Positions 1 through 46,659 of a stretch of 46,659 nt of DNA are shown here, piece by piece. Under the pieces are notes generated by a model. That model worked only from the letters and a program-made list of their open reading frames with translations. It searched no databases and was not told the origin of the DNA. The position numbers were made by a program, and so were the translations under genes. How positions within the stretch are numbered: position 1 is the first letter of the stretch; each line of letters starts with the position of its first letter. Source of the DNA: Desulfobacterales bacterium (GTDB lineage: Bacteria; Desulfobacterota; Desulfobacteria; Desulfobacterales; JAUYIZ01); contig JAUYIZ010000099.1 of NCBI GenBank assembly GCA_030688615.1, forward strand, positions 1-46,659, in the 5' to 3' direction.

Positions 1-248
1 CCTTTGTGGGACACGGCATCGGTCTTGAGCTGATTGAGCCCCCTTTTATCGCCAAAAACCGCAACGACCCGCTGGCGCCCGGTATGACATTTGCCCTGGA
101 GCCCAAAATGGTATTTGAAGGAGTAAACTTCCAGCGAAAGCTGGATGGCAGTTTAATCCGGATTGCCCTCTCAGCAATCCGGATTAAAACTCCGTGCCCT
201 CTGCGTTCTCTGCGAGAGATCAAAATATCCTGCCGGATTTTTATTTGA
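1..248 (+). pseudogene. M24 (Xaa-Pro) peptidase, broken 3' end
   Basis: The reading frame enters from outside the window. Its first ~40 residues are a typical M24 aminopeptidase C-terminal segment, with GHGIGLE (a metal-ligand His region), EPPFIA and GMTFALEPK. After 'EPKMVFEG' the similarity I would expect stops: intact relatives continue with a V-G-I-E-N-T-like stretch carrying the last metal-binding Glu and then ~25 more residues. Here the frame runs instead into a hairpin and low-complexity sequence and ends at 246-248. The last catalytic Glu is therefore missing and the gene is probably inactive. The 5' part lies outside the window, so its state cannot be judged. Confidence 0.75.
152..188. 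repeat. 15-bp perfect inverted repeat, 7-nt loop
   Basis: TTTAATCCGGATTGC (152-166) is the exact reverse complement of 174-188, separated by CCTCTCA. No T-run follows, so it is not a classical terminator. It is followed by a CTCCGTGCCCTCTGCG-like stretch resembling short interspersed repeats of many bacteria. It lies where the M24 coding similarity ends. Confidence 0.8.
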
Positions 249-732
249 CCTGTTTACCAAAACCAAAATACTTGTTCTGATACCAGGACAGGGGCTGCGG
301 GGCATCTGCGGCTTTATAGGCCACCACCTGAGCCAAGTACACGGTATAATTTGCCGCCGCAGAGGAGGTGATCACCTTGCATTCAAAGTTCGCCGAGGAA
401 CCGGCGATGAGCGGCGATGCGATCTGGGTCGCCTTTTCCGTGCCAATGCTAAATTTCTTGAACTTATCCACCTTGGCGCCATGGGATGCACCCAGTTGTT
501 TCGCCAGTCCCACCTGAACAGCCGAAGCAATGTTCAAGGCAAATTCACCTGTTTCCTCAATCAGCTTATGGCAGGTGCTCGATTTTGCCACGCTGACGGT
601 TAAAAGGGGCACATCTTCGGCCACAAACATGGCGGTGGCGGTCATGGCGTCCTGTTTTCCTTTGGTCCCGACGCTTAAAAGTACCACGGGACAGGGCAAT
701 AAACGAGTCGCTTCCAGTAGATTCTTGTCCAT
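241..732 (-). CDS. Flavin reductase-like (FMN-binding split barrel) protein
   Basis: The 163-residue product looks like a small flavin reductase-like protein that binds FMN in a split-barrel fold and reduces flavin or passes electrons. Supporting features are an N-terminal PCPVVLLS strand, the D-A-M-T-A-T segment where flavin usually sits, the following LLTVSV strand, and ANFECKV in the second half. The ATG at 732 is chosen because AGGAG lies 9 nt upstream; an in-frame ATG at 792 would add 20 unlikely residues. A promoter-like sequence sits about 110 nt upstream. It runs toward the broken M24 gene and has no obvious partner. The exact substrate cannot be told. Confidence 0.7.
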   Translation of the reverse strand: MDKNLLEATRLLPCPVVLLSVGTKGKQDAMTATAMFVAEDVPLLTVSVAKSSTCHKLIEETGEFALNIASAVQVGLAKQLGASHGAKVDKFKKFSIGTEKATQIASPLIAGSSANFECKVITSSAAANYTVYLAQVVAYKAADAPQPLSWYQNKYFGFGKQVK

Positions 733-1071
733 AGTTGAATTCTCCTTTCTTTCTGTTAAAAACGTTGTGGCCGCAATGTTACGGTTTCGCAATAAACGCG
801 AAAATGCTTTTTGCTGAATTTTTACACATCCATTTCTTTTTAAATTATAATCACAATTGATTAGATTACAATAATAATCGTGACGGCTTTGTAAAAAGTC
901 CCCGATCGCTTATTATTCGGTCGTTTACGGGCGAAAACCACAAATCCCACAGATAACACTTGATGCCTGTTACTTGATGTATTAAACTGACCGGGATTGC
1001 TGTCTGCTCGCTAAAACTGCAGAGGAGCGCGAGCGCCCGGAAGTTGCCCTTTACCAGAGGGAGGAAGTTTT
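733..1071. other. Divergent intergenic region between flavin reductase-like gene and gnd
   Basis: This 339-base gap holds no credible gene. It contains the minus-strand promoter at 844-871, A/T-rich DNA around 830-885, and a GTAAAAAGTCCCC stretch near 890 followed by an imperfect CGATCG/CGGTCG pair. A GAGGGAGGAAG ribosome site just precedes gnd. No clear -35/-10 pair for gnd was found. Confidence 0.5.
844..871 (-). promoter_or_regulatory. Sigma70-type promoter for the flavin reductase-like gene
   Basis: Read on the minus strand: TTGTAA, 16-nt spacer, TATAAT (perfect -10). It points at the gene starting at 732. The spacer includes an imperfect AATCA/TGATT dyad that could be an operator. Confidence 0.55.
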
Positions 1072-2004
1072 ATGCATATCGCCGTGATCGGTTTGGGCCG
1101 GATGGGAATGAATATGGCAAAAAGGCTCCTGCGCGGGGGCCACCGGGTGGTTGCCTACAACCGTTCGCCGGAAAAAACCGCTGCCCTGGCAAACCAGGAA
1201 GGGGCGGTGGCGGCATATTCGCTTGCCGAAGCAGTGGAAAAGCTCCCGGCACCCCGCATCCTCTGGCTCATGCTGCCGGCCGGCAAGGCCGTTGACCAGC
1301 ATATCGACCAGTTGATGGGGCTTCTCTCAGCTGGGGACATCCTCATTGACGGGGGCAACACCTACTACCGGGATGATGCGGAGCGGTTCAGACGGCTGGA
1401 AGAAAAACGCATATCCTATGTCGACGTGGGCGTCAGCGGCGGCATATGGGGGCTCAAGACGGGCTACTGCCTGATGATCGGCGGGGATAAGCAGACCGTT
1501 CATTTTTTGGAGCCTGTTTTTAAAACCCTGGCCCCTGAAAACGGGTATCTGCACTGCGGGGCTACGGGCGCCGGGCACTTTGTAAAGATGGTCCACAACG
1601 GTATTGAATACGGCATGATGCAGGCTTACGGTGAAGGGTTTGAAATCCTGGAAGCCTCCACCTTCAGCCAGGATTTCGATTATCAGAAGATCGCCCACCT
1701 TTGGAATCAAGGAAGCGTCGTGCGCTCCTGGCTCCTGGAACTATTAGAGGACGCCTTTGACCGGAGCCCGCGCTTAAACGATATTAAAGGCTTCATCGAA
1801 GACTCCGGCGAGGGACGGTGGACGCTCCAGCAGGCAATGGACACCAATGTTCCCGCCCCGGTCATCGCCCTTTCCCTCTTTCAAAGATTCCGGTCCCGCC
1901 AGGAAAACACTTTTTCCGACAGGGTTCTTGCGGCCCTCCGGCGGGAATTCGGCGGCCATGCGGTAAAACCGGCCGATGGCCCCGGGTCTGAACCGCAACC
2001 GTGA
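1072..2004 (+). CDS. gnd: 6-phosphogluconate dehydrogenase, decarboxylating (short NAD-type)
   Basis: It oxidatively decarboxylates 6-phosphogluconate to ribulose 5-phosphate, the third step of the oxidative pentose phosphate pathway, in the cytosol. The 310-residue protein begins with a Rossmann nucleotide site, VIGLGRMG (residues 5-12), and carries DGGNTYY, DVGVSGG and the catalytic segment GAGHFVKMVHNGIEYG. The length matches the short GntZ/YqeC class rather than the ~470-residue class; that class often prefers NAD+, which is an inference here. A strong GGAGGAAG site precedes the ATG. zwf follows after 130 nt on the same strand, so the two oxidative-branch enzymes are probably co-transcribed. 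Confidence 0.93.
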   Translation: MHIAVIGLGRMGMNMAKRLLRGGHRVVAYNRSPEKTAALANQEGAVAAYSLAEAVEKLPAPRILWLMLPAGKAVDQHIDQLMGLLSAGDILIDGGNTYYRDDAERFRRLEEKRISYVDVGVSGGIWGLKTGYCLMIGGDKQTVHFLEPVFKTLAPENGYLHCGATGAGHFVKMVHNGIEYGMMQAYGEGFEILEASTFSQDFDYQKIAHLWNQGSVVRSWLLELLEDAFDRSPRLNDIKGFIEDSGEGRWTLQQAMDTNVPAPVIALSLFQRFRSRQENTFSDRVLAALRREFGGHAVKPADGPGSEPQP

Positions 2005-2134
2005 GCGCATTTCCCGTGGCTTGCCGCGGGGTTCTTCAAACAGAGTGAAATGCCCTGCAACCGGCTGCCGGGTTTGCACCTGTTATGGGGGTTGCTGAAA
2101 CCCGGCGCAACGATTCTGGCAAAAAGGGGACGAT

Positions 2135-3706
2135 ATGCCTGCAAGCAAAGGAAAAGATGCGATCCTGCCCGGCCCGGCAATGGCAAAATGCATTCCCGTT
2201 CCGGATCGCAAGGCCGGGACGGAGCCCCGCGAAGAAAGCATCGAACCATGTATTCTGGTCATCCTGGGGGCGACCGGTGATCTGACCTCCAGAAAGCTTA
2301 TGCCCGCCCTGTTCCATCTTTACCTGTCAAAAAGACTGCCGCAACCCTTTTCGATCGTCGGATGCGGGCGAACCGTCCTGGACGACGACCAGTTCCGTGG
2401 CAGCATGTCCGGAGCCTTGCATGATGCCGGCCTGACGGATCGTGAGGACACGGCAGGGTTTCTTTCTTCCGTCCATTACCTTGCCCTGCAGTATGATGAT
2501 CTCGCGTCCTTTGAACGTCTGGCGGCCTATCTCGGGAAACTCGACCGGGAAATCTGCGCCGGCCACAGCACCCTATTTTATCTGGCGCTTCCCCCCGCGC
2601 TTTACGCACCGGTGGTGGAAAAGCTCGGTCAGGTTCGCCTCGCCTCAGGGGATGAACGGGGCCGGGGACGGATCCGTCTGGTGGTGGAAAAACCCTTTGG
2701 GCGCGATCTGGCCTCGGCGGTAAAACTGGACCGGACCATCCATGAATACTTCCAGGAGAAACAAATATTTCGCATCGATCACTATCTGGCCAAGGAAACG
2801 GTTCAGAACATATTGATGTTCCGATTTGCCAATGCCATCTTTGAGCCGCTGTGGAACCGCAGATACATCGACAGTGTGCGGATTTCCGCCACGGAAACCC
2901 TGGGGGTGGAGCACCGGGCCGGCTACTACGAACAAACAGGCGTCGTCCGGGACATGTTTCAAAATCACATGATGCAGCTTCTGGCCCTGACCGCCATGGA
3001 GCCACCATCCGTATTTGAGGCCGAACGGGTGCGGGACGAAAAGATCAAGGTTCACCGTTCTCTGAGGCCTTTTCAGGTGGACGCCATAAAAGAGGATCTG
3101 ATTCTCGGCCAGTACGAAAGCGGAACGATAAACGGTCAGAAGGTGCTTTCCTACCGAAAAGAGCAGGGAGTTGCGGACCACTCCCTGACGCCCACCTACG
3201 CCATGATGAAATTATACGTGGAGAACTGGCGCTGGCAAGGCGTGCCGTTTTTCCTTGTATCCGGAAAACGGCTGGCCGAAAAAAAATCCGAGATCTCCAT
3301 CCGCTTCAAGCCGGTGCCCCATTCCATGTTCAGCAATATCCTGGGCGGGAAGATTACCGCCAACCAGCTGATTCTGGGTATTTATCCGGATGAAAGAATC
3401 AAGCTCACATTTCAGACGAAAACACCCGGCGCCCGTTTGAGCCTCCAGTCCGTCGTCATGGATTTTCATTACCAGGAAAGATGCACCGATAACCAAACGG
3501 AAGCCTATGAAAAAGTGCTGCTGGACTGCATGCTGGGGGATCAGATGCTTTTCTGGCGCCAGGACGGCGTGGAAGCCTGCTGGGCGTTTCTGACGCCGAT
3601 TTTATCTGAATGCGAAAGCTGCAGCGATAAAGCAAAGATGCTCCATTTTTATGAATCCGGCAGATGGGGGCCCTCGGCCGCAGAAAAAATTCTAAACGCC
3701 CCATAG
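2135..3706 (+). CDS. zwf: Glucose-6-phosphate 1-dehydrogenase
   Basis: It converts glucose 6-phosphate to 6-phosphogluconolactone with NAD(P)+. The 523-residue product has the coenzyme fingerprint GATGDLTSRK (residues 45-54) and the active-site RIDHYLAKE (213-221), followed by VRDMFQNHMMQ. Residues 1-35 precede the fold and are longer than usual. A start at codon 16 (position 2180) is possible but has no ribosome site, whereas AGGGGA precedes 2135. It lies downstream of gnd, and no 6-phosphogluconolactonase gene is in the window. A hairpin with a T-rich tail starts at its stop codon. Confidence 0.95.
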   Translation: MPASKGKDAILPGPAMAKCIPVPDRKAGTEPREESIEPCILVILGATGDLTSRKLMPALFHLYLSKRLPQPFSIVGCGRTVLDDDQFRGSMSGALHDAGLTDREDTAGFLSSVHYLALQYDDLASFERLAAYLGKLDREICAGHSTLFYLALPPALYAPVVEKLGQVRLASGDERGRGRIRLVVEKPFGRDLASAVKLDRTIHEYFQEKQIFRIDHYLAKETVQNILMFRFANAIFEPLWNRRYIDSVRISATETLGVEHRAGYYEQTGVVRDMFQNHMMQLLALTAMEPPSVFEAERVRDEKIKVHRSLRPFQVDAIKEDLILGQYESGTINGQKVLSYRKEQGVADHSLTPTYAMMKLYVENWRWQGVPFFLVSGKRLAEKKSEISIRFKPVPHSMFSNILGGKITANQLILGIYPDERIKLTFQTKTPGARLSLQSVVMDFHYQERCTDNQTEAYEKVLLDCMLGDQMLFWRQDGVEACWAFLTPILSECESCSDKAKMLHFYESGRWGPSAAEKILNAP

Positions 3707-3741
3707 CTCCGGCGGCCGGACACCGGAACTATTTATTTTTT
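3705..3741 (+). terminator. Rho-independent terminator after zwf
   Basis: AGCTCCGG (3705-3712) pairs with CCGGAACT (3723-3730) with one mismatch, followed by ATTTATTTTTT. It overlaps the zwf stop codon and ends the gnd-zwf unit. Confidence 0.65.
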
Positions 3742-4110
3742 CAACTTGATTTTAAACTCCTCGCCCATCTGCTCCATAGAATATTCTTTGAAATCCGTCC
3801 GGGAAATAATTTCCGCAATCTGTTTTTTGTCAAAGGTTTTAGGGGGATCCATCCAAGCGTACACCCGGTAGCATTTTAAAACAAATTTTTCATAAACAGA
3901 AAGCAGCCTTTTCCACTGGTCCTTGTCGATGCTAGACGAAACCCTTGCCGGGTCATAAATCCACGCGGCAGCACCGGGTTTTAACACCCGACGGCACTCC
4001 TGAAGCACTTGAACCGGATTTTTCAACATGTGCAGCATTCCCGTACTGAGAACCATATCAAAAGTGTCGTCTTGAAAACGCATCTTGGCGGCATTGCCGG
4101 TATGAAACTG
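3733..4110 (-). pseudogene. SAM-dependent methyltransferase, 3' remnant
   Basis: What remains is the C-terminal half of a class I methyltransferase (Methyltransf_11 type): G-N-A-A-K-M-R-F, then FDMVLSTGMLHMLKNP (motif IV region), then ECRRVLKPG. The N-terminal half with the SAM-binding glycine motif is missing. In the coding direction a TGA stop (4111-4113) stands just before the remaining codons, and the transposase element begins 4 bases beyond. On the far side of the element there is no methyltransferase sequence, only the DUF502 gene. The gene was therefore cut and partly deleted at insertion. A start at the internal ATG (4083) would give an inactive 116-residue fragment. Confidence 0.8.
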
Positions 4111-4116
4111 TCAATA

Positions 4117-4146
4117 TAGGGGACGTTCATAAGTTTATAAGTTGAC
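4117..4146 (+). repeat. Left terminal inverted repeat
   Basis: It begins TAGGGGACGTTCATAAG and contains a direct repeat AAGTT-TAT-AAGTT. It matches the reverse complement of 5185-5214 except at two positions. Confidence 0.85.
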
Positions 4147-4177
4147 ACCGATCCCGATTTTCTGATATGAACAAGGC

Positions 4178-5188
4178 ATGCCACGCAAATCAAGGATAGA
4201 TGCCCCGGGAGCCCTCCATCATATTATCGGCAGAGGTATTGATCACAATAACATATTTAACGACCATAAGGACAGGGACAACTTTTTGGAGAGGCTTGGC
4301 ATTATCTTGGAAGAAACCCGAACCGAATGCTTTGCCTGGGCCTTGATGCCGAGCCATTTTCATTTATTATTGCGCACCCGAACAACGCCTATTTCCACGG
4401 TCATGCGCCGATTGCTTACGGGGTATGCGGTTTATTATAATAAACGGCATCATCGCTATGGCCATCTGTTCCAGAACCGCTACAAATCTATTTTATGCCA
4501 GGAAAATCCATACTTTCTGGAACTTGTGCGCTATATCCATTTGAATCCGCTGCGAGCAAGCCTTGTTGCCGGTTTAGCGTCACTGGATAACTATACCTAC
4601 TCGGGTCACGCCGTGATATTAGGGCGGCAGAATGTCAGCTGGCAAAACACAGAATATGTCCTGGGCATGTTTTCAAAAAAATCTTTGACTGCCCGGCGCC
4701 ACTACCGGGAATTTGTCCAAAAAGGGATAGCCCGGGGGAAAAGACCCGAGTTGGTCGGCGGGGGACTGCTTCGCAGTACCGGCGGCTGGTCAGCTTTAAA
4801 AGCCCTGCGCAAGACCAGGGCTTACATGAAAGGCGATGAACGGATTTTAGGTGACAGCGATTTTGTAGAAGATCTTTTGGGAGAAGCCCTGGAGGGTTTT
4901 GAGCGCAAATACCGCCTTATGGCCCAAGGGTATGATTTTTCCATGGTGGCGGACCGAACAGCCGATCTGATGGGCCTGAACCGGGATGAAGCACTTTCAG
5001 CGGGAAAATATAAAAGGGTCGTAGAAGCACGCAGTGTCATATGTTACTGGGCTGTGCGGGAATTAGGAATCAGTCAGGCTGTTTTAGCGGAGAAATTCAA
5101 CATTTCCCAACCGGCGGTAAGTATGGCGGTAAAACGTGGAGAAGATCTGGTCAGGAGTCGAAATTTTACACTGCTGAACAGGCAGTAA
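4178..5188 (+). CDS. REP-associated tyrosine transposase (Y1/HUH family)
   Basis: The 336-residue product is a single-strand-cutting Y1 transposase of the RAYT group. The HUH motif is PSHFHLLL (His60 and His62), followed by RRLLTGYAVYYN, GHLFQNRYKS and RYIHLNPLRA, with candidate catalytic tyrosines at 139-141. Residues ~283-325 form a helix-turn-helix similar to the DnaA C-terminal domain (QAVLAEKFNISQPAVSMAVK), common in longer RAYTs and probably used to recognise the end repeats. The gene is intact, and its stop codon lies inside the right terminal repeat. This enzyme nicks DNA at hairpins and usually does not need long inverted ends, so the framing repeats are notable. Confidence 0.9.
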   Translation: MPRKSRIDAPGALHHIIGRGIDHNNIFNDHKDRDNFLERLGIILEETRTECFAWALMPSHFHLLLRTRTTPISTVMRRLLTGYAVYYNKRHHRYGHLFQNRYKSILCQENPYFLELVRYIHLNPLRASLVAGLASLDNYTYSGHAVILGRQNVSWQNTEYVLGMFSKKSLTARRHYREFVQKGIARGKRPELVGGGLLRSTGGWSALKALRKTRAYMKGDERILGDSDFVEDLLGEALEGFERKYRLMAQGYDFSMVADRTADLMGLNRDEALSAGKYKRVVEARSVICYWAVRELGISQAVLAEKFNISQPAVSMAVKRGEDLVRSRNFTLLNRQ

Positions 5189-5214
5189 ACTTATAAACTT
5201 AAGAACGTCCCCTA
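5185..5214 (-). repeat. Right terminal inverted repeat
   Basis: It ends ...AAGAACGTCCCCTA. It overlaps the transposase stop codon (5186-5188) and is complementary to 4117-4146 apart from two mismatches. Confidence 0.85.
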
Positions 5215-5227
5215 AACAGGTGAATCT

Positions 5228-5776
5228 ATGAAAAAGCTGAGTCAGTATTTTTTGCAGGGATTATTGCTGCTTGTTCCGCTGTCGGTCACGGTTTATGTGG
5301 TCTACATCGTATTTATCAAGATCGACGGTTTTTTTCCGTTCAAATTTCCCGGTATCGGGTTTGCCGTCACCATTATGATCATTCTGAGTATGGGTTTTGC
5401 GGCCTCAAATATCCTGACGAAGCACATTTTTTCATTCCTTGATCTTTTTATGGCCCGCCTGCCGTTGGTGAAGATGCTATACACCGCGCTGAAAGATCTG
5501 ATCAATGCCTTTGTTGGCGACAAAAGGAGTTTCAACACGCCCGTGATCGTCTCTCTCTTCCCGAACAGCAACTTGCAACTGATCGGCTTTATGACGCGGT
5601 CGAATCTGGAGCGTATCGGTATTTGCGACCATGTTGCCGTTTACTTTCCCCAGTCATTTAATTACGCCGGCAATCTGCTGATTGTGCCCAAAGATCAGGT
5701 CACCATCTTGAATGCCGGTTCAAAGGACGTCATGAGTCTGGTCGTGTCCGGCGGCATTTCTTTTCGCACCAAGTGA
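5228..5776 (+). CDS. DUF502 family membrane protein
   Basis: This is a 182-residue inner-membrane protein of unknown function. Two hydrophobic segments (about residues 8-31 and 44-66) are followed by a soluble part with LPLVKMLYTALKDL, VSLFPN and NLLIVPKDQV, the pattern of DUF502. That combination is conserved in many bacteria without an assigned role. An ACAGGTGA site precedes the ATG. The transposase element ends only 13 bases upstream, so its original promoter may have been lost or replaced. The gene runs convergently toward the radical SAM gene, with a 23-nt gap. Confidence 0.8.
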   Translation: MKKLSQYFLQGLLLLVPLSVTVYVVYIVFIKIDGFFPFKFPGIGFAVTIMIILSMGFAASNILTKHIFSFLDLFMARLPLVKMLYTALKDLINAFVGDKRSFNTPVIVSLFPNSNLQLIGFMTRSNLERIGICDHVAVYFPQSFNYAGNLLIVPKDQVTILNAGSKDVMSLVVSGGISFRTK

Positions 5777-5799
5777 TCGAAGGTCAAGCGCACCGTATT

Positions 5800-6846
5800 T
5801 TAACCGGCTATCCGCAATTGATCGATCGGCATCGAAGGATCCGACAAAACCGTCAGGGTGCGGATGTGAAATTTATCTTTTAAAATTTCAATATTCCTGT
5901 TTTTAAGCCCGCGCATTTTGGAAATACTGCGAGGGTGGACCTTGATTACCACCGTATCCTGAAAAAACGATCCGGCTGTCAAGGACGATACGGCCATATC
6001 CAGAAAGATTTCAGAGTGAACCATGTGACCGAATGCCGGATGATACGGTCCGGCCAATATGGCCGTCTGGTTTTCATCCCCCCCGGTGGACTGGAGCCCC
6101 ATGCGGATCACCGGTATTTTTTCCCCCTGGAAGATCAGATAAAGTTTTTTCACCATCGTCACACATTTCTCCAGGGGTATGGGAACATATCTGCCCTGTT
6201 TATACCATTGGCCAAGGCGGCTGTTTTCCAGGACGACGGTGGGATAAATCCTGACGAAATCCGGCGAAAGATCGGCGATCTGCCGGCCGGTGCGCAGGGC
6301 TGTGGCTTCATCATCGCCGGGAAGGCCCACCATCATCTGCAGCCCCACCTGGTAATTTTCTTTTTTTAACAAATGGACCGCCGCCACGGTGTCCGAGGCC
6401 GTATGGCATCTTCCGGAAATGTTTAAAACCCGGTCATCCATGGACTGGGCGCCCAGCTCGATCGTTGAAACAGGGTAATCTCGCAACCGTTCGAGCCGCC
6501 CGGCAGTTATGGTGTCCGGTCTGGTGGAAAACCGGATGCTGTCAACATGCCCCGCCCTGACAAAACCTGCCGCTTCGCCAAGCAGAGCCTCCAGTTTATT
6601 TTTTTCCAGGCCTAAAAAATTTCCGCCGTAAAAAGCCACCTGTATATTTTTTCGCGCAGCCGCCGGAAACTGGAGAAAGCTATGAATTATAAAACGGAGC
6701 TGTCCGGGCGAGGGGACAGGGCGATTTTCGCGTGTGACCGCGCGCTGATTGCAAAAAACACACCGGTGGGGGCACCCCGCCTGGGGCAAAAATACCGGGA
6801 TAATAAAAGGCCGGCGGCTAACCTCCCAAAATTTCCCGTCACCCAT
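5800..6846 (-). CDS. Radical SAM protein, Elp3-like without acetyltransferase domain
   Basis: The 348-residue enzyme should use a [4Fe-4S] cluster and S-adenosylmethionine. The cluster motif CPHRCVFC (CxxxCxxC) lies at about residues 25-32, followed by FYGGNF, RFSTRPDT, ELGAQSMDD and VGLPGDD, as in the Elp3-type radical SAM core. The GNAT acetyltransferase part of true Elp3 is absent. Its ATG overlaps the end of the PHP-RNase III gene by 8 bases, so translation is probably coupled. The substrate is unknown; a tRNA or other RNA would fit the neighbour but is only a guess. Confidence 0.8.
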   Translation of the reverse strand: MGDGKFWEVSRRPFIIPVFLPQAGCPHRCVFCNQRAVTRENRPVPSPGQLRFIIHSFLQFPAAARKNIQVAFYGGNFLGLEKNKLEALLGEAAGFVRAGHVDSIRFSTRPDTITAGRLERLRDYPVSTIELGAQSMDDRVLNISGRCHTASDTVAAVHLLKKENYQVGLQMMVGLPGDDEATALRTGRQIADLSPDFVRIYPTVVLENSRLGQWYKQGRYVPIPLEKCVTMVKKLYLIFQGEKIPVIRMGLQSTGGDENQTAILAGPYHPAFGHMVHSEIFLDMAVSSLTAGSFFQDTVVIKVHPRSISKMRGLKNRNIEILKDKFHIRTLTVLSDPSMPIDQLRIAG

Positions 6847-8434
6847 TGGTCTCCCGCATCAGGATTTCAAGAACTTTTCTTGCAGCATCCTGCTCGGCGG
6901 CCTTTTTACTCTTACCGCTCCCTTCCATTTGCAGAGAATCTATCATGATCTGCACATGGAAGGTTTTGTCATGATCCGGGCCTTCTTCCTGAACCACCCT
7001 GTAACTGGGGATACCTTTCTGCCGAACCTGGGTAAGCTCCTGGAGCTGGCTTTTACAATCCTGCGGCAGGGCGGTTGTCCATGTGGCGTCAATGAGGGGG
7101 CCGAAAAGTTCACTGACAATCCGGTACGCAGCCTCAAAGCCGCCGTCAGTGTACACCGCAGCGATGACGGCTTCAAACGCGTCCGACAAAATGGATTTTT
7201 TCCCCTGGCCGTTTGTCTGGACTTCACCTTTGCCAAGAAATATATAAGTTCCCAGATCAATGGTTTTGGCAATTTCAGCCAACTGCCCTTCATTCACCAG
7301 GTTGGCCCGCATCTTGGACAAATCCCCCTCGTTCAGATTCGGATGCTTTTGCATCAACAAATCTCCCGCCACGAGATTGATGACCGCATCCCCTAAAAAT
7401 TCAAGCCGTTCGTTGTCCTGAAGTGTCCCATCTTCCTGTTCATTCACAAACGAACTGTGGCAGAGCGCCTCCTGCAGTAAATCCGGGCGATGAAATTTAT
7501 AGGCCAGTTTCTGTTCCAGTTCATCCAAGTCTTTCCGACCCCTCCGAAGCACTTCCTGAACCGAACCTGATTTAACAATTTTTTCATACAGCTCATAAGG
7601 AACGAAAAGTCCGCCATTACCGGAACCCATCTTAATGCCGGGTTTTAAATCGCCGTGAAAATCCGTCCCCCCGGTTTTGAGCAAACCAATGCGGTCGGCA
7701 AGCTCTGAATAATAGGCGATGTATTCGGGCGAATGTTCCGGATAGTAAACCTCGATGCCTTTGAGTCCAAATGTCTTTAACCGGGCAATCAGGGCCTCAA
7801 GGGATTTGTCGCTGTCGGTCTGAACCAGGATGGGGTGAGCCAGGACAGGAATGCCCCCGGCCTTTATGATAATTTCAATGGCGCGGGCACAATCCAGGCG
7901 ATACTTGTCCGCATAAGCCGGTTTGCCATGGCCGATGTATTTGTCAAAAGCTTCATCGATGGATTTTACAAACCCCTTTTTAACCATCACCCTGGCAATG
8001 TGGGGCCGTCCGATCAAACTCTCACCGGCTTCCATTTCCACATCCGCCAGCGAGATGTTAAACCCGCAATCCCTCAGGCGCTGGATGATACGAGGATTTC
8101 TATTTCTTCTGGCCTCCTGCAGATCCTCCAGGGTAGCATTTAATTCGCCATGATCCAGGTCTATGGCATACCCGAGGATATGGAAACTGCCTTTTGCCTC
8201 GAACGGCGGCGGAAGCGCCGCACTGATTTCGATACCGGTGAGAAATTTCAGAGACGGGGGGATGCCGATTTGGGCCGCTTTCCGCGAGCCTTCAATTGTG
8301 TCGTGGTCTGTGATGGCAATCGCGCCGAGGTTAAGGTTTTGGGCCAGGGAGAGGATTTCATGCGGCGACAGGGTGCCATCGGATGCGTTGGAATGGATAT
8401 GAAGATCTATTCCAGCAGGTTTGCTATAAACCAA
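6839..8434 (-). CDS. PHP-domain phosphoesterase (RNase AM/TrpH-like) fused to ribonuclease III
   Basis: One uninterrupted 531-codon frame carries two enzymes. Residues ~7-290 are a PHP domain of the TrpH/YciV (RNase AM) type with the metal-ligand motifs DLHIHS (10-15), TDHDT (42-46), GIEIS (67-71), RPHIA (143-147), VLAHP (197-201) and TDFH (257-260). Residues ~303-452 are the RNase III catalytic domain with NERLEFLGD (341-349; Glu345 and Asp349 catalytic) and DAFEA (418-422; Asp418, Glu421). Residues ~458-527 are the double-stranded RNA-binding domain. The linker between the two parts is only about 15-20 residues. Both halves keep their catalytic residues. In E. coli, RNase III cuts pre-rRNA and RNase AM trims rRNA 5' ends, so the fusion may combine cutting and trimming. 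It overlaps the dksA-like gene by 11 bases. Confidence 0.93.
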   Translation of the reverse strand: MVYSKPAGIDLHIHSNASDGTLSPHEILSLAQNLNLGAIAITDHDTIEGSRKAAQIGIPPSLKFLTGIEISAALPPPFEAKGSFHILGYAIDLDHGELNATLEDLQEARRNRNPRIIQRLRDCGFNISLADVEMEAGESLIGRPHIARVMVKKGFVKSIDEAFDKYIGHGKPAYADKYRLDCARAIEIIIKAGGIPVLAHPILVQTDSDKSLEALIARLKTFGLKGIEVYYPEHSPEYIAYYSELADRIGLLKTGGTDFHGDLKPGIKMGSGNGGLFVPYELYEKIVKSGSVQEVLRRGRKDLDELEQKLAYKFHRPDLLQEALCHSSFVNEQEDGTLQDNERLEFLGDAVINLVAGDLLMQKHPNLNEGDLSKMRANLVNEGQLAEIAKTIDLGTYIFLGKGEVQTNGQGKKSILSDAFEAVIAAVYTDGGFEAAYRIVSELFGPLIDATWTTALPQDCKSQLQELTQVRQKGIPSYRVVQEEGPDHDKTFHVQIMIDSLQMEGSGKSKKAAEQDAARKVLEILMRETNG

Positions 8435-8786
8435 GTGCTTTTTCTAACGCCTCCTCTTTGGTTTTACATTCGATACACTGCGCGGTTACCGGCCGGGCCT
8501 TCAGGCGTTTGATTGAAATATCTTCGCCGCATTCTTCACATATGCCGAACGTGCCGCTCTCCATACGGTCCAGCGCCTCTTTTATCTTGCTGATCAGCTT
8601 GCTTTCCCGGTCCCGGATGCGCAGCATAAAATTCCTGTCCGCTTCCAGCGAAGCCCGGTCCGTGGGATCGGGAAAATTTTCCGTGGGAACCGTCATCCCG
8701 GTAACCGTGCTGCCCGCTTGTTTTAAAAGCTCTTCAAGATGATCGTTCAGGTACTTCCTGAAAAAATCTAAATCTTTTTTTTTCAT
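8424..8786 (-). CDS. DksA/TraR-family zinc-finger RNA polymerase regulator
   Basis: The 120-residue protein has the DksA layout: an N-terminal helical hairpin, the coiled-coil tip DPTDRAS (40-46) with the two acidic residues needed for action on RNA polymerase, and a C4 zinc finger CEEC...CIEC (Cys83, 86, 104, 107). DksA acts in the polymerase secondary channel with ppGpp to adjust rRNA and amino-acid promoters. An AAGGGTG site lies just upstream of the ATG. It is followed with overlap by the PHP-RNase III gene, which may couple control of rRNA synthesis to rRNA processing. Length is slightly shorter than E. coli DksA (151). Confidence 0.88.
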   Translation of the reverse strand: MKKKDLDFFRKYLNDHLEELLKQAGSTVTGMTVPTENFPDPTDRASLEADRNFMLRIRDRESKLISKIKEALDRMESGTFGICEECGEDISIKRLKARPVTAQCIECKTKEEALEKALGL

Positions 8787-8882
8787 GGCATCACCCTTGC
8801 GTCCGTATTGTTCAACCCAGTGTTTGGAACGCAGATGATAGCCTCATTGATATGTATTGTAAAGGAAAAAGTTGAACCGGCA

Positions 8883-9821
8883 TCATGTCACGGACGAAAA
8901 AAATTTTTCCAGCGTCTGCATATTATTCAGGGTAAACAGTTTACAGGAATGCTCCCGGGGCAATATTTTCCTTAACAGCCCCGTGAGCACATTCCCCGGG
9001 CCGACTTCCGCAAAAATTTCAACTTCCTCTGCCATGAGTTTCACCATGGAATCATACCACCTGACCGGGCTGCACAACTGACGTGCCATGACCGCCGGAA
9101 TTTCTTTCGGGTCCATCACCACGTCCGCGGAAACATTATGGATGACCCGGTGCCGGGGCGCGGCAAACGAAAAGGCTGCCAGATAATCTCCAAATTCTTC
9201 TTCAGCCCCTTTTATCAATTCGCTGTGCCAAGCACCGCTGACTTTCAAGGATACGGTTCTTGCCCCCTTGGATACCGCATATTCGGAAACCTTTTCCACC
9301 GGGCCGGGCGCCCCTGTAATGACGACCTGAAACTCCGTGTTGTGATTGGCCACCGAAACCGGGGCATCGGTCCGGAGTTTGGCGATGAACCCCTGGATAT
9401 CCTGGACGGGAAGCCCGATAATCGCATGCATGGCGCCTTTATGCTTCAGCGATTCCCGGTGCATCAGGGTTCCCCGTTTAAAAACAAGTTCTACGGCATC
9501 CTTGGCAGATATCACCCCGGCGCCGCAAAGCGCACTGTATTCCCCGAGACTGTGCCCTGCCGAAACATCCGCCCGGATCCCTTCTTTCTCGAGGGCCGCA
9601 AGAACGGAAAGATTCACCGCGGTGAGGGCGGGCTGCAGGTTAACCGTCGCCGTCAGATCTTCCATGGGGCCTTTAAAACACAGCCGGGAAATATGACACC
9701 GGGTAACCTCATCCACCATATCAAAAAGTTCCCGCACAAAATCATATTCCTGATATAGATCCAATCCCATCCCTACGGACTGGGAACCTTGTCCCGGAAA
9801 AAGAAAAGCGATTTTCTCCAA
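8883..9821 (-). CDS. fabD: Malonyl-CoA:ACP transacylase
   Basis: It loads malonyl groups onto acyl carrier protein for fatty-acid synthesis. The 312-residue product has the N-terminal GQGSQ (10-14), the nucleophile elbow GHSLGEYS (Ser91) and the catalytic His in SGAWHS. The TTG start is supported by GGAGAGG just upstream; the next in-frame candidate starts would cut off the GQGSQ region. It begins 11 bases after hemA in the same minus-strand train. Other fab genes are not in this window. Confidence 0.95.
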   Translation of the reverse strand: MEKIAFLFPGQGSQSVGMGLDLYQEYDFVRELFDMVDEVTRCHISRLCFKGPMEDLTATVNLQPALTAVNLSVLAALEKEGIRADVSAGHSLGEYSALCGAGVISAKDAVELVFKRGTLMHRESLKHKGAMHAIIGLPVQDIQGFIAKLRTDAPVSVANHNTEFQVVITGAPGPVEKVSEYAVSKGARTVSLKVSGAWHSELIKGAEEEFGDYLAAFSFAAPRHRVIHNVSADVVMDPKEIPAVMARQLCSPVRWYDSMVKLMAEEVEIFAEVGPGNVLTGLLRKILPREHSCKLFTLNNMQTLEKFFSSVT

Positions 9822-9832
9822 CGTCCTCTCCG

Positions 9833-11110
9833 TTAAATGTCTTCATCAAGATTGAAAAGCTTACGGGTATAATCGATATAAACCGATTTGCCGGCTGCAT
9901 GAACACCGTTCTGCTTTAAAAAAAGCATTGGATCGTGAAGAATTTTGTTGAGCATGGCATTGGTCATTCTATCGATCGCCCGGCGATCATCCTCGGAAAG
10001 ATGCCCTAAGGACTGAATGGTTTTTTTAAACTCCGCCTGGGCGATGGCTTCCATTTTATTGCGCAGCGCTATGATCGTTGACACGACATCCAGGCTTTCA
10101 TACCACTGCTGGAAGCGGACCACCGCCTCGTTGATAATTCGGTCCCCTTTTTTGGCCTCTTTCTTTCGATCTTCAATATTTTCATTGATGACCCCTTTCA
10201 AATCATCAATATCATATACATAGGCGTTCGAAAGGCGGTTGATTTCCGGATCAATATCCCGCGGCACGGCGATATCGATAAAAAAGATCGGCCGATTTCG
10301 CCGGGTGTGCATCACGTTTTTGACCTGGTCGCGGAAGATGACAAAATCGGGCGAGCCGGTAGAGCTGATGATAATATCTGCAAATTTAAGGTGTTCCGTA
10401 ATTTCTTCAAATTGAATCGCCCGGCCCTTATATTTTTGAGCCAGTTCGATGCCCCGCTGAAAGGTCCGGTTTGCCACGGTGATGTCCAGGGCTTTGTTGC
10501 GAATCAAATGTTCCACGGCCAACTCGGCCATCTCTCCTGCACCCACAAGGAGAACCTTTTTCCCTTCAAGGACGCCGAATATTTTTCGGCCCAGTTCAAT
10601 GGCCGCATAACTGATGGATACCGCATGATCCCCGATCCCGGTCTCACTCCGGACCCGCTTTGCGACCACAAAAGCCCTATGAAGCATACGGTTTAAAATA
10701 ATTCCCGCAGCCTTTTGCTGGGTTGCCACCCGATAGGCCTCCTTGATCTGCCCCAGGATCTGAGGCTCTCCCACAACCATCGAATCCAGACTGGAAGCCA
10801 CCCGAAAAACATGCCGGACCGCATCCTGCCCGCAGTAAACATAAAGGGCATTTTCAAAATCCGCCACGGGCACGCTCTGGAAGCTGGAAATATATCCTTT
10901 GACATATTCTATGGCCTTGGGGCCGTTGTCCGTTGTCAAAAGAATTTCAACCCGGTTGCAGGTGGAAATGACCAGCGCCTCTTTGATGTCCGGCTGATGT
11001 TTTAAATTTTCCAGGGCCGCGCGTGTCCCCTCATCGGAAAAGGCGATACACTCCCTCAACTCCACGGGAGCGGTATTGTGATTGAGCCCTATTAATAAAA
11101 TTTCATCCAT
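9833..11110 (-). CDS. hemA: Glutamyl-tRNA reductase
   Basis: It reduces glutamyl-tRNA(Glu) to glutamate-1-semialdehyde, the first step of C5 tetrapyrrole synthesis. The product (425 residues) shows GLNHNTAPVELRE near the N-terminus, the catalytic Cys51 in STCNRVEI, a Rossmann segment VGAGEMAELA, and the helical dimerisation domain at the C-terminus. The start at 11110 is chosen because the upstream in-frame ATG at 11170 would add 20 residues lying inside the end of ccsB. It sits in an operon with ccsB and sirC, as is common in delta-proteobacteria. Confidence 0.95.
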   Translation of the reverse strand: MDEILLIGLNHNTAPVELRECIAFSDEGTRAALENLKHQPDIKEALVISTCNRVEILLTTDNGPKAIEYVKGYISSFQSVPVADFENALYVYCGQDAVRHVFRVASSLDSMVVGEPQILGQIKEAYRVATQQKAAGIILNRMLHRAFVVAKRVRSETGIGDHAVSISYAAIELGRKIFGVLEGKKVLLVGAGEMAELAVEHLIRNKALDITVANRTFQRGIELAQKYKGRAIQFEEITEHLKFADIIISSTGSPDFVIFRDQVKNVMHTRRNRPIFFIDIAVPRDIDPEINRLSNAYVYDIDDLKGVINENIEDRKKEAKKGDRIINEAVVRFQQWYESLDVVSTIIALRNKMEAIAQAEFKKTIQSLGHLSEDDRRAIDRMTNAMLNKILHDPMLFLKQNGVHAAGKSVYIDYTRKLFNLDEDI

Positions 11111-11147
11111 AACTGACGGAGTCCCTGACAAAATTTCCTGCTGTGGA

Positions 11148-11969
11148 CTACCAACCGGTAAATTGCCCATGATGTCCTTTCAGCAGGAAGTTGACCCCCA
11201 AAAAAGTAAATAAAAGAACCCCGAATCCGATAATGGACATGGTTGCCGCCCGGCGGCCCCGCCAGCCCATGGTAATTCGCCCATGGAGCAGAGCCGCATA
11301 CAAAAGCCACGTGATGGCGGACCAGACTTCCTTCGGATCCCAGCCCCAGAAACGGCCAAAAAACGATTTGGCATATATGATGCCCGTAACGAGCCCGAAG
11401 GTCAGCATGGTAAAGCCGAGTACGAGGCAGGCATACCCGGTCGTATCGATCAGGTCCAGAGACGGAAGTCGCCTGAAAAAAAAACCGTGATTTTTGGTTT
11501 TAATGGCGTGCTCCTGAAGAAGATATAACAACCCGGCCCCGCAGGCAAGCGCCAAGGACGCTTCGCCGACAAAAATTGCAACGATGTGAAATAAAAGCCA
11601 TAAATTTTTTAAAAAAACCTGCCCGGACATGGCCGTTTTTGGCAATTGAGACGCCGCGATCATAACCAGGGCCGCCAGCGGCGCCGTATAAATCCCGAGG
11701 ATCCTGATTTGAAACCTGAACTGAAAGGCCACAAAAACCCCCACAATCGCCCAGGTCGCCAGCACCAGGGTTTCATAAAGATTGCTCACGGGAATATGGC
11801 CGGAAACGAAATACCCGAACCCGATGGCCGCAGAGTGGAAGAAAAACCCGGCCAGCAACAACCCGTATCCGGCTTTAAACAGATAGTTTTTCTGGAAAAT
11901 AAGATACTTGATATATCCGGCCGTACTTAACAGATAGAGAACGGTCGTGATAGTTGTCAAAATTTCCAT
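11148..11969 (-). CDS. ccsB: Cytochrome c assembly protein, CcsA/HemX type
   Basis: This is a 273-residue polytopic membrane protein with about eight hydrophobic segments and the haem-handling WWD-like motif WGWDPKEVW at about 226-234, followed by ITWLLYAALLHGR. It belongs to the CcsA/CcmC/HemX family. Placed directly between sirC and hemA it could be either a System II cytochrome c synthase part or the HemX protein that modulates HemA; the two are not separable by motif alone. The gene starts 3 bases after sirC ends. Confidence 0.88.
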   Translation of the reverse strand: MEILTTITTVLYLLSTAGYIKYLIFQKNYLFKAGYGLLLAGFFFHSAAIGFGYFVSGHIPVSNLYETLVLATWAIVGVFVAFQFRFQIRILGIYTAPLAALVMIAASQLPKTAMSGQVFLKNLWLLFHIVAIFVGEASLALACGAGLLYLLQEHAIKTKNHGFFFRRLPSLDLIDTTGYACLVLGFTMLTFGLVTGIIYAKSFFGRFWGWDPKEVWSAITWLLYAALLHGRITMGWRGRRAATMSIIGFGVLLFTFLGVNFLLKGHHGQFTGW

Positions 11970-11972
11970 GGA

Positions 11973-12650
11973 TTACACCGCCGTCGTAGTTTCTTGACCC
12001 ATGAGTTTTTCGAATTCATATCCTTTACCCAAAATACGCAAAAGCAGAGCATCGACGGCATCCTTATTTTCTTCCCGGATCATTTCAAGGAGCCCGCCTT
12101 CAATGAGTAGCTCGAACAGAGGTTTGTGCACTTCCGGTTCATGTTTCGCACGTAAAAGTTTACTTCGTATCGCGCCCATTAACCGTAAAAAAACAGCATA
12201 TTCGTCTCCGAAATAACTTTCAAGATCCCTGCGCAGTTTTTTGGAAAACGCCGGGCTTTTTCCCGAGGTGGAAATGGCAACGATCAGATCCCCCCGGTTT
12301 ACGATGGACGGCACGATGAAATTGCTGGCCTTGGGCTGGTCGGCGATATTGCACAGTTTACCCCGGCGTTCCGCATCGGTGTGGATTTGCAGATTCAGCT
12401 CTTCATTATCCGTCGCGCCGATAACAAGGAACATGCCGCCAAGGTCTGAACTCTCGTAAGGCCTAGGCCGCCACCGGACGGAACCGGCAGCGGCAAGCTG
12501 TCGGATTTCCCCGGATGCCTCCGGACTGACCACCGTGACCCCGGCGCCGCAGGATAAAAGGGTCCCGACTTTTCGGGTGGCCACCGGCCCGCCGCCCACC
12601 ACCAAGCACTTGCGGCCCTGTATATCCAGATTAATGGGGTAATATCGCAT
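11973..12650 (-). CDS. sirC: Precorrin-2 dehydrogenase (sirohaem synthase N-terminal domain)
   Basis: It oxidises precorrin-2 to sirohydrochlorin with NAD+. The 225-residue protein matches the NAD-binding/dimerisation half of CysG: CLVVGGGPVATRKV (15-28), then VIGATDN, CNIADQ, FIVPSIVNRGDLIVAISTSGKSPAFSK. The methyltransferase half of CysG is absent, so another gene must supply it. With hemA this supports sirohaem or haem d1-type tetrapyrrole supply, needed for dissimilatory sulfite reductase; that role is inferred from the likely host. Confidence 0.93.
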   Translation of the reverse strand: MRYYPINLDIQGRKCLVVGGGPVATRKVGTLLSCGAGVTVVSPEASGEIRQLAAAGSVRWRPRPYESSDLGGMFLVIGATDNEELNLQIHTDAERRGKLCNIADQPKASNFIVPSIVNRGDLIVAISTSGKSPAFSKKLRRDLESYFGDEYAVFLRLMGAIRSKLLRAKHEPEVHKPLFELLIEGGLLEMIREENKDAVDALLLRILGKGYEFEKLMGQETTTAV

Positions 12651-12692
12651 AAGTGATAATTTTGAATTCTTTCCATTTTTGGGGGCAAGTTA

Positions 12693-13517
12693 TCATACTG
12701 GAACAAAACTTTCAACACCCCCTGGAAACGGCGCGGGAATTCGGATTTTCATCAGATCTTGCGCGATCACCAGGGGACCGGTGTAGGTTTTGCGGCATTC
12801 GTGCACCAGGTCGACATGATCGCACTCGGGGTAAAAGTGGGTCAGAACCAATTGGCGCACATGGGCCCGGGACGCAATGTCACCGGCCAGCGAAGGCGTA
12901 AGATGCCCTTCAACCTTCATGGCATCGGGCAGGGCGGATTCACAGATCAACAGGTCCGCATTTTCAGCCAAAATCACCAGGTTTTCACAATAATCCGTAT
13001 CCCCCGAATATACGATGGACAGCCCGTCGGGTCCGGTCAGCCGGTATGCAATGCTTTCGTCCCGGTGCCTCATGGGCATGGATTCCACGGTGACGCCTTT
13101 AACGCGGCAGACATCAGGACCGTGACTGTCCATTTCCTTCAAATTTAAAAGCCCGGGGGCAAGTTCGATCCAGGACCCGTAAACGTTTTTCAATTTGCCG
13201 AAGAAATCTGAAAATCCTTTTCCGGCCACTATCGTCAAGGGGGTTTGACGCTGGGCCGGGTCCGGATATTTGGTGGCAAACAGAAACGAGGCCAGTTCCC
13301 CGGTATGATCCGGATGGAAATGAGTCAACAGAATAAAAGAAATATCAAAAATCGTTGTGCCGGTTTCCAGCAGCCGCCACATGGTACCCGGGCCGGCATC
13401 GACCAGGAACCTTACCCCGTCCAGGAGGATCAGGGCCGAAGCGGCGCTGCGCTTCAAAGACGGCACACAGGTGCCGGAACCCAGAATAATTACGCTCGGT
13501 TCGGCTGTTGAGATCAT
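12693..13517 (-). CDS. MBL-fold metallo-hydrolase (RNase Z-like)
   Basis: A 274-residue metallo-beta-lactamase-fold protein. The zinc motif HFHPDHTGEL lies at about 66-75, with the later ligands in YSGDTDY and LTHFYPE, as in RNase Z-like hydrolases. It lacks an obvious RNase Z exosite arm, so tRNA 3' processing is possible but not shown. Its ATG overlaps the stop of the DHH phosphoesterase gene (ATGA), suggesting coupled translation and a shared nucleic-acid or nucleotide role. Confidence 0.85.
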   Translation of the reverse strand: MISTAEPSVIILGSGTCVPSLKRSAASALILLDGVRFLVDAGPGTMWRLLETGTTIFDISFILLTHFHPDHTGELASFLFATKYPDPAQRQTPLTIVAGKGFSDFFGKLKNVYGSWIELAPGLLNLKEMDSHGPDVCRVKGVTVESMPMRHRDESIAYRLTGPDGLSIVYSGDTDYCENLVILAENADLLICESALPDAMKVEGHLTPSLAGDIASRAHVRQLVLTHFYPECDHVDLVHECRKTYTGPLVIAQDLMKIRIPAPFPGGVESFVPV

Positions 13518-14509
13518 TTTATGCCGCGCCCTGCCTTTTTCTCAATTTGACCCACGATCCAGCTGAGCATTCTTTTTTCATCTTTATGGTCCACAAGTGC
13601 CCGGATATCCGGGAGCAGAATTTCAGCCCGGGCCATGCTCTTATGGCCGCCGGCCGAGCCGAGGCGGCCGAAGGCTTTCGCAGCCACCTTGCCGGCATCT
13701 TTGCGCAGACCGTCATTTCTGAACACGATGATCAGTTTGTTTTCACAGGACCCGGCGACAATACTCCAGGTGATCGAATGCACTCTCATAAAAAAATCGG
13801 CGATCAATACACAAACATCTCCGTTGCCCACGGGGCCGAGATTGACGAATATCCTGGATCGGTTGATCCGCATGGTCAGCAAGGCGTCCTTAAAATGTTT
13901 CAGAAAATCAAGGCGCAGATCGGCCTGTTCGATCTTGCGGGCAAGATGTATGTTGGCATGCCGGAAAAGAAACTGAAACGCCTTGAGATCTTCGCTCAAG
14001 GTCTTGCGCTCGAAATTGCTGGTATCGGTCTTAATGGCACAAAACAGGCCGGTTGCCAGTTTGGCCGACGGCTTTATTTTCGCAGATCTCAAATATTCCG
14101 TCAGGATGCTGGCCGTCGCGCCGTAGCGGGGCCGTATATCCTGGTAAAGGGCTTTCAGGCCGGTTTCAGGGTGATGGTCAATCACCACATCCGCTCTGAA
14201 TTTTAGAAAAGTTTCATGGTGACTCGGTTGAGAGTCCACGATGACGACACGGGAATACCGGTCTGTGTCGATTTCATTGAGCGGTTTCAGTTTCACCCCC
14301 AACAGTTGAATCAGGGCGATGTTGTCCGGGCGTTCGACAATGTTAACGCTGGCTATGGTTGTGGAGGCGACTTTCCGCCAAAGCAGCCTTTTGACGGCCA
14401 TGGCGCTGGCAATGGCATCCGGGTCGGCATTGATCAAAATCAGGACATGCGCATCGTTTGGAAAGCAGCTGTAAAAGCTTCTTAATTTTTTGGTTGTCGA
14501 ATAGGTCAT
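13514..14509 (-). CDS. DHH-family phosphoesterase (NrnA-like)
   Basis: The 331-residue protein is a DHH/DHHA1 phosphoesterase. Metal-ligand motifs are NADPDAIASAMA (27-38), VIVDSQPSHH, and the name-giving VIDHHP; the C-terminal DHHA1 domain has GSAGGHKSMAR. NrnA-type enzymes degrade oligoribonucleotides or phosphoadenosine phosphate, and relatives cleave cyclic dinucleotides. It is the first gene of the long minus-strand train and is divergent from the V-ATPase operon with 140 nt between them. Confidence 0.87.
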   Translation of the reverse strand: MTYSTTKKLRSFYSCFPNDAHVLILINADPDAIASAMAVKRLLWRKVASTTIASVNIVERPDNIALIQLLGVKLKPLNEIDTDRYSRVVIVDSQPSHHETFLKFRADVVIDHHPETGLKALYQDIRPRYGATASILTEYLRSAKIKPSAKLATGLFCAIKTDTSNFERKTLSEDLKAFQFLFRHANIHLARKIEQADLRLDFLKHFKDALLTMRINRSRIFVNLGPVGNGDVCVLIADFFMRVHSITWSIVAGSCENKLIIVFRNDGLRKDAGKVAAKAFGRLGSAGGHKSMARAEILLPDIRALVDHKDEKRMLSWIVGQIEKKAGRGIK

Positions 14510-14585
14510 TTCAGAAATGATACGTTGATTTCGGTGATATTACAAATATTTTTATCGGAAAGTTTATTTCAAATCGAAAATTTTC

Positions 14586-14614
14586 TTGACACGACACCCT
14601 CTTCCTTATATTTA
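14586..14614 (+). promoter_or_regulatory. Promoter of the V-type ATPase operon
   Basis: A perfect TTGACA (14586-14591) is followed by 17 nt and TATTTA (14609-14614); an alternative -10 TATATT lies at 14607. It is about 35 bases ahead of the first subunit gene, which has its own GAAGG site. Confidence 0.65.
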
Positions 14615-14649
14615 TTTTCTCTTGGTTTAAATAAAGAAGGATTCATTTT

Positions 14650-15288
14650 ATGCAACAAAACAGGGGATACGGCAAATTGGACCTCGAAAGCATAACCAGC
14701 GCTCTGAGGGAAAAGGGGATCCGTAAAGGACAAGACGATGCCGAGCGGATAATCCGTGAGGCCAAGGAACAGGCCGCATCCATCCTCAAGGAGGCTGCAG
14801 ATGAAAAGGAAAAACTATTGCAGTCGGCCGAAGAGGAGGCCCAGCACCTGTCCAAGCAATTCCATTCCCAGATGAAGCTTGCAGGGCGGGATTTCATAAT
14901 CGGCCTGCAAAAAACCATGGAGGATACCCTGGCGCTTAAACCGATGCGCCAAGCACTTCGAGACGCTCTCTCAAGCTCCGAATTTATCAAAAAGCTCATC
15001 ATTTCGATGGTGGAGCAGTATGTGGAGGCTGATTCCCGCGCGCGGCACCAAGAACTTGAGATCACCGTGCCCGAAGGGATGAAGGAAGATGTCATGAAAG
15101 CCCTCATAGGACACATGAGGGAGCAATTGGATCTATCTCCCACCATCCTGGTAGGCAAGGGGACCGAAGGCTTTATATTTTCTCTGGGGAAAAAAGGGGA
15201 CGTGGTCATCGATGTCGAGAGCGTGATGGAGGCCATCAAGCCGTATATCTCCCAGAAGTTCCACGAGTTTTTGCAGACCGGCCTGTAG
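14650..15288 (+). CDS. atpE: V-type ATPase subunit E
   Basis: Peripheral-stalk subunit of a V-type ATPase, 212 residues. The N-terminal half is a long charged helix (EKGIRKGQDDAERIIREAK...EEAQHLSKQF), as expected for the stalk, and the C-terminal half is the globular part that holds the head. Identification rests on this shape and on its first position in a complete V-ATPase gene run in the Chlamydia/spirochaete order. The stalk partner G/H was not found in the window. Confidence 0.85.
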   Translation: MQQNRGYGKLDLESITSALREKGIRKGQDDAERIIREAKEQAASILKEAADEKEKLLQSAEEEAQHLSKQFHSQMKLAGRDFIIGLQKTMEDTLALKPMRQALRDALSSSEFIKKLIISMVEQYVEADSRARHQELEITVPEGMKEDVMKALIGHMREQLDLSPTILVGKGTEGFIFSLGKKGDVVIDVESVMEAIKPYISQKFHEFLQTGL

Positions 15289-15306
15289 CGGCAGCGGAGG
15301 ACGATT

Positions 15307-15975
15307 TTGGCCTACGAGTATCTTCTCACTGCATTGCCCCCTCTGCCGGACCAACCCGGTTCAGCCCTTCCAATTTCCGCGGAGACGCTCAGGGAGATGA
15401 TCAAGTTCGAGGAACACGAGCTGTCAGAGTTTACCGAGCATCTTTTGAGAGCCATCGATGTGCAGAACCTGGAGTTCTTCGACCTGGACAAGGAACATGC
15501 AACCCGGAAAGCAACGGAGCCGGTCGAGGGGATCAGGGACCAGAAAGACCTGCCGGCCTGGATGAAACAAGGGCTCGTTGCCACCAGCGACATCGTGTTG
15601 GATGCCTATTTCAAGCAGCTCATGGCTTTTCTGGAAGAACGGGGGGCCGAGGAGCTTATGGAGTGGTTTCGGTGGGAGATCGGCCTGCGCAATGCCCTCG
15701 TGGGACACCGGGCCAGAAAGATCGGCATACCGCCTGACCCTTATTATGTCGCCCCGGACTTTGGCCTGAAATCCATTGAGTATACTTCGGTTTTCAATGA
15801 TCTCAAGGAGCTCGACCCACAAGCCGAGCCTTTCGCAGAAGACCGCTTCATTGCCCAGGTGATGCTTGGCAGGCTCAAGTCGGCAACTCCGGAGTATGCT
15901 TTCGATTTTACAGAAATTATAGGTTATGTAATCAAGTTCCTTATCCTCGCAAGGGTTGAATACCTGAGTGAGTGA
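15307..15975 (+). CDS. DUF2764 protein, V-ATPase-associated (subunit C position)
   Basis: The 222-residue protein begins AYEYLLTALPPL and is largely helical and acidic, with no catalytic motif visible. It resembles the DUF2764 proteins encoded between subunits E and A in chlamydial and spirochaetal V-ATPase operons, where they are thought to take the role of subunit C, linking rotor to membrane part. It starts with TTG after a GGAGG site. Assignment relies on position as much as sequence. It is followed by 60 non-coding bases containing a degenerate GAGACCTTT repeat. Confidence 0.75.
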   Translation: MAYEYLLTALPPLPDQPGSALPISAETLREMIKFEEHELSEFTEHLLRAIDVQNLEFFDLDKEHATRKATEPVEGIRDQKDLPAWMKQGLVATSDIVLDAYFKQLMAFLEERGAEELMEWFRWEIGLRNALVGHRARKIGIPPDPYYVAPDFGLKSIEYTSVFNDLKELDPQAEPFAEDRFIAQVMLGRLKSATPEYAFDFTEIIGYVIKFLILARVEYLSE

Positions 15976-16035
15976 GACCTTTAAAAAATGTCATATTTTA
16001 AGGGACTTTGAAAAGGCTCAAGCAAGGAGGATGAA

Positions 16036-17919
16036 TTGAAAGAGTTATTCCCGAAATTCGACCGTGAGCAGGAGCTCAAGGAGGCGATGAGTTATGAACG
16101 CTGTGGTCGCGTCGTCGACATCCAAGGAAATCTCTTCACCGCCAAGCTCCCTGAGGGAGAGGAAGAGATCACTCAGAATGAAGCCTGTTTCCTGATTATC
16201 GAGTACCGTGGAGAAAAGATTCCCCTTAAATCCGAAGTCATCAAGATCATTCAAAACCGGGCCTACTGCCAGTGCTTTGAAGACACGCTGGGCACAAGAA
16301 TCGGAGACGAAGTCCGGTTTGTCGGCCTGCCGCTGTTTGCCGAGCTCGGCCCGGGCCTTCTCGGCAACGTAACCGACGGTTTGCAGAACCCGCTCTATCG
16401 CCTCTATGAAAAGTGCGGCGTCAAACTCCAGCGCGGTGTGTATCTTAGCACGCTTGACCGGGACAAGAAGTGGACATGGACCCCATCGGCGAAACCGGGA
16501 GACAAAGTAAGGGCCGGAGACTGGCTTGGGTCGGTTCCCGAAGCGCACGTCACCCACCAGATCATGGTTCCCTTCAACCTCAGGGGTGAATACGAGATCG
16601 TTCAGATCACTCCGGCCGGCGAGCATGTTGTCGAAGACAAGATGGCAGTTATCAAGGACTCAAGGGGAAAGACCATCGATGTGACCATGGTTCAGTACTG
16701 GCCCATCAAACAACCCATGCACTTGTATCAGGGGGATACGCCGCTGCTGACCAGGGAGGCGCCCAAAGAGCTTCTGCAAACCGGGTTCAGGATCGTCGAT
16801 GCCATTCTTCCGGTCGCCAAAGGCGGCACTTTTGCCATCCCGGGCCCCTTTGGATCCGGCAAGACGGTTTTCCAGCAGACCGTTTCGCGGTACGGCCGGA
16901 TCGAAATCATCATCATGGCCCTGTGCGGCGAGCGGGCCAACGAGGCCGTGGATACCTTGGTGGAGTTTCCCCTTCTGCAGGACCCCCAGAGAGGTGGTCG
17001 TCTCATCGATCGCACCTTCGTTATCTGCAACACATCCTCAATGCCCACCGCCGCCAGGGAGTCTTCTTTATACATGGCGATCACCGTTGGCGAGTACTAC
17101 CGGCTGATGGGGGCCAACATCCTCATCCTTGCCGACTCCACCTCTCGCTGGGCCCAGGCCCTGCGGGAGATGTCGGCCCGTCTGGAAGAGATCCCCGGCG
17201 ACGAGGCTTTTCCGGTATACATCGCGCCCTTGATCGCGGCCATGTATGAACGTGCAGGGGTCTTCAGGCATCACAACGGCCAGGCAGGAAGCCTAACGTT
17301 TGGCGGAACGGTCTCACCGGCCGGCGGCAACCTGAATGAACCGGTGAGTGAGGCGACCAAGGCGGTAGTCTGGACTTTCCTCGCACTGAGCCGTGACCTC
17401 GGCTCCAGGCGCATCTTCCCGTCCATCGACCCGAGGTCGGGAATGAGCTACAGCGGATACCTTGAAAGCCTCAAGCCTTACTTCGACAAAACGATCAGCC
17501 CGGATTGGCTCAAGCGAATACGTAAAATCAAAAATCAGATCGAGGCCGGTTCCAAGGCCAGCGAGGATATTTCCCTCATGGGCGAACGCAATGTGGACGA
17601 CGGTATTTTTCTCGATTACCTGAAGGGCAATCTGATCCGGGATGCCTTTCTCGTGCAGAATTCATACAACGCCGTGGACTGCTTCACCGATCTTCCTCGA
17701 ATGGACGAAACCCTCGGCATCATCGACAAGACGCTGGGGTTTTCCTCCGATTTATTCGAGAGCAAGGACAAGGCGCGGGAATTTTTCAACACCCTGACCA
17801 ACATCCTTTACCAGCGAAACTACCTGGCGGAGGATGATCCCAAATACGAAGAATACGGCAAACAGGCCGCCGGAGTGATCGCTTCGCTCAGTTCTTCGAT
17901 GGAGGTTAAAAGTGCATAA
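16036..17919 (+). CDS. atpA: V-type ATPase catalytic subunit A
   Basis: Catalytic ATP-binding subunit of the V1 head, 627 residues. The phosphate-binding loop GPFGSGKT is at 270-277, preceded by the long non-homologous region typical of V-type A subunits, and followed by CGERANEAVDTLVEFP and DSTSRWAQALRE. The TTG start at 16036 has AGGAGG 5 bases before it. An ATG at 16087 (codon 18) would match the usual N-terminus better but its GGAGG is too close. It overlaps subunit B by 8 bases. Confidence 0.95.
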   Translation: MKELFPKFDREQELKEAMSYERCGRVVDIQGNLFTAKLPEGEEEITQNEACFLIIEYRGEKIPLKSEVIKIIQNRAYCQCFEDTLGTRIGDEVRFVGLPLFAELGPGLLGNVTDGLQNPLYRLYEKCGVKLQRGVYLSTLDRDKKWTWTPSAKPGDKVRAGDWLGSVPEAHVTHQIMVPFNLRGEYEIVQITPAGEHVVEDKMAVIKDSRGKTIDVTMVQYWPIKQPMHLYQGDTPLLTREAPKELLQTGFRIVDAILPVAKGGTFAIPGPFGSGKTVFQQTVSRYGRIEIIIMALCGERANEAVDTLVEFPLLQDPQRGGRLIDRTFVICNTSSMPTAARESSLYMAITVGEYYRLMGANILILADSTSRWAQALREMSARLEEIPGDEAFPVYIAPLIAAMYERAGVFRHHNGQAGSLTFGGTVSPAGGNLNEPVSEATKAVVWTFLALSRDLGSRRIFPSIDPRSGMSYSGYLESLKPYFDKTISPDWLKRIRKIKNQIEAGSKASEDISLMGERNVDDGIFLDYLKGNLIRDAFLVQNSYNAVDCFTDLPRMDETLGIIDKTLGFSSDLFESKDKAREFFNTLTNILYQRNYLAEDDPKYEEYGKQAAGVIASLSSSMEVKSA

Positions 17920-19225
17920 GGAGTATCGGACGATTGCAGATATGGATCGGAGCTCTCTCATTTTCCGCGCTCCGGCCGGATCGGTCTTTCTGGGTGAGAT
18001 TATCGTTGTCAAGCTCGCTTCCGGAGAGACCCGGCTGGGTCGGATCACGCGTCTTCAAGCCGATCGGATTTTCGCCGAAATCTTTGCCGGAACGCGCGGG
18101 ATGAGCACCGAAGATGCGGTGGTGCCGCAGGGGCGTCCGCTCGAGGCGATTTTTCATCCGGAGCATCTTTTAGGGCGGATCACCGACCCCTTCGGCAACC
18201 CGCTGGACGGGCGTCCTCCGGTGGATCAGGGAGAGACGGTGCTTCTGGGAGGCCCTGCCATCAACCCGGCCTCGCGAGACATGCCCTCGGGCATGATCCA
18301 CACGCTTGTTCCGGCCATCGATTTATTCAACACCCTGGTCACGGGCCAGAAAATTCCGATTTTTACGATCCCCGGAGAACCTTCGAACCGGCTGATCGCC
18401 AGAATCGCCACCCAGGCTCAGACCGACGTCATCGTGGTTGCCCTGATCGGGGTCCGCTTCGACGAGTATATCTTTTTCAAGGAATATTTCGAAGAAACCG
18501 GCGCCATGGACAACGTTCGTCTTATTGTCAACACGGCGGCCGACCCCCTGGCGGCGAGGCTTGCCGTGCCGGACAGGGCTCTGGCCGAGGCCGAACAATG
18601 GGCCTTTTTGGGCAAACGGGTCCTGGTGGCGCTGACGGATATGACCATGTTCGCTGAAGCCCTCAAAGTCCTCAACGTGGAGCAGGGCAACATTCCGTCC
18701 AGGGCCGGATACCCCGGTTCTCTTTATTCGGATTTGGCCAAACGTTACGAGACGGCGGCCGATCTCACCACGGCCTGCGGCGGCTCCATTACACTGATCG
18801 GGGCCACTACCATGCCCGGCGGGGACGTCACCAACCCTGTCCCGGACAATACCGGATATATCACGGAAGGACAGTTCTACCTTGTCAACTCGATCATCGA
18901 TTTGGCCGGTTCCCTTTCACGGCTCAAGCAGCTTGTCCAGGGCAAAGAAACGCGGGAAGACCATCCGGAATTGATGAATATCCTCGTCCGGATGCGGGCC
19001 GAATCCCAGTCCCGCAAGGAATCCTTTGGGAAAAAGACCGAGGATGACTATCGTTATTTCAGGTTTGCCCAAGAGTTTGATGCGCGTTTGATGGACCTGA
19101 ACATCTCGATGCCCATCGAGCAGGCCCTGGAGACCGGGTGGGAGGTTTTGGCCAACCACTTCGCTGCAGGCGAAATACGAATCCGGCAGGAACTTATCGA
19201 GAAGTTCGGCAAGTGGTCGAAATAG
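17912..19225 (+). CDS. atpB: V-type ATPase subunit B
   Basis: Non-catalytic nucleotide-site subunit of the V1 head, 437 residues. It lacks a P-loop, as expected for B, and shows LLGRITDPFGNPLDG, FTIPGEPSNRLIARIATQA, ALTDMTMFAEALK and PSRAGYPGSLYSDLAKRYE. The GTG start lies inside the end of subunit A with GGAGG upstream, so the two main head subunits are translationally coupled. Subunit D follows after 95 bases. Confidence 0.95.
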   Translation: MHKEYRTIADMDRSSLIFRAPAGSVFLGEIIVVKLASGETRLGRITRLQADRIFAEIFAGTRGMSTEDAVVPQGRPLEAIFHPEHLLGRITDPFGNPLDGRPPVDQGETVLLGGPAINPASRDMPSGMIHTLVPAIDLFNTLVTGQKIPIFTIPGEPSNRLIARIATQAQTDVIVVALIGVRFDEYIFFKEYFEETGAMDNVRLIVNTAADPLAARLAVPDRALAEAEQWAFLGKRVLVALTDMTMFAEALKVLNVEQGNIPSRAGYPGSLYSDLAKRYETAADLTTACGGSITLIGATTMPGGDVTNPVPDNTGYITEGQFYLVNSIIDLAGSLSRLKQLVQGKETREDHPELMNILVRMRAESQSRKESFGKKTEDDYRYFRFAQEFDARLMDLNISMPIEQALETGWEVLANHFAAGEIRIRQELIEKFGKWSK

Positions 19226-19320
19226 GTCGCTGGCATAGGAGTTCTCCCATTGGAAATTCAGAACCTGAATATGTCAGATTCAGCGCGAGGTCACTGTAAA
19301 GACTTGATAAAGGCTCTGCC

Positions 19321-19935
19321 ATGGATATGAAGTCAATCATTCCCGGGCTTAAGTTTGGCTACAACAAGGTATTCGTCAATGAGGCCGATCGCAAGCGGAA
19401 GATATTTGAAGGTCTCATTCCCAAGCTTAAATCCCGCAAACAGCTCCTCTATCTGAACGTCCAAATTTACGACGAGCTCCTGGCGCAGTATGCCAGGGAG
19501 CTTGACGAGGCAAAACAGGCCGCCGCCTGGACCTCCCGGGTGAAGGTCTTCCTGCCGACCATCGAACACCAGGTCCTCACGACCAAGCAGATCGTGGCCG
19601 GTGTGGAGGTCGATGCCTACCAAAATGTCCGTTTCGCGGTGGCCCCGTACAGCCTTTTTGCCACACCCGCCTGCACGGATGAAGCCATTGAGAGACAAAA
19701 GGCGCTCATTGGAATCAAAGAGAAGATCCAGGTCACGCGGGTCGTTCAAAAACTTCTTCAGGAAGAATTCGACGAGGTCTCCAGACAGCTCGCAGTTTTT
19801 GAAGATAAGTTTGTCCCCTGGCTTGAGGAAGCCATCAGAAAGGTCAAACTCACCCTGGGCGATGAGGAGGCCCTGCAGGCCGGAATTTCCGGGATGGTGA
19901 AGAAGCGGCGCGAAGGTAGCGTCAGCGCAATTTAG
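19321..19935 (+). CDS. atpD: V-type ATPase subunit D
   Basis: Central rotor shaft, 204 residues, forming two long helices. Recognisable parts are the N-terminal LKLKSRKQLLYLN-like segment (KLKSRKQLL), and the C-terminal helix RVVQKLLQEEFDEVSRQL. The ribosome site before the ATG is weak; the next in-frame ATG is two codons later. The 95-nt gap before it is the largest in the operon apart from the promoter and holds no gene. A subunit F gene, the usual partner of D, was not found. Confidence 0.85.
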   Translation: MDMKSIIPGLKFGYNKVFVNEADRKRKIFEGLIPKLKSRKQLLYLNVQIYDELLAQYARELDEAKQAAAWTSRVKVFLPTIEHQVLTTKQIVAGVEVDAYQNVRFAVAPYSLFATPACTDEAIERQKALIGIKEKIQVTRVVQKLLQEEFDEVSRQLAVFEDKFVPWLEEAIRKVKLTLGDEEALQAGISGMVKKRREGSVSAI

Positions 19936-19947
19936 TGAGGTGAAAGA

Positions 19948-21708
19948 TTGGCCATAGTTAAAATGAAACATCTTCTGATCCTGGGGATTGCCGGGGACGA
20001 ACAGGCGGCAGTGCGAAAAATTCAGGATCTGGGGGTACTCCATACAGAGCCGGTAAAACCCGCTGGCGGCGATCTGTCCGCTCAGGAGGCAGACCGGATG
20101 GTTCGTGATCTGGAAGCGGTCATCTCAGATCTTTCTCGAAGAAAAAATGCAGGGAAAGATGCCGGCCAAAGGCCGCGCAATGCCACCGAAGTCCTCAAGT
20201 TAATCGATGAGGAGCGGTCCCTGGCCGATCAGATCAAGTCCTTGACTCGTTCCATGCAAGAATGGGCGGCCTGGGGAAACTTCGATCCGCAAGAGATAAA
20301 AATGCTGGCGGACTACGATCTTCACGTACAGCTCTGGAAAGGAAATCGCAAGGCCTTCGGGATGCTTAAGGTTCCGGACAGTGTTTATGTGGCAGCCGTG
20401 GACGAATCCAGGCAGACCCTGTTGGTTACCATCTCGCTTACCGGGAAGATTTCTCTGGAGGGGTTTCAGGATGAGGGGCTGCCGGCGCAAAGCATCCAGA
20501 CATACCGCCGCCAGATCGGCGAGGCCCAGGAAAAGCTTGCCCGCACGCAGGCTGCCATAAATGCTGCCGCAGCTTATCTGCCGGACTTTAAAACCCGTTT
20601 GGAAAAAGCCCGCAGTGAGCTCGACTTACAGACAACCCTGGCCGAAAGATACGTTGATGAGGACCTTTTCGGGCTCCAGGGGTGGATCCCCGAAGACCAG
20701 GTCAACCGGACTGAAAGGGAACTCAAGCAATCCGGTCATCCCCTGGCAATCCACCTGCGGAACCCGGAGGAAGATGAAACCCCGCCTGTTCTCACCCGAA
20801 ACGGATGGCTGGCCAGGAGCCTGGAGCCTCTTTTGCGGGTCCTCGGTGTTCCCGAGTACAAGAGCCTTGACCCCTCCCTGTTCTTCTCTCCGTGCATGAT
20901 ACTTTTCTTCGGGATCTGTCTCAGCGATGCCGCCTATGGTGCGATACTCTATGGGGTCGCGGCATGGGCAAAACGGAAATACGGAAACAGGATGCCGCAA
21001 ATCGTGGGTCCCATGCTGATTTGTCAGCTTTTCGGGATAGCCACCATCCTCTGGGGACTCATAACCGGCAGCATATTCGGTATCAACTTTGCAGGAAGGA
21101 GCTGGATTCTAATCGATGTGATGGAAACTCCCATGACGCTTTTCTACATTTCAATAGGTTGTGGGGTGGTTCACCTGACCATCGCATATCTGCTGGCCAT
21201 AATCAGCGGCGCCTCCATCCAGAGCAGGCTTGAAAATCTCGGAAAGATCGGTGTCCTGTGGGGAGCTGTTCTGGGGGTTCTCACCACCAAAGAAGTCTTC
21301 CATATGGCAGACTGGTCATGGCAAGGGCTACTGGGCCTCGGGATGGCTCTGATCCTTTTCTGGTCCAGTTCCGACAGGAACATTTTGAAGCGAGTCGGGT
21401 TAGGTATCTGGAATATTTATGGTTTATCGGGACTCATGGGTGATGTAATATCCTATGCCCGTCTGTTCGGCCTGGGCATTGCTACCGGTGCCATTGCATC
21501 CGTAGTGAACGATCTGGCTGTCAGGGCCGGCGGCGGCGTTCCCGTTTTCGGCTTTCTTATTACGATCGTGATCATGGTCATCGGCCATGGGTTCAATTTC
21601 GCCATGGGAATCATCGGGGCTGTAGTCCATCCGGCACGTCTGCACGCGGTGGAGGCATTTCCAAAATTCGTGGCACTTAATGGAACTTCCTATGCACCAT
21701 TAAAATAG
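19948..21708 (+). CDS. atpI: V-type ATPase subunit I (membrane stator)
   Basis: This 586-residue subunit couples ion flow to rotation. Residues 1 to ~290 are soluble and helical (two stalk arms with coiled coil around 190-230); the rest holds about seven membrane segments. The essential arginine of the ion half-channels is probably in ISYARLFGLGIATGAIA. The TTG start (19948) has GAGGTG ahead; an ATG five codons later is the alternative. It is shorter than archaeal subunit I (~650), as in chlamydial homologues. Confidence 0.92.
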   Translation: MAIVKMKHLLILGIAGDEQAAVRKIQDLGVLHTEPVKPAGGDLSAQEADRMVRDLEAVISDLSRRKNAGKDAGQRPRNATEVLKLIDEERSLADQIKSLTRSMQEWAAWGNFDPQEIKMLADYDLHVQLWKGNRKAFGMLKVPDSVYVAAVDESRQTLLVTISLTGKISLEGFQDEGLPAQSIQTYRRQIGEAQEKLARTQAAINAAAAYLPDFKTRLEKARSELDLQTTLAERYVDEDLFGLQGWIPEDQVNRTERELKQSGHPLAIHLRNPEEDETPPVLTRNGWLARSLEPLLRVLGVPEYKSLDPSLFFSPCMILFFGICLSDAAYGAILYGVAAWAKRKYGNRMPQIVGPMLICQLFGIATILWGLITGSIFGINFAGRSWILIDVMETPMTLFYISIGCGVVHLTIAYLLAIISGASIQSRLENLGKIGVLWGAVLGVLTTKEVFHMADWSWQGLLGLGMALILFWSSSDRNILKRVGLGIWNIYGLSGLMGDVISYARLFGLGIATGAIASVVNDLAVRAGGGVPVFGFLITIVIMVIGHGFNFAMGIIGAVVHPARLHAVEAFPKFVALNGTSYAPLK

Positions 21709-21735
21709 TGTTGGGAAAAAGGAGAGGAGCAAGGA

Positions 21736-22146
21736 ATGGAGAACGAGATGTTAGGATGGTTGGCTTATTATGCCGGAGTGGGTATGGGACTGAGCGGATC
21801 GGCCTGGGGCCTGGCAATTGCCTTTTCAGCAGCGCTGGCAACCGATCAGAAAAAATTTTTTGGGATTGTGCCCCTGGTGGTCTTGCCCTCTACCCAAGGG
21901 ATCTATACGCTGGTCGGGGCAATACTCAAAAGATCTGCTGTGGAGGCCAATCCAAAGGTGGGGGGCGTCCTCCTTCTCGTGGGCCTGGCCTGCCTCATCA
22001 GCGGTATCTTTCAGGGAAAGGTGTGCGCGGCTGGAGTCAGGGCGATCAATGAGGAGAAGAACACGTTGGGAAACGGGATCATCTCCGCCGCCATGGTCGA
22101 AACTTACGCCGTATTCAGTTTTGTCTGCCTCTTCCTGATCGCATAA
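21736..22146 (+). CDS. atpK: V-type ATPase proteolipid subunit K, Na+-type ligands
   Basis: Membrane rotor-ring subunit with four predicted helices, 136 residues. The ion-carrying Glu122 lies in MVETYAV. The residues that bind Na+ in the Enterococcus hirae NtpK ring (Leu61, Thr64, Gln65, Gln110, Glu139, Tyr68) all have counterparts here: Leu50, Thr53, Gln54 and Tyr57 in LPSTQGIY, Gln93 in FQGK, and Glu122. This suggests a Na+-coupled machine. The ribosome site is AGGAGAGGAG. It ends the operon; a palindromic repeat element follows after 5 bases. Confidence 0.93.
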   Translation: MENEMLGWLAYYAGVGMGLSGSAWGLAIAFSAALATDQKKFFGIVPLVVLPSTQGIYTLVGAILKRSAVEANPKVGGVLLLVGLACLISGIFQGKVCAAGVRAINEEKNTLGNGIISAAMVETYAVFSFVCLFLIA

Positions 22147-22151
22147 AAGAG

Positions 22152-22342
22152 TGAGACCTTTGCATGACTGCCTGGAACGCCTATCATGAACTTTTTGGGC
22201 ACAGGTTCGGGCGCAGGGAGCGGCCCGCGCCGGCGGGCAGAGCCTGAACTGTTTGAGGCACTTGTGCCGAATTTAGCGCACCAGTCCGAAAAGGGTCAAA
22301 AAGTTCATGCCGGCAAGAGAAAGGGCGTTATGCAAAGGTCTC
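22152..22342. repeat. ~190-bp palindromic element (MITE-like)
   Basis: The ends TGAGACCTTTGCAT (22152-22165) and ATGCAAAGGTCTCA (22329-22342) are perfect inverted repeats. Inside, CATGAACTTTTTG pairs exactly with CAAAAAGTTCATG, and GGCACA with TGTGCC. The whole could fold into a long hairpin. It has no gene and resembles a non-autonomous element; it may also end transcription of the ATPase operon. Confidence 0.75.
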
Positions 22343-22373
22343 ACCCCAGGAATGCCGCAAGGGGACCGTCGGC

Positions 22374-22982
22374 TCAGTCGACAAAATCGCAAATCAGTTT
22401 GCAGGCTTGTTCTATGCGCAACTTGCTCATGTTCAAAACCAGATGATACAGGTGTGCCTGATCATAATCCTGCTTGCCGAATTTACGATACAGGTTCATC
22501 CTTCTGCGGTCTTCACTTTTTATCGTCTGCAGGGCTTTGGCCGCGGAAAGGCCGTAGCGGTCCTGCATAAATTTTACCCGGTGTTCCATATCCGCCACCA
22601 GCAGCACATGAAAGGCCCCTTCAAACTCCTGTAAAATATATTGACTGCCCCTGCCGAGAATCACCGTATTTCCTTCCCCGGCGATCTGGACAATAATCTG
22701 GCGCAACAGATCCACATAAATTTCCTCATTGATATCACCGCGTTCATCATCCATTATGCGATCGCTGAAACTTTTTCGGGCCAATCCGTTGATAAACTGC
22801 AATAACTTCCCGCCGGCCTCCTTTTCGATCGTTTTCACCCAGTTTTCCGACACCCTGGCCTTCAGCGCCACCATTTGAATAATCTGATCGTCCAAAAATG
22901 TATACCCCAGCCTGTTTGCAACCGCTTCGCCAATGGTTTTGCCGCCGGAGCCGAACTGCCTGGAGATGGTAATGACCGCCAT
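22374..22982 (-). CDS. Cytidylate kinase-like family protein
   Basis: The 202-residue protein starts AVITISRQFGSGGKTIGE, a P-loop (GSGGKT) of the cytidylate-kinase-like family (Cytidylate_kin2), followed by RLGYTFLDDQII and VILGRGSQYIL. These proteins resemble nucleoside monophosphate kinases but are separate from the main Cmk, and their substrate is unsettled. The ATG at 22982 is chosen for the AGGAGG 6 bases upstream; the frame stays open to 23063 through the adjoining repeat, which is not coding. It is flanked on both sides by GAGACCTTTG repeats. Confidence 0.85.
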   Translation of the reverse strand: MAVITISRQFGSGGKTIGEAVANRLGYTFLDDQIIQMVALKARVSENWVKTIEKEAGGKLLQFINGLARKSFSDRIMDDERGDINEEIYVDLLRQIIVQIAGEGNTVILGRGSQYILQEFEGAFHVLLVADMEHRVKFMQDRYGLSAAKALQTIKSEDRRRMNLYRKFGKQDYDQAHLYHLVLNMSKLRIEQACKLICDFVD

Positions 22983-22998
22983 GTGAACCTCCTTACGG

Positions 22999-23070
22999 GA
23001 GACCTTTGCAAAACGCCCCTTTTTCGCCTTTCTTGAACTGGAACGAAATTGAGCACTTTTCAAAGGTCTC
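22999..23070. repeat. 72-bp inverted-repeat element with GAGACCTTTGCAAAA ends
   Basis: GAGACCTTTGCAAAA (22999-23013) faces CTTTTCAAAGGTCTC (23056-23070). The ends match those of the element at 22152-22342 in GAGACCTTTG. It lies immediately upstream of the ribosome site of the cytidylate-kinase-like gene. Confidence 0.7.
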
Positions 23071-23105
23071 TAAGTTATTGTTAACATCCGATGATCTCAT
23101 GATCA

Positions 23106-23120
23106 TTTTTCAAAGGTCTC
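23106..23120 (-). repeat. Single half-copy TTTTTCAAAGGTCTC
   Basis: A further copy of the same end sequence, 50 bases beyond the 72-bp element. It may mark a second nested or decayed element spanning 23071-23120. Confidence 0.6.
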
Positions 23121-23170
23121 TGATCAGGAAAAGTGCAACAGATGTAAAGTTTCCAGCCGCGCATGGCCGG

Positions 23171-24022
23171 TTAAAAGACGACACCCACATACCCGACAAA
23201 GCTTTCGGACGGGCTTTTGTCATAGGATGTGGTATAGCTGAAGAAATGCGCTGCGTTTGCGCCCAGATGCTTCCCCGCAGCGATGGCTGTGGCGGCGGCG
23301 CCGGCACAGCAGGCGTTCTGATTTGAAAGGCCTTCCCTGAGAACACCCTCCGGGTCCATTGCCAGCATGGCATCGATCACCTTCGGGTCGTTGGTATTTT
23401 TCACCCAGTCCAGCGCCTCCCGGCCCCGTCCCCGGGGTTCAAACCCGTAGTTTGCGCCATAGTGAGTCAGATCCGTGGATCCCAGGACGTTGACCCGCAG
23501 ATTCAGCCGGGCGGAAAGTTCTGCAATTGCTCGTCCGATTTTTAAAGATTCCCTTACCGGGGGGACGCCGATGGGAATAATTTCTGCGGCATTAAAAAAA
23601 TATTTTATAAAAGGCAGCTGCAGTTCAATGGTGTTGTCCGGAATAAAATGATCCCCCGTCTCAATCTGAAACCGGAACCTGGCGGAAAGTTCCCGGGCGA
23701 GTTCCGAGGCGATCGGAATATCGCCGAAGGGGGTTTCCCAGGCGCCGTCTGCCATCATGTAACAGTCCGATGCTGCCTGCAGATGCATCCCAAAAATGAT
23801 GATGACATCCGGAGGCGGTCCCTCTGACAGGCAGTGAATGACGTTGCAGGCCGTGGCGCCGGAAAAATACCACCCGGCATGCGGAACAATTCCCCCGACC
23901 CGTTTTTCCCCGGGCGGGCGCTTGCCGCCGCCTTCTTTGAGAAAAGCCTTTATCTGCTTTTCACACGCTTTTGCATCGCCCGGGTACCAGCTTCCTGAAA
24001 AGCTTGCTTTCCTGACACGCAT
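23171..24022 (-). CDS. amrB: MEMO1 family protein (AmmeMemoRadiSam system protein B)
   Basis: The 283-residue product matches the MEMO1 family: FSGSWYPG near the start, GIVPHAGWYFSG, GMHL, a LGSTDLTHYG segment with a metal-binding His, and NACCAGA near the C-terminus. MEMO1 proteins hold iron or copper, and in bacteria are often encoded with AMMECR1 and a radical SAM partner; neither lies adjacent here. The ATG at 24022 has AGGGGGTG upstream; the open frame reaching 24064 is an extension without a ribosome site. The biochemical role is unknown. Confidence 0.9.
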   Translation of the reverse strand: MRVRKASFSGSWYPGDAKACEKQIKAFLKEGGGKRPPGEKRVGGIVPHAGWYFSGATACNVIHCLSEGPPPDVIIIFGMHLQAASDCYMMADGAWETPFGDIPIASELARELSARFRFQIETGDHFIPDNTIELQLPFIKYFFNAAEIIPIGVPPVRESLKIGRAIAELSARLNLRVNVLGSTDLTHYGANYGFEPRGRGREALDWVKNTNDPKVIDAMLAMDPEGVLREGLSNQNACCAGAAATAIAAGKHLGANAAHFFSYTTSYDKSPSESFVGYVGVVF

Positions 24023-24190
24023 GGAATTCACCCCCTTTACCAGCCTGTGATTATTATTTAACATATTATAGGATCAAGGCCAACGTAAAAAATGCCCGGG
24101 CAGATGCCGTCCTGACCGCTGCCTGCCGCCTGCGGCAATGCTTGCCCCTTATTTTATGTTGCTTTTTTCTCCGGAAAAAATTATTTTCAT

Positions 24191-24219
24191 AATATTCTCC
24201 AACCGGGTTGGAGAATATT
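24191..24219. promoter_or_regulatory. 29-bp perfect palindrome upstream of the transaminase gene
   Basis: AATATTCTCCAACC and its exact reverse complement are separated by one G. It lies 29 bases before the GTG start at 24249. No T-run follows, so an operator for a dimeric repressor or a 5' UTR hairpin is likelier than a terminator. Confidence 0.6.
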
Positions 24220-24248
24220 AGTTTTGAGTAAGATCCGGGAGGTAACAA

Positions 24249-25100
24249 GTGCCTGAGCTGGCAAGTGTAAACGGAAACATTTTCCCGATTGAACAGGCCA
24301 TGGTGCCGGTGGAGGACCGGGGGTATCAGTTCGGCGATGCCGTGTATGAAGTCATGGCCAGTTACAACGGACAGTTGTTTTTTTTAGAAGCGCATCTTGA
24401 CCGGCTCGCACACTCCATGCAAGCGCTTTCTTTCCCGGACCTTCCCAAAGATAAAATAAAGGCCGCTGCAACGGGTTTTTTCAAATCCGCCGGATTGGAC
24501 CGGGCATTGCTGTACATTCAAATCTCCCGCGGCGTCGGGCCCCGCACCCATGCCTTTACAGACACTTCGGCCCTTCAGTTCATCATGACGGTTCGTCATG
24601 TGAAGGAGGTGCCTGAAAAATTAAGGCGCCAGGGCGCTTCGGCCATTACCCTGCAGGACTTCCGCTGGGGCCGCTGCGACATCAAAACGGTTCAGCTGCT
24701 GCCGAACGTCCTGGCAAAGCAAAAGGCGATGGAAGCCGGGGTGTATGACGCCATCTTCGTTTCGAAAAAAAATGTGATCCGGGAAACCACTGGCGCCAGT
24801 TTATTCATGGTCACCGGAGGAAAGGTCGTCACCCATCCGCTGACCTTCCATGTGCTGCCGGGCATCACCAGAGCTAAAATTTTGACCATCTGCAGGAAAT
24901 TAAATATCGTTACGGAAGAAACGTTTTTTACAGCCCGGCAGCTTTATGCCGCCACCGAGGTATTCTTGACCGGAACCACCATCGAAGTGCTTCCAGTTGT
25001 CAGGATCAATAACCGTCCTATCGGAAACGGTGAAACCGGCCCCGTGGCTCAACGGCTTCACGGCGCGCTGCGGGAGCATATTTTTCAACAAGCAAAATAA
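24249..25100 (+). CDS. dat: Class IV aminotransferase, D-amino-acid transaminase type
   Basis: A 283-residue PLP enzyme of fold type IV. The catalytic lysine is Lys146 in CDIKTVQLLPNVLAK, and the PLP-tail Glu lies in RETTGASLF. QISRGVGPRTHAF is typical of D-alanine transaminases, which make D-glutamate or D-alanine for the cell wall; branched-chain or aminodeoxychorismate activity is less likely. The GTG start has GGGAGG 6 bases before it. A palindrome lies directly upstream and nifU follows after 112 bases. Confidence 0.85.
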   Translation: MPELASVNGNIFPIEQAMVPVEDRGYQFGDAVYEVMASYNGQLFFLEAHLDRLAHSMQALSFPDLPKDKIKAAATGFFKSAGLDRALLYIQISRGVGPRTHAFTDTSALQFIMTVRHVKEVPEKLRRQGASAITLQDFRWGRCDIKTVQLLPNVLAKQKAMEAGVYDAIFVSKKNVIRETTGASLFMVTGGKVVTHPLTFHVLPGITRAKILTICRKLNIVTEETFFTARQLYAATEVFLTGTTIEVLPVVRINNRPIGNGETGPVAQRLHGALREHIFQQAK

Positions 25101-25212
25101 CTGACGGACGTTCGCGTTTTATTTTTAAATTTAATGCTTATGGTAGGTGTGGTTGGACAGGAAACCTTAATTTGAGCCAAGCGCCTCAAGAACGCCGCAC
25201 CGGGAGGATATT

Positions 25213-26043
25213 ATGTGGGAATATACCGATAAGGTTAAAGACCATTTTTTAAACCCGCGCAATGTGGGAAAAATCGAGAATGCCGACGGACAGGGAGAAG
25301 TGGGTTCCCTGGCATGCGGAGATGCACTGACCCTCTATTTCAACCTGGATGAAAATAAAAGAATAAAGGATGCTAAATTCCAGACCTTCGGTTGTGCCAG
25401 CGCCATTGCTTCGTCCTCGGCCCTGACCGAAATGATCCAAGGCCTGACCCTGGACGAAGCGAAAAAAATCACCAACGAAGATATCGCCCAGTACCTTGGC
25501 GGGCTCCCGAAAGAAAAGATGCACTGTTCGGTTCTGGGACGGGATGCCCTTGAAAAGGCCATCGCCTACTACTACGGGGAGGGGGAACAAAAAGCGGACG
25601 GTGAAATCATCTGCGACTGCTTCGGCGTAACCGACAAGGAAATCGAACGTGCGGTCAGGGAAAACAATTTGATGATCGTGGATGATGTTACCGACTATGT
25701 AAAAGCAGGGGGCGGCTGCGGGAACTGCCATGATAAAATCCAGGCAATTATCGACAGCGTTCTGGGCCGGAAGCCCGCGCCCAAAAAAAAGACGGCGCCA
25801 TTGACCAACATACAGAGAATCAAGCTCATAGAGGAAACCCTCGAACGGGAAATAAAACCGGCTTTAAAAAAAGACGGCGGCGACATCGAACTGCTCGATG
25901 TGGACGGCAGCCGGGTCCTGGTGAAACTTCACGGCACATGCGCGACCTGCAGTGTTTCCCAGGTCACACTCAAACACTATGTGGAATCCAAGCTGCGGGA
26001 ACTTGTCACACCGGAGCTGGTGGTGGAGGAGGTGCAATCATGA
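25213..26043 (+). CDS. nifU: NifU iron-sulfur scaffold (three-domain)
   Basis: It assembles Fe-S clusters and passes them to target proteins. All three NifU domains are present in 276 residues: the IscU-like scaffold with Cys35, Cys61 and Cys105; a [2Fe-2S] BFD-like domain with CDC (134-136) and CGNC (169-172); and the C-terminal Nfu domain with CATC (243-246). The stop codon overlaps the nifS start (ATGA), so donor and scaffold are translated together. No nitrogenase gene is in the window; in anaerobes NifUS often serves general Fe-S assembly. Confidence 0.96.
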   Translation: MWEYTDKVKDHFLNPRNVGKIENADGQGEVGSLACGDALTLYFNLDENKRIKDAKFQTFGCASAIASSSALTEMIQGLTLDEAKKITNEDIAQYLGGLPKEKMHCSVLGRDALEKAIAYYYGEGEQKADGEIICDCFGVTDKEIERAVRENNLMIVDDVTDYVKAGGGCGNCHDKIQAIIDSVLGRKPAPKKKTAPLTNIQRIKLIEETLEREIKPALKKDGGDIELLDVDGSRVLVKLHGTCATCSVSQVTLKHYVESKLRELVTPELVVEEVQS

Positions 26044-27227
26044 AGGTGGTATATGTCGATAACAATGCGACCACGAAAGTCGCCCCGGAGGTGCTCAAAG
26101 GCATGCTGCCCTTTTTTGATGAATTTTATGGAAATCCTTCCAGTATCCACACCTTCGGCGGGCAGGTCGAGCATAAAATCAAGGAAGCGCGCGGCAAGGT
26201 GGCCGCATTGATCGGCGCCGAGCCCCAGGAGATCATCTTCACCAGCTGCGGCACTGAAAGTGACTCTACGGCAATTCGCGCCGCCATTTTATCCAACCCG
26301 GATAAAAAACATATCATCACCTCAAAGGTTGAGCACCCGGCCATAAAAAATTTGTGCGAGTATCTTTTCAAAAACGGGTATCGGGTGGACTATGTTCCCG
26401 TGGACCGGAAAGGCCGGCTGGATATGGACTACCTTTATGACAAGTTGAGCGACGATACCGCCATCGTGAGCATCATGTGGGCCAACAACGAATCCGGGGT
26501 GATATTCCCCATTGAAGAAATTGCCCCGGTCCTGAAGGATCGGGGGATCGTCTTTCATACGGATGCAGTTCAGGCCGTCGGTAAAATACCCATCGAAGTC
26601 AAACGTGCCGGCATCGACATGCTTTCTCTTTCCGGCCACAAGATTCACGCGCCCAAAGGGGTCGGGGCGCTCTACGTGCGCAAGGGGACAAAATTCCTTC
26701 CCTTTCTCATCGGCGGCCACCAGGAAGCCGGGCGCAGGGGGGGGACTGAAAATACGGCCGCCATTGTCGGCCTGGGCATTGCCAGCGAACTGGCGGCCCG
26801 ACATATCAATGAGGAAAACACCCGCATCCGGCATTTGAGGGATAAAATTGAAAAGGAACTGGTGACCCAGATCCCGAACGTTCTGATCAACGGGGACACG
26901 GCGCATCGGCTTCCCAATACCTGCAGCCTCAGCTTTGAGTATGTGGAAGGGGAAGCCATCCTTTTAATGATGGACGAGTTGGGCATATGCGCTTCATCAG
27001 GCTCGGCCTGCACTTCAGGATCCCTGGAACCCTCACATGTCCTCCGGGCCATGGGCGTGCCGTTTACCGCGGCGCACGGGTCCATTCGCTTCAGCCTGAG
27101 CATCTATAACACGGAAACGGAAATCGATTTTATCATCGAAAAATTGCCCCCGATCATCGCCAGGCTGAGGCAATTGTCTCCTTTCTGGAACAAGTTGCCG
27201 GAAAACCAAAAGAAAGTGTATGCCTGA
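26040..27227 (+). CDS. nifS: Cysteine desulfurase NifS
   Basis: It takes sulfur from cysteine for NifU. The 395-residue PLP enzyme has the N-terminal YVDNNATT, the PLP lysine Lys201 in SGHKIHAPKG, and the catalytic Cys324 in SGSACTSG, with the short loop of group I desulfurases. The ATG at 26040 overlaps the nifU stop; an open frame reaching back to 25938 is only the overlap with nifU in another frame. The gene ends 15 bases before the convergent hypA. Confidence 0.96.
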   Translation: MKVVYVDNNATTKVAPEVLKGMLPFFDEFYGNPSSIHTFGGQVEHKIKEARGKVAALIGAEPQEIIFTSCGTESDSTAIRAAILSNPDKKHIITSKVEHPAIKNLCEYLFKNGYRVDYVPVDRKGRLDMDYLYDKLSDDTAIVSIMWANNESGVIFPIEEIAPVLKDRGIVFHTDAVQAVGKIPIEVKRAGIDMLSLSGHKIHAPKGVGALYVRKGTKFLPFLIGGHQEAGRRGGTENTAAIVGLGIASELAARHINEENTRIRHLRDKIEKELVTQIPNVLINGDTAHRLPNTCSLSFEYVEGEAILLMMDELGICASSGSACTSGSLEPSHVLRAMGVPFTAAHGSIRFSLSIYNTETEIDFIIEKLPPIIARLRQLSPFWNKLPENQKKVYA

Positions 27228-27242
27228 CAGGGGATGGCCGCC

Positions 27243-27599
27243 TTACGGACTTACGGCCAGCTCGATCGCATCCACCGTCAATTCTTTACCGGAAATTATT
27301 TCTATCTCGCAACTGCCGCAGGCCGCGCAGCTGAAAACAGCAGCGCTTTGAACGGATTCGTGCCGGCAGCGCGCGCATTTTCCGATGACGGGTGTTTCCG
27401 TGATGTGCAATCGGGCCCCGCTGAGAGGGGTCTTTTCAGCAACCATATCAAAGCAGCGCTGCAAACTGGCAGGTTCAATGGCCGCAAGCCGGCCCGCCTG
27501 CAAATGGACCCGCTCAACCCTTACGGCGGCGTCCGGGCCCCCGGGCAGGCTGGCCATTGCCGCCGCAAGAACCTGCAATGCGATCCCCATTTCGTGCAT
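27243..27599 (-). CDS. hypA: Hydrogenase nickel-insertion protein HypA
   Basis: The 118-residue product delivers nickel to [NiFe]-hydrogenase. It begins MHEMGIA, where the His after Met is the nickel ligand, and has a zinc site made of CARC and CAAC. The start at 27599 is set by this conserved N-terminus; the open frame reaches 27626. No other hyp or hydrogenase gene is nearby, so it is an orphan copy between nifS (convergent) and the hicAB pair. It may also serve another nickel enzyme. Confidence 0.92.
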   Translation of the reverse strand: MHEMGIALQVLAAAMASLPGGPDAAVRVERVHLQAGRLAAIEPASLQRCFDMVAEKTPLSGARLHITETPVIGKCARCRHESVQSAAVFSCAACGSCEIEIISGKELTVDAIELAVSP

Positions 27600-27685
27600 A
27601 TGACAACTTTCGCACCTGACGCGCAAATCAGCCGCCGCTGTAAGCGGTCGGGTGCACTGATGACAGGTGGCGGTGGAGTTTTGAT

Positions 27686-28015
27686 TTATTGGCTTAATTT
27701 GGAGCTAGCAATTCGATTAAGGCTTACACCGGATTCAGCAGCTTGAATAGCAATTTTACGATGGACATCCGGCGGTACGCGGACCATAAACTTGCCACTA
27801 TAAGACCTACAAGCGATAGGTTCCGGTACTGTCTCTCCGGTTTCACCCATGTCTTTTACGACGTCTGCAACCATTTTACGGATACCTTTCAGAGCAGCTT
27901 CCGGGGTAGAAGACAGCCAACTTAAGCTTGGAAATTCCGCACACAAACCTACATATTCATTATCATCTTCAGACCAGGTTACACGGTATGTATAACGATC
28001 ATTTTTTAGAGCCAC
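27686..28015 (-). CDS. hicB: HicB-family antitoxin
   Basis: The 109-residue protein has the HicB fold (YTYRVTWSEDDNEYVGLCAEFPSLSW) and a C-terminal ribbon-helix-helix domain for DNA binding (GKFMVRVPPDVHRKIAIQAA). It would neutralise the toxin encoded just upstream and repress their promoter. The GTG start at 28015 is supported by GGAGG 6 bases before it and lies within the end of hicA (17-base overlap); the ATG at 28036 has no such site. Confidence 0.85.
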   Translation of the reverse strand: MALKNDRYTYRVTWSEDDNEYVGLCAEFPSLSWLSSTPEAALKGIRKMVADVVKDMGETGETVPEPIACRSYSGKFMVRVPPDVHRKIAIQAAESGVSLNRIASSKLSQ

Positions 28016-28259
28016 GGCCGACCTCCAGCTTCTCAATAGCCAAAAGCACCTGTTTTACCTGGTATGCCTTGGCTTTTCCTTTATGATTTTGGATATTAAT
28101 TCTTGGATCACCTTGCCAGGGGGTTTTGTAAATTCTATGGCTACTTGCACTTTGGCGAGCTTCCCCAAATAATTTTTCACAAACTCTGCATAATTCGGTA
28201 AATCTGACATCGTTGGGGTTTCGTTTCATTTGTGCCAACATGTCATCAATTTTTACCAT
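27999..28259 (-). CDS. hicA: HicA-family toxin
   Basis: An 86-residue mRNA interferase-type toxin with a double-stranded-RNA-binding-like fold. The segment RQSASSHRIYKTPW carries the catalytic His, followed by GDPRINIQNHKGKAKAYQVKQV, typical of the longer HicA subgroup. The toxin gene comes first and the antitoxin second, as usual for HicAB. There is almost no leader between the predicted -10 box and the ATG, so the mRNA may be leaderless, or an internal ATG (codon 7 or 11) may be used. Confidence 0.85.
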   Translation of the reverse strand: MVKIDDMLAQMKRNPNDVRFTELCRVCEKLFGEARQSASSHRIYKTPWQGDPRINIQNHKGKAKAYQVKQVLLAIEKLEVGRGSKK

Positions 28260-28262
28260 GGC

Positions 28263-28292
28263 TATATAGTATCACTATTGATATCTTGTCAA
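28263..28292 (-). promoter_or_regulatory. hicAB promoter with embedded operator-like dyad
   Basis: On the minus strand: TTGACA (28287-28292), 18-nt spacer, TATATA (28263-28268), then GCC-ATG. The spacer contains TATCA-N4-TGATA (28270-28283), a plausible HicB binding site. Confidence 0.65.
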
Positions 28293-28405
28293 GTGGGAAG
28301 GGAATAATTTTAAATGGTCTAACCTATTTTATTTACACACAACGCCGCTCTTCAGCGGGCGCGGCTTTTTGCGATCCGCTGCAAGAGCATGGTTAGCGGG
28401 TTCTT

Positions 28406-29443
28406 TCATCCTTTGCATTTTTTATTACTGCTATGAGATTGGTAAGTGAACTTTCTTTCCAGCATGTAATCCAGACAGGACAGCAGCTCATAGGCGGCGG
28501 TGGTGGGCGTCATTTCTCCGTATTTTACCCTCCGGACAACTTCAGGCAGCAGTTTGCGCACATCCGGATGCCGGTTGAACCGTTCTTTGATCCCTTCTTC
28601 CACCAGAGACCACATCCAGAACAGCGCCTGTTTTTTTCGTTTTTCTTCCAGTTCACTGGACGATGAAAGCTTCTGCCTGTGGTCCAGGACCGTCTGCCAT
28701 ATATCCTCGATCCCCATCATCTCTACGGCACTGCAGATCAGCACGGGCGGCAGCCACACATCCGAAGCCGGGTTCAACAGGTGCAGGGCCGCCTCGTATG
28801 TGGTCTTGGCTGTTAAGGCCTTTTCATGGTTATCCCCGTCCGACTTGGTTATGGCAACGGCATCGGCCAGTTCCATAATCCCCCTTTTGATCCCTTGAAT
28901 TTCATCTCCGGCCCCTGCCAGCAGGAGCACGAGAAAAAAATCGACCATGGATGACACGGCCGTTTCAGACTGGCCCACCCCCACGGTTTCCACGATGATC
29001 ACATCGAAGCCGGCGGCTTCGCAAACCATCATGGTTTCCCGGGTTTTGCCGGCCACCCCGCCGAGGGCGCCCCGGGAAGGGGACGGCCGGATAAACGCCG
29101 CCGTTTCGGTGGCAAGCCGCTTCATGCGGGTTTTATCCGCCAGGATGCTGCCCCCGCTTTTGACGCTGCTGGGGTCCACCGCCAGCACCGCGATGCGGTG
29201 TCCCTTCTCAAGCAGCAGCATGCCCAGGCTCTCGATGAAGGTGCTTTTCCCGACCCCCGGAACTCCCGTGATCCCCAGGCGAACCGCTTTCCCCGTGTGC
29301 GGGACTAAACCGTGGATCACCGCGCGGGCAAGCTGCCGGTGGGCGTCCAGTGAACTTTCCACCAGCGTAATGGTTTTGGACAGGGCCCGCCGGTTACCCG
29401 CGAGAACACCCTGGATATAGGTTTGGGGATCGTCTGGAGTCAT
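28406..29443 (-). CDS. meaB: Methylmalonyl-CoA mutase-associated GTPase MeaB
   Basis: A 345-residue G3E GTPase that protects and reloads B12-dependent methylmalonyl-CoA mutase. It shows GVPGVGKSTFIESLG (P-loop, about 60-74), VLAVDPSS, the switch region IVETVGVGQSE, and the base-recognition segment ITKSDG. No mutase gene is in the window. It follows larE by 18 bases in a minus-strand run with queA, tgt, nfu and an aminotransferase. The start has only a weak ribosome site. Confidence 0.93.
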   Translation of the reverse strand: MTPDDPQTYIQGVLAGNRRALSKTITLVESSLDAHRQLARAVIHGLVPHTGKAVRLGITGVPGVGKSTFIESLGMLLLEKGHRIAVLAVDPSSVKSGGSILADKTRMKRLATETAAFIRPSPSRGALGGVAGKTRETMMVCEAAGFDVIIVETVGVGQSETAVSSMVDFFLVLLLAGAGDEIQGIKRGIMELADAVAITKSDGDNHEKALTAKTTYEAALHLLNPASDVWLPPVLICSAVEMMGIEDIWQTVLDHRQKLSSSSELEEKRKKQALFWMWSLVEEGIKERFNRHPDVRKLLPEVVRRVKYGEMTPTTAAYELLSCLDYMLERKFTYQSHSSNKKCKG

Positions 29444-29461
29444 CTGCGATAGGATCTGTCT

Positions 29462-30292
29462 TCATTTTGAGAGCTGATCATCCGTCAAGGTCTCGTTCAT
29501 GCTTCCCGTGCGGTATCCTTCCAGATCCAGGGTGACGTATTTGTATCCAAGGGACTTGAAATAGGCGACAACCTGGTCTTTGACATTGCTTTCCAGCAAA
29601 ATCTGGAGCTCTGCTTTCCCGGTCTCGATACGGGCGATAAGGTCGTGATGACGGACCCTGAAAACTTTGATGCCCAGCCGGAAAAGAAAATTTTCCGCTG
29701 CTTCCACCTGCTTTAATGCCGGCCGGGTAATTTTTGTATAATAGGGAAACCGGCTGGACAAACAAGCCAGGGCGGGTTTATCCCACGTGGACAGCCGGAG
29801 CATTTTAGAAAGCTGCCTGATCTCATCTTTTCCGAGCCCGGCTTCCTCCAGGGGGCTGCGAACGCCCAGTTTTCTTGCGGCATCCCGCCCGGGCCTGAAA
29901 TCCTTGCAGTCGTCCGCGTTACTTCCGTCAAACACCCAGCGCAGTCCCTGTTGACCGGCAATCTGTGTGACCCTGGAGAAAAGTTCGGTTTTGCACAGAA
30001 AACACCTGTGGGGCGGGTTGTCTGAAAATCCCGGTACGTCAAGTTCCTCGGATTCGATAATCATATGATCGCCGCCGATCTGCCGGGCCAATTTTCTGGC
30101 TTCGGCCAGCTCCCGGGCAGGATATGTGTCCGAAGTGGCAGTTACGGCCAGCACCCGCACGCCCGGCAGATCAACACAGACTTTAAACAAAAATGTGCTG
30201 TCGACCCCTCCTGAAAATGCCACGGCGGCGCTGGACGCGTCTGAAATGATCTTTTTTAGGCGCTCGTACTTTTCCTGGATGACTGTTTCCAT
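29462..30292 (-). CDS. larE: LarE-type sulfur transferase (PP-loop ATPase), three-cysteine form
   Basis: LarE activates a pyridine dinucleotide carboxylate with ATP and adds sulfur to make the nickel-pincer cofactor. The 276-residue protein has the PP-loop AFSGGVDST (25-33), GSNADD (123-128), and Cys177 in ACLSSRFPY, the sulfur-donating position in Lactobacillus plantarum LarE. A CFLC pair (Cys97, Cys100) gives three cysteines, a pattern described for LarE proteins that hold a [4Fe-4S] cluster. larA, larB and larC are not in the window. A Fe-S carrier gene (nfu) lies two genes upstream. Confidence 0.87.
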   Translation of the reverse strand: METVIQEKYERLKKIISDASSAAVAFSGGVDSTFLFKVCVDLPGVRVLAVTATSDTYPARELAEARKLARQIGGDHMIIESEELDVPGFSDNPPHRCFLCKTELFSRVTQIAGQQGLRWVFDGSNADDCKDFRPGRDAARKLGVRSPLEEAGLGKDEIRQLSKMLRLSTWDKPALACLSSRFPYYTKITRPALKQVEAAENFLFRLGIKVFRVRHHDLIARIETGKAELQILLESNVKDQVVAYFKSLGYKYVTLDLEGYRTGSMNETLTDDQLSK

Positions 30293-30303
30293 AGCTGGAC
30301 TTT

Positions 30304-31491
30304 TTATGAATCCGTAAACCTTTGCCTCACGCGCTTGAACCCCGGCAGCGCGTTGACAATGGTTTCATCATCCACGCAAAATGCGATTCTGAAATGGCCG
30401 GGCCCGCCAAAACCGCTGCCGGGCACCACAAGGATCAATTCTTCCTGCAGCGCTCTTACGAACCGGACATCATCGGCGATGGGCGCTTTGGGAAACAGGT
30501 AAAAGGCGCCGGAGGGACACACAAAGTCATACCCGCAATCGGCCAGGCCGTCGCAGAGCAGGTCCCTATTGCGGGCGTATTCAGAAATATCCACGCATAC
30601 CCCCTGCAGGGACGCAATCACCCGCTGCATGAGGGCCGGGGCATTTACAAAGCCCAGGATCCGGTTGGCCAGCCCCAGCCCGCCCAGAAGGGTCTGTTTA
30701 AAGGTCGCGTCCGGGTTGACCGCCACGAACCCGATCCGTTCCCCCGGTATGGAGATATCTTTAGAATAGGAGCTGCAGATTATGCTCTCGTTATAGCCGC
30801 TGAAAATAGCCGGCACCGCGGCCCCGTCATAAACGATCTTGCGGTAGGGTTCGTCGGATATCAGATAGATGGTCCTTTGATAGACCTGTCCTTTGTCTTT
30901 CAGCAGCTTTCCCAGGCCAGCGAGACTTTCTTGCGAATAGATCTGTCCGGTGGGGTTGTTCGGGGAATTGATCAGGACCGCTTTGGTCTTGGGGGTAACC
31001 GCCCGGGCCATCCCTTCCATGTCCAGGGTAAAATCGGGCCGTGTGGGCACTGCTTTCAACAGGCCCCCGTGGTTGTTGGCATAGAAATTGTATTCCACAA
31101 AATAAGGTGCGGGTGTGATGACCTCATCGCCCGGGTCCAGGATGGCCTTGAGCGTAATGTTCAGGGCGCCCGCCGCGCCGCAGGTCATGATCACTTCGTT
31201 TTCGGAAATCTTTTTTTGCTGCTCTTTGGAAAGGTAATCGGCGACGGCTTTACAGACGTGAGGGTATCCGGTGTTGGGCATATAAGCATGATCGCCCTTG
31301 GCGGAAGATTTGACCGTCCTTTCCAGCGCATCATAGAAGCTGCGCGGGGGTTGAAGATAGGGGTTTCCCAGGCTGAAGTCATATACGCTGGCGGCGCCGT
31401 GTTTCTCCTTGAGCCGCGCGCCTTCTTCAAACATTTTTCGTATCCAGGATGACCTGGAGAGGATATCTGAAATATTGGCTGAAACCGTCAT
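30304..31491 (-). CDS. PLP-dependent aminotransferase (class I, AspC-like)
   Basis: The 395-residue enzyme is a fold type I aminotransferase. It shows YDFSLGNP near the N-terminus, a cofactor-holding NSPNNPTG, ISDEPYRKIVYDG, and the PLP lysine in SSYSKDISIPGERIG. Substrate cannot be set from sequence; aspartate, alanine or aromatic amino acids are possible. The ATG at 31491 has GGAGG 8 bases upstream; the open frame continues to 31617 into nfu and is not coding. It is 12 bases from larE. Confidence 0.88.
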   Translation of the reverse strand: MTVSANISDILSRSSWIRKMFEEGARLKEKHGAASVYDFSLGNPYLQPPRSFYDALERTVKSSAKGDHAYMPNTGYPHVCKAVADYLSKEQQKKISENEVIMTCGAAGALNITLKAILDPGDEVITPAPYFVEYNFYANNHGGLLKAVPTRPDFTLDMEGMARAVTPKTKAVLINSPNNPTGQIYSQESLAGLGKLLKDKGQVYQRTIYLISDEPYRKIVYDGAAVPAIFSGYNESIICSSYSKDISIPGERIGFVAVNPDATFKQTLLGGLGLANRILGFVNAPALMQRVIASLQGVCVDISEYARNRDLLCDGLADCGYDFVCPSGAFYLFPKAPIADDVRFVRALQEELILVVPGSGFGGPGHFRIAFCVDDETIVNALPGFKRVRQRFTDS

Positions 31492-31523
31492 ACAAAAAAC
31501 CTCCGGACACGTCGATCGTGCGC

Positions 31524-31745
31524 CTATTCCACTGCCTCCACGGTGGTCACTTCCGGAATCTCCTTTAATACGAATTTTTCGATTCCGTTTTTGAGCGTCA
31601 TCTTGGACATGGGGCACCCGGAACAGGCGCCGGTTAAACGGACCTTGACCACGGTACCCTCCACGCCCACCAGTTCCACATCACCCCCGTCCGCCTGCAG
31701 CATGGGCCTGATTTTATCGATGGCTTTTTGAACTTTTTCTCTCAT
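31524..31745 (-). CDS. nfu: Nfu-type iron-sulfur carrier (NifU C-terminal domain only)
   Basis: This 73-residue protein is a stand-alone Nfu domain with DGGDVELVGVEG and the cluster-binding CSGC motif. It would carry a [4Fe-4S] cluster, as a dimer, to target enzymes. It overlaps the end of tgt by 4 bases. Its presence in the same run as larE, a possible Fe-S enzyme, gives a candidate client. It is the second Nfu domain of the window; the other is part of NifU. Confidence 0.92.
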   Translation of the reverse strand: MREKVQKAIDKIRPMLQADGGDVELVGVEGTVVKVRLTGACSGCPMSKMTLKNGIEKFVLKEIPEVTTVEAVE

Positions 31746-32869
31746 GACGGCACCGTATCCTTTTTCCTGTTAAAGAATTCTTTTCTGAAAGCCTCAAATT
31801 CATTTTGCAGTATTGCCCGCCGGGCCCGTTTCATTAACCCGGTAAAATAAAAAATATTATGCAGCGTATTTAAACGATATGCAAGCAATTCTTTTGCTTG
31901 GAACAGGTGGCGCAGGTAGGCCCTTGAAAAATTTTGACACACATAGCAGCCGCACCCGGGATCTATGGGGCCGGTATCCTTTTTAAAACGGGAGTTGGAA
32001 ATATTAATGGCGCCGGAATCGGAAAACATCTGACCGTTGCGGGCATTGCGGGTCGGAAGCACGCAGTCAAACATATCCGCGCCCAGGGCCACCAGCTGGA
32101 CAAGTTCCTCAGGGGAGCCGATCCCCATGGCATACCGGGGAGCCTGCCGGGGGAGCCTTGACAGGGTAAAGTCCGCGATTTCCATTTTGATCTCCCTGGG
32201 TTCGCCTACACCCAGTCCCCCGACGGCATAGCCGTTAAAATCCATCTGCACCAGGGCGTCTATGGAAGCCTGCCTTAAATCCGTGAACATCCCCCCCTGG
32301 ATGATTCCAAAAAGCGCGCCGGATGCCTGATTACCGGTTTGCCAGGCCTGCTTGCACTGCCCGGCCCAGGCACTGGTCAATTCCATGGCCGCGCCGACAT
32401 CTCTTTTTTCGGCCGGGTATCCGATGCAATGATCCAGGCACATGGCGATATCCGACCCCAGATGTTTCTGGATGTCAATGGCCTTTTCCGGCGTGATAAA
32501 ATGCTTTGACCCGTCGATATGGGATTGAAAGGTAACGCCCTCCGGAATGATTTTGGAAAGTCTGGCCAGGGAAAAAAGCTGGAACCCGCCGCTGTCGGTC
32601 AAAACCGGCCGGCTCCAGTTCATAAACCCGTGTATGCCGGAGAAAAGATCGATGACCTCACAGCCCGGCCGCAGGTAAAGATGGTAGGTGTTTCCCAGCA
32701 GAATCTGAACCCCGGCACCCAGCAGGTCTTCAGGGGTCAGCGATTTTACGGTGGCCAGGGTTCCCACCGGCATGAACACCGGCGTTTCCACCCGGCCGTG
32801 GGGCGTTTGCAGCACCCCGGCCCTGGCGCTGCTGTCTTTGGCTTTTGCAACAACTTCAAATGAAAACAA
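31742..32869 (-). CDS. tgt: Queuine tRNA-ribosyltransferase
   Basis: It swaps guanine 34 for preQ1 in tRNAs with GUN anticodons. The 375-residue TIM-barrel protein has LTDSGGFQLFSLARL with the catalytic Asp region, GGLGVGEP, the second catalytic Asp in MFDCVLPTRNARNG, and the zinc site CGCYVC with a later Cys/His. The start is TTG with GGAGG 8 bases upstream. queA lies just before it, so two consecutive queuosine steps are co-transcribed. Confidence 0.97.
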   Translation of the reverse strand: MFSFEVVAKAKDSSARAGVLQTPHGRVETPVFMPVGTLATVKSLTPEDLLGAGVQILLGNTYHLYLRPGCEVIDLFSGIHGFMNWSRPVLTDSGGFQLFSLARLSKIIPEGVTFQSHIDGSKHFITPEKAIDIQKHLGSDIAMCLDHCIGYPAEKRDVGAAMELTSAWAGQCKQAWQTGNQASGALFGIIQGGMFTDLRQASIDALVQMDFNGYAVGGLGVGEPREIKMEIADFTLSRLPRQAPRYAMGIGSPEELVQLVALGADMFDCVLPTRNARNGQMFSDSGAINISNSRFKKDTGPIDPGCGCYVCQNFSRAYLRHLFQAKELLAYRLNTLHNIFYFTGLMKRARRAILQNEFEAFRKEFFNRKKDTVPS

Positions 32870-32884
32870 GATCTGCGCCTCCGG

Positions 32885-33955
32885 TCATTTTTTTTCCGAT
32901 GATGCAATCAGCATTGCATCCCCATAACTGTAAAACCGATACCCGGAATTTTTTGCCTCCGCATAGGCCTGGAGGATCTGTTCGCGCCCGGCAAAAGCAG
33001 CGACCAGCATGAGGAGGGTGGATTTGGGCAGATGAAAATTCGTCACCATGGCATCCACCACCTTAAACCGGTATCCCGGATAAATGAAAAGATCACAGCA
33101 GCCGGCACCAGGATAAACGGTATCATCGTCGCCGAAGGCATGCTCCAATGTTCTGACACAGGTGGTCCCGACCGCCACGATGCGCCGACGCTCTTTTCTG
33201 GCGCGGCGAATCATGTCGGCGGCCTTTTCGGCGATCACAAATTTTTCAGAATGCATCCGGTGTTGCCGGATGTCCTCAGCACGGACCGGAAAAAAGGTCC
33301 CAAGGCCCACATGCAGCGTAATTTCGGCGATCTGAATTCCTTTGGATCTGATCCGGTCCAACAGATTTTCCGAAAAATGAAACCCCGCCGTCGGCGCTGC
33401 GATGGCGCCCTTCTGGGACGCATAGACCGTCTGATACGAATCCCGGTCCGCACCCGGTATGCCGGTCCGTTTGATATAGGGCGGCAGCGGTGTTTCCCCG
33501 ATCTGATAGAGCTCACCGGACAGGTCTCCTTCCCATATAAATTTCACGCGGAACAGCCCGTCCCTGCCGCTCAAAACAACCCCTTTTACCCGCTCATTGA
33601 AAATGATGACGGTTCCGGGCCTGGGCGGCTTGGATGCCTTGATCAGGCAGGGACACACCCCGGAGCCCTGCTCCGACGGGCACGCGGTCAGAGCGGCAAA
33701 GTCCAGCATCAAGACTTCCGCCTTGCCGCCGGTATCCTTTGTTCCTGTCAGCCGCCCGGGGACGACCTCGGTGTTATTGATCACCAGAAGATCGGTAGGC
33801 AGGAGCAACTCGGGCAGCTGATGAAACCCATGGTGGGACATTCGGCCGGAATTTGCATCCAAATAAAGCAGCCGGGACCGATCTCTCGGGGCCAGCGGCT
33901 TCTGGGCGATAAACGACGCCGGAAGATCATAATCATAATCGTTTAAAAAGTACAC
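32885..33955 (-). CDS. queA: tRNA preQ1(34) S-adenosylmethionine ribosyltransferase-isomerase
   Basis: It transfers the ribosyl group of SAM to preQ1 in tRNA to form epoxyqueuosine. The 356-residue product shows FIAQKPLAPRDRSRLL, APTAGFHFSENLL, LHVGLGTF, and VGTTCVRTLE, all hallmarks of QueA. The start is GTG with AGAAGG upstream. It heads the minus-strand run toward tgt, nfu, the aminotransferase, larE and meaB, and diverges from the ABC transporter operon. Confidence 0.97.
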   Translation of the reverse strand: MYFLNDYDYDLPASFIAQKPLAPRDRSRLLYLDANSGRMSHHGFHQLPELLLPTDLLVINNTEVVPGRLTGTKDTGGKAEVLMLDFAALTACPSEQGSGVCPCLIKASKPPRPGTVIIFNERVKGVVLSGRDGLFRVKFIWEGDLSGELYQIGETPLPPYIKRTGIPGADRDSYQTVYASQKGAIAAPTAGFHFSENLLDRIRSKGIQIAEITLHVGLGTFFPVRAEDIRQHRMHSEKFVIAEKAADMIRRARKERRRIVAVGTTCVRTLEHAFGDDDTVYPGAGCCDLFIYPGYRFKVVDAMVTNFHLPKSTLLMLVAAFAGREQILQAYAEAKNSGYRFYSYGDAMLIASSEKK

Positions 33956-33996
33956 GGCTTACCTTCTTTTCTATCACGCACTCAGAAAAAATCAGC

Positions 33997-34026
33997 TTGT
34001 CAAACCTCATATAATAATAGTATTAT
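33997..34026 (+). promoter_or_regulatory. Possible promoter of the ABC transporter operon
   Basis: TTGTCA, 18-nt spacer, TATTAT; a perfect TATAAT also lies at 34010 but without a matching -35. ATAATA-G-TATTAT at 34014-34026 is a 13-bp palindrome. The spacing to the gene (~75 bases) is reasonable. Confidence 0.4.
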
Positions 34027-34102
34027 CTTATAAATCAATACGGTTTTTACCGCCCTTGTCCCTCATCACCCGGAAAGCGCCCCAGGCTCAAAGGCATCGG
34101 AT

Positions 34103-36616
34103 ATGAAGAAAAACACGACACCGGTCTTCAAGAGATCCCTGTTTTCCTGGGTTTTTTCCGATAATCTCAAGCTGCAGATAATTTTACTCCTCGTCATCGT
34201 CGTTACCGTATTTGCCAGAGTCGTTCCCCTGGAAATGCAGAAAAGAATCATTAATCTTGCGATCAATCTGAGAAAAATCGATCTGCTGTTCTTTTATTGC
34301 GGTATTTATCTGGTTTCCGTGGTGGCCGCCAGCGGGCTTAAATACCTGATCAATATCCTCCAGACATTGATCGGCCAGCGGTCCACGGCCCGCATGAGAA
34401 AGGAGACCTACCACCACATTTTAACCCTGCCTTTGAGCTTTTTCAGGAAAACCCAACCCGGCATGGTGGTATCCTCACTGATCAATGAACTTGCCACCGC
34501 CGGTGATTTTATCGGCATGGCCGTATCGATCCCCATTACCAGTATTTTGACCCTGCTTGCTTTTGCAGGATATTTGCTGTGGTTAAATCCGCTCCTGGCC
34601 ATGGTCTCCATGAGCATTTACCCGTTTGCTTTTTTCCTGCTGCCCCTGTTACAGAAACGGGCCAACCGGGAAAACAAAAAACGTGTGGATATCACCCGCA
34701 ATTTGTCCAGCCGGATTGCCGAATCCATCAGCGGCATTCATGAAATCCAGGGAAACGGCGCATTCCGGCTCGAAAACCATAAGTACGACATCCTGGTAGA
34801 GCAGCTTATGAAAACAAGAATCGTCTGGAATCTCTACCGGTTCGGCATCAAGGTGACCAATAATTTTTTCATGAACCTGAGCCCGTTTCTCATCTTTGTT
34901 CTGGGAGGGTACTTGGCCATTAACGGCCGGCTGGAACTGGGGGCGCTGGTGGCATTTTTATCCGCCCAGGAAAAACTGTACGATCCATGGAAAGAACTCA
35001 TCGAATTTTACCAGGCCTACCAGGAAGCCGCCGTGAATTACACCCGGACCATGGAATATTTTGCCGCCATGCCCGAACACGCCCTGGAACCGGAAGGACG
35101 GAAACCCTATGTCCTTGAGAGCAACCTGGTCCTGAAAAACGTGTCTTTTGTAACTGACGACGGCATTGCGCTGCTCAAAGATATTTCATTTTCTCTGGGT
35201 TCCGGCCAGCATATGGCGCTGATCGGATTTTCAGGCAGCGGGAAAAGCACCCTGGCCCTGTGCATCGGCCAGCTCTACAAGTACACCGGCGGGGAGATTC
35301 TCATCGGCGACCGGCCCGTGGCCGGTTTGACCAAAAAAGACATCACTTACAACATTGGTTTTGTATCCCAGAGTCCTTTTATTTTTGACGGAACCATTCA
35401 GGAGAACCTTCTTTACGCCTGCTCGGCCAAAATCGGTGACGACGTCGGTGACGGCCACCATCTGCCGACCCTCGACGACATGATCGAGATCCTCCAGCAG
35501 ACCGGTTTTTTTGTGGATGTTCTGGGTTTTGGCCTCAATTCTACCTTAAACCACGCCCAAAGCGTCCGGCTTATCTCCCAGATCATTCGTATCCGTGAAA
35601 AATTCCAGGATGAATTCGGACATTCCCTGTCCGATTATGTTGAATTTTTTGACCCGACGCGATATCTTGAGTATTCATGTCTGGCTGAAAACCTCACCTT
35701 CGGCGCTTCGACCCAGACTGCTTTTCAAAACGAAAACCTGACCCAAAACCCCTATTTTTTGAAATTTATCGACTCGGCCGGCCTTACCCAATCCCTTTTG
35801 GCCCTGGGGAGCCAGCTTGCCAAACAGACCATCGACATTCTGGGGCATTTGACGCTCGACGATATGCTGTTTTCACAAAGCCCGATCCGGCCCAATGAAC
35901 TGGCGCACTTTATAACCCTGACGGATCAATTGGACGATACCCGGCTGGACCGGCTGGCCCCGGAAGAGCGTCAGGGGCTGCTGACCCTTGCCTTGAGATT
36001 CACCCCCGGGATTCACAAAATGATCGCCATGCCGCAACCTGTGAAGGATCTGGTTCTCAAAGGACGCGTCCTCTTCAGGAAAAAGATCATGGCCGATCAT
36101 CCGGATACGTTTGCTTTTTATGACATGTCCGGCTATATTTTCTCCCAGACTATTTTGAATAACATCTTCTTCGGGAAAACCAAAGGCGACAACCCCGTCG
36201 CCCAGAACAAAATCAACCAGAGCGTCATTCAACTGCTCGTCGAAGAGGACTTTCTGGAGCCCATACTTTATATCGGTCTGCAGTTTCAAGTGGGCACCAA
36301 GGGCGACAAGCTGTCCGGCGGTCAACGGCAAAAACTGGCGATCGCCAGGGTACTTCTCAAGACACCCAGGCTGATGATTATGGACGAAGCCACATCGGGG
36401 CTGGACAACAAATCCCAGGCGCGCATCCAGAACCTCCTGGAAACCCGCTTGAAAGGCAAAACCACCCTCATCGCGGTCGCGCATCGGCTCGACATAATTA
36501 AAAACTATGACCGGATCGGCGTGATGAAAGCCGGAAAACTTGCCGAAATGGGGACCTACAGCGACCTGATGGCAAGGAAAGGATTGTTATATGAACTGGT
36601 TACCGGGAAAAAATGA
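34103..36616 (+). CDS. ABC exporter with a ~220-residue expansion inside the nucleotide-binding domain
   Basis: An 837-residue fused permease-ATPase of the exporter type. Residues ~20-320 form the six-helix membrane domain. The ATPase domain has Walker A GFSGSGKST (375-383), the Q-loop SQSPFIF (Gln423), signature LSGGQ (737-741), Walker B LMIMDEATS (757-765, Glu762) and the H-loop His794. Walker A to signature usually spans ~105 residues but spans ~360 here. The pattern following the Q-loop (F..TI..N....G, then a helical stretch) occurs three times: about 426-440, 521-535 and 679-692. Only the last leads into LSGGQ. All catalytic motifs are intact, so the protein should hydrolyse ATP as a dimer. 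The cargo is unknown. The next gene starts inside its 3' end. Confidence 0.88.
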   Translation: MKKNTTPVFKRSLFSWVFSDNLKLQIILLLVIVVTVFARVVPLEMQKRIINLAINLRKIDLLFFYCGIYLVSVVAASGLKYLINILQTLIGQRSTARMRKETYHHILTLPLSFFRKTQPGMVVSSLINELATAGDFIGMAVSIPITSILTLLAFAGYLLWLNPLLAMVSMSIYPFAFFLLPLLQKRANRENKKRVDITRNLSSRIAESISGIHEIQGNGAFRLENHKYDILVEQLMKTRIVWNLYRFGIKVTNNFFMNLSPFLIFVLGGYLAINGRLELGALVAFLSAQEKLYDPWKELIEFYQAYQEAAVNYTRTMEYFAAMPEHALEPEGRKPYVLESNLVLKNVSFVTDDGIALLKDISFSLGSGQHMALIGFSGSGKSTLALCIGQLYKYTGGEILIGDRPVAGLTKKDITYNIGFVSQSPFIFDGTIQENLLYACSAKIGDDVGDGHHLPTLDDMIEILQQTGFFVDVLGFGLNSTLNHAQSVRLISQIIRIREKFQDEFGHSLSDYVEFFDPTRYLEYSCLAENLTFGASTQTAFQNENLTQNPYFLKFIDSAGLTQSLLALGSQLAKQTIDILGHLTLDDMLFSQSPIRPNELAHFITLTDQLDDTRLDRLAPEERQGLLTLALRFTPGIHKMIAMPQPVKDLVLKGRVLFRKKIMADHPDTFAFYDMSGYIFSQTILNNIFFGKTKGDNPVAQNKINQSVIQLLVEEDFLEPILYIGLQFQVGTKGDKLSGGQRQKLAIARVLLKTPRLMIMDEATSGLDNKSQARIQNLLETRLKGKTTLIAVAHRLDIIKNYDRIGVMKAGKLAEMGTYSDLMARKGLLYELVTGKK

Positions 36617-37118
36617 CACCTGCACCACCTGCGAGTATCAGGAAAATCTGGATCTGTTGCGGCATATCTATTTTTTTTCAGGCATCCCCCTGGATGCCCT
36701 CAAACTCTTTGCCTACCTTTGCACCCGGGAATCGTTTAAACCGGATGATTATCTGTTTCATCAAAACGATCCCGCCGGCCGCGCTTTTTATTTCATATCC
36801 GGTCAGGCGCGCCTGACCTTTCACTCCGACGGCAGAGAGCTGGTGATTCGAGACTATAAAGTGGGCGACTTTTTAGGCGGTCTGACCCTGATGGGGAACA
36901 TCCGGCGCCTTTTTTCCCTGACCGCCCTGACGGAAACGACCTGTCTGATCATGTCCCGGAATAAATTCACCAAAGCACTGGAAAATTTTCCGGGCCTGTT
37001 GCCCATAGTCACCAACGTACTGATTGACGAACTCGTGCGCTGGGAAGAACGGTTTTTAGACAGCAGCCTTGAAAAGTGCGCCGAATGCATGCGAAAGGTC
37101 GGGGTCAGCCTGATATGA
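36591..37118 (+). CDS. Cyclic nucleotide-binding-fold protein with two CxxC motifs, no HTH
   Basis: The 175-residue protein has one cNMP-fold beta-barrel (residues ~28-135: FFSGIPLDALKLFA, RAFYFISGQARLTF, YKVGDFLGGL). It ends without a DNA-binding domain. The phosphate-binding part departs from the usual FGE...RSA pattern: GG stands in place of GE and RLF in place of RSA, so cAMP or cGMP binding is doubtful. CTTC (11-14) and CAEC (163-166) flank the fold and could form a metal or redox site. It overlaps the ABC gene by 26 bases and the kinase gene by 4, so it probably senses a signal for that operon. Confidence 0.82.
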   Translation: MNWLPGKNDTCTTCEYQENLDLLRHIYFFSGIPLDALKLFAYLCTRESFKPDDYLFHQNDPAGRAFYFISGQARLTFHSDGRELVIRDYKVGDFLGGLTLMGNIRRLFSLTALTETTCLIMSRNKFTKALENFPGLLPIVTNVLIDELVRWEERFLDSSLEKCAECMRKVGVSLI

Positions 37119-37561
37119 CGTACGGTCATGAAGTTTCATTCCGACTGACCAACCAGTCCTCCGAGCTGGACACTTTGTTCCAGAAGGTAACCGCCTTCTG
37201 TCAATCCATCAAACTGTCCAAAAAAAATACATTTCAGGCCGGGCTGGTATTGGAGGAGCTGTTTACCAACATCGTCAAGTACGGCTATGCCGATCAGGGG
37301 AAGCACCGGGTTGATTTCACCCTCGATTACAAAGATGAAACCCTGATATTCAAAATCGAATACGACGGGATGCCCTTCAGTCCGGATGACGTGGCCCAGC
37401 CCGACATCCAATGCCGGCTGGAAGACCGAAAATTCGGAGGCCTCGGAATTCATTTTATCAGACATTGCATGAACGATTTTTTTTGCGAGCGGCGTGGCGA
37501 CAAAAATATCATAACCGTAATAAAAACTTGCCCGACAAGGAAGACAAATGGAAATTGTTGA
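37115..37561 (+). CDS. RsbW-like anti-sigma factor/serine kinase (HATPase)
   Basis: A 148-residue GHKL ATPase of the RsbW/SpoIIAB type. The N-box is LVLEELFTNIVKYGY (Glu47/Glu48 and Asn52), then IEYDGMPFSPDD (G1 box), then GGLGIHFIRHCMN (G2 box). Such proteins phosphorylate a STAS partner and hold a sigma factor or other target. Its partner is encoded next with a 14-base overlap. No sigma factor gene is visible nearby, so the target may be another protein. Confidence 0.9.
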   Translation: MTYGHEVSFRLTNQSSELDTLFQKVTAFCQSIKLSKKNTFQAGLVLEELFTNIVKYGYADQGKHRVDFTLDYKDETLIFKIEYDGMPFSPDDVAQPDIQCRLEDRKFGGLGIHFIRHCMNDFFCERRGDKNIITVIKTCPTRKTNGNC

Positions 37562-37880
37562 AAAAAAGCTGAATGATATTCATATTCTCCGGATCCAGGG
37601 GCGGCTGGACTCCCGGACGGCGCCGGAATTGGAAAAACGGGTTGAGGATTCCATGGGGAACGGCACATTACAACTGATCTTGGATTTCCAGGAACTGGAA
37701 TACCTATCCAGCGCCGGGCTCCGGATCATTCTGAAGACCGCCAAGGACCTTAAACGCGCCAACGGCAAGCTCATTTTGTGCGCCGTCGAAGATTATATCA
37801 AAGAAGTATTTGAAATATCCGGATTTGATACGTTTCTTATAATTGTTGCCGATGTGGATCAAGCCGTGGCCATGTTCTAA
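37548..37880 (+). CDS. STAS-domain anti-sigma factor antagonist
   Basis: A 110-residue single STAS domain. The phosphorylation site is probably Ser55 in YLSSAGLRI, aligned with Ser58 of SpoIIAA. It should alternate between free and phosphorylated forms under control of the RsbW-like kinase and a phosphatase not seen here. It ends the plus-strand operon and overlaps the dynamin-like gene end-to-end by 4 bases. Confidence 0.92.
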   Translation: MEIVEKKLNDIHILRIQGRLDSRTAPELEKRVEDSMGNGTLQLILDFQELEYLSSAGLRIILKTAKDLKRANGKLILCAVEDYIKEVFEISGFDTFLIIVADVDQAVAMF

Positions 37881-39280
37881 TCCGCCTCCTGGTTCTCGAG
37901 GGCCGACAATTCGTTGAGGGCTTCGCGAATTTCCGCCGCGCCCTGGTCGCAAACCCTTTGAACCGCTGAATATTCCTGTTTGACTTCCTTCAGGGAGAAT
38001 TTCCCGGACGTTTGGGTCAGATAGTTTTCAACCAGTTTTCGGACCGCATGCCAGCTGTCGCGCCGGGTTTGAGTATCCACAGGCGTTAATTTGTCCAGGC
38101 TCTGCAAGGCATCCCGGTGGTAGGAGGACGTAAAATACCTTACCAGCAGCGTCACCCATAAAAACATGAATGCCAGCGCCGTAACCCCGCCGACCCCCAG
38201 CAGGGTTCGCTGATCCAAACCGGCAAAAACAGGAGTTAAAGCCAGCGCCCCGGTTGCGCCGATGCCCCCGAGGATGCTGAGGACAGCCCCGGTCAAGCCG
38301 GATTTAATCCGCAGCTTGCGAACTGCCCTGCGGTAACTGATCAGCGCCTGCAGGAAATGAGACAACCGTTCGCCGTGGGTCTCCACGAAAGTTGCCAGAT
38401 TATCCAGGCGATAACGGGGGGCCTGCAGGAGCACTTTTTTCAATTCTTCCTGCTGATTTTCAAGATATGGCAGGAAATCAGCCCCGAACCCCTCGTTTTT
38501 TCCGGAATCCGACAGGGCCGTGGGCGAGTACGTCAGATGAATCATAGGGATATCTTTACGGCCGGTAATTTGCGACAGATTCCAGCAGAGGGTGCCGTAC
38601 ACCCGCAGCAAATCGTTCAGGGAGGCGCACTCATCGATGCGGTTGAGCACAAATATCAGCCTGTCCTCAAAGGTGCGCGCCGCCAGCGTTTCCCGGATGC
38701 TGGTATAGGCCTCGCGAATGGTTCCGGCTTTGTGAGGATCAAAAAGGACCAGCACAAGATCGGCGATTTGAGCCAGATCGCCGATCACTTCCTGATAATT
38801 ATATCCGCGGCTGCGCTCGGTAATGCTGTCGAGCATTCCGGGGGTGTCAATGATGGCAAAATTTTTTAAAAACGGAGAATTGACCTTTTTCAACCGGAAA
38901 TGAGAGGCAAACCGTTGTCCATGTTTTTTTAACATGGCAAAAGGGTACTCTGGGTCATTGAGAAGAAATTTTCCGTCGCGGGCCTCAATGATACGCACGT
39001 GGCCGTCATCGGCTGCCGAATCATCATAGGTGATCACCGTAAATGAATCATCCGTCGGCGCCTGGCCCGTGCCTTGAATTTTTGCCCCGAGAAACTCATT
39101 GATCAGGGTGGACTTGCCGGAAGAATAGTTGCCCAGCACCAGCACCTGCGGCTGCCATTTGATATTGCTTTCCAGGGGCACGTCACTGTACCCGTAACGC
39201 AGCGCCACAGGCGTCAGATGGTCCGCCACCATTGCCACGATCTCTTCCCGAAGGGAATGAACATAATTTTCACGATACAT
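37877..39280 (-). CDS. Dynamin-like GTPase with two membrane segments
   Basis: The 467-residue protein has a dynamin/EHD-type G domain: GNYSSGKS (50-57), DTPGML (145-150) and NRID (213-216). Two hydrophobic segments follow (about 329-352 and 360-382) and then a charged helical end. Bacterial dynamins reshape or tether membranes. It is the last gene of a minus-strand run with PqqD-like, duplicated, secreted and transporter genes; the 20-base gap suggests co-transcription. The membrane segments suggest fixed insertion rather than reversible binding. Confidence 0.85.
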   Translation of the reverse strand: MYRENYVHSLREEIVAMVADHLTPVALRYGYSDVPLESNIKWQPQVLVLGNYSSGKSTLINEFLGAKIQGTGQAPTDDSFTVITYDDSAADDGHVRIIEARDGKFLLNDPEYPFAMLKKHGQRFASHFRLKKVNSPFLKNFAIIDTPGMLDSITERSRGYNYQEVIGDLAQIADLVLVLFDPHKAGTIREAYTSIRETLAARTFEDRLIFVLNRIDECASLNDLLRVYGTLCWNLSQITGRKDIPMIHLTYSPTALSDSGKNEGFGADFLPYLENQQEELKKVLLQAPRYRLDNLATFVETHGERLSHFLQALISYRRAVRKLRIKSGLTGAVLSILGGIGATGALALTPVFAGLDQRTLLGVGGVTALAFMFLWVTLLVRYFTSSYHRDALQSLDKLTPVDTQTRRDSWHAVRKLVENYLTQTSGKFSLKEVKQEYSAVQRVCDQGAAEIREALNELSALENQEAD

Positions 39281-39300
39281 GCGATGAACCCCCGGTCCCT

Positions 39301-39690
39301 CTATTTTAAACCGATCACGCCCCTTTTCCCCAGATCATGTAAAAACCGGGTCACGGCCACCTCGGCTTCTTTGGGATGCAGTTGGTATTGACGGGCAAAT
39401 TCATCAATCATCCGGCGAACCGACCGCTTTCCGTCGATCAGGGACCAGACGGCGGTCCCCAGAATATCCAGCTGAAGTTTTTTTGGGGTTATCCGGTTTT
39501 TTCCCGGCATCTTTCCTGTCCATTTCATCAGGCCGGCAACCCAGGGCCGGATTTGCCGGGGATAGGATAAAACGACTTCGCCGCTTTCCAGGTAGGCCTC
39601 CCGGACATCCCTATTTCTGACCGGCCGGGATTGCAGGGCCTCGTTCCGGGTGATCGTGCCTGCCGGGTGTTTTTTTTCAGAGGCTTTCAT
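39301..39690 (-). CDS. PqqD-family protein
   Basis: The 129-residue product ends with a PqqD-like winged fold: ILGTAVWSLIDGKRSVRRMIDEF and EVAVTRFLHDLGKRGVIGL. PqqD proteins bind leader peptides and present them to modifying enzymes. Residues 1-80 are an unusual basic and tryptophan-containing extension. No radical SAM peptide-modifying enzyme or short precursor gene was recognised beside it, so a RiPP role is unproven. Its ATG overlaps the upstream 297-codon gene by 14 bases. Confidence 0.78.
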   Translation of the reverse strand: MKASEKKHPAGTITRNEALQSRPVRNRDVREAYLESGEVVLSYPRQIRPWVAGLMKWTGKMPGKNRITPKKLQLDILGTAVWSLIDGKRSVRRMIDEFARQYQLHPKEAEVAVTRFLHDLGKRGVIGLK

Positions 39691-40570
39691 ATCCGGAACA
39701 TATCTTTTCCAAGTCCGGCACGTTCAGCAATGTCCTGCTTTCCGCCCGAACCCCCAGGATGCGGTTTTTGCCCGCCAAATGCCAGACTCTGGCCCAGTAA
39801 AAAGACGATTTTGCCCTCATGCGACACCCGAGCCGTGTCCAGTAAGAACCCGCAGGCGCAGCCTCACAGGCAACCCGGTCATTTTCCGCGCCTGGCTCCC
39901 CGGACCACCTGGCATTCGGAATCGGAAGGGTTCGTTCAGAAAATTGGGCCAGCGTGCTGTTTTTCAACAAAATCGAGGCCGGACCCCACCGGTATAAAAA
40001 CAATTTCTCCTGCTGATTTAAAAAAGACAGTTCGAATTCTCCCGGGTTGAACCGATGGCCGATGCGTTGATATTTTTCCGGCACCACCGCCCGGATGTCA
40101 AAAACTGACCAGATGGTCTGGCCCTCCGGGCTGTGATCCTGAAAAGAAGCCAGAAACCTGGAGCAAATCCGATCCAGCTGCGGAATGTTACGCTCATAAA
40201 ACTGGATCAAAGTGGCATTGCGGCAGGCCGGGCAGAAAAGCATCACGCCCTTTGCGCCGATGGCCCGTGCCTGCCAGGAAAACCCCGTGGCCTGGAAATC
40301 TTCCAATCCTTTTTGCCAGCTCCCCGGGACCGGACAGGACGTAAGGGTCTTGCCCGCATCTTTTCTGTTCAGGGCGGCCAGGCGCCTGAGATGAACCTTA
40401 TGGGAAAAGTTTCCCTTTACCCGGCGCCACTTGATCTCGGCCACCGGCATGGATCCGGCTTCAAGCATGAGATAGCCATGGCCGATTTTATTGATCTGCC
40501 ATTGCTCCGGGCAAAGAAAACGAACCCGGTCCCAGGCGATTTCCCGGTAGGCTATGTTGTCGGTATTCAA
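39677..40570 (-). CDS. Uncharacterised protein with internal duplication
   Basis: I do not recognise this 297-residue family. Two halves look alike: WDRVRFLCPEQWQI (13-26) resembles FDIRAVVPEKYQRI (157-170), and PQLDRICSRFLASF (130-143) resembles PDLEKICSGYESL (285-297). Each half probably forms one beta-rich domain of ~145 residues. A CPAC motif (113-116) is present only in the first half. There is no signal peptide or membrane segment. It overlaps the pqqD-like gene and lies 10 bases after the secreted-protein gene, so it belongs to the same unit. Confidence 0.75.
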   Translation of the reverse strand: MNTDNIAYREIAWDRVRFLCPEQWQINKIGHGYLMLEAGSMPVAEIKWRRVKGNFSHKVHLRRLAALNRKDAGKTLTSCPVPGSWQKGLEDFQATGFSWQARAIGAKGVMLFCPACRNATLIQFYERNIPQLDRICSRFLASFQDHSPEGQTIWSVFDIRAVVPEKYQRIGHRFNPGEFELSFLNQQEKLFLYRWGPASILLKNSTLAQFSERTLPIPNARWSGEPGAENDRVACEAAPAGSYWTRLGCRMRAKSSFYWARVWHLAGKNRILGVRAESRTLLNVPDLEKICSGYESL

Positions 40571-40580
40571 TGGTAGCGGT

Positions 40581-41204
40581 TTACCGGGGTATCAACTGAT
40601 CCCAGTCATGGGGCACCGGTTTGGCCGGTTTATCCTGTTTCCTGCCGGCATCTTTTCTAAAGTCAGGATTCTTGCTTTCAACGCAGCGGCGCTCTTGCTG
40701 CATAAGGTTGGTCAGGGTCAGCTTGACGGTGTTGCCTTTTTTTTCCTCCTCGTTCATGATGTTATGCTGCAGTATCAGGCTGATTTTATCCTTGTTGGCG
40801 GCCACAAAGGACCACTTCCAGGCAATGACCACATGAAAAGGGTCCCCCCGCCACTCCATGGGGTTGCTGAAACGGGCTCTATAGCGGGACAGGAGTTCAT
40901 AGAAAAATTCTTTGGAAGAATTTTCATACTTCAGTTTGATCCGCAGTATTTTCCCCTCCTCCTTACACATTGCATAACTGATCAGTCCGGTTTTAAATCC
41001 CGGTGTTTTTTTTATTTCCACTTCCCGGATATACTCCATGTAGCGAATCGGAATAGCGGTTTCCTTGTTAATCCTGTCCATGTAGTCGGCGATGTTGGAC
41101 CCCAGGACAAATCCCCCCGCTCGATGGGGCGCCTCGGCAAGACACATGCCGGGGATCAGAAGAAAAAGGAATATCCCTATGTGTATACAGAAATATCTTT
41201 TCAT
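40581..41204 (-). CDS. Secreted protein of unknown function
   Basis: The 207-residue product starts with a clear signal peptide (MKRY, then a hydrophobic stretch ending in CLAEA, cut site around 24-25). A lipobox is not convincing, since Met stands before the Cys. The mature part begins AGGFVLGSNIADYM and shows FYELLSRYRARF and WRGDPFHVVIAWKW; the last ~35 residues are rich in Lys, Pro and Asp. I recognise no known domain. It sits between the membrane transporters and the duplicated protein, so a periplasmic part of that system is plausible. Confidence 0.75.
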   Translation of the reverse strand: MKRYFCIHIGIFLFLLIPGMCLAEAPHRAGGFVLGSNIADYMDRINKETAIPIRYMEYIREVEIKKTPGFKTGLISYAMCKEEGKILRIKLKYENSSKEFFYELLSRYRARFSNPMEWRGDPFHVVIAWKWSFVAANKDKISLILQHNIMNEEEKKGNTVKLTLTNLMQQERRCVESKNPDFRKDAGRKQDKPAKPVPHDWDQLIPR

Positions 41205-41265
41205 ATCTTTTCCTTTACAAATATATTACATGGATCAAGCCGAATCTGCAAACAAAAATCCGCGC

Positions 41266-43227
41266 TCAATAGGCCAGCCGGCTCAAAGATTTCAGGATGA
41301 GGGTAAACCCCATGGCAAGCATTCCGGTCAGCCCCATACCGCAGGAAAACCCGGCCAGAAGCACCGGCGCATATTGGCGCCACGCGGCGCCGTATCGGCG
41401 CAGAAAGAAAAAACGGCCCAATAGCGCCCCGACGACTTCCAGGATAAGCCCGTGGGGCGTGCTTTGTCCCAGGCCCCGGACAATACCGTAAATCAGAAGC
41501 ACAGGAAGACCGAGCAGGTTTAAAAAGACATAGGTTACCACCCCGAACCCCAGCCCGGTAAAAACATAACTTCCTTTAAGCGCCTGGAAAAAAAGGGAGT
41601 TTCCCTCCAGGGTGGATGTCTGCATCAGCAGCGTGTTCAAGGCTTGAAGATGCCACAATTCCTGGGCATACGGGTAGTTGGCGGAGGGAATCGGCGCCAG
41701 CCGCCAGATAAATTGAGAAAACAGAAGACTCGCCACCATCACCACCGGGAACACCACAATTTCGGCCTTGATAATTCCCCGAAGACTGGTGCCGGTCAGT
41801 TCGATCTGCCGGAAATGAACGGTGGCCTCGCCGTAATTGTGAATGGGAATCGGCGCATACCAGATCTCGATTCCCTGGTAACCAAAAAATCTGGCGCCGG
41901 CGATAAAACTGGCTTCCCTGACCAGGGGAAGGCTCACGAACTGACCGGCAATGCCCTCCATGCGGGCCGTAATATAGGAAATAACGGGAGTGTAGATGAA
42001 TCCGTAACCTAAAAAGAAAATCCAGGGAAAGTTCGGCACCAGCCAGACGCACAGCCCCACATAGGCCAGCGTTGAAAAAACATAGATGGCGATGGCGATC
42101 CAGAAATTAAAATCCCCCCGCCCCGGTGGGGGGTGAAACAGGTCTTTGAGACTGCCGCGGTTTTTTGAGTTGCTTTGGGAAAAAGACCGGATAACATGCC
42201 AGATCCCCACCACGGCAATGGCCAGCCCGAGCCCGATTCCAAAACTCATGTAAAAATCAATGTTGTTGGCAAAAACGGTTTCAACCGTTCCCATCCCCAG
42301 ATGCCAGCGATTTAAAATGCCATGGCGGTAAAGGATCGGATTGGCCACCACGGTAATGATGAGCCCCACCAGCCCGCCGATGACCGCCCAGAAGGGCAGT
42401 ACCATACCGATACATAACACGCCGATATCCAGCTGTATGCCCGTGGCCACGGCCGGCAAAATCTCCTCGGAATGTCTTGTCAGCTCGATCCATGGGATGG
42501 GGATCAAGCGGACCGGCTCGGTGAAAAGAAGCCCGGATACGGTGGGCAGCAACACGTAGATGCCCCCGAAAGCCAGGCCGATGACACCGCCAATGGAGAA
42601 AATACGCCATTTCCAGCTTTTTTGCTTATCTTCCGTGGATTCCGCCAGCGCCATAATCCCCAGGGCTCCCACCGGCGCCATGGGGAAGGGAAGTTTTTCC
42701 ACATCCGATGTGATTCGGTAAAGAGCGTATCCCAGCCCAAAATGGTCCACCCGCTGAATGATCTGGGACCCGATGAGCAGAAGAATGGGGATCATCCAGT
42801 CGCGGTGAAAGAAGGTCCGTTCCAGCAGAGACATGGATTCGGGCTGCGGCGCGACCCAGGCGGGAATAAATTCAGTCAACCCCAGCATTTTGGCGGCATC
42901 GGACTGGACAAGATACTGGCTCCACAACAGGCCTTGAAAGGGTGATGCCATGGCGGCCCCGGCCATGTAATAGAGCAGAAAAATTTCCTGCTGTTTAAGC
43001 TCCGTAAAGGATCGTTTGGCGATCTCGGCAAAAAGGATGATGGTGACCCAGCGGGCGGCCGGACCGATTCCCGCGCCGATGACCAGCTGCAGGTACATGC
43101 TTCCGGGCATCATCAGAAATCCGATAAAAATCGCCCCGATAAAGGTCTTCCAGTCAAAGCCTTCTTCAAAGTGATCCGGGACTTTTAAAAGGTCCCGGTA
43201 TTCCGTTAATTCTTTGTCGTCGTACAT
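41266..43227 (-). CDS. Polytopic membrane protein, OPT/DUF6785-like (second copy)
   Basis: A 653-residue protein with about 14 hydrophobic segments, beginning FDWKTFIGAIFIGFLM and ending with LGRFFFLRRYGAAWRQYAPVLLAGF. It resembles the large membrane proteins with DUF6784/DUF6785 domains that are distant from oligopeptide transporters; I make this link by overall pattern. The C-terminal RYG...GF..G..L.G motif is shared with the upstream gene, so the pair may form a heterodimer. It is 5 bases from the upstream gene. The substrate is unknown. Confidence 0.72.
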   Translation of the reverse strand: MYDDKELTEYRDLLKVPDHFEEGFDWKTFIGAIFIGFLMMPGSMYLQLVIGAGIGPAARWVTIILFAEIAKRSFTELKQQEIFLLYYMAGAAMASPFQGLLWSQYLVQSDAAKMLGLTEFIPAWVAPQPESMSLLERTFFHRDWMIPILLLIGSQIIQRVDHFGLGYALYRITSDVEKLPFPMAPVGALGIMALAESTEDKQKSWKWRIFSIGGVIGLAFGGIYVLLPTVSGLLFTEPVRLIPIPWIELTRHSEEILPAVATGIQLDIGVLCIGMVLPFWAVIGGLVGLIITVVANPILYRHGILNRWHLGMGTVETVFANNIDFYMSFGIGLGLAIAVVGIWHVIRSFSQSNSKNRGSLKDLFHPPPGRGDFNFWIAIAIYVFSTLAYVGLCVWLVPNFPWIFFLGYGFIYTPVISYITARMEGIAGQFVSLPLVREASFIAGARFFGYQGIEIWYAPIPIHNYGEATVHFRQIELTGTSLRGIIKAEIVVFPVVMVASLLFSQFIWRLAPIPSANYPYAQELWHLQALNTLLMQTSTLEGNSLFFQALKGSYVFTGLGFGVVTYVFLNLLGLPVLLIYGIVRGLGQSTPHGLILEVVGALLGRFFFLRRYGAAWRQYAPVLLAGFSCGMGLTGMLAMGFTLILKSLSRLAY

Positions 43228-43232
43228 CTAAA

Positions 43233-45227
43233 TCACCTTGGCAATACCAGATAGCTTGCATCTGCAAACAGCCCCACCAGCGCCCATGCGCCGCCCATGA
43301 GAAAATCGCCGACGATAAATCCCACAAAGAAAAAACGCAGCTGCTTAAAGAGCACCACGCCGCCGTATCTCATGCAAAGCGCGTTAAAAAGCCAGCCCAG
43401 CAAAAATGAAAACCACAACGTCCGCGCAGCAGAGCTGTAGGCCGTCAGGTATCCGATGGGATGAATCGGCCACCAGTAGCACCGGTGGTAACAGGTGACC
43501 AGGACAAGCATCACAACCGCCCCTGCCGCGATGAACAGCAGCACCCAGTGGCTGGATCCCGCGGGAGATTCAATCAGGCTGTAAATATTTTCATAAACCG
43601 CCACCGTCGTGCGGGTCTCCCAATCCAGGCGCAGCTCCCGCATGCCGAATTTGTAGCTTAACGCCAGCATGGCGATAAAAGACACGATCACACCGGCCAA
43701 AAGGGTCAGCAGCAGCGAAATGACTATCATCCGCCGGCCTGCCATTTTTTGGGTAATTTTTTGCGCATGCAGCAAAGAAGGCATGAGCGCTTCCCTGAGA
43801 TCCACGAAAAGAACCTTTTGAACGACCCCGGCCACAAGAACTCCCAGGTCCGTGAAAAACCTCGGGCCGAAAAAGGCCAGGAGCCCGTCGGTAGGCGCGA
43901 CGGTCAGGGTAAAGTATGCAACCCCCCCCTGGCAAATGACCCGGGTGGCCACAAACAGGACCATAAAAAAAGCACCCACCAGCAACACAGCGGGCAACAG
44001 GGGCAGGCCGAAATAATAGCACCAGCCAATGATTCCCGCCAGCCCGGTGGCGGCCCCCCAGAACGAAAGGCGGATAGAAAGCCACCCGTTTTCCGCGGCC
44101 AAATCATTCCCGGCCCCCAGCGCCTGGCGCAGCACCTGCAATAGATGATGCCGGGCCAGCCAGAGCAAAAAAAGGAAAAACACGCCATAAGCCCCTATCA
44201 TCTGCATCTCTTCCGGCCTGGAAAGGGTCGGACCGAACATGACACCCAGGGCCGCCGCCGGAATGTCGTATCCCAGCATGCTCAACAGACCGATTAAAAG
44301 CCCGCCGAGAAGGAAAAAAACCCAGAAGGAAAACGAAACTTGTTTGGACGTCAGGAAAGCAAAACCGATAAATGCCGGATAGATATATATTTTAAGTTTT
44401 TGAAAACCTGAAAAAAGACCGTATTTGGGGAAATACGGCCCTGCCAGTACCAGCGTGGGCACCTCGGGAACATCGGGATAGTAAAAATGAAGCCCGTTGA
44501 GCAGGTGCAGAAAGACCGGAATCATGATTCCGGCAATCAGAAAGCGGTGGGTCAACAGGCCGCCCAAGCCTTCACTGTCCAGCGCGTCTTCAATCAGCTG
44601 CGGCACCTGCAGGAGGGGAAAATTCATCCGCTCATTGTCGATCCACTGCTGGCTGAACAGATTGATCACACAGACCATGACAAAATAACAAAGAAGGACA
44701 AACCCGCTCCAGAGCAGCAGCGGTGGAAGCCAGGCCGCCCATGGGATACGGGCCAAAACACCCATCCAGCCCATCTGGCGCCCGCCGGCAAGCCCGTTGT
44801 AGATCCCTTCGATGGCGTCAGCGCTTTGCGGGTACCAAGCCGCGGGTAAAAGGGGATGAAGAATCTCCTGCCAGTGGTTTTCCACCGTGGCAAAATGATA
44901 GGGCGCGGTCAGGTTGACAAAAAAGGTACGGGCAAGTCCGGTATATGCTATCCCTGAAACCAGCACCATCATCACCCATGCCAGCAAAAGCTCTTTGCCC
45001 GTCAACCACCTGCGGCCTTTGAAGATTTTCCGCAGAACGGCCACCAGAACGGTCAGCCAGACCAGGATAAAGAAAGGCGCCAGGGGAAAGTGCCCGCCGC
45101 CCAGGGGCGTCGCATTGCGATAAATATTGTTAAACGGTGTCAGGGCGCAGATGGCCACGGCCATCACGAAACCTAAAAGCACCGCCCGGAAACGAATCCG
45201 GTTTTTTTCCTCTTCTTTTTTTTGCAA
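43233..45227 (-). CDS. Polytopic membrane protein, DUF6785-like (first copy)
   Basis: A 664-residue protein with 14 or more hydrophobic segments. Motifs seen: RNATPLGGGHFPLAPFF, ERMNFPLLQVP, FGPTLSRPEEMQMIGAYG, RVICQGGVAYFTLTVAPTDG, YWWPIHPIGY, and a C-terminal LCMRYGG..LFKQLRFFFVGFIVGDFLMGG. These match, by memory, the DUF6785 family of putative transporters. The TTG start at 45227 has AGGAAG 9 bases before it; the open frame reaches 45374 but that part lies in the permease gene in another frame. No function has been assigned to the family. Confidence 0.75.
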   Translation of the reverse strand: MQKKEEEKNRIRFRAVLLGFVMAVAICALTPFNNIYRNATPLGGGHFPLAPFFILVWLTVLVAVLRKIFKGRRWLTGKELLLAWVMMVLVSGIAYTGLARTFFVNLTAPYHFATVENHWQEILHPLLPAAWYPQSADAIEGIYNGLAGGRQMGWMGVLARIPWAAWLPPLLLWSGFVLLCYFVMVCVINLFSQQWIDNERMNFPLLQVPQLIEDALDSEGLGGLLTHRFLIAGIMIPVFLHLLNGLHFYYPDVPEVPTLVLAGPYFPKYGLFSGFQKLKIYIYPAFIGFAFLTSKQVSFSFWVFFLLGGLLIGLLSMLGYDIPAAALGVMFGPTLSRPEEMQMIGAYGVFFLFLLWLARHHLLQVLRQALGAGNDLAAENGWLSIRLSFWGAATGLAGIIGWCYYFGLPLLPAVLLVGAFFMVLFVATRVICQGGVAYFTLTVAPTDGLLAFFGPRFFTDLGVLVAGVVQKVLFVDLREALMPSLLHAQKITQKMAGRRMIVISLLLTLLAGVIVSFIAMLALSYKFGMRELRLDWETRTTVAVYENIYSLIESPAGSSHWVLLFIAAGAVVMLVLVTCYHRCYWWPIHPIGYLTAYSSAARTLWFSFLLGWLFNALCMRYGGVVLFKQLRFFFVGFIVGDFLMGGAWALVGLFADASYLVLPR

Positions 45228-45240
45228 ACCGTTTTGCTTC

Positions 45241-46659
45241 CTATGTTGGGTCCGCTTGGCCGGTGTTGAGCAGCTGTGCGTATTGTTGCTGAGACGCTGC
45301 GTCCAGGGAACGCCAGACCAAAAGCTGTTTGCGGAATTCATGGAGAAAGACCTTGTTGATACGCCGCCAGACATTCGCCTCGCCGGACTCCCGGACCAGC
45401 CGGACCCTGATTTCTAAAAAACCGCTTTCATCGGGCGCCGGACAAAATTGCACCTCCATGGCCTGACGGATGCCGAAATCAAACGGGGATAGCCAGACCT
45501 TGGCCTGCAGCTGAAGACAGGCGTCAAAACAACAGGCTCCGTCCGTGCATGCCCCTTCGGTGCTGAGCCGGTCCGAAGGCACGGGACATACAAAGGCAAA
45601 CCGGACATCCTCGGTGGAAAACAGGCCGTGGGAAACATCCTGGTGTCCCTTGAAATATTCGAAAATACAGCCGCCGATACCTTTGTGCTCCTGGTATTTC
45701 ATTAAAAAGGGAAGCGTCACCTCAAGTTGGTTGCCGACCACAGCGGGAAGTTTCCAGGAGCGGTTGACATCCGGGATGGCGATTTCGGCCGCGACTCTGG
45801 CCGGATAAATAACAGAGATCAGAACCACAAGGATGACCAGGAACATGGCGGCAACCCCGGCCAGGGAAGAATAATTCACGGTAATGCCGGCCCAGAGGGA
45901 TGTGCCGGCAAACAGCCGCGTGCTTGTCTGGGCTAAGATATAACCCAATACCACGCTCAACACGGCAAAAGACAGAGCTTCGGCAATGAAGAGAAATGAG
46001 ACGTGCGAAGGCGCCAGGCCCACCGACGTGTACACCGCGATTTCCCGCTTTCTTTCATAGACACTTCCGATCATGGTGTTTAATACGATAAAGACGGAAA
46101 TAATCAATGGAATGATGATGTTGGGCATCCCGCTGTAGCTTAGGGTGTCGCTGGCATGGTAAAGGTAGGTGCCCTCGGCCTCGCCGCTGAATAGCGTCAG
46201 CCCGAATCGATCCGCCAGATACGCCGCCGTTCGGGCCTGGTTGCCGGCTTTTGGCCGCACGGCAATGCTCTTGAGATGACCACCGAGGCTTAAAAGGGTC
46301 TCATGGGGCATAATAATGGTCAGCTCCTCCGGAACATGCTGGTATCGCGTCTGAAACGTCTGGATGTCCTCGCCGGATTCAAGCGCCTCTTTTTCAACCT
46401 CCGTGATCCCCGTGGACATCTCGCCGGGAAAGATGGCCGGCGTCAAGGGCTCTCCATCCAGGTCGGAAAATTCTTTCAGCTTTTTGCCGGAAAAGACACC
46501 CACCACCTTGAAAGGGATCCCCCATAACGTGATGTCGACCTCATCATGCCGCTGCAGATCAATGGCAAGACTCTCCGCGGTTCTTTCAGATACCAGCAGG
46601 GCCCGGCGTTCATGTTCCTGAAACCACCTTCCCCGGGCAAGTATCCTGTCCAGCCCGGT
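45241..46659 (-). CDS. FtsX/MacB-like ABC permease, 3' part, with C-terminal extension
   Basis: The gene enters from beyond the window end; its start is not seen. The first part is a MacB-like periplasmic domain (VSERTAESLAIDL, ITLWGIPFKVVGVFSGK). Then come three membrane segments with the FtsX signature YERKREIAVYTSVGLAPSHVSF. After the last segment a ~190-residue soluble tail begins RSWKLPAVVGNQ and contains a cysteine cluster (ACTDGACCFDAC). FtsX-like permeases usually stop at the last membrane helix, so the tail is an addition. A separate ATPase should be encoded upstream, outside the window. It is 13 bases from the DUF6785-like gene. Confidence 0.82.
   Translation of the reverse strand, partial: TGLDRILARGRWFQEHERRALLVSERTAESLAIDLQRHDEVDITLWGIPFKVVGVFSGKKLKEFSDLDGEPLTPAIFPGEMSTGITEVEKEALESGEDIQTFQTRYQHVPEELTIIMPHETLLSLGGHLKSIAVRPKAGNQARTAAYLADRFGLTLFSGEAEGTYLYHASDTLSYSGMPNIIIPLIISVFIVLNTMIGSVYERKREIAVYTSVGLAPSHVSFLFIAEALSFAVLSVVLGYILAQTSTRLFAGTSLWAGITVNYSSLAGVAAMFLVILVVLISVIYPARVAAEIAIPDVNRSWKLPAVVGNQLEVTLPFLMKYQEHKGIGGCIFEYFKGHQDVSHGLFSTEDVRFAFVCPVPSDRLSTEGACTDGACCFDACLQLQAKVWLSPFDFGIRQAMEVQFCPAPDESGFLEIRVRLVRESGEANVWRRINKVFLHEFRKQLLVWRSLDAASQQQYAQLLNTGQADPT

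Follow-up and report, generated by a model that had tools for sequence, protein, structure and literature searches.

An RNase AM-like PHP domain joined to RNase III in one gene of Desulfobacterales

The window, by which we mean the whole stretch of 46,659 nucleotides analysed, contains on its minus strand a single open frame that joins an RNase AM-like PHP phosphoesterase to RNase III. Judged from sequence trees, this php-rnc fusion arose several times within the order Desulfobacterales, and a functional link between RNase III and a PHP enzyme of this type is well supported. We lean, by a little, towards a ribonuclease of two activities, in which RNase III would cut dsRNA and the tethered RNase AM-like PHP domain would trim the resulting 5'-phosphate ends. 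Trimming of rRNA 5' ends by the fusion would be plausible. The gene, its parts and its neighbours are located as follows.

6839-8434, minus strand: php-rnc fusion gene, 531 aa, TTG start (frame reading and Pfam/NCBIfam profiles)
7598-8410, minus strand: PHP domain of the RNase AM / 3',5'-nucleoside bisphosphatase type, residues 9-279 (Pfam, NCBIfam, ligands and fold match)
7526-7597, minus strand: linker, residues 280-303, for which the prediction gives two short helices, of low confidence around residues 291-300
7526-7545, minus strand: possible internal start of a free RNase III, GGAGG at 7541-7545 and TTG at 7526-7528, 12 nt apart
7070-7525, minus strand: RNase III catalytic domain, residues 304-455, with E345, D349, D418 and E421
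6860-7060, minus strand: dsRNA-binding domain, residues 459-525 (PF00035)
8424-8786, minus strand: dksA, overlapping the fusion gene by 11 nt (8424-8434); TIGR02420 140.6 bits, cut-off 115.5
5800-6846, minus strand: gene of a radical SAM protein (PF04055 and PF16199), overlapping the end of the fusion gene by 8 nt

The fusion gene and its two halves

The frame is uninterrupted from the TTG at 8434 to the stop codon at 6839-6841, a length of 531 codons. An earlier note had described it as a single frame of that length containing PHP, RNase III and dsRNA-binding domains, which is borne out by the frame itself and by the Pfam and NCBIfam scores. A stop or frameshift between residues 280 and 305, named there as counter-evidence, is absent from the window sequence. 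Alignment places the TTG start at the position of the ATG of relatives (window LVYSKPAGIDLH, L007 MDYSEQAGIDLH). The window genome is a single draft assembly, 93% complete and with 6% contamination. A genome-wide search found one copy of RNase III in this draft, the one in the fusion; hence, within the limits of a draft genome, the fusion gene must provide the RNase III of the cell. The PHP protein of this type is also single, the remaining PHP matches being weak stretches inside large proteins. The predicted structure of the fusion (mean pLDDT 89.9, pTM 0.61) has two well-folded halves, whose mutual placement is uncertain at this pTM.

The PHP half scores 37.0 bits against the Pfam PHP model (cut-off 26.4), and the Pfam and NCBIfam profiles locate the match at residues 9-270. 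Its metal ligands are H12, D19, H44, E69, H85, H200, D258 and H260, and all eight are invariant in 127 distinct sequences (48 fused and 79 split), as are R109, R112, R143 and F163 of the 5'-phosphate/base pocket. In E. coli RNase AM, the three metals are held by H13, D20, H45, E72, H83, H198, D255 and H257, the 5'-phosphate pocket consists of Arg107, Arg110, Arg141 and Phe161, and Arg201 forms a salt bridge to sulfate/phosphate (PMC9410882). The PHP metal motifs listed in the earlier note are present, though the list omitted the metal ligands Asp19 and His85, and His145, which it had included, is absent from the ligands reported for the E. coli enzyme (PMC9410882).

The likeness to RNase AM claimed before is upheld by the fold. 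Of the PDB folds, that of RNase AM from V. cholerae (9etk) matches the PHP half best, with TM 0.84 by target length; a Bifidobacterium PHP enzyme and CV1693 are also among its best matches. RNase AM (YciV/TrpH, Rnm) of E. coli and V. cholerae (7ug9, 9etk) has the same fold, with TM 0.84-0.85 by target length, and shares all metal ligands and the Arg/Arg/Arg/Phe pocket, at ca. 23-29% identity. Unlike RNase AM, the PHP half is joined to RNase III, scores 157.1 bits against the NCBIfam RNase RNM equivalog, below its cut-off of 375, and has the Arg201 equivalent replaced, position 203 being Leu, Ile, Phe or Ser in all 127 sequences and never basic. CV1693 of C. violaceum (PDB 2yb1) is the best PDB sequence match and goes with the highest NCBIfam PHP score, that of NF041577 (3',5'-nucleoside bisphosphate phosphatase). 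Unlike CV1693, the PHP half reaches 185 of the 400 bits that the equivalog cut-off asks for, is without the arginine of AHPGR, and is fused. The curated scores certify it neither as an RNase AM nor as a bisphosphatase. One fused protein, L175 (genome G035), carries about 46 additional residues in its PHP domain, inserted behind the AHPG motif close to window residue 206.

The second half matches Pfam Ribonucleas_3_3 with 138.8 bits (cut-off 35) and dsrm (PF00035) with 58 bits at residues 461-525 (cut-off 23), and residues 306-523 reach 249.7 bits against NCBIfam TIGR02191 ribonuclease III (cut-off 166). Its PDB fold matches are the RNase III enzymes of E. coli, Thermotoga and Aquifex. The catalytic residues E345, D349, D418 and E421 had been assigned before and are confirmed, each being present in all 48 distinct fused proteins; they correspond to E41, D45, D114 and E117 of E. 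coli RNase III. As the active-site residues of both PHP and RNase III are intact, the catalytic competence claimed for the protein is supported at the level of sequence. Bacterial class I RNase III (Rnc) has the full catalytic domain and dsRBD in common with this half; the fusion, unlike it, bears an N-terminal PHP enzyme of 300 residues. Position 418 (E. coli D114), which is Asp in the 48 fused proteins, is Asn in 24 and Gly in four of the 79 split relatives (L005, L017, L029, L132 and others), where it varies even inside one family. No conclusion on a link between Asp418 and fusion is drawn, because the association comprises just three independent contrasts.

The junction and the neighbouring genes

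The linker measures 36-78 nt across the fused clades and 48-51 nt in nearly all members of f36, the family richest in fusions. At the window junction, the GGAGG-TTG pair, with its TTG at residue 303, has a duplex energy of -10.0 kcal/mol, which is better than that of 96% of the other in-frame NTG codons of the gene and makes it the strongest SD-like site among the fused junctions examined. Judged from this motif, the window gene, which keeps GGAGG and TTG at the old rnc start, may yield a free RNase III as well as the fused one. Eleven of the 48 fused junctions, several of them in f36, are without any in-frame start codon, and RNase III can therefore be made there only as the fusion.

The strength of this site also speaks for a different account, namely that the fusion in the window is recent or a one-base assembly error, with RNase III made mainly as a free protein from the internal GGAGG-TTG. 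The close relatives of the window on the tree are split, and a single draft genome with 6% contamination agrees with that account. Yet the frame is intact over its 531 codons, 80 further genomes have an open frame of this architecture, and the best start of split rnc genes is ATG, not TTG, in 74 of 81. We consider this account improbable.

The gene order dksA-php-rnc-radical SAM is conserved. The upstream dksA-like gene with its overlap, as described in the earlier note, is real, in that nucleotides 8424-8434 are shared and the TIGR02420 cut-off is passed, and its linkage turns out to be a conserved one: dksA lies upstream at all 94 split loci and at 50 of 51 fused loci. Downstream, the radical SAM gene is found at 88 of the 94 split loci and at 45 of the 51 fused ones. 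At some loci (L087-L091) dksA-php is present without rnc, so the link of dksA to php may predate that to rnc. Elsewhere in the window, 13514-14509 on the minus strand encodes a DHH-family-like protein whose matches, all of them weak, are to models of pyrophosphatase, A-adding tRNA nucleotidyltransferase and NrnA.

Linkage to dksA points to a setting of growth control, and E. coli RNase AM removes FAD caps both in vitro and inside the cell (PMC9410882). Both points would suit a PHP half that targets capped or metabolite-tagged RNA 5' ends (e.g. FAD caps), or regulatory dsRNA products, instead of rRNA; we give this very little credence.

Recurrence of the fusion among relatives

A search for the PHP plus RNase III architecture in relatives, as the earlier note had advised, found the fusion open in 81 of the 389 genomes of the order Desulfobacterales, which argues that it is not a product of chance. 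In eighty of these a single row covers both halves with no stop in it; the remaining one has an insertion and is open by locus. Several of the open fusions are located in closed chromosomes, and these, together with the 80 cases other than the window, rule out a sequencing artefact as the general cause. The 81 genomes fall in nine family codes, of which f36 holds 64. We take f36 to be the Desulfobacter family because its sequences group with a Desulfobacter postgatei record (L047); Eth-SRB1 (L033) is a further fused case. Within f36 the fused state is fixed, and none of the 64 genomes in the sample has reverted.

In nearly all Desulfobacterales genomes with a readable region, php adjoins rnc. 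Most relatives have them as two genes with one in-frame stop, a short gap, or an overlap in another frame between them. Constant separation in relatives, named earlier as grounds for dismissal, is therefore not what is found: most are separate, yet fusion has come about repeatedly and has reached fixation in one family. The many single in-frame stops between php and rnc raised the idea of conserved stop-codon readthrough, which was rejected because the stop differs in type and position between relatives and because, in many pairs, the two genes lie in different frames, with an ATG of their own. Among 395 genomes of the phylum outside Desulfobacterales no fusion was found at E <= 1e-95, and a scan of genome contigs found no rnc downstream of PHP relatives outside the order, including Clostridiales and PVC records.

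On a tree of the 127 joined PHP and RNase III sequences the fused state needs ten changes; a careful tree of 48 requires nine (bootstrap 9-10), of which at least four are forced by well-supported branches. A single clade of fused proteins is rejected by the AU test on the latter tree (p-AU 3e-82), and with it one ancient fusion followed by later splits. Single fission events may still have occurred within this history.

Repeated loss of a stop could also be a by-product of tight operon packing, the halves acting independently and the PHP domain being a housekeeping enzyme that dephosphorylates 3',5'-bisphosphates (pAp) or short oligonucleotides. In most relatives the adjacent php and rnc have short or overlapping junctions, among NCBIfam models that of the 3',5'-nucleoside bisphosphate phosphatase comes closest (185 bits, above the 157 of RNase RNM), and the fused state is hard to reverse once an internal start is lost. 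Nevertheless, dksA and the radical SAM gene are equally close, and neither is fused to the php-rnc frame at those junctions in the loci examined; and the 64 f36 genomes are fixed without reversion in the sample, nearly all keeping a linker of 48-51 nt. We hold this explanation to be a real possibility, though short of probable.

Proposed function and significance

The proposal of a two-activity ribonuclease is based on what is seen in the sequence, namely the open frame, the intact active sites, the gene linkage, the repeated fusion and the family-wide fixation. We infer that both halves are active, that the protein dimerises, that products are handed over between the halves, and that rRNA is the main substrate. 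The RNase III half, as a homodimer, would cut dsRNA such as the leader-trailer helices of pre-rRNA and leave 5'-phosphate ends. The tethered PHP half would bind the 5'-phosphate in its Arg109/Arg112/Arg143 pocket and, by its three-metal centre, take nucleotides off these ends or off short 5'-phosphorylated fragments.

RNase III products carry 5'-phosphate ends. In a closed genome with the fusion, the mature ends of 23S rRNA are bordered by a long leader-trailer helix of -106.5 kcal/mol, compared with -57.6 +/- 6.1 kcal/mol for shuffled sequence. By the same simple method, the 16S leader-trailer helix of this genome is not clearly above shuffled sequence. In E. coli, RNase III and RNase AM are among the enzymes that process the ends of pre-23S rRNA (PMC10250234). 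Given this processing, the 5'-phosphate ends and the 23S helix, the most economical reading is that the products of RNase III would pass to the PHP half.

RNase J, another 5'-3' exonuclease, is matched in 27 of 27 genomes, those of the window and of the 26 relatives tested, and two genes of the window genome exceed the curated cut-off for RNase E/G (G000:C83:2018-3316 and G000:C377:8207-9418). The fusion is therefore not the sole possible 5' trimmer, and the idea that it replaces RNase J was rejected on the 26 of 26 matches. In G150 and G171 (family f29), the RNase J matches cover residues 1-313 only; G150 has a second RNase J part ca. 0.87 Mb away with a stop inside, which suggests a broken or split RNase J. 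Since most relatives manage with separate php and rnc genes, tethering is not essential.

For these reasons the 'one-protein rRNA maturase' of the earlier note is unsupported as worded: RNase J and two RNase E/G genes are present, the PHP half is below the RNase RNM cut-off (157 of 375) and misses Arg201, and a free RNase III is possible from the internal start. A bolder version of the two-activity ribonuclease would make it a processive two-step enzyme: its RNase III dimer would cut the pre-rRNA helix, and each of the tethered PHP domains would trim the fresh 5'-phosphate end on the spot. Throughout the Desulfobacter family this would be the enzyme that normally matures rRNA, and it would be regulated together with DksA. 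We regard this version as unlikely.

PHP and RNase III are known families; what appears to be undescribed is that they are joined, that the joining recurs and that it is fixed in one family. The literature searched, a scope outside which most subscription journals lie, contained no published fusion of a PHP domain and RNase III, and to that extent agrees with the earlier note, which knew of no description. The fusion proteins are of ordinary size, which puts the idea within reach of assays on recombinant protein and of 5' end mapping in Desulfobacter cultures. That two enzymes have fused repeatedly is strong evidence of a shared substrate path. Here such fusion ties RNase III to an RNase AM-like PHP enzyme in bacteria distant from E. 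coli, in which rRNA 5' maturation appears little studied, and where the fused gene is without an internal start, RNase III, elsewhere a stand-alone enzyme, is obliged to bear a second catalytic domain.

Follow-up and report, generated by a model that had tools for sequence, protein, structure and literature searches.

A conserved variant of ABC exporters in which the front half of the helical subdomain is present in three copies

Few parts of ABC ATPases are as constant as the helical subdomain, through which the ATP site and the membrane domain communicate. MsbA and other type I exporters share the TMD fold, a single TMD-NBD chain and canonical Walker A and B motifs, Q-loop, LSGGQ signature and switch His. 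Exporters of the NHLM/bacteriocin family are paired with cNMP-fold proteins, and repeated helical segments are not known to us from these exporters. In the partner-switching pairs SpoIIAA/SpoIIAB and RsbV/RsbW, a STAS protein with a phosphorylatable SSAGLR site is combined with a HATPase carrying an N-box. In MlaFEDB, the STAS protein MlaB binds and controls the ABC ATPase MlaF (PMC7367683).

We analysed a window of 46,659 nucleotides (the whole stretch of DNA taken from contig JAUYIZ010000099.1 of a Desulfobacterales bacterium), in which four overlapping genes encode an ABC exporter, a cNMP-fold protein, a HATPase and a STAS protein (Table 1). Our literature search found no published description of the exporter family to which this ABC protein belongs. 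One candidate from the Methylobacterium literature, an ABC gene pair beside cytochrome bd genes, was rejected as another family.

Table 1 Features of the exporter locus, with coordinates in the window
Feature	Coordinates	Strand	Remarks
ABC exporter half-transporter (TMD + NBD), helical segment in three copies	34103..36616	+	837 aa ORF
Type I exporter transmembrane domain	34166..35059	+	Residues 22-319; ABC_membrane (PF00664), E=2.4e-29
Walker A GFSGSGKST, intact	35225..35251	+	Residues 375-383
Copy 1: Q-loop strand + SPFIFDGTIQENLLYA...GFGL	35360..35548	+	Residues 420-482; N435 invariant
Lead 2: helix 488-505 + strand VEFFD	35552..35647	+	Residues 484-515; R498 invariant
Copy 2: YLEYSCLAENLTFGA...LALGSQLA, no signature motif	35630..35827	+	Residues 510-575; N530 invariant
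Copy-2-specific helical hairpin (LAPEERQGLLTLALRFTPG)	35843..35998	+	Residues 581-632; no Pfam family
Lead 3: helix 645-665 + strand FAFYD	36011..36106	+	Residues 637-668; R655 invariant
Copy 3: YIFSQTILNNIFFG...YIGLQFQVG	36104..36298	+	Residues 668-732; N687 and G691 invariant; runs into LSGGQ
Signature LSGGQ, sole one in the protein	36311..36325	+	Residues 737-741
Walker B LMIMDE, catalytic Glu intact	36371..36388	+	Residues 757-762
Switch (H-loop) His794	36482..36484	+	
cNMP-fold protein, overlaps ABC gene	36591..37118	+	175 aa; degenerate phosphate-binding cassette (GGLTLM...RRLFSLTA)
RsbW/SpoIIAB-like HATPase_c_2, overlaps cNMP gene	37076..37561	+	
RsbV/SpoIIAA-like STAS protein, overlaps HATPase gene	37548..37880	+	Conserved SSAGLR serine site

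The ABC protein (34103-36616) has the organisation of a type I exporter, a single chain in which the ABC_tran NBD comes after the ABC_membrane TMD. The ABC_tran match (E=6.9e-26) is split into two stretches. Walker A, the Q-loop (Gln at residue 423), LSGGQ, the Walker B Asp-Glu (Asp at 761) and the His-switch are all intact. The distance from Walker A (375) to LSGGQ (737) is 362 residues, and it is 104 in L020, an ordinary exporter from the same order; these values are close to the ~360 and ~105 given in the first-pass annotation. A helical subdomain of normal length takes up ~105 residues between Walker A and the signature, and the span of 362 therefore marks the protein as a variant within the exporter superfamily, not a typical member of it. 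The MsbA model TIGR02203 gave the best NCBIfam score, yet this score (286.8, against a cut-off of 602) leaves the protein outside the MsbA family. Compared with MsbA and other type I exporters, the window protein has ~250 extra residues between the Q-loop and the signature, and these are built from repeats of the helical segment.

The tripled unit comprises ~60 residues, from the TIxEN helix to the Gly-Leu turn, and corresponds to the front half of the helical subdomain. The long lead helix and its strand are present twice, not three times, and the continuation into LSGGQ is found in copy 3 only. We considered the lead helix and strand as a copy either of the signature helix and Walker B or of the strand preceding the Q-loop; neither was supported, so that the repeated unit is limited to the front half. 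The first-pass annotation had described the helical subdomain as triplicated. This wording is too strong: the front half is tripled but the whole subdomain is not, copy 2 has an extra hairpin (~581-632) and module 2 has no relative in the PDB by Foldseek. Its other readings of the segment fared better. The three motif stretches are all there, at the residues it gave for copies 2 and 3 and at 426-439 rather than 427-440 for copy 1; the lead-ins before copies 2 and 3 match as it had said; and LSGGQ at residues 737-741 is the single signature, at the end of copy 3.

We assessed the repeat, for which a self-comparison of the residue range had been suggested, by aligning 65 homologues and comparing sub-alignments with HHalign (profile-profile). 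The windows scored were the copies U1 (420-482), U2 (510-575) and U3 (668-732) and the leads (478-535 and 634-692). Scores were 52.6 for U1-U2, 49.3 for U1-U3, 65.2 for U2-U3 and 85.8 for lead2-lead3, far above the controls: 60 pairs of windows drawn at random from this alignment gave a mean of 10.2 (sd 2.1, max 15.2), and column-shuffled versions gave maxima of 14.9-18.1. In the same order, the scores were 38.8, 42.4, 52.6 and 66.0 with Desulfobacterota rows alone and 49.6, 39.2, 66.6 and 83.6 with alphaproteobacterial rows alone. When compared with the NBDs of 20 ordinary exporters, copies 1, 2 and 3 scored 60.6, 34.9 and 159.0, the shuffled value being ~11 +/- 2. None of the 65 homologues deviates at the Asn of ENL in any copy (N435, N530, N687) or at the Arg of either lead (R498, R655). 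Judged by these sequence comparisons, the repeat is real.

The structure predicted with AF2 (alignment of 59 rows, leaving out plasmid-derived rows) has a mean pLDDT of 85.5, with most of the insert near 90. Every copy is modelled as a strand, a loop and a short TIxEN helix followed by two helices, and long lead helices are found at 488-505 and 645-665. Module 2 alone (residues 484-668) gives a confident fold (pLDDT 92.6, pTM 0.87). Pfam assigned no consistent family to module 2. The profiles in two clades, the parallel secondary structure and the confident fold of module 2 strongly support the earlier suggestion that an internal duplication gave rise to extra helical modules. The best Foldseek matches to the whole model, TM287/288 and PCAT1, are ordinary exporters and are uninformative on the insert.

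Full-length orthologues (53-67% identity) were found in related Desulfobacteraceae-type genomes, and divergent full-length homologues (26-28% identity) on Rhizobium plasmids. A model of the insert (278 positions) matched in 61 out of 194 genomes of the order, and family matches were present in 59 out of 190 alphaproteobacterial genomes. Insert-model matches were full-length except for contig-edge fragments, decayed or partial copies, and ordinary exporters matched over the last 80 positions only. A search for homologues with one, two or three modules had been proposed; three-copy forms were found, and no one- or two-copy form was found with the insert model in the order, Pseudomonadota, Cyanobacteria and Bacteroidota, although the absence in the Cyanobacteria and Bacteroidota samples is weak because they include no known positive. 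Three copies are a fixed trait of the family. In a tree built on residues 20-424, with the repeat columns excluded, a branch with SH-aLRT 100 separates the family from the rest, some outgroup rows being long branches, and the Desulfobacterota and the alphaproteobacterial homologues form sister clades (86 and 100). A single origin of the family is supported, and one amplification prior to the split between the two is the simplest reading.

A second paralogue set in Desulfobacterota (L031, L032:1925-6625, L033, L034, L121) has the cNMP gene and no HATPase/STAS pair; in L032 the second paralogue lies ~3.5 kb from the main copy, and L033 has low-complexity loops (NCVDLG repeats) within the insert. 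A 1567-aa frame in L032 was considered as a fusion and rejected as an overlapping open frame. In another genome, a broken second copy (G054:C1:3698657-3700109) is reduced to fragments with an in-frame TGA.

The sister clades differ in their active sites. We checked five catalytic positions (the Walker A Lys and Ser/Thr, the Walker B Asp and Glu, and the switch His), and the full catalytic set was found in 32 out of 32 members of the window's clade and in 0 out of 33 of the alphaproteobacterial clade. The alphaproteobacterial homologues (L094, L095, L122-L153) have degenerate Walker A and B motifs (e.g. GSGKEE, LLVLNEAT) with conserved TMD and repeat residues. ATP hydrolysis has probably been lost in this clade, judging from these residues, and the conservation of the repeat residues in it indicates that the repeats are kept by selection. 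The cNMP partners form a rough mirror image: the decayed ABC proteins mostly go with a canonical cassette (GEIAIL..PRTA) and the intact ones of Desulfobacterales mostly with a degenerate one (GGLxLL..RRLFS). This is not strict, as L113 is intact in both and the fused forms (L180-L184) look degenerate in both. In several alphaproteobacterial genomes the ABC-cNMP pair is divergent to a glycosyltransferase cluster, and in R. etli glycosyltransferases are directly upstream of it; these neighbours hint at an envelope glycan or glycolipid as the substrate. Two loci (L177:1835-8573 and L179:10834-16279) have a divergent glycosyltransferase/histidine-phosphatase cluster followed by a peptide/microcin-C-like ABC ATPase.

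The cNMP gene directly follows the ABC gene in every Desulfobacterota locus with downstream sequence except L116, and is also beside it in R. etli p42e and in 29 out of 30 alphaproteobacterial loci. L116:4595-8059, the only such case seen, has the ABC homologue followed by HATPase and STAS genes. Five homologues (L180-L184), whose NBDs are the most decayed in the family, carry the cNMP domain as a C-terminal fusion. Gene adjacency and C-terminal fusion make a physical association likely, and the cNMP-fold protein thus likely contacts the ABC transporter. The near-constant cNMP-type neighbour or fusion also suggests that the extra pieces are a control surface. That they serve as docking surfaces for the regulatory proteins of the following genes, as the first-pass annotation had ventured, is plausible and is partly strengthened by gene order and fusion. 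The window cNMP protein departs from the canonical cassette (G-E-x-A...R-[ST]-A). Its C-terminal tail CAECMRKVGVSLI (37058-37115) contains a CxxC...GVSL(I/V) pattern, conserved in Desulfobacterales and absent from the alphaproteobacterial partners, and is possibly a metal or redox site. The alphaproteobacterial cNMP protein matches the 'bacteriocin-type transport-associated protein' model TIGR03896 weakly (31.9, cut-off 161). Unlike NHLM/bacteriocin exporters, the window exporter has no peptidase domain.

Outside the main Desulfobacterales clade the HATPase/STAS pair occurs in only a few neighbours, and its SSAGLR site and HATPase N-box are kept across the clade. A STAS protein with a phosphorylatable Ser in tandem with a HATPase_c_2 kinase is the partner-switching arrangement, and the domains are those of SpoIIAA/SpoIIAB and RsbV/RsbW. 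In contrast to these pairs, the window pair sits 3' of an ABC exporter and a cNMP gene, not of a sigma factor gene, and its proteins score under the equivalog cut-offs. As in MlaFEDB, a small STAS protein is encoded beside an ABC ATPase, and MlaB bound to MlaF offers a structural precedent for control of such an ATPase by STAS. MlaFEDB, however, has separate subunits with MlaE and MCE proteins, whereas in the window TMD and NBD are fused in one exporter chain that carries the additional helical copies, and the STAS protein is accompanied by an RsbW-type kinase; no match to MlaE or MCE was found among the five genes scanned (34103-39280). A gene for a dynamin-type GTPase (PF00350; 37877-39280) is convergent with the operon, and many orthologous loci also have, close to the operon, the small gene found here at 39301-39690.

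We lean towards a regulated type I exporter in which the added modules are a platform for the cNMP-fold partner and, in this clade, also for the RsbW/STAS pair. The protein would work as a homodimer of the MsbA-like type. In a single ancestor, the front half of the helical subdomain would have been amplified to three copies within one continuous NBD, and in the model copy 1 comes after the Q-loop, copy 3 comes before LSGGQ, and copy 2 with the two lead helices forms a compact module between them. The Desulfobacterota form, which keeps every ATPase residue, would pump by the usual ATP switch. By their predicted position, the extra modules belong to the lever linking Q-loop and signature, and a protein bound there could control NBD closure, holding or releasing it. 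The constant partner would be the cNMP-fold protein of the next gene, through a putative contact. In the window clade, the RsbW-type kinase and the RsbV-type STAS protein would probably set the state of the transporter through phosphorylation-controlled binding, in the way proposed for MlaB acting on MlaF.

Alternatively, the insert could be an unrelated helical domain that entered the subdomain and whose TIxEN-like motifs are convergent. This is very improbable. Against it stand the scores between copies (49-65, with controls reaching about 16), which were replicated in two clades, and the identical invariant Asn in all three copies; the module 2 profile, when compared with the PDB, lands in register on the flippase PglK precisely at the TIxEN stretch, if weakly (E=0.17). 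Such an origin would account for the extra hairpin in copy 2, the doubled lead that is unlike both the signature helix and the strand ahead of the Q-loop, and the lack of a Foldseek relative in the PDB for module 2 (best E=2.2); this last result weighs little because there was no positive control with an excised ordinary helical subdomain. The modules might instead be purely structural, bracing the NBDs or intracellular loops or preventing dissociation, with the cNMP protein bound elsewhere, e.g. at the C-terminus. The fused homologues, in which the cNMP domain follows the NBD C-terminus and would thus be near the bottom of the NBD, fit such a brace, as does the retention of the modules where catalysis is lost. 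We nonetheless find it rather doubtful, since ordinary exporters do without a brace and the constant co-occurrence of modules and cNMP partner would be a coincidence.

The HATPase and STAS genes could encode a separate partner-switching (anti-sigma) pathway, located in the operon but with no effect on the transporter; the pair might instead have a distant sigma factor as its target. Both proteins match models of anti-sigma factors and antagonists, and the alphaproteobacterial clade and the second Desulfobacterota paralogue clade have the modules without the pair. On the other hand, the genes overlap in the window, their order is conserved in most orthologues, and L116 keeps the pair beside the ABC gene where the cNMP gene is missing. 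We give the independent pathway a sizeable but minority share of our belief. Since the alphaproteobacterial clade retains the modules although its ATPase has decayed and the HATPase/STAS pair is missing, the role of the modules cannot be merely STAS tuning of ATP hydrolysis. Together with the exporter TMD, the three copies and a cNMP protein whose nucleotide-binding cassette is intact may there have outlived the ATPase as a regulatory module, and gating or flipping would be powered by module movements under cyclic-nucleotide control instead of ATP turnover, a proposal that we put forward as speculative and on present grounds unlikely.

The tripled segment is a real, conserved architectural variant among ABC exporters. 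Specialists are likeliest to be surprised by the sister clade whose ATPase has decayed. With 0/33 intact active sites against 65/65 conserved repeat residues, the role of the lever without ATP hydrolysis becomes directly testable. An amplified helical subdomain, fixed in two phyla and tied to a sensor protein, is a natural experiment on the control of this lever.
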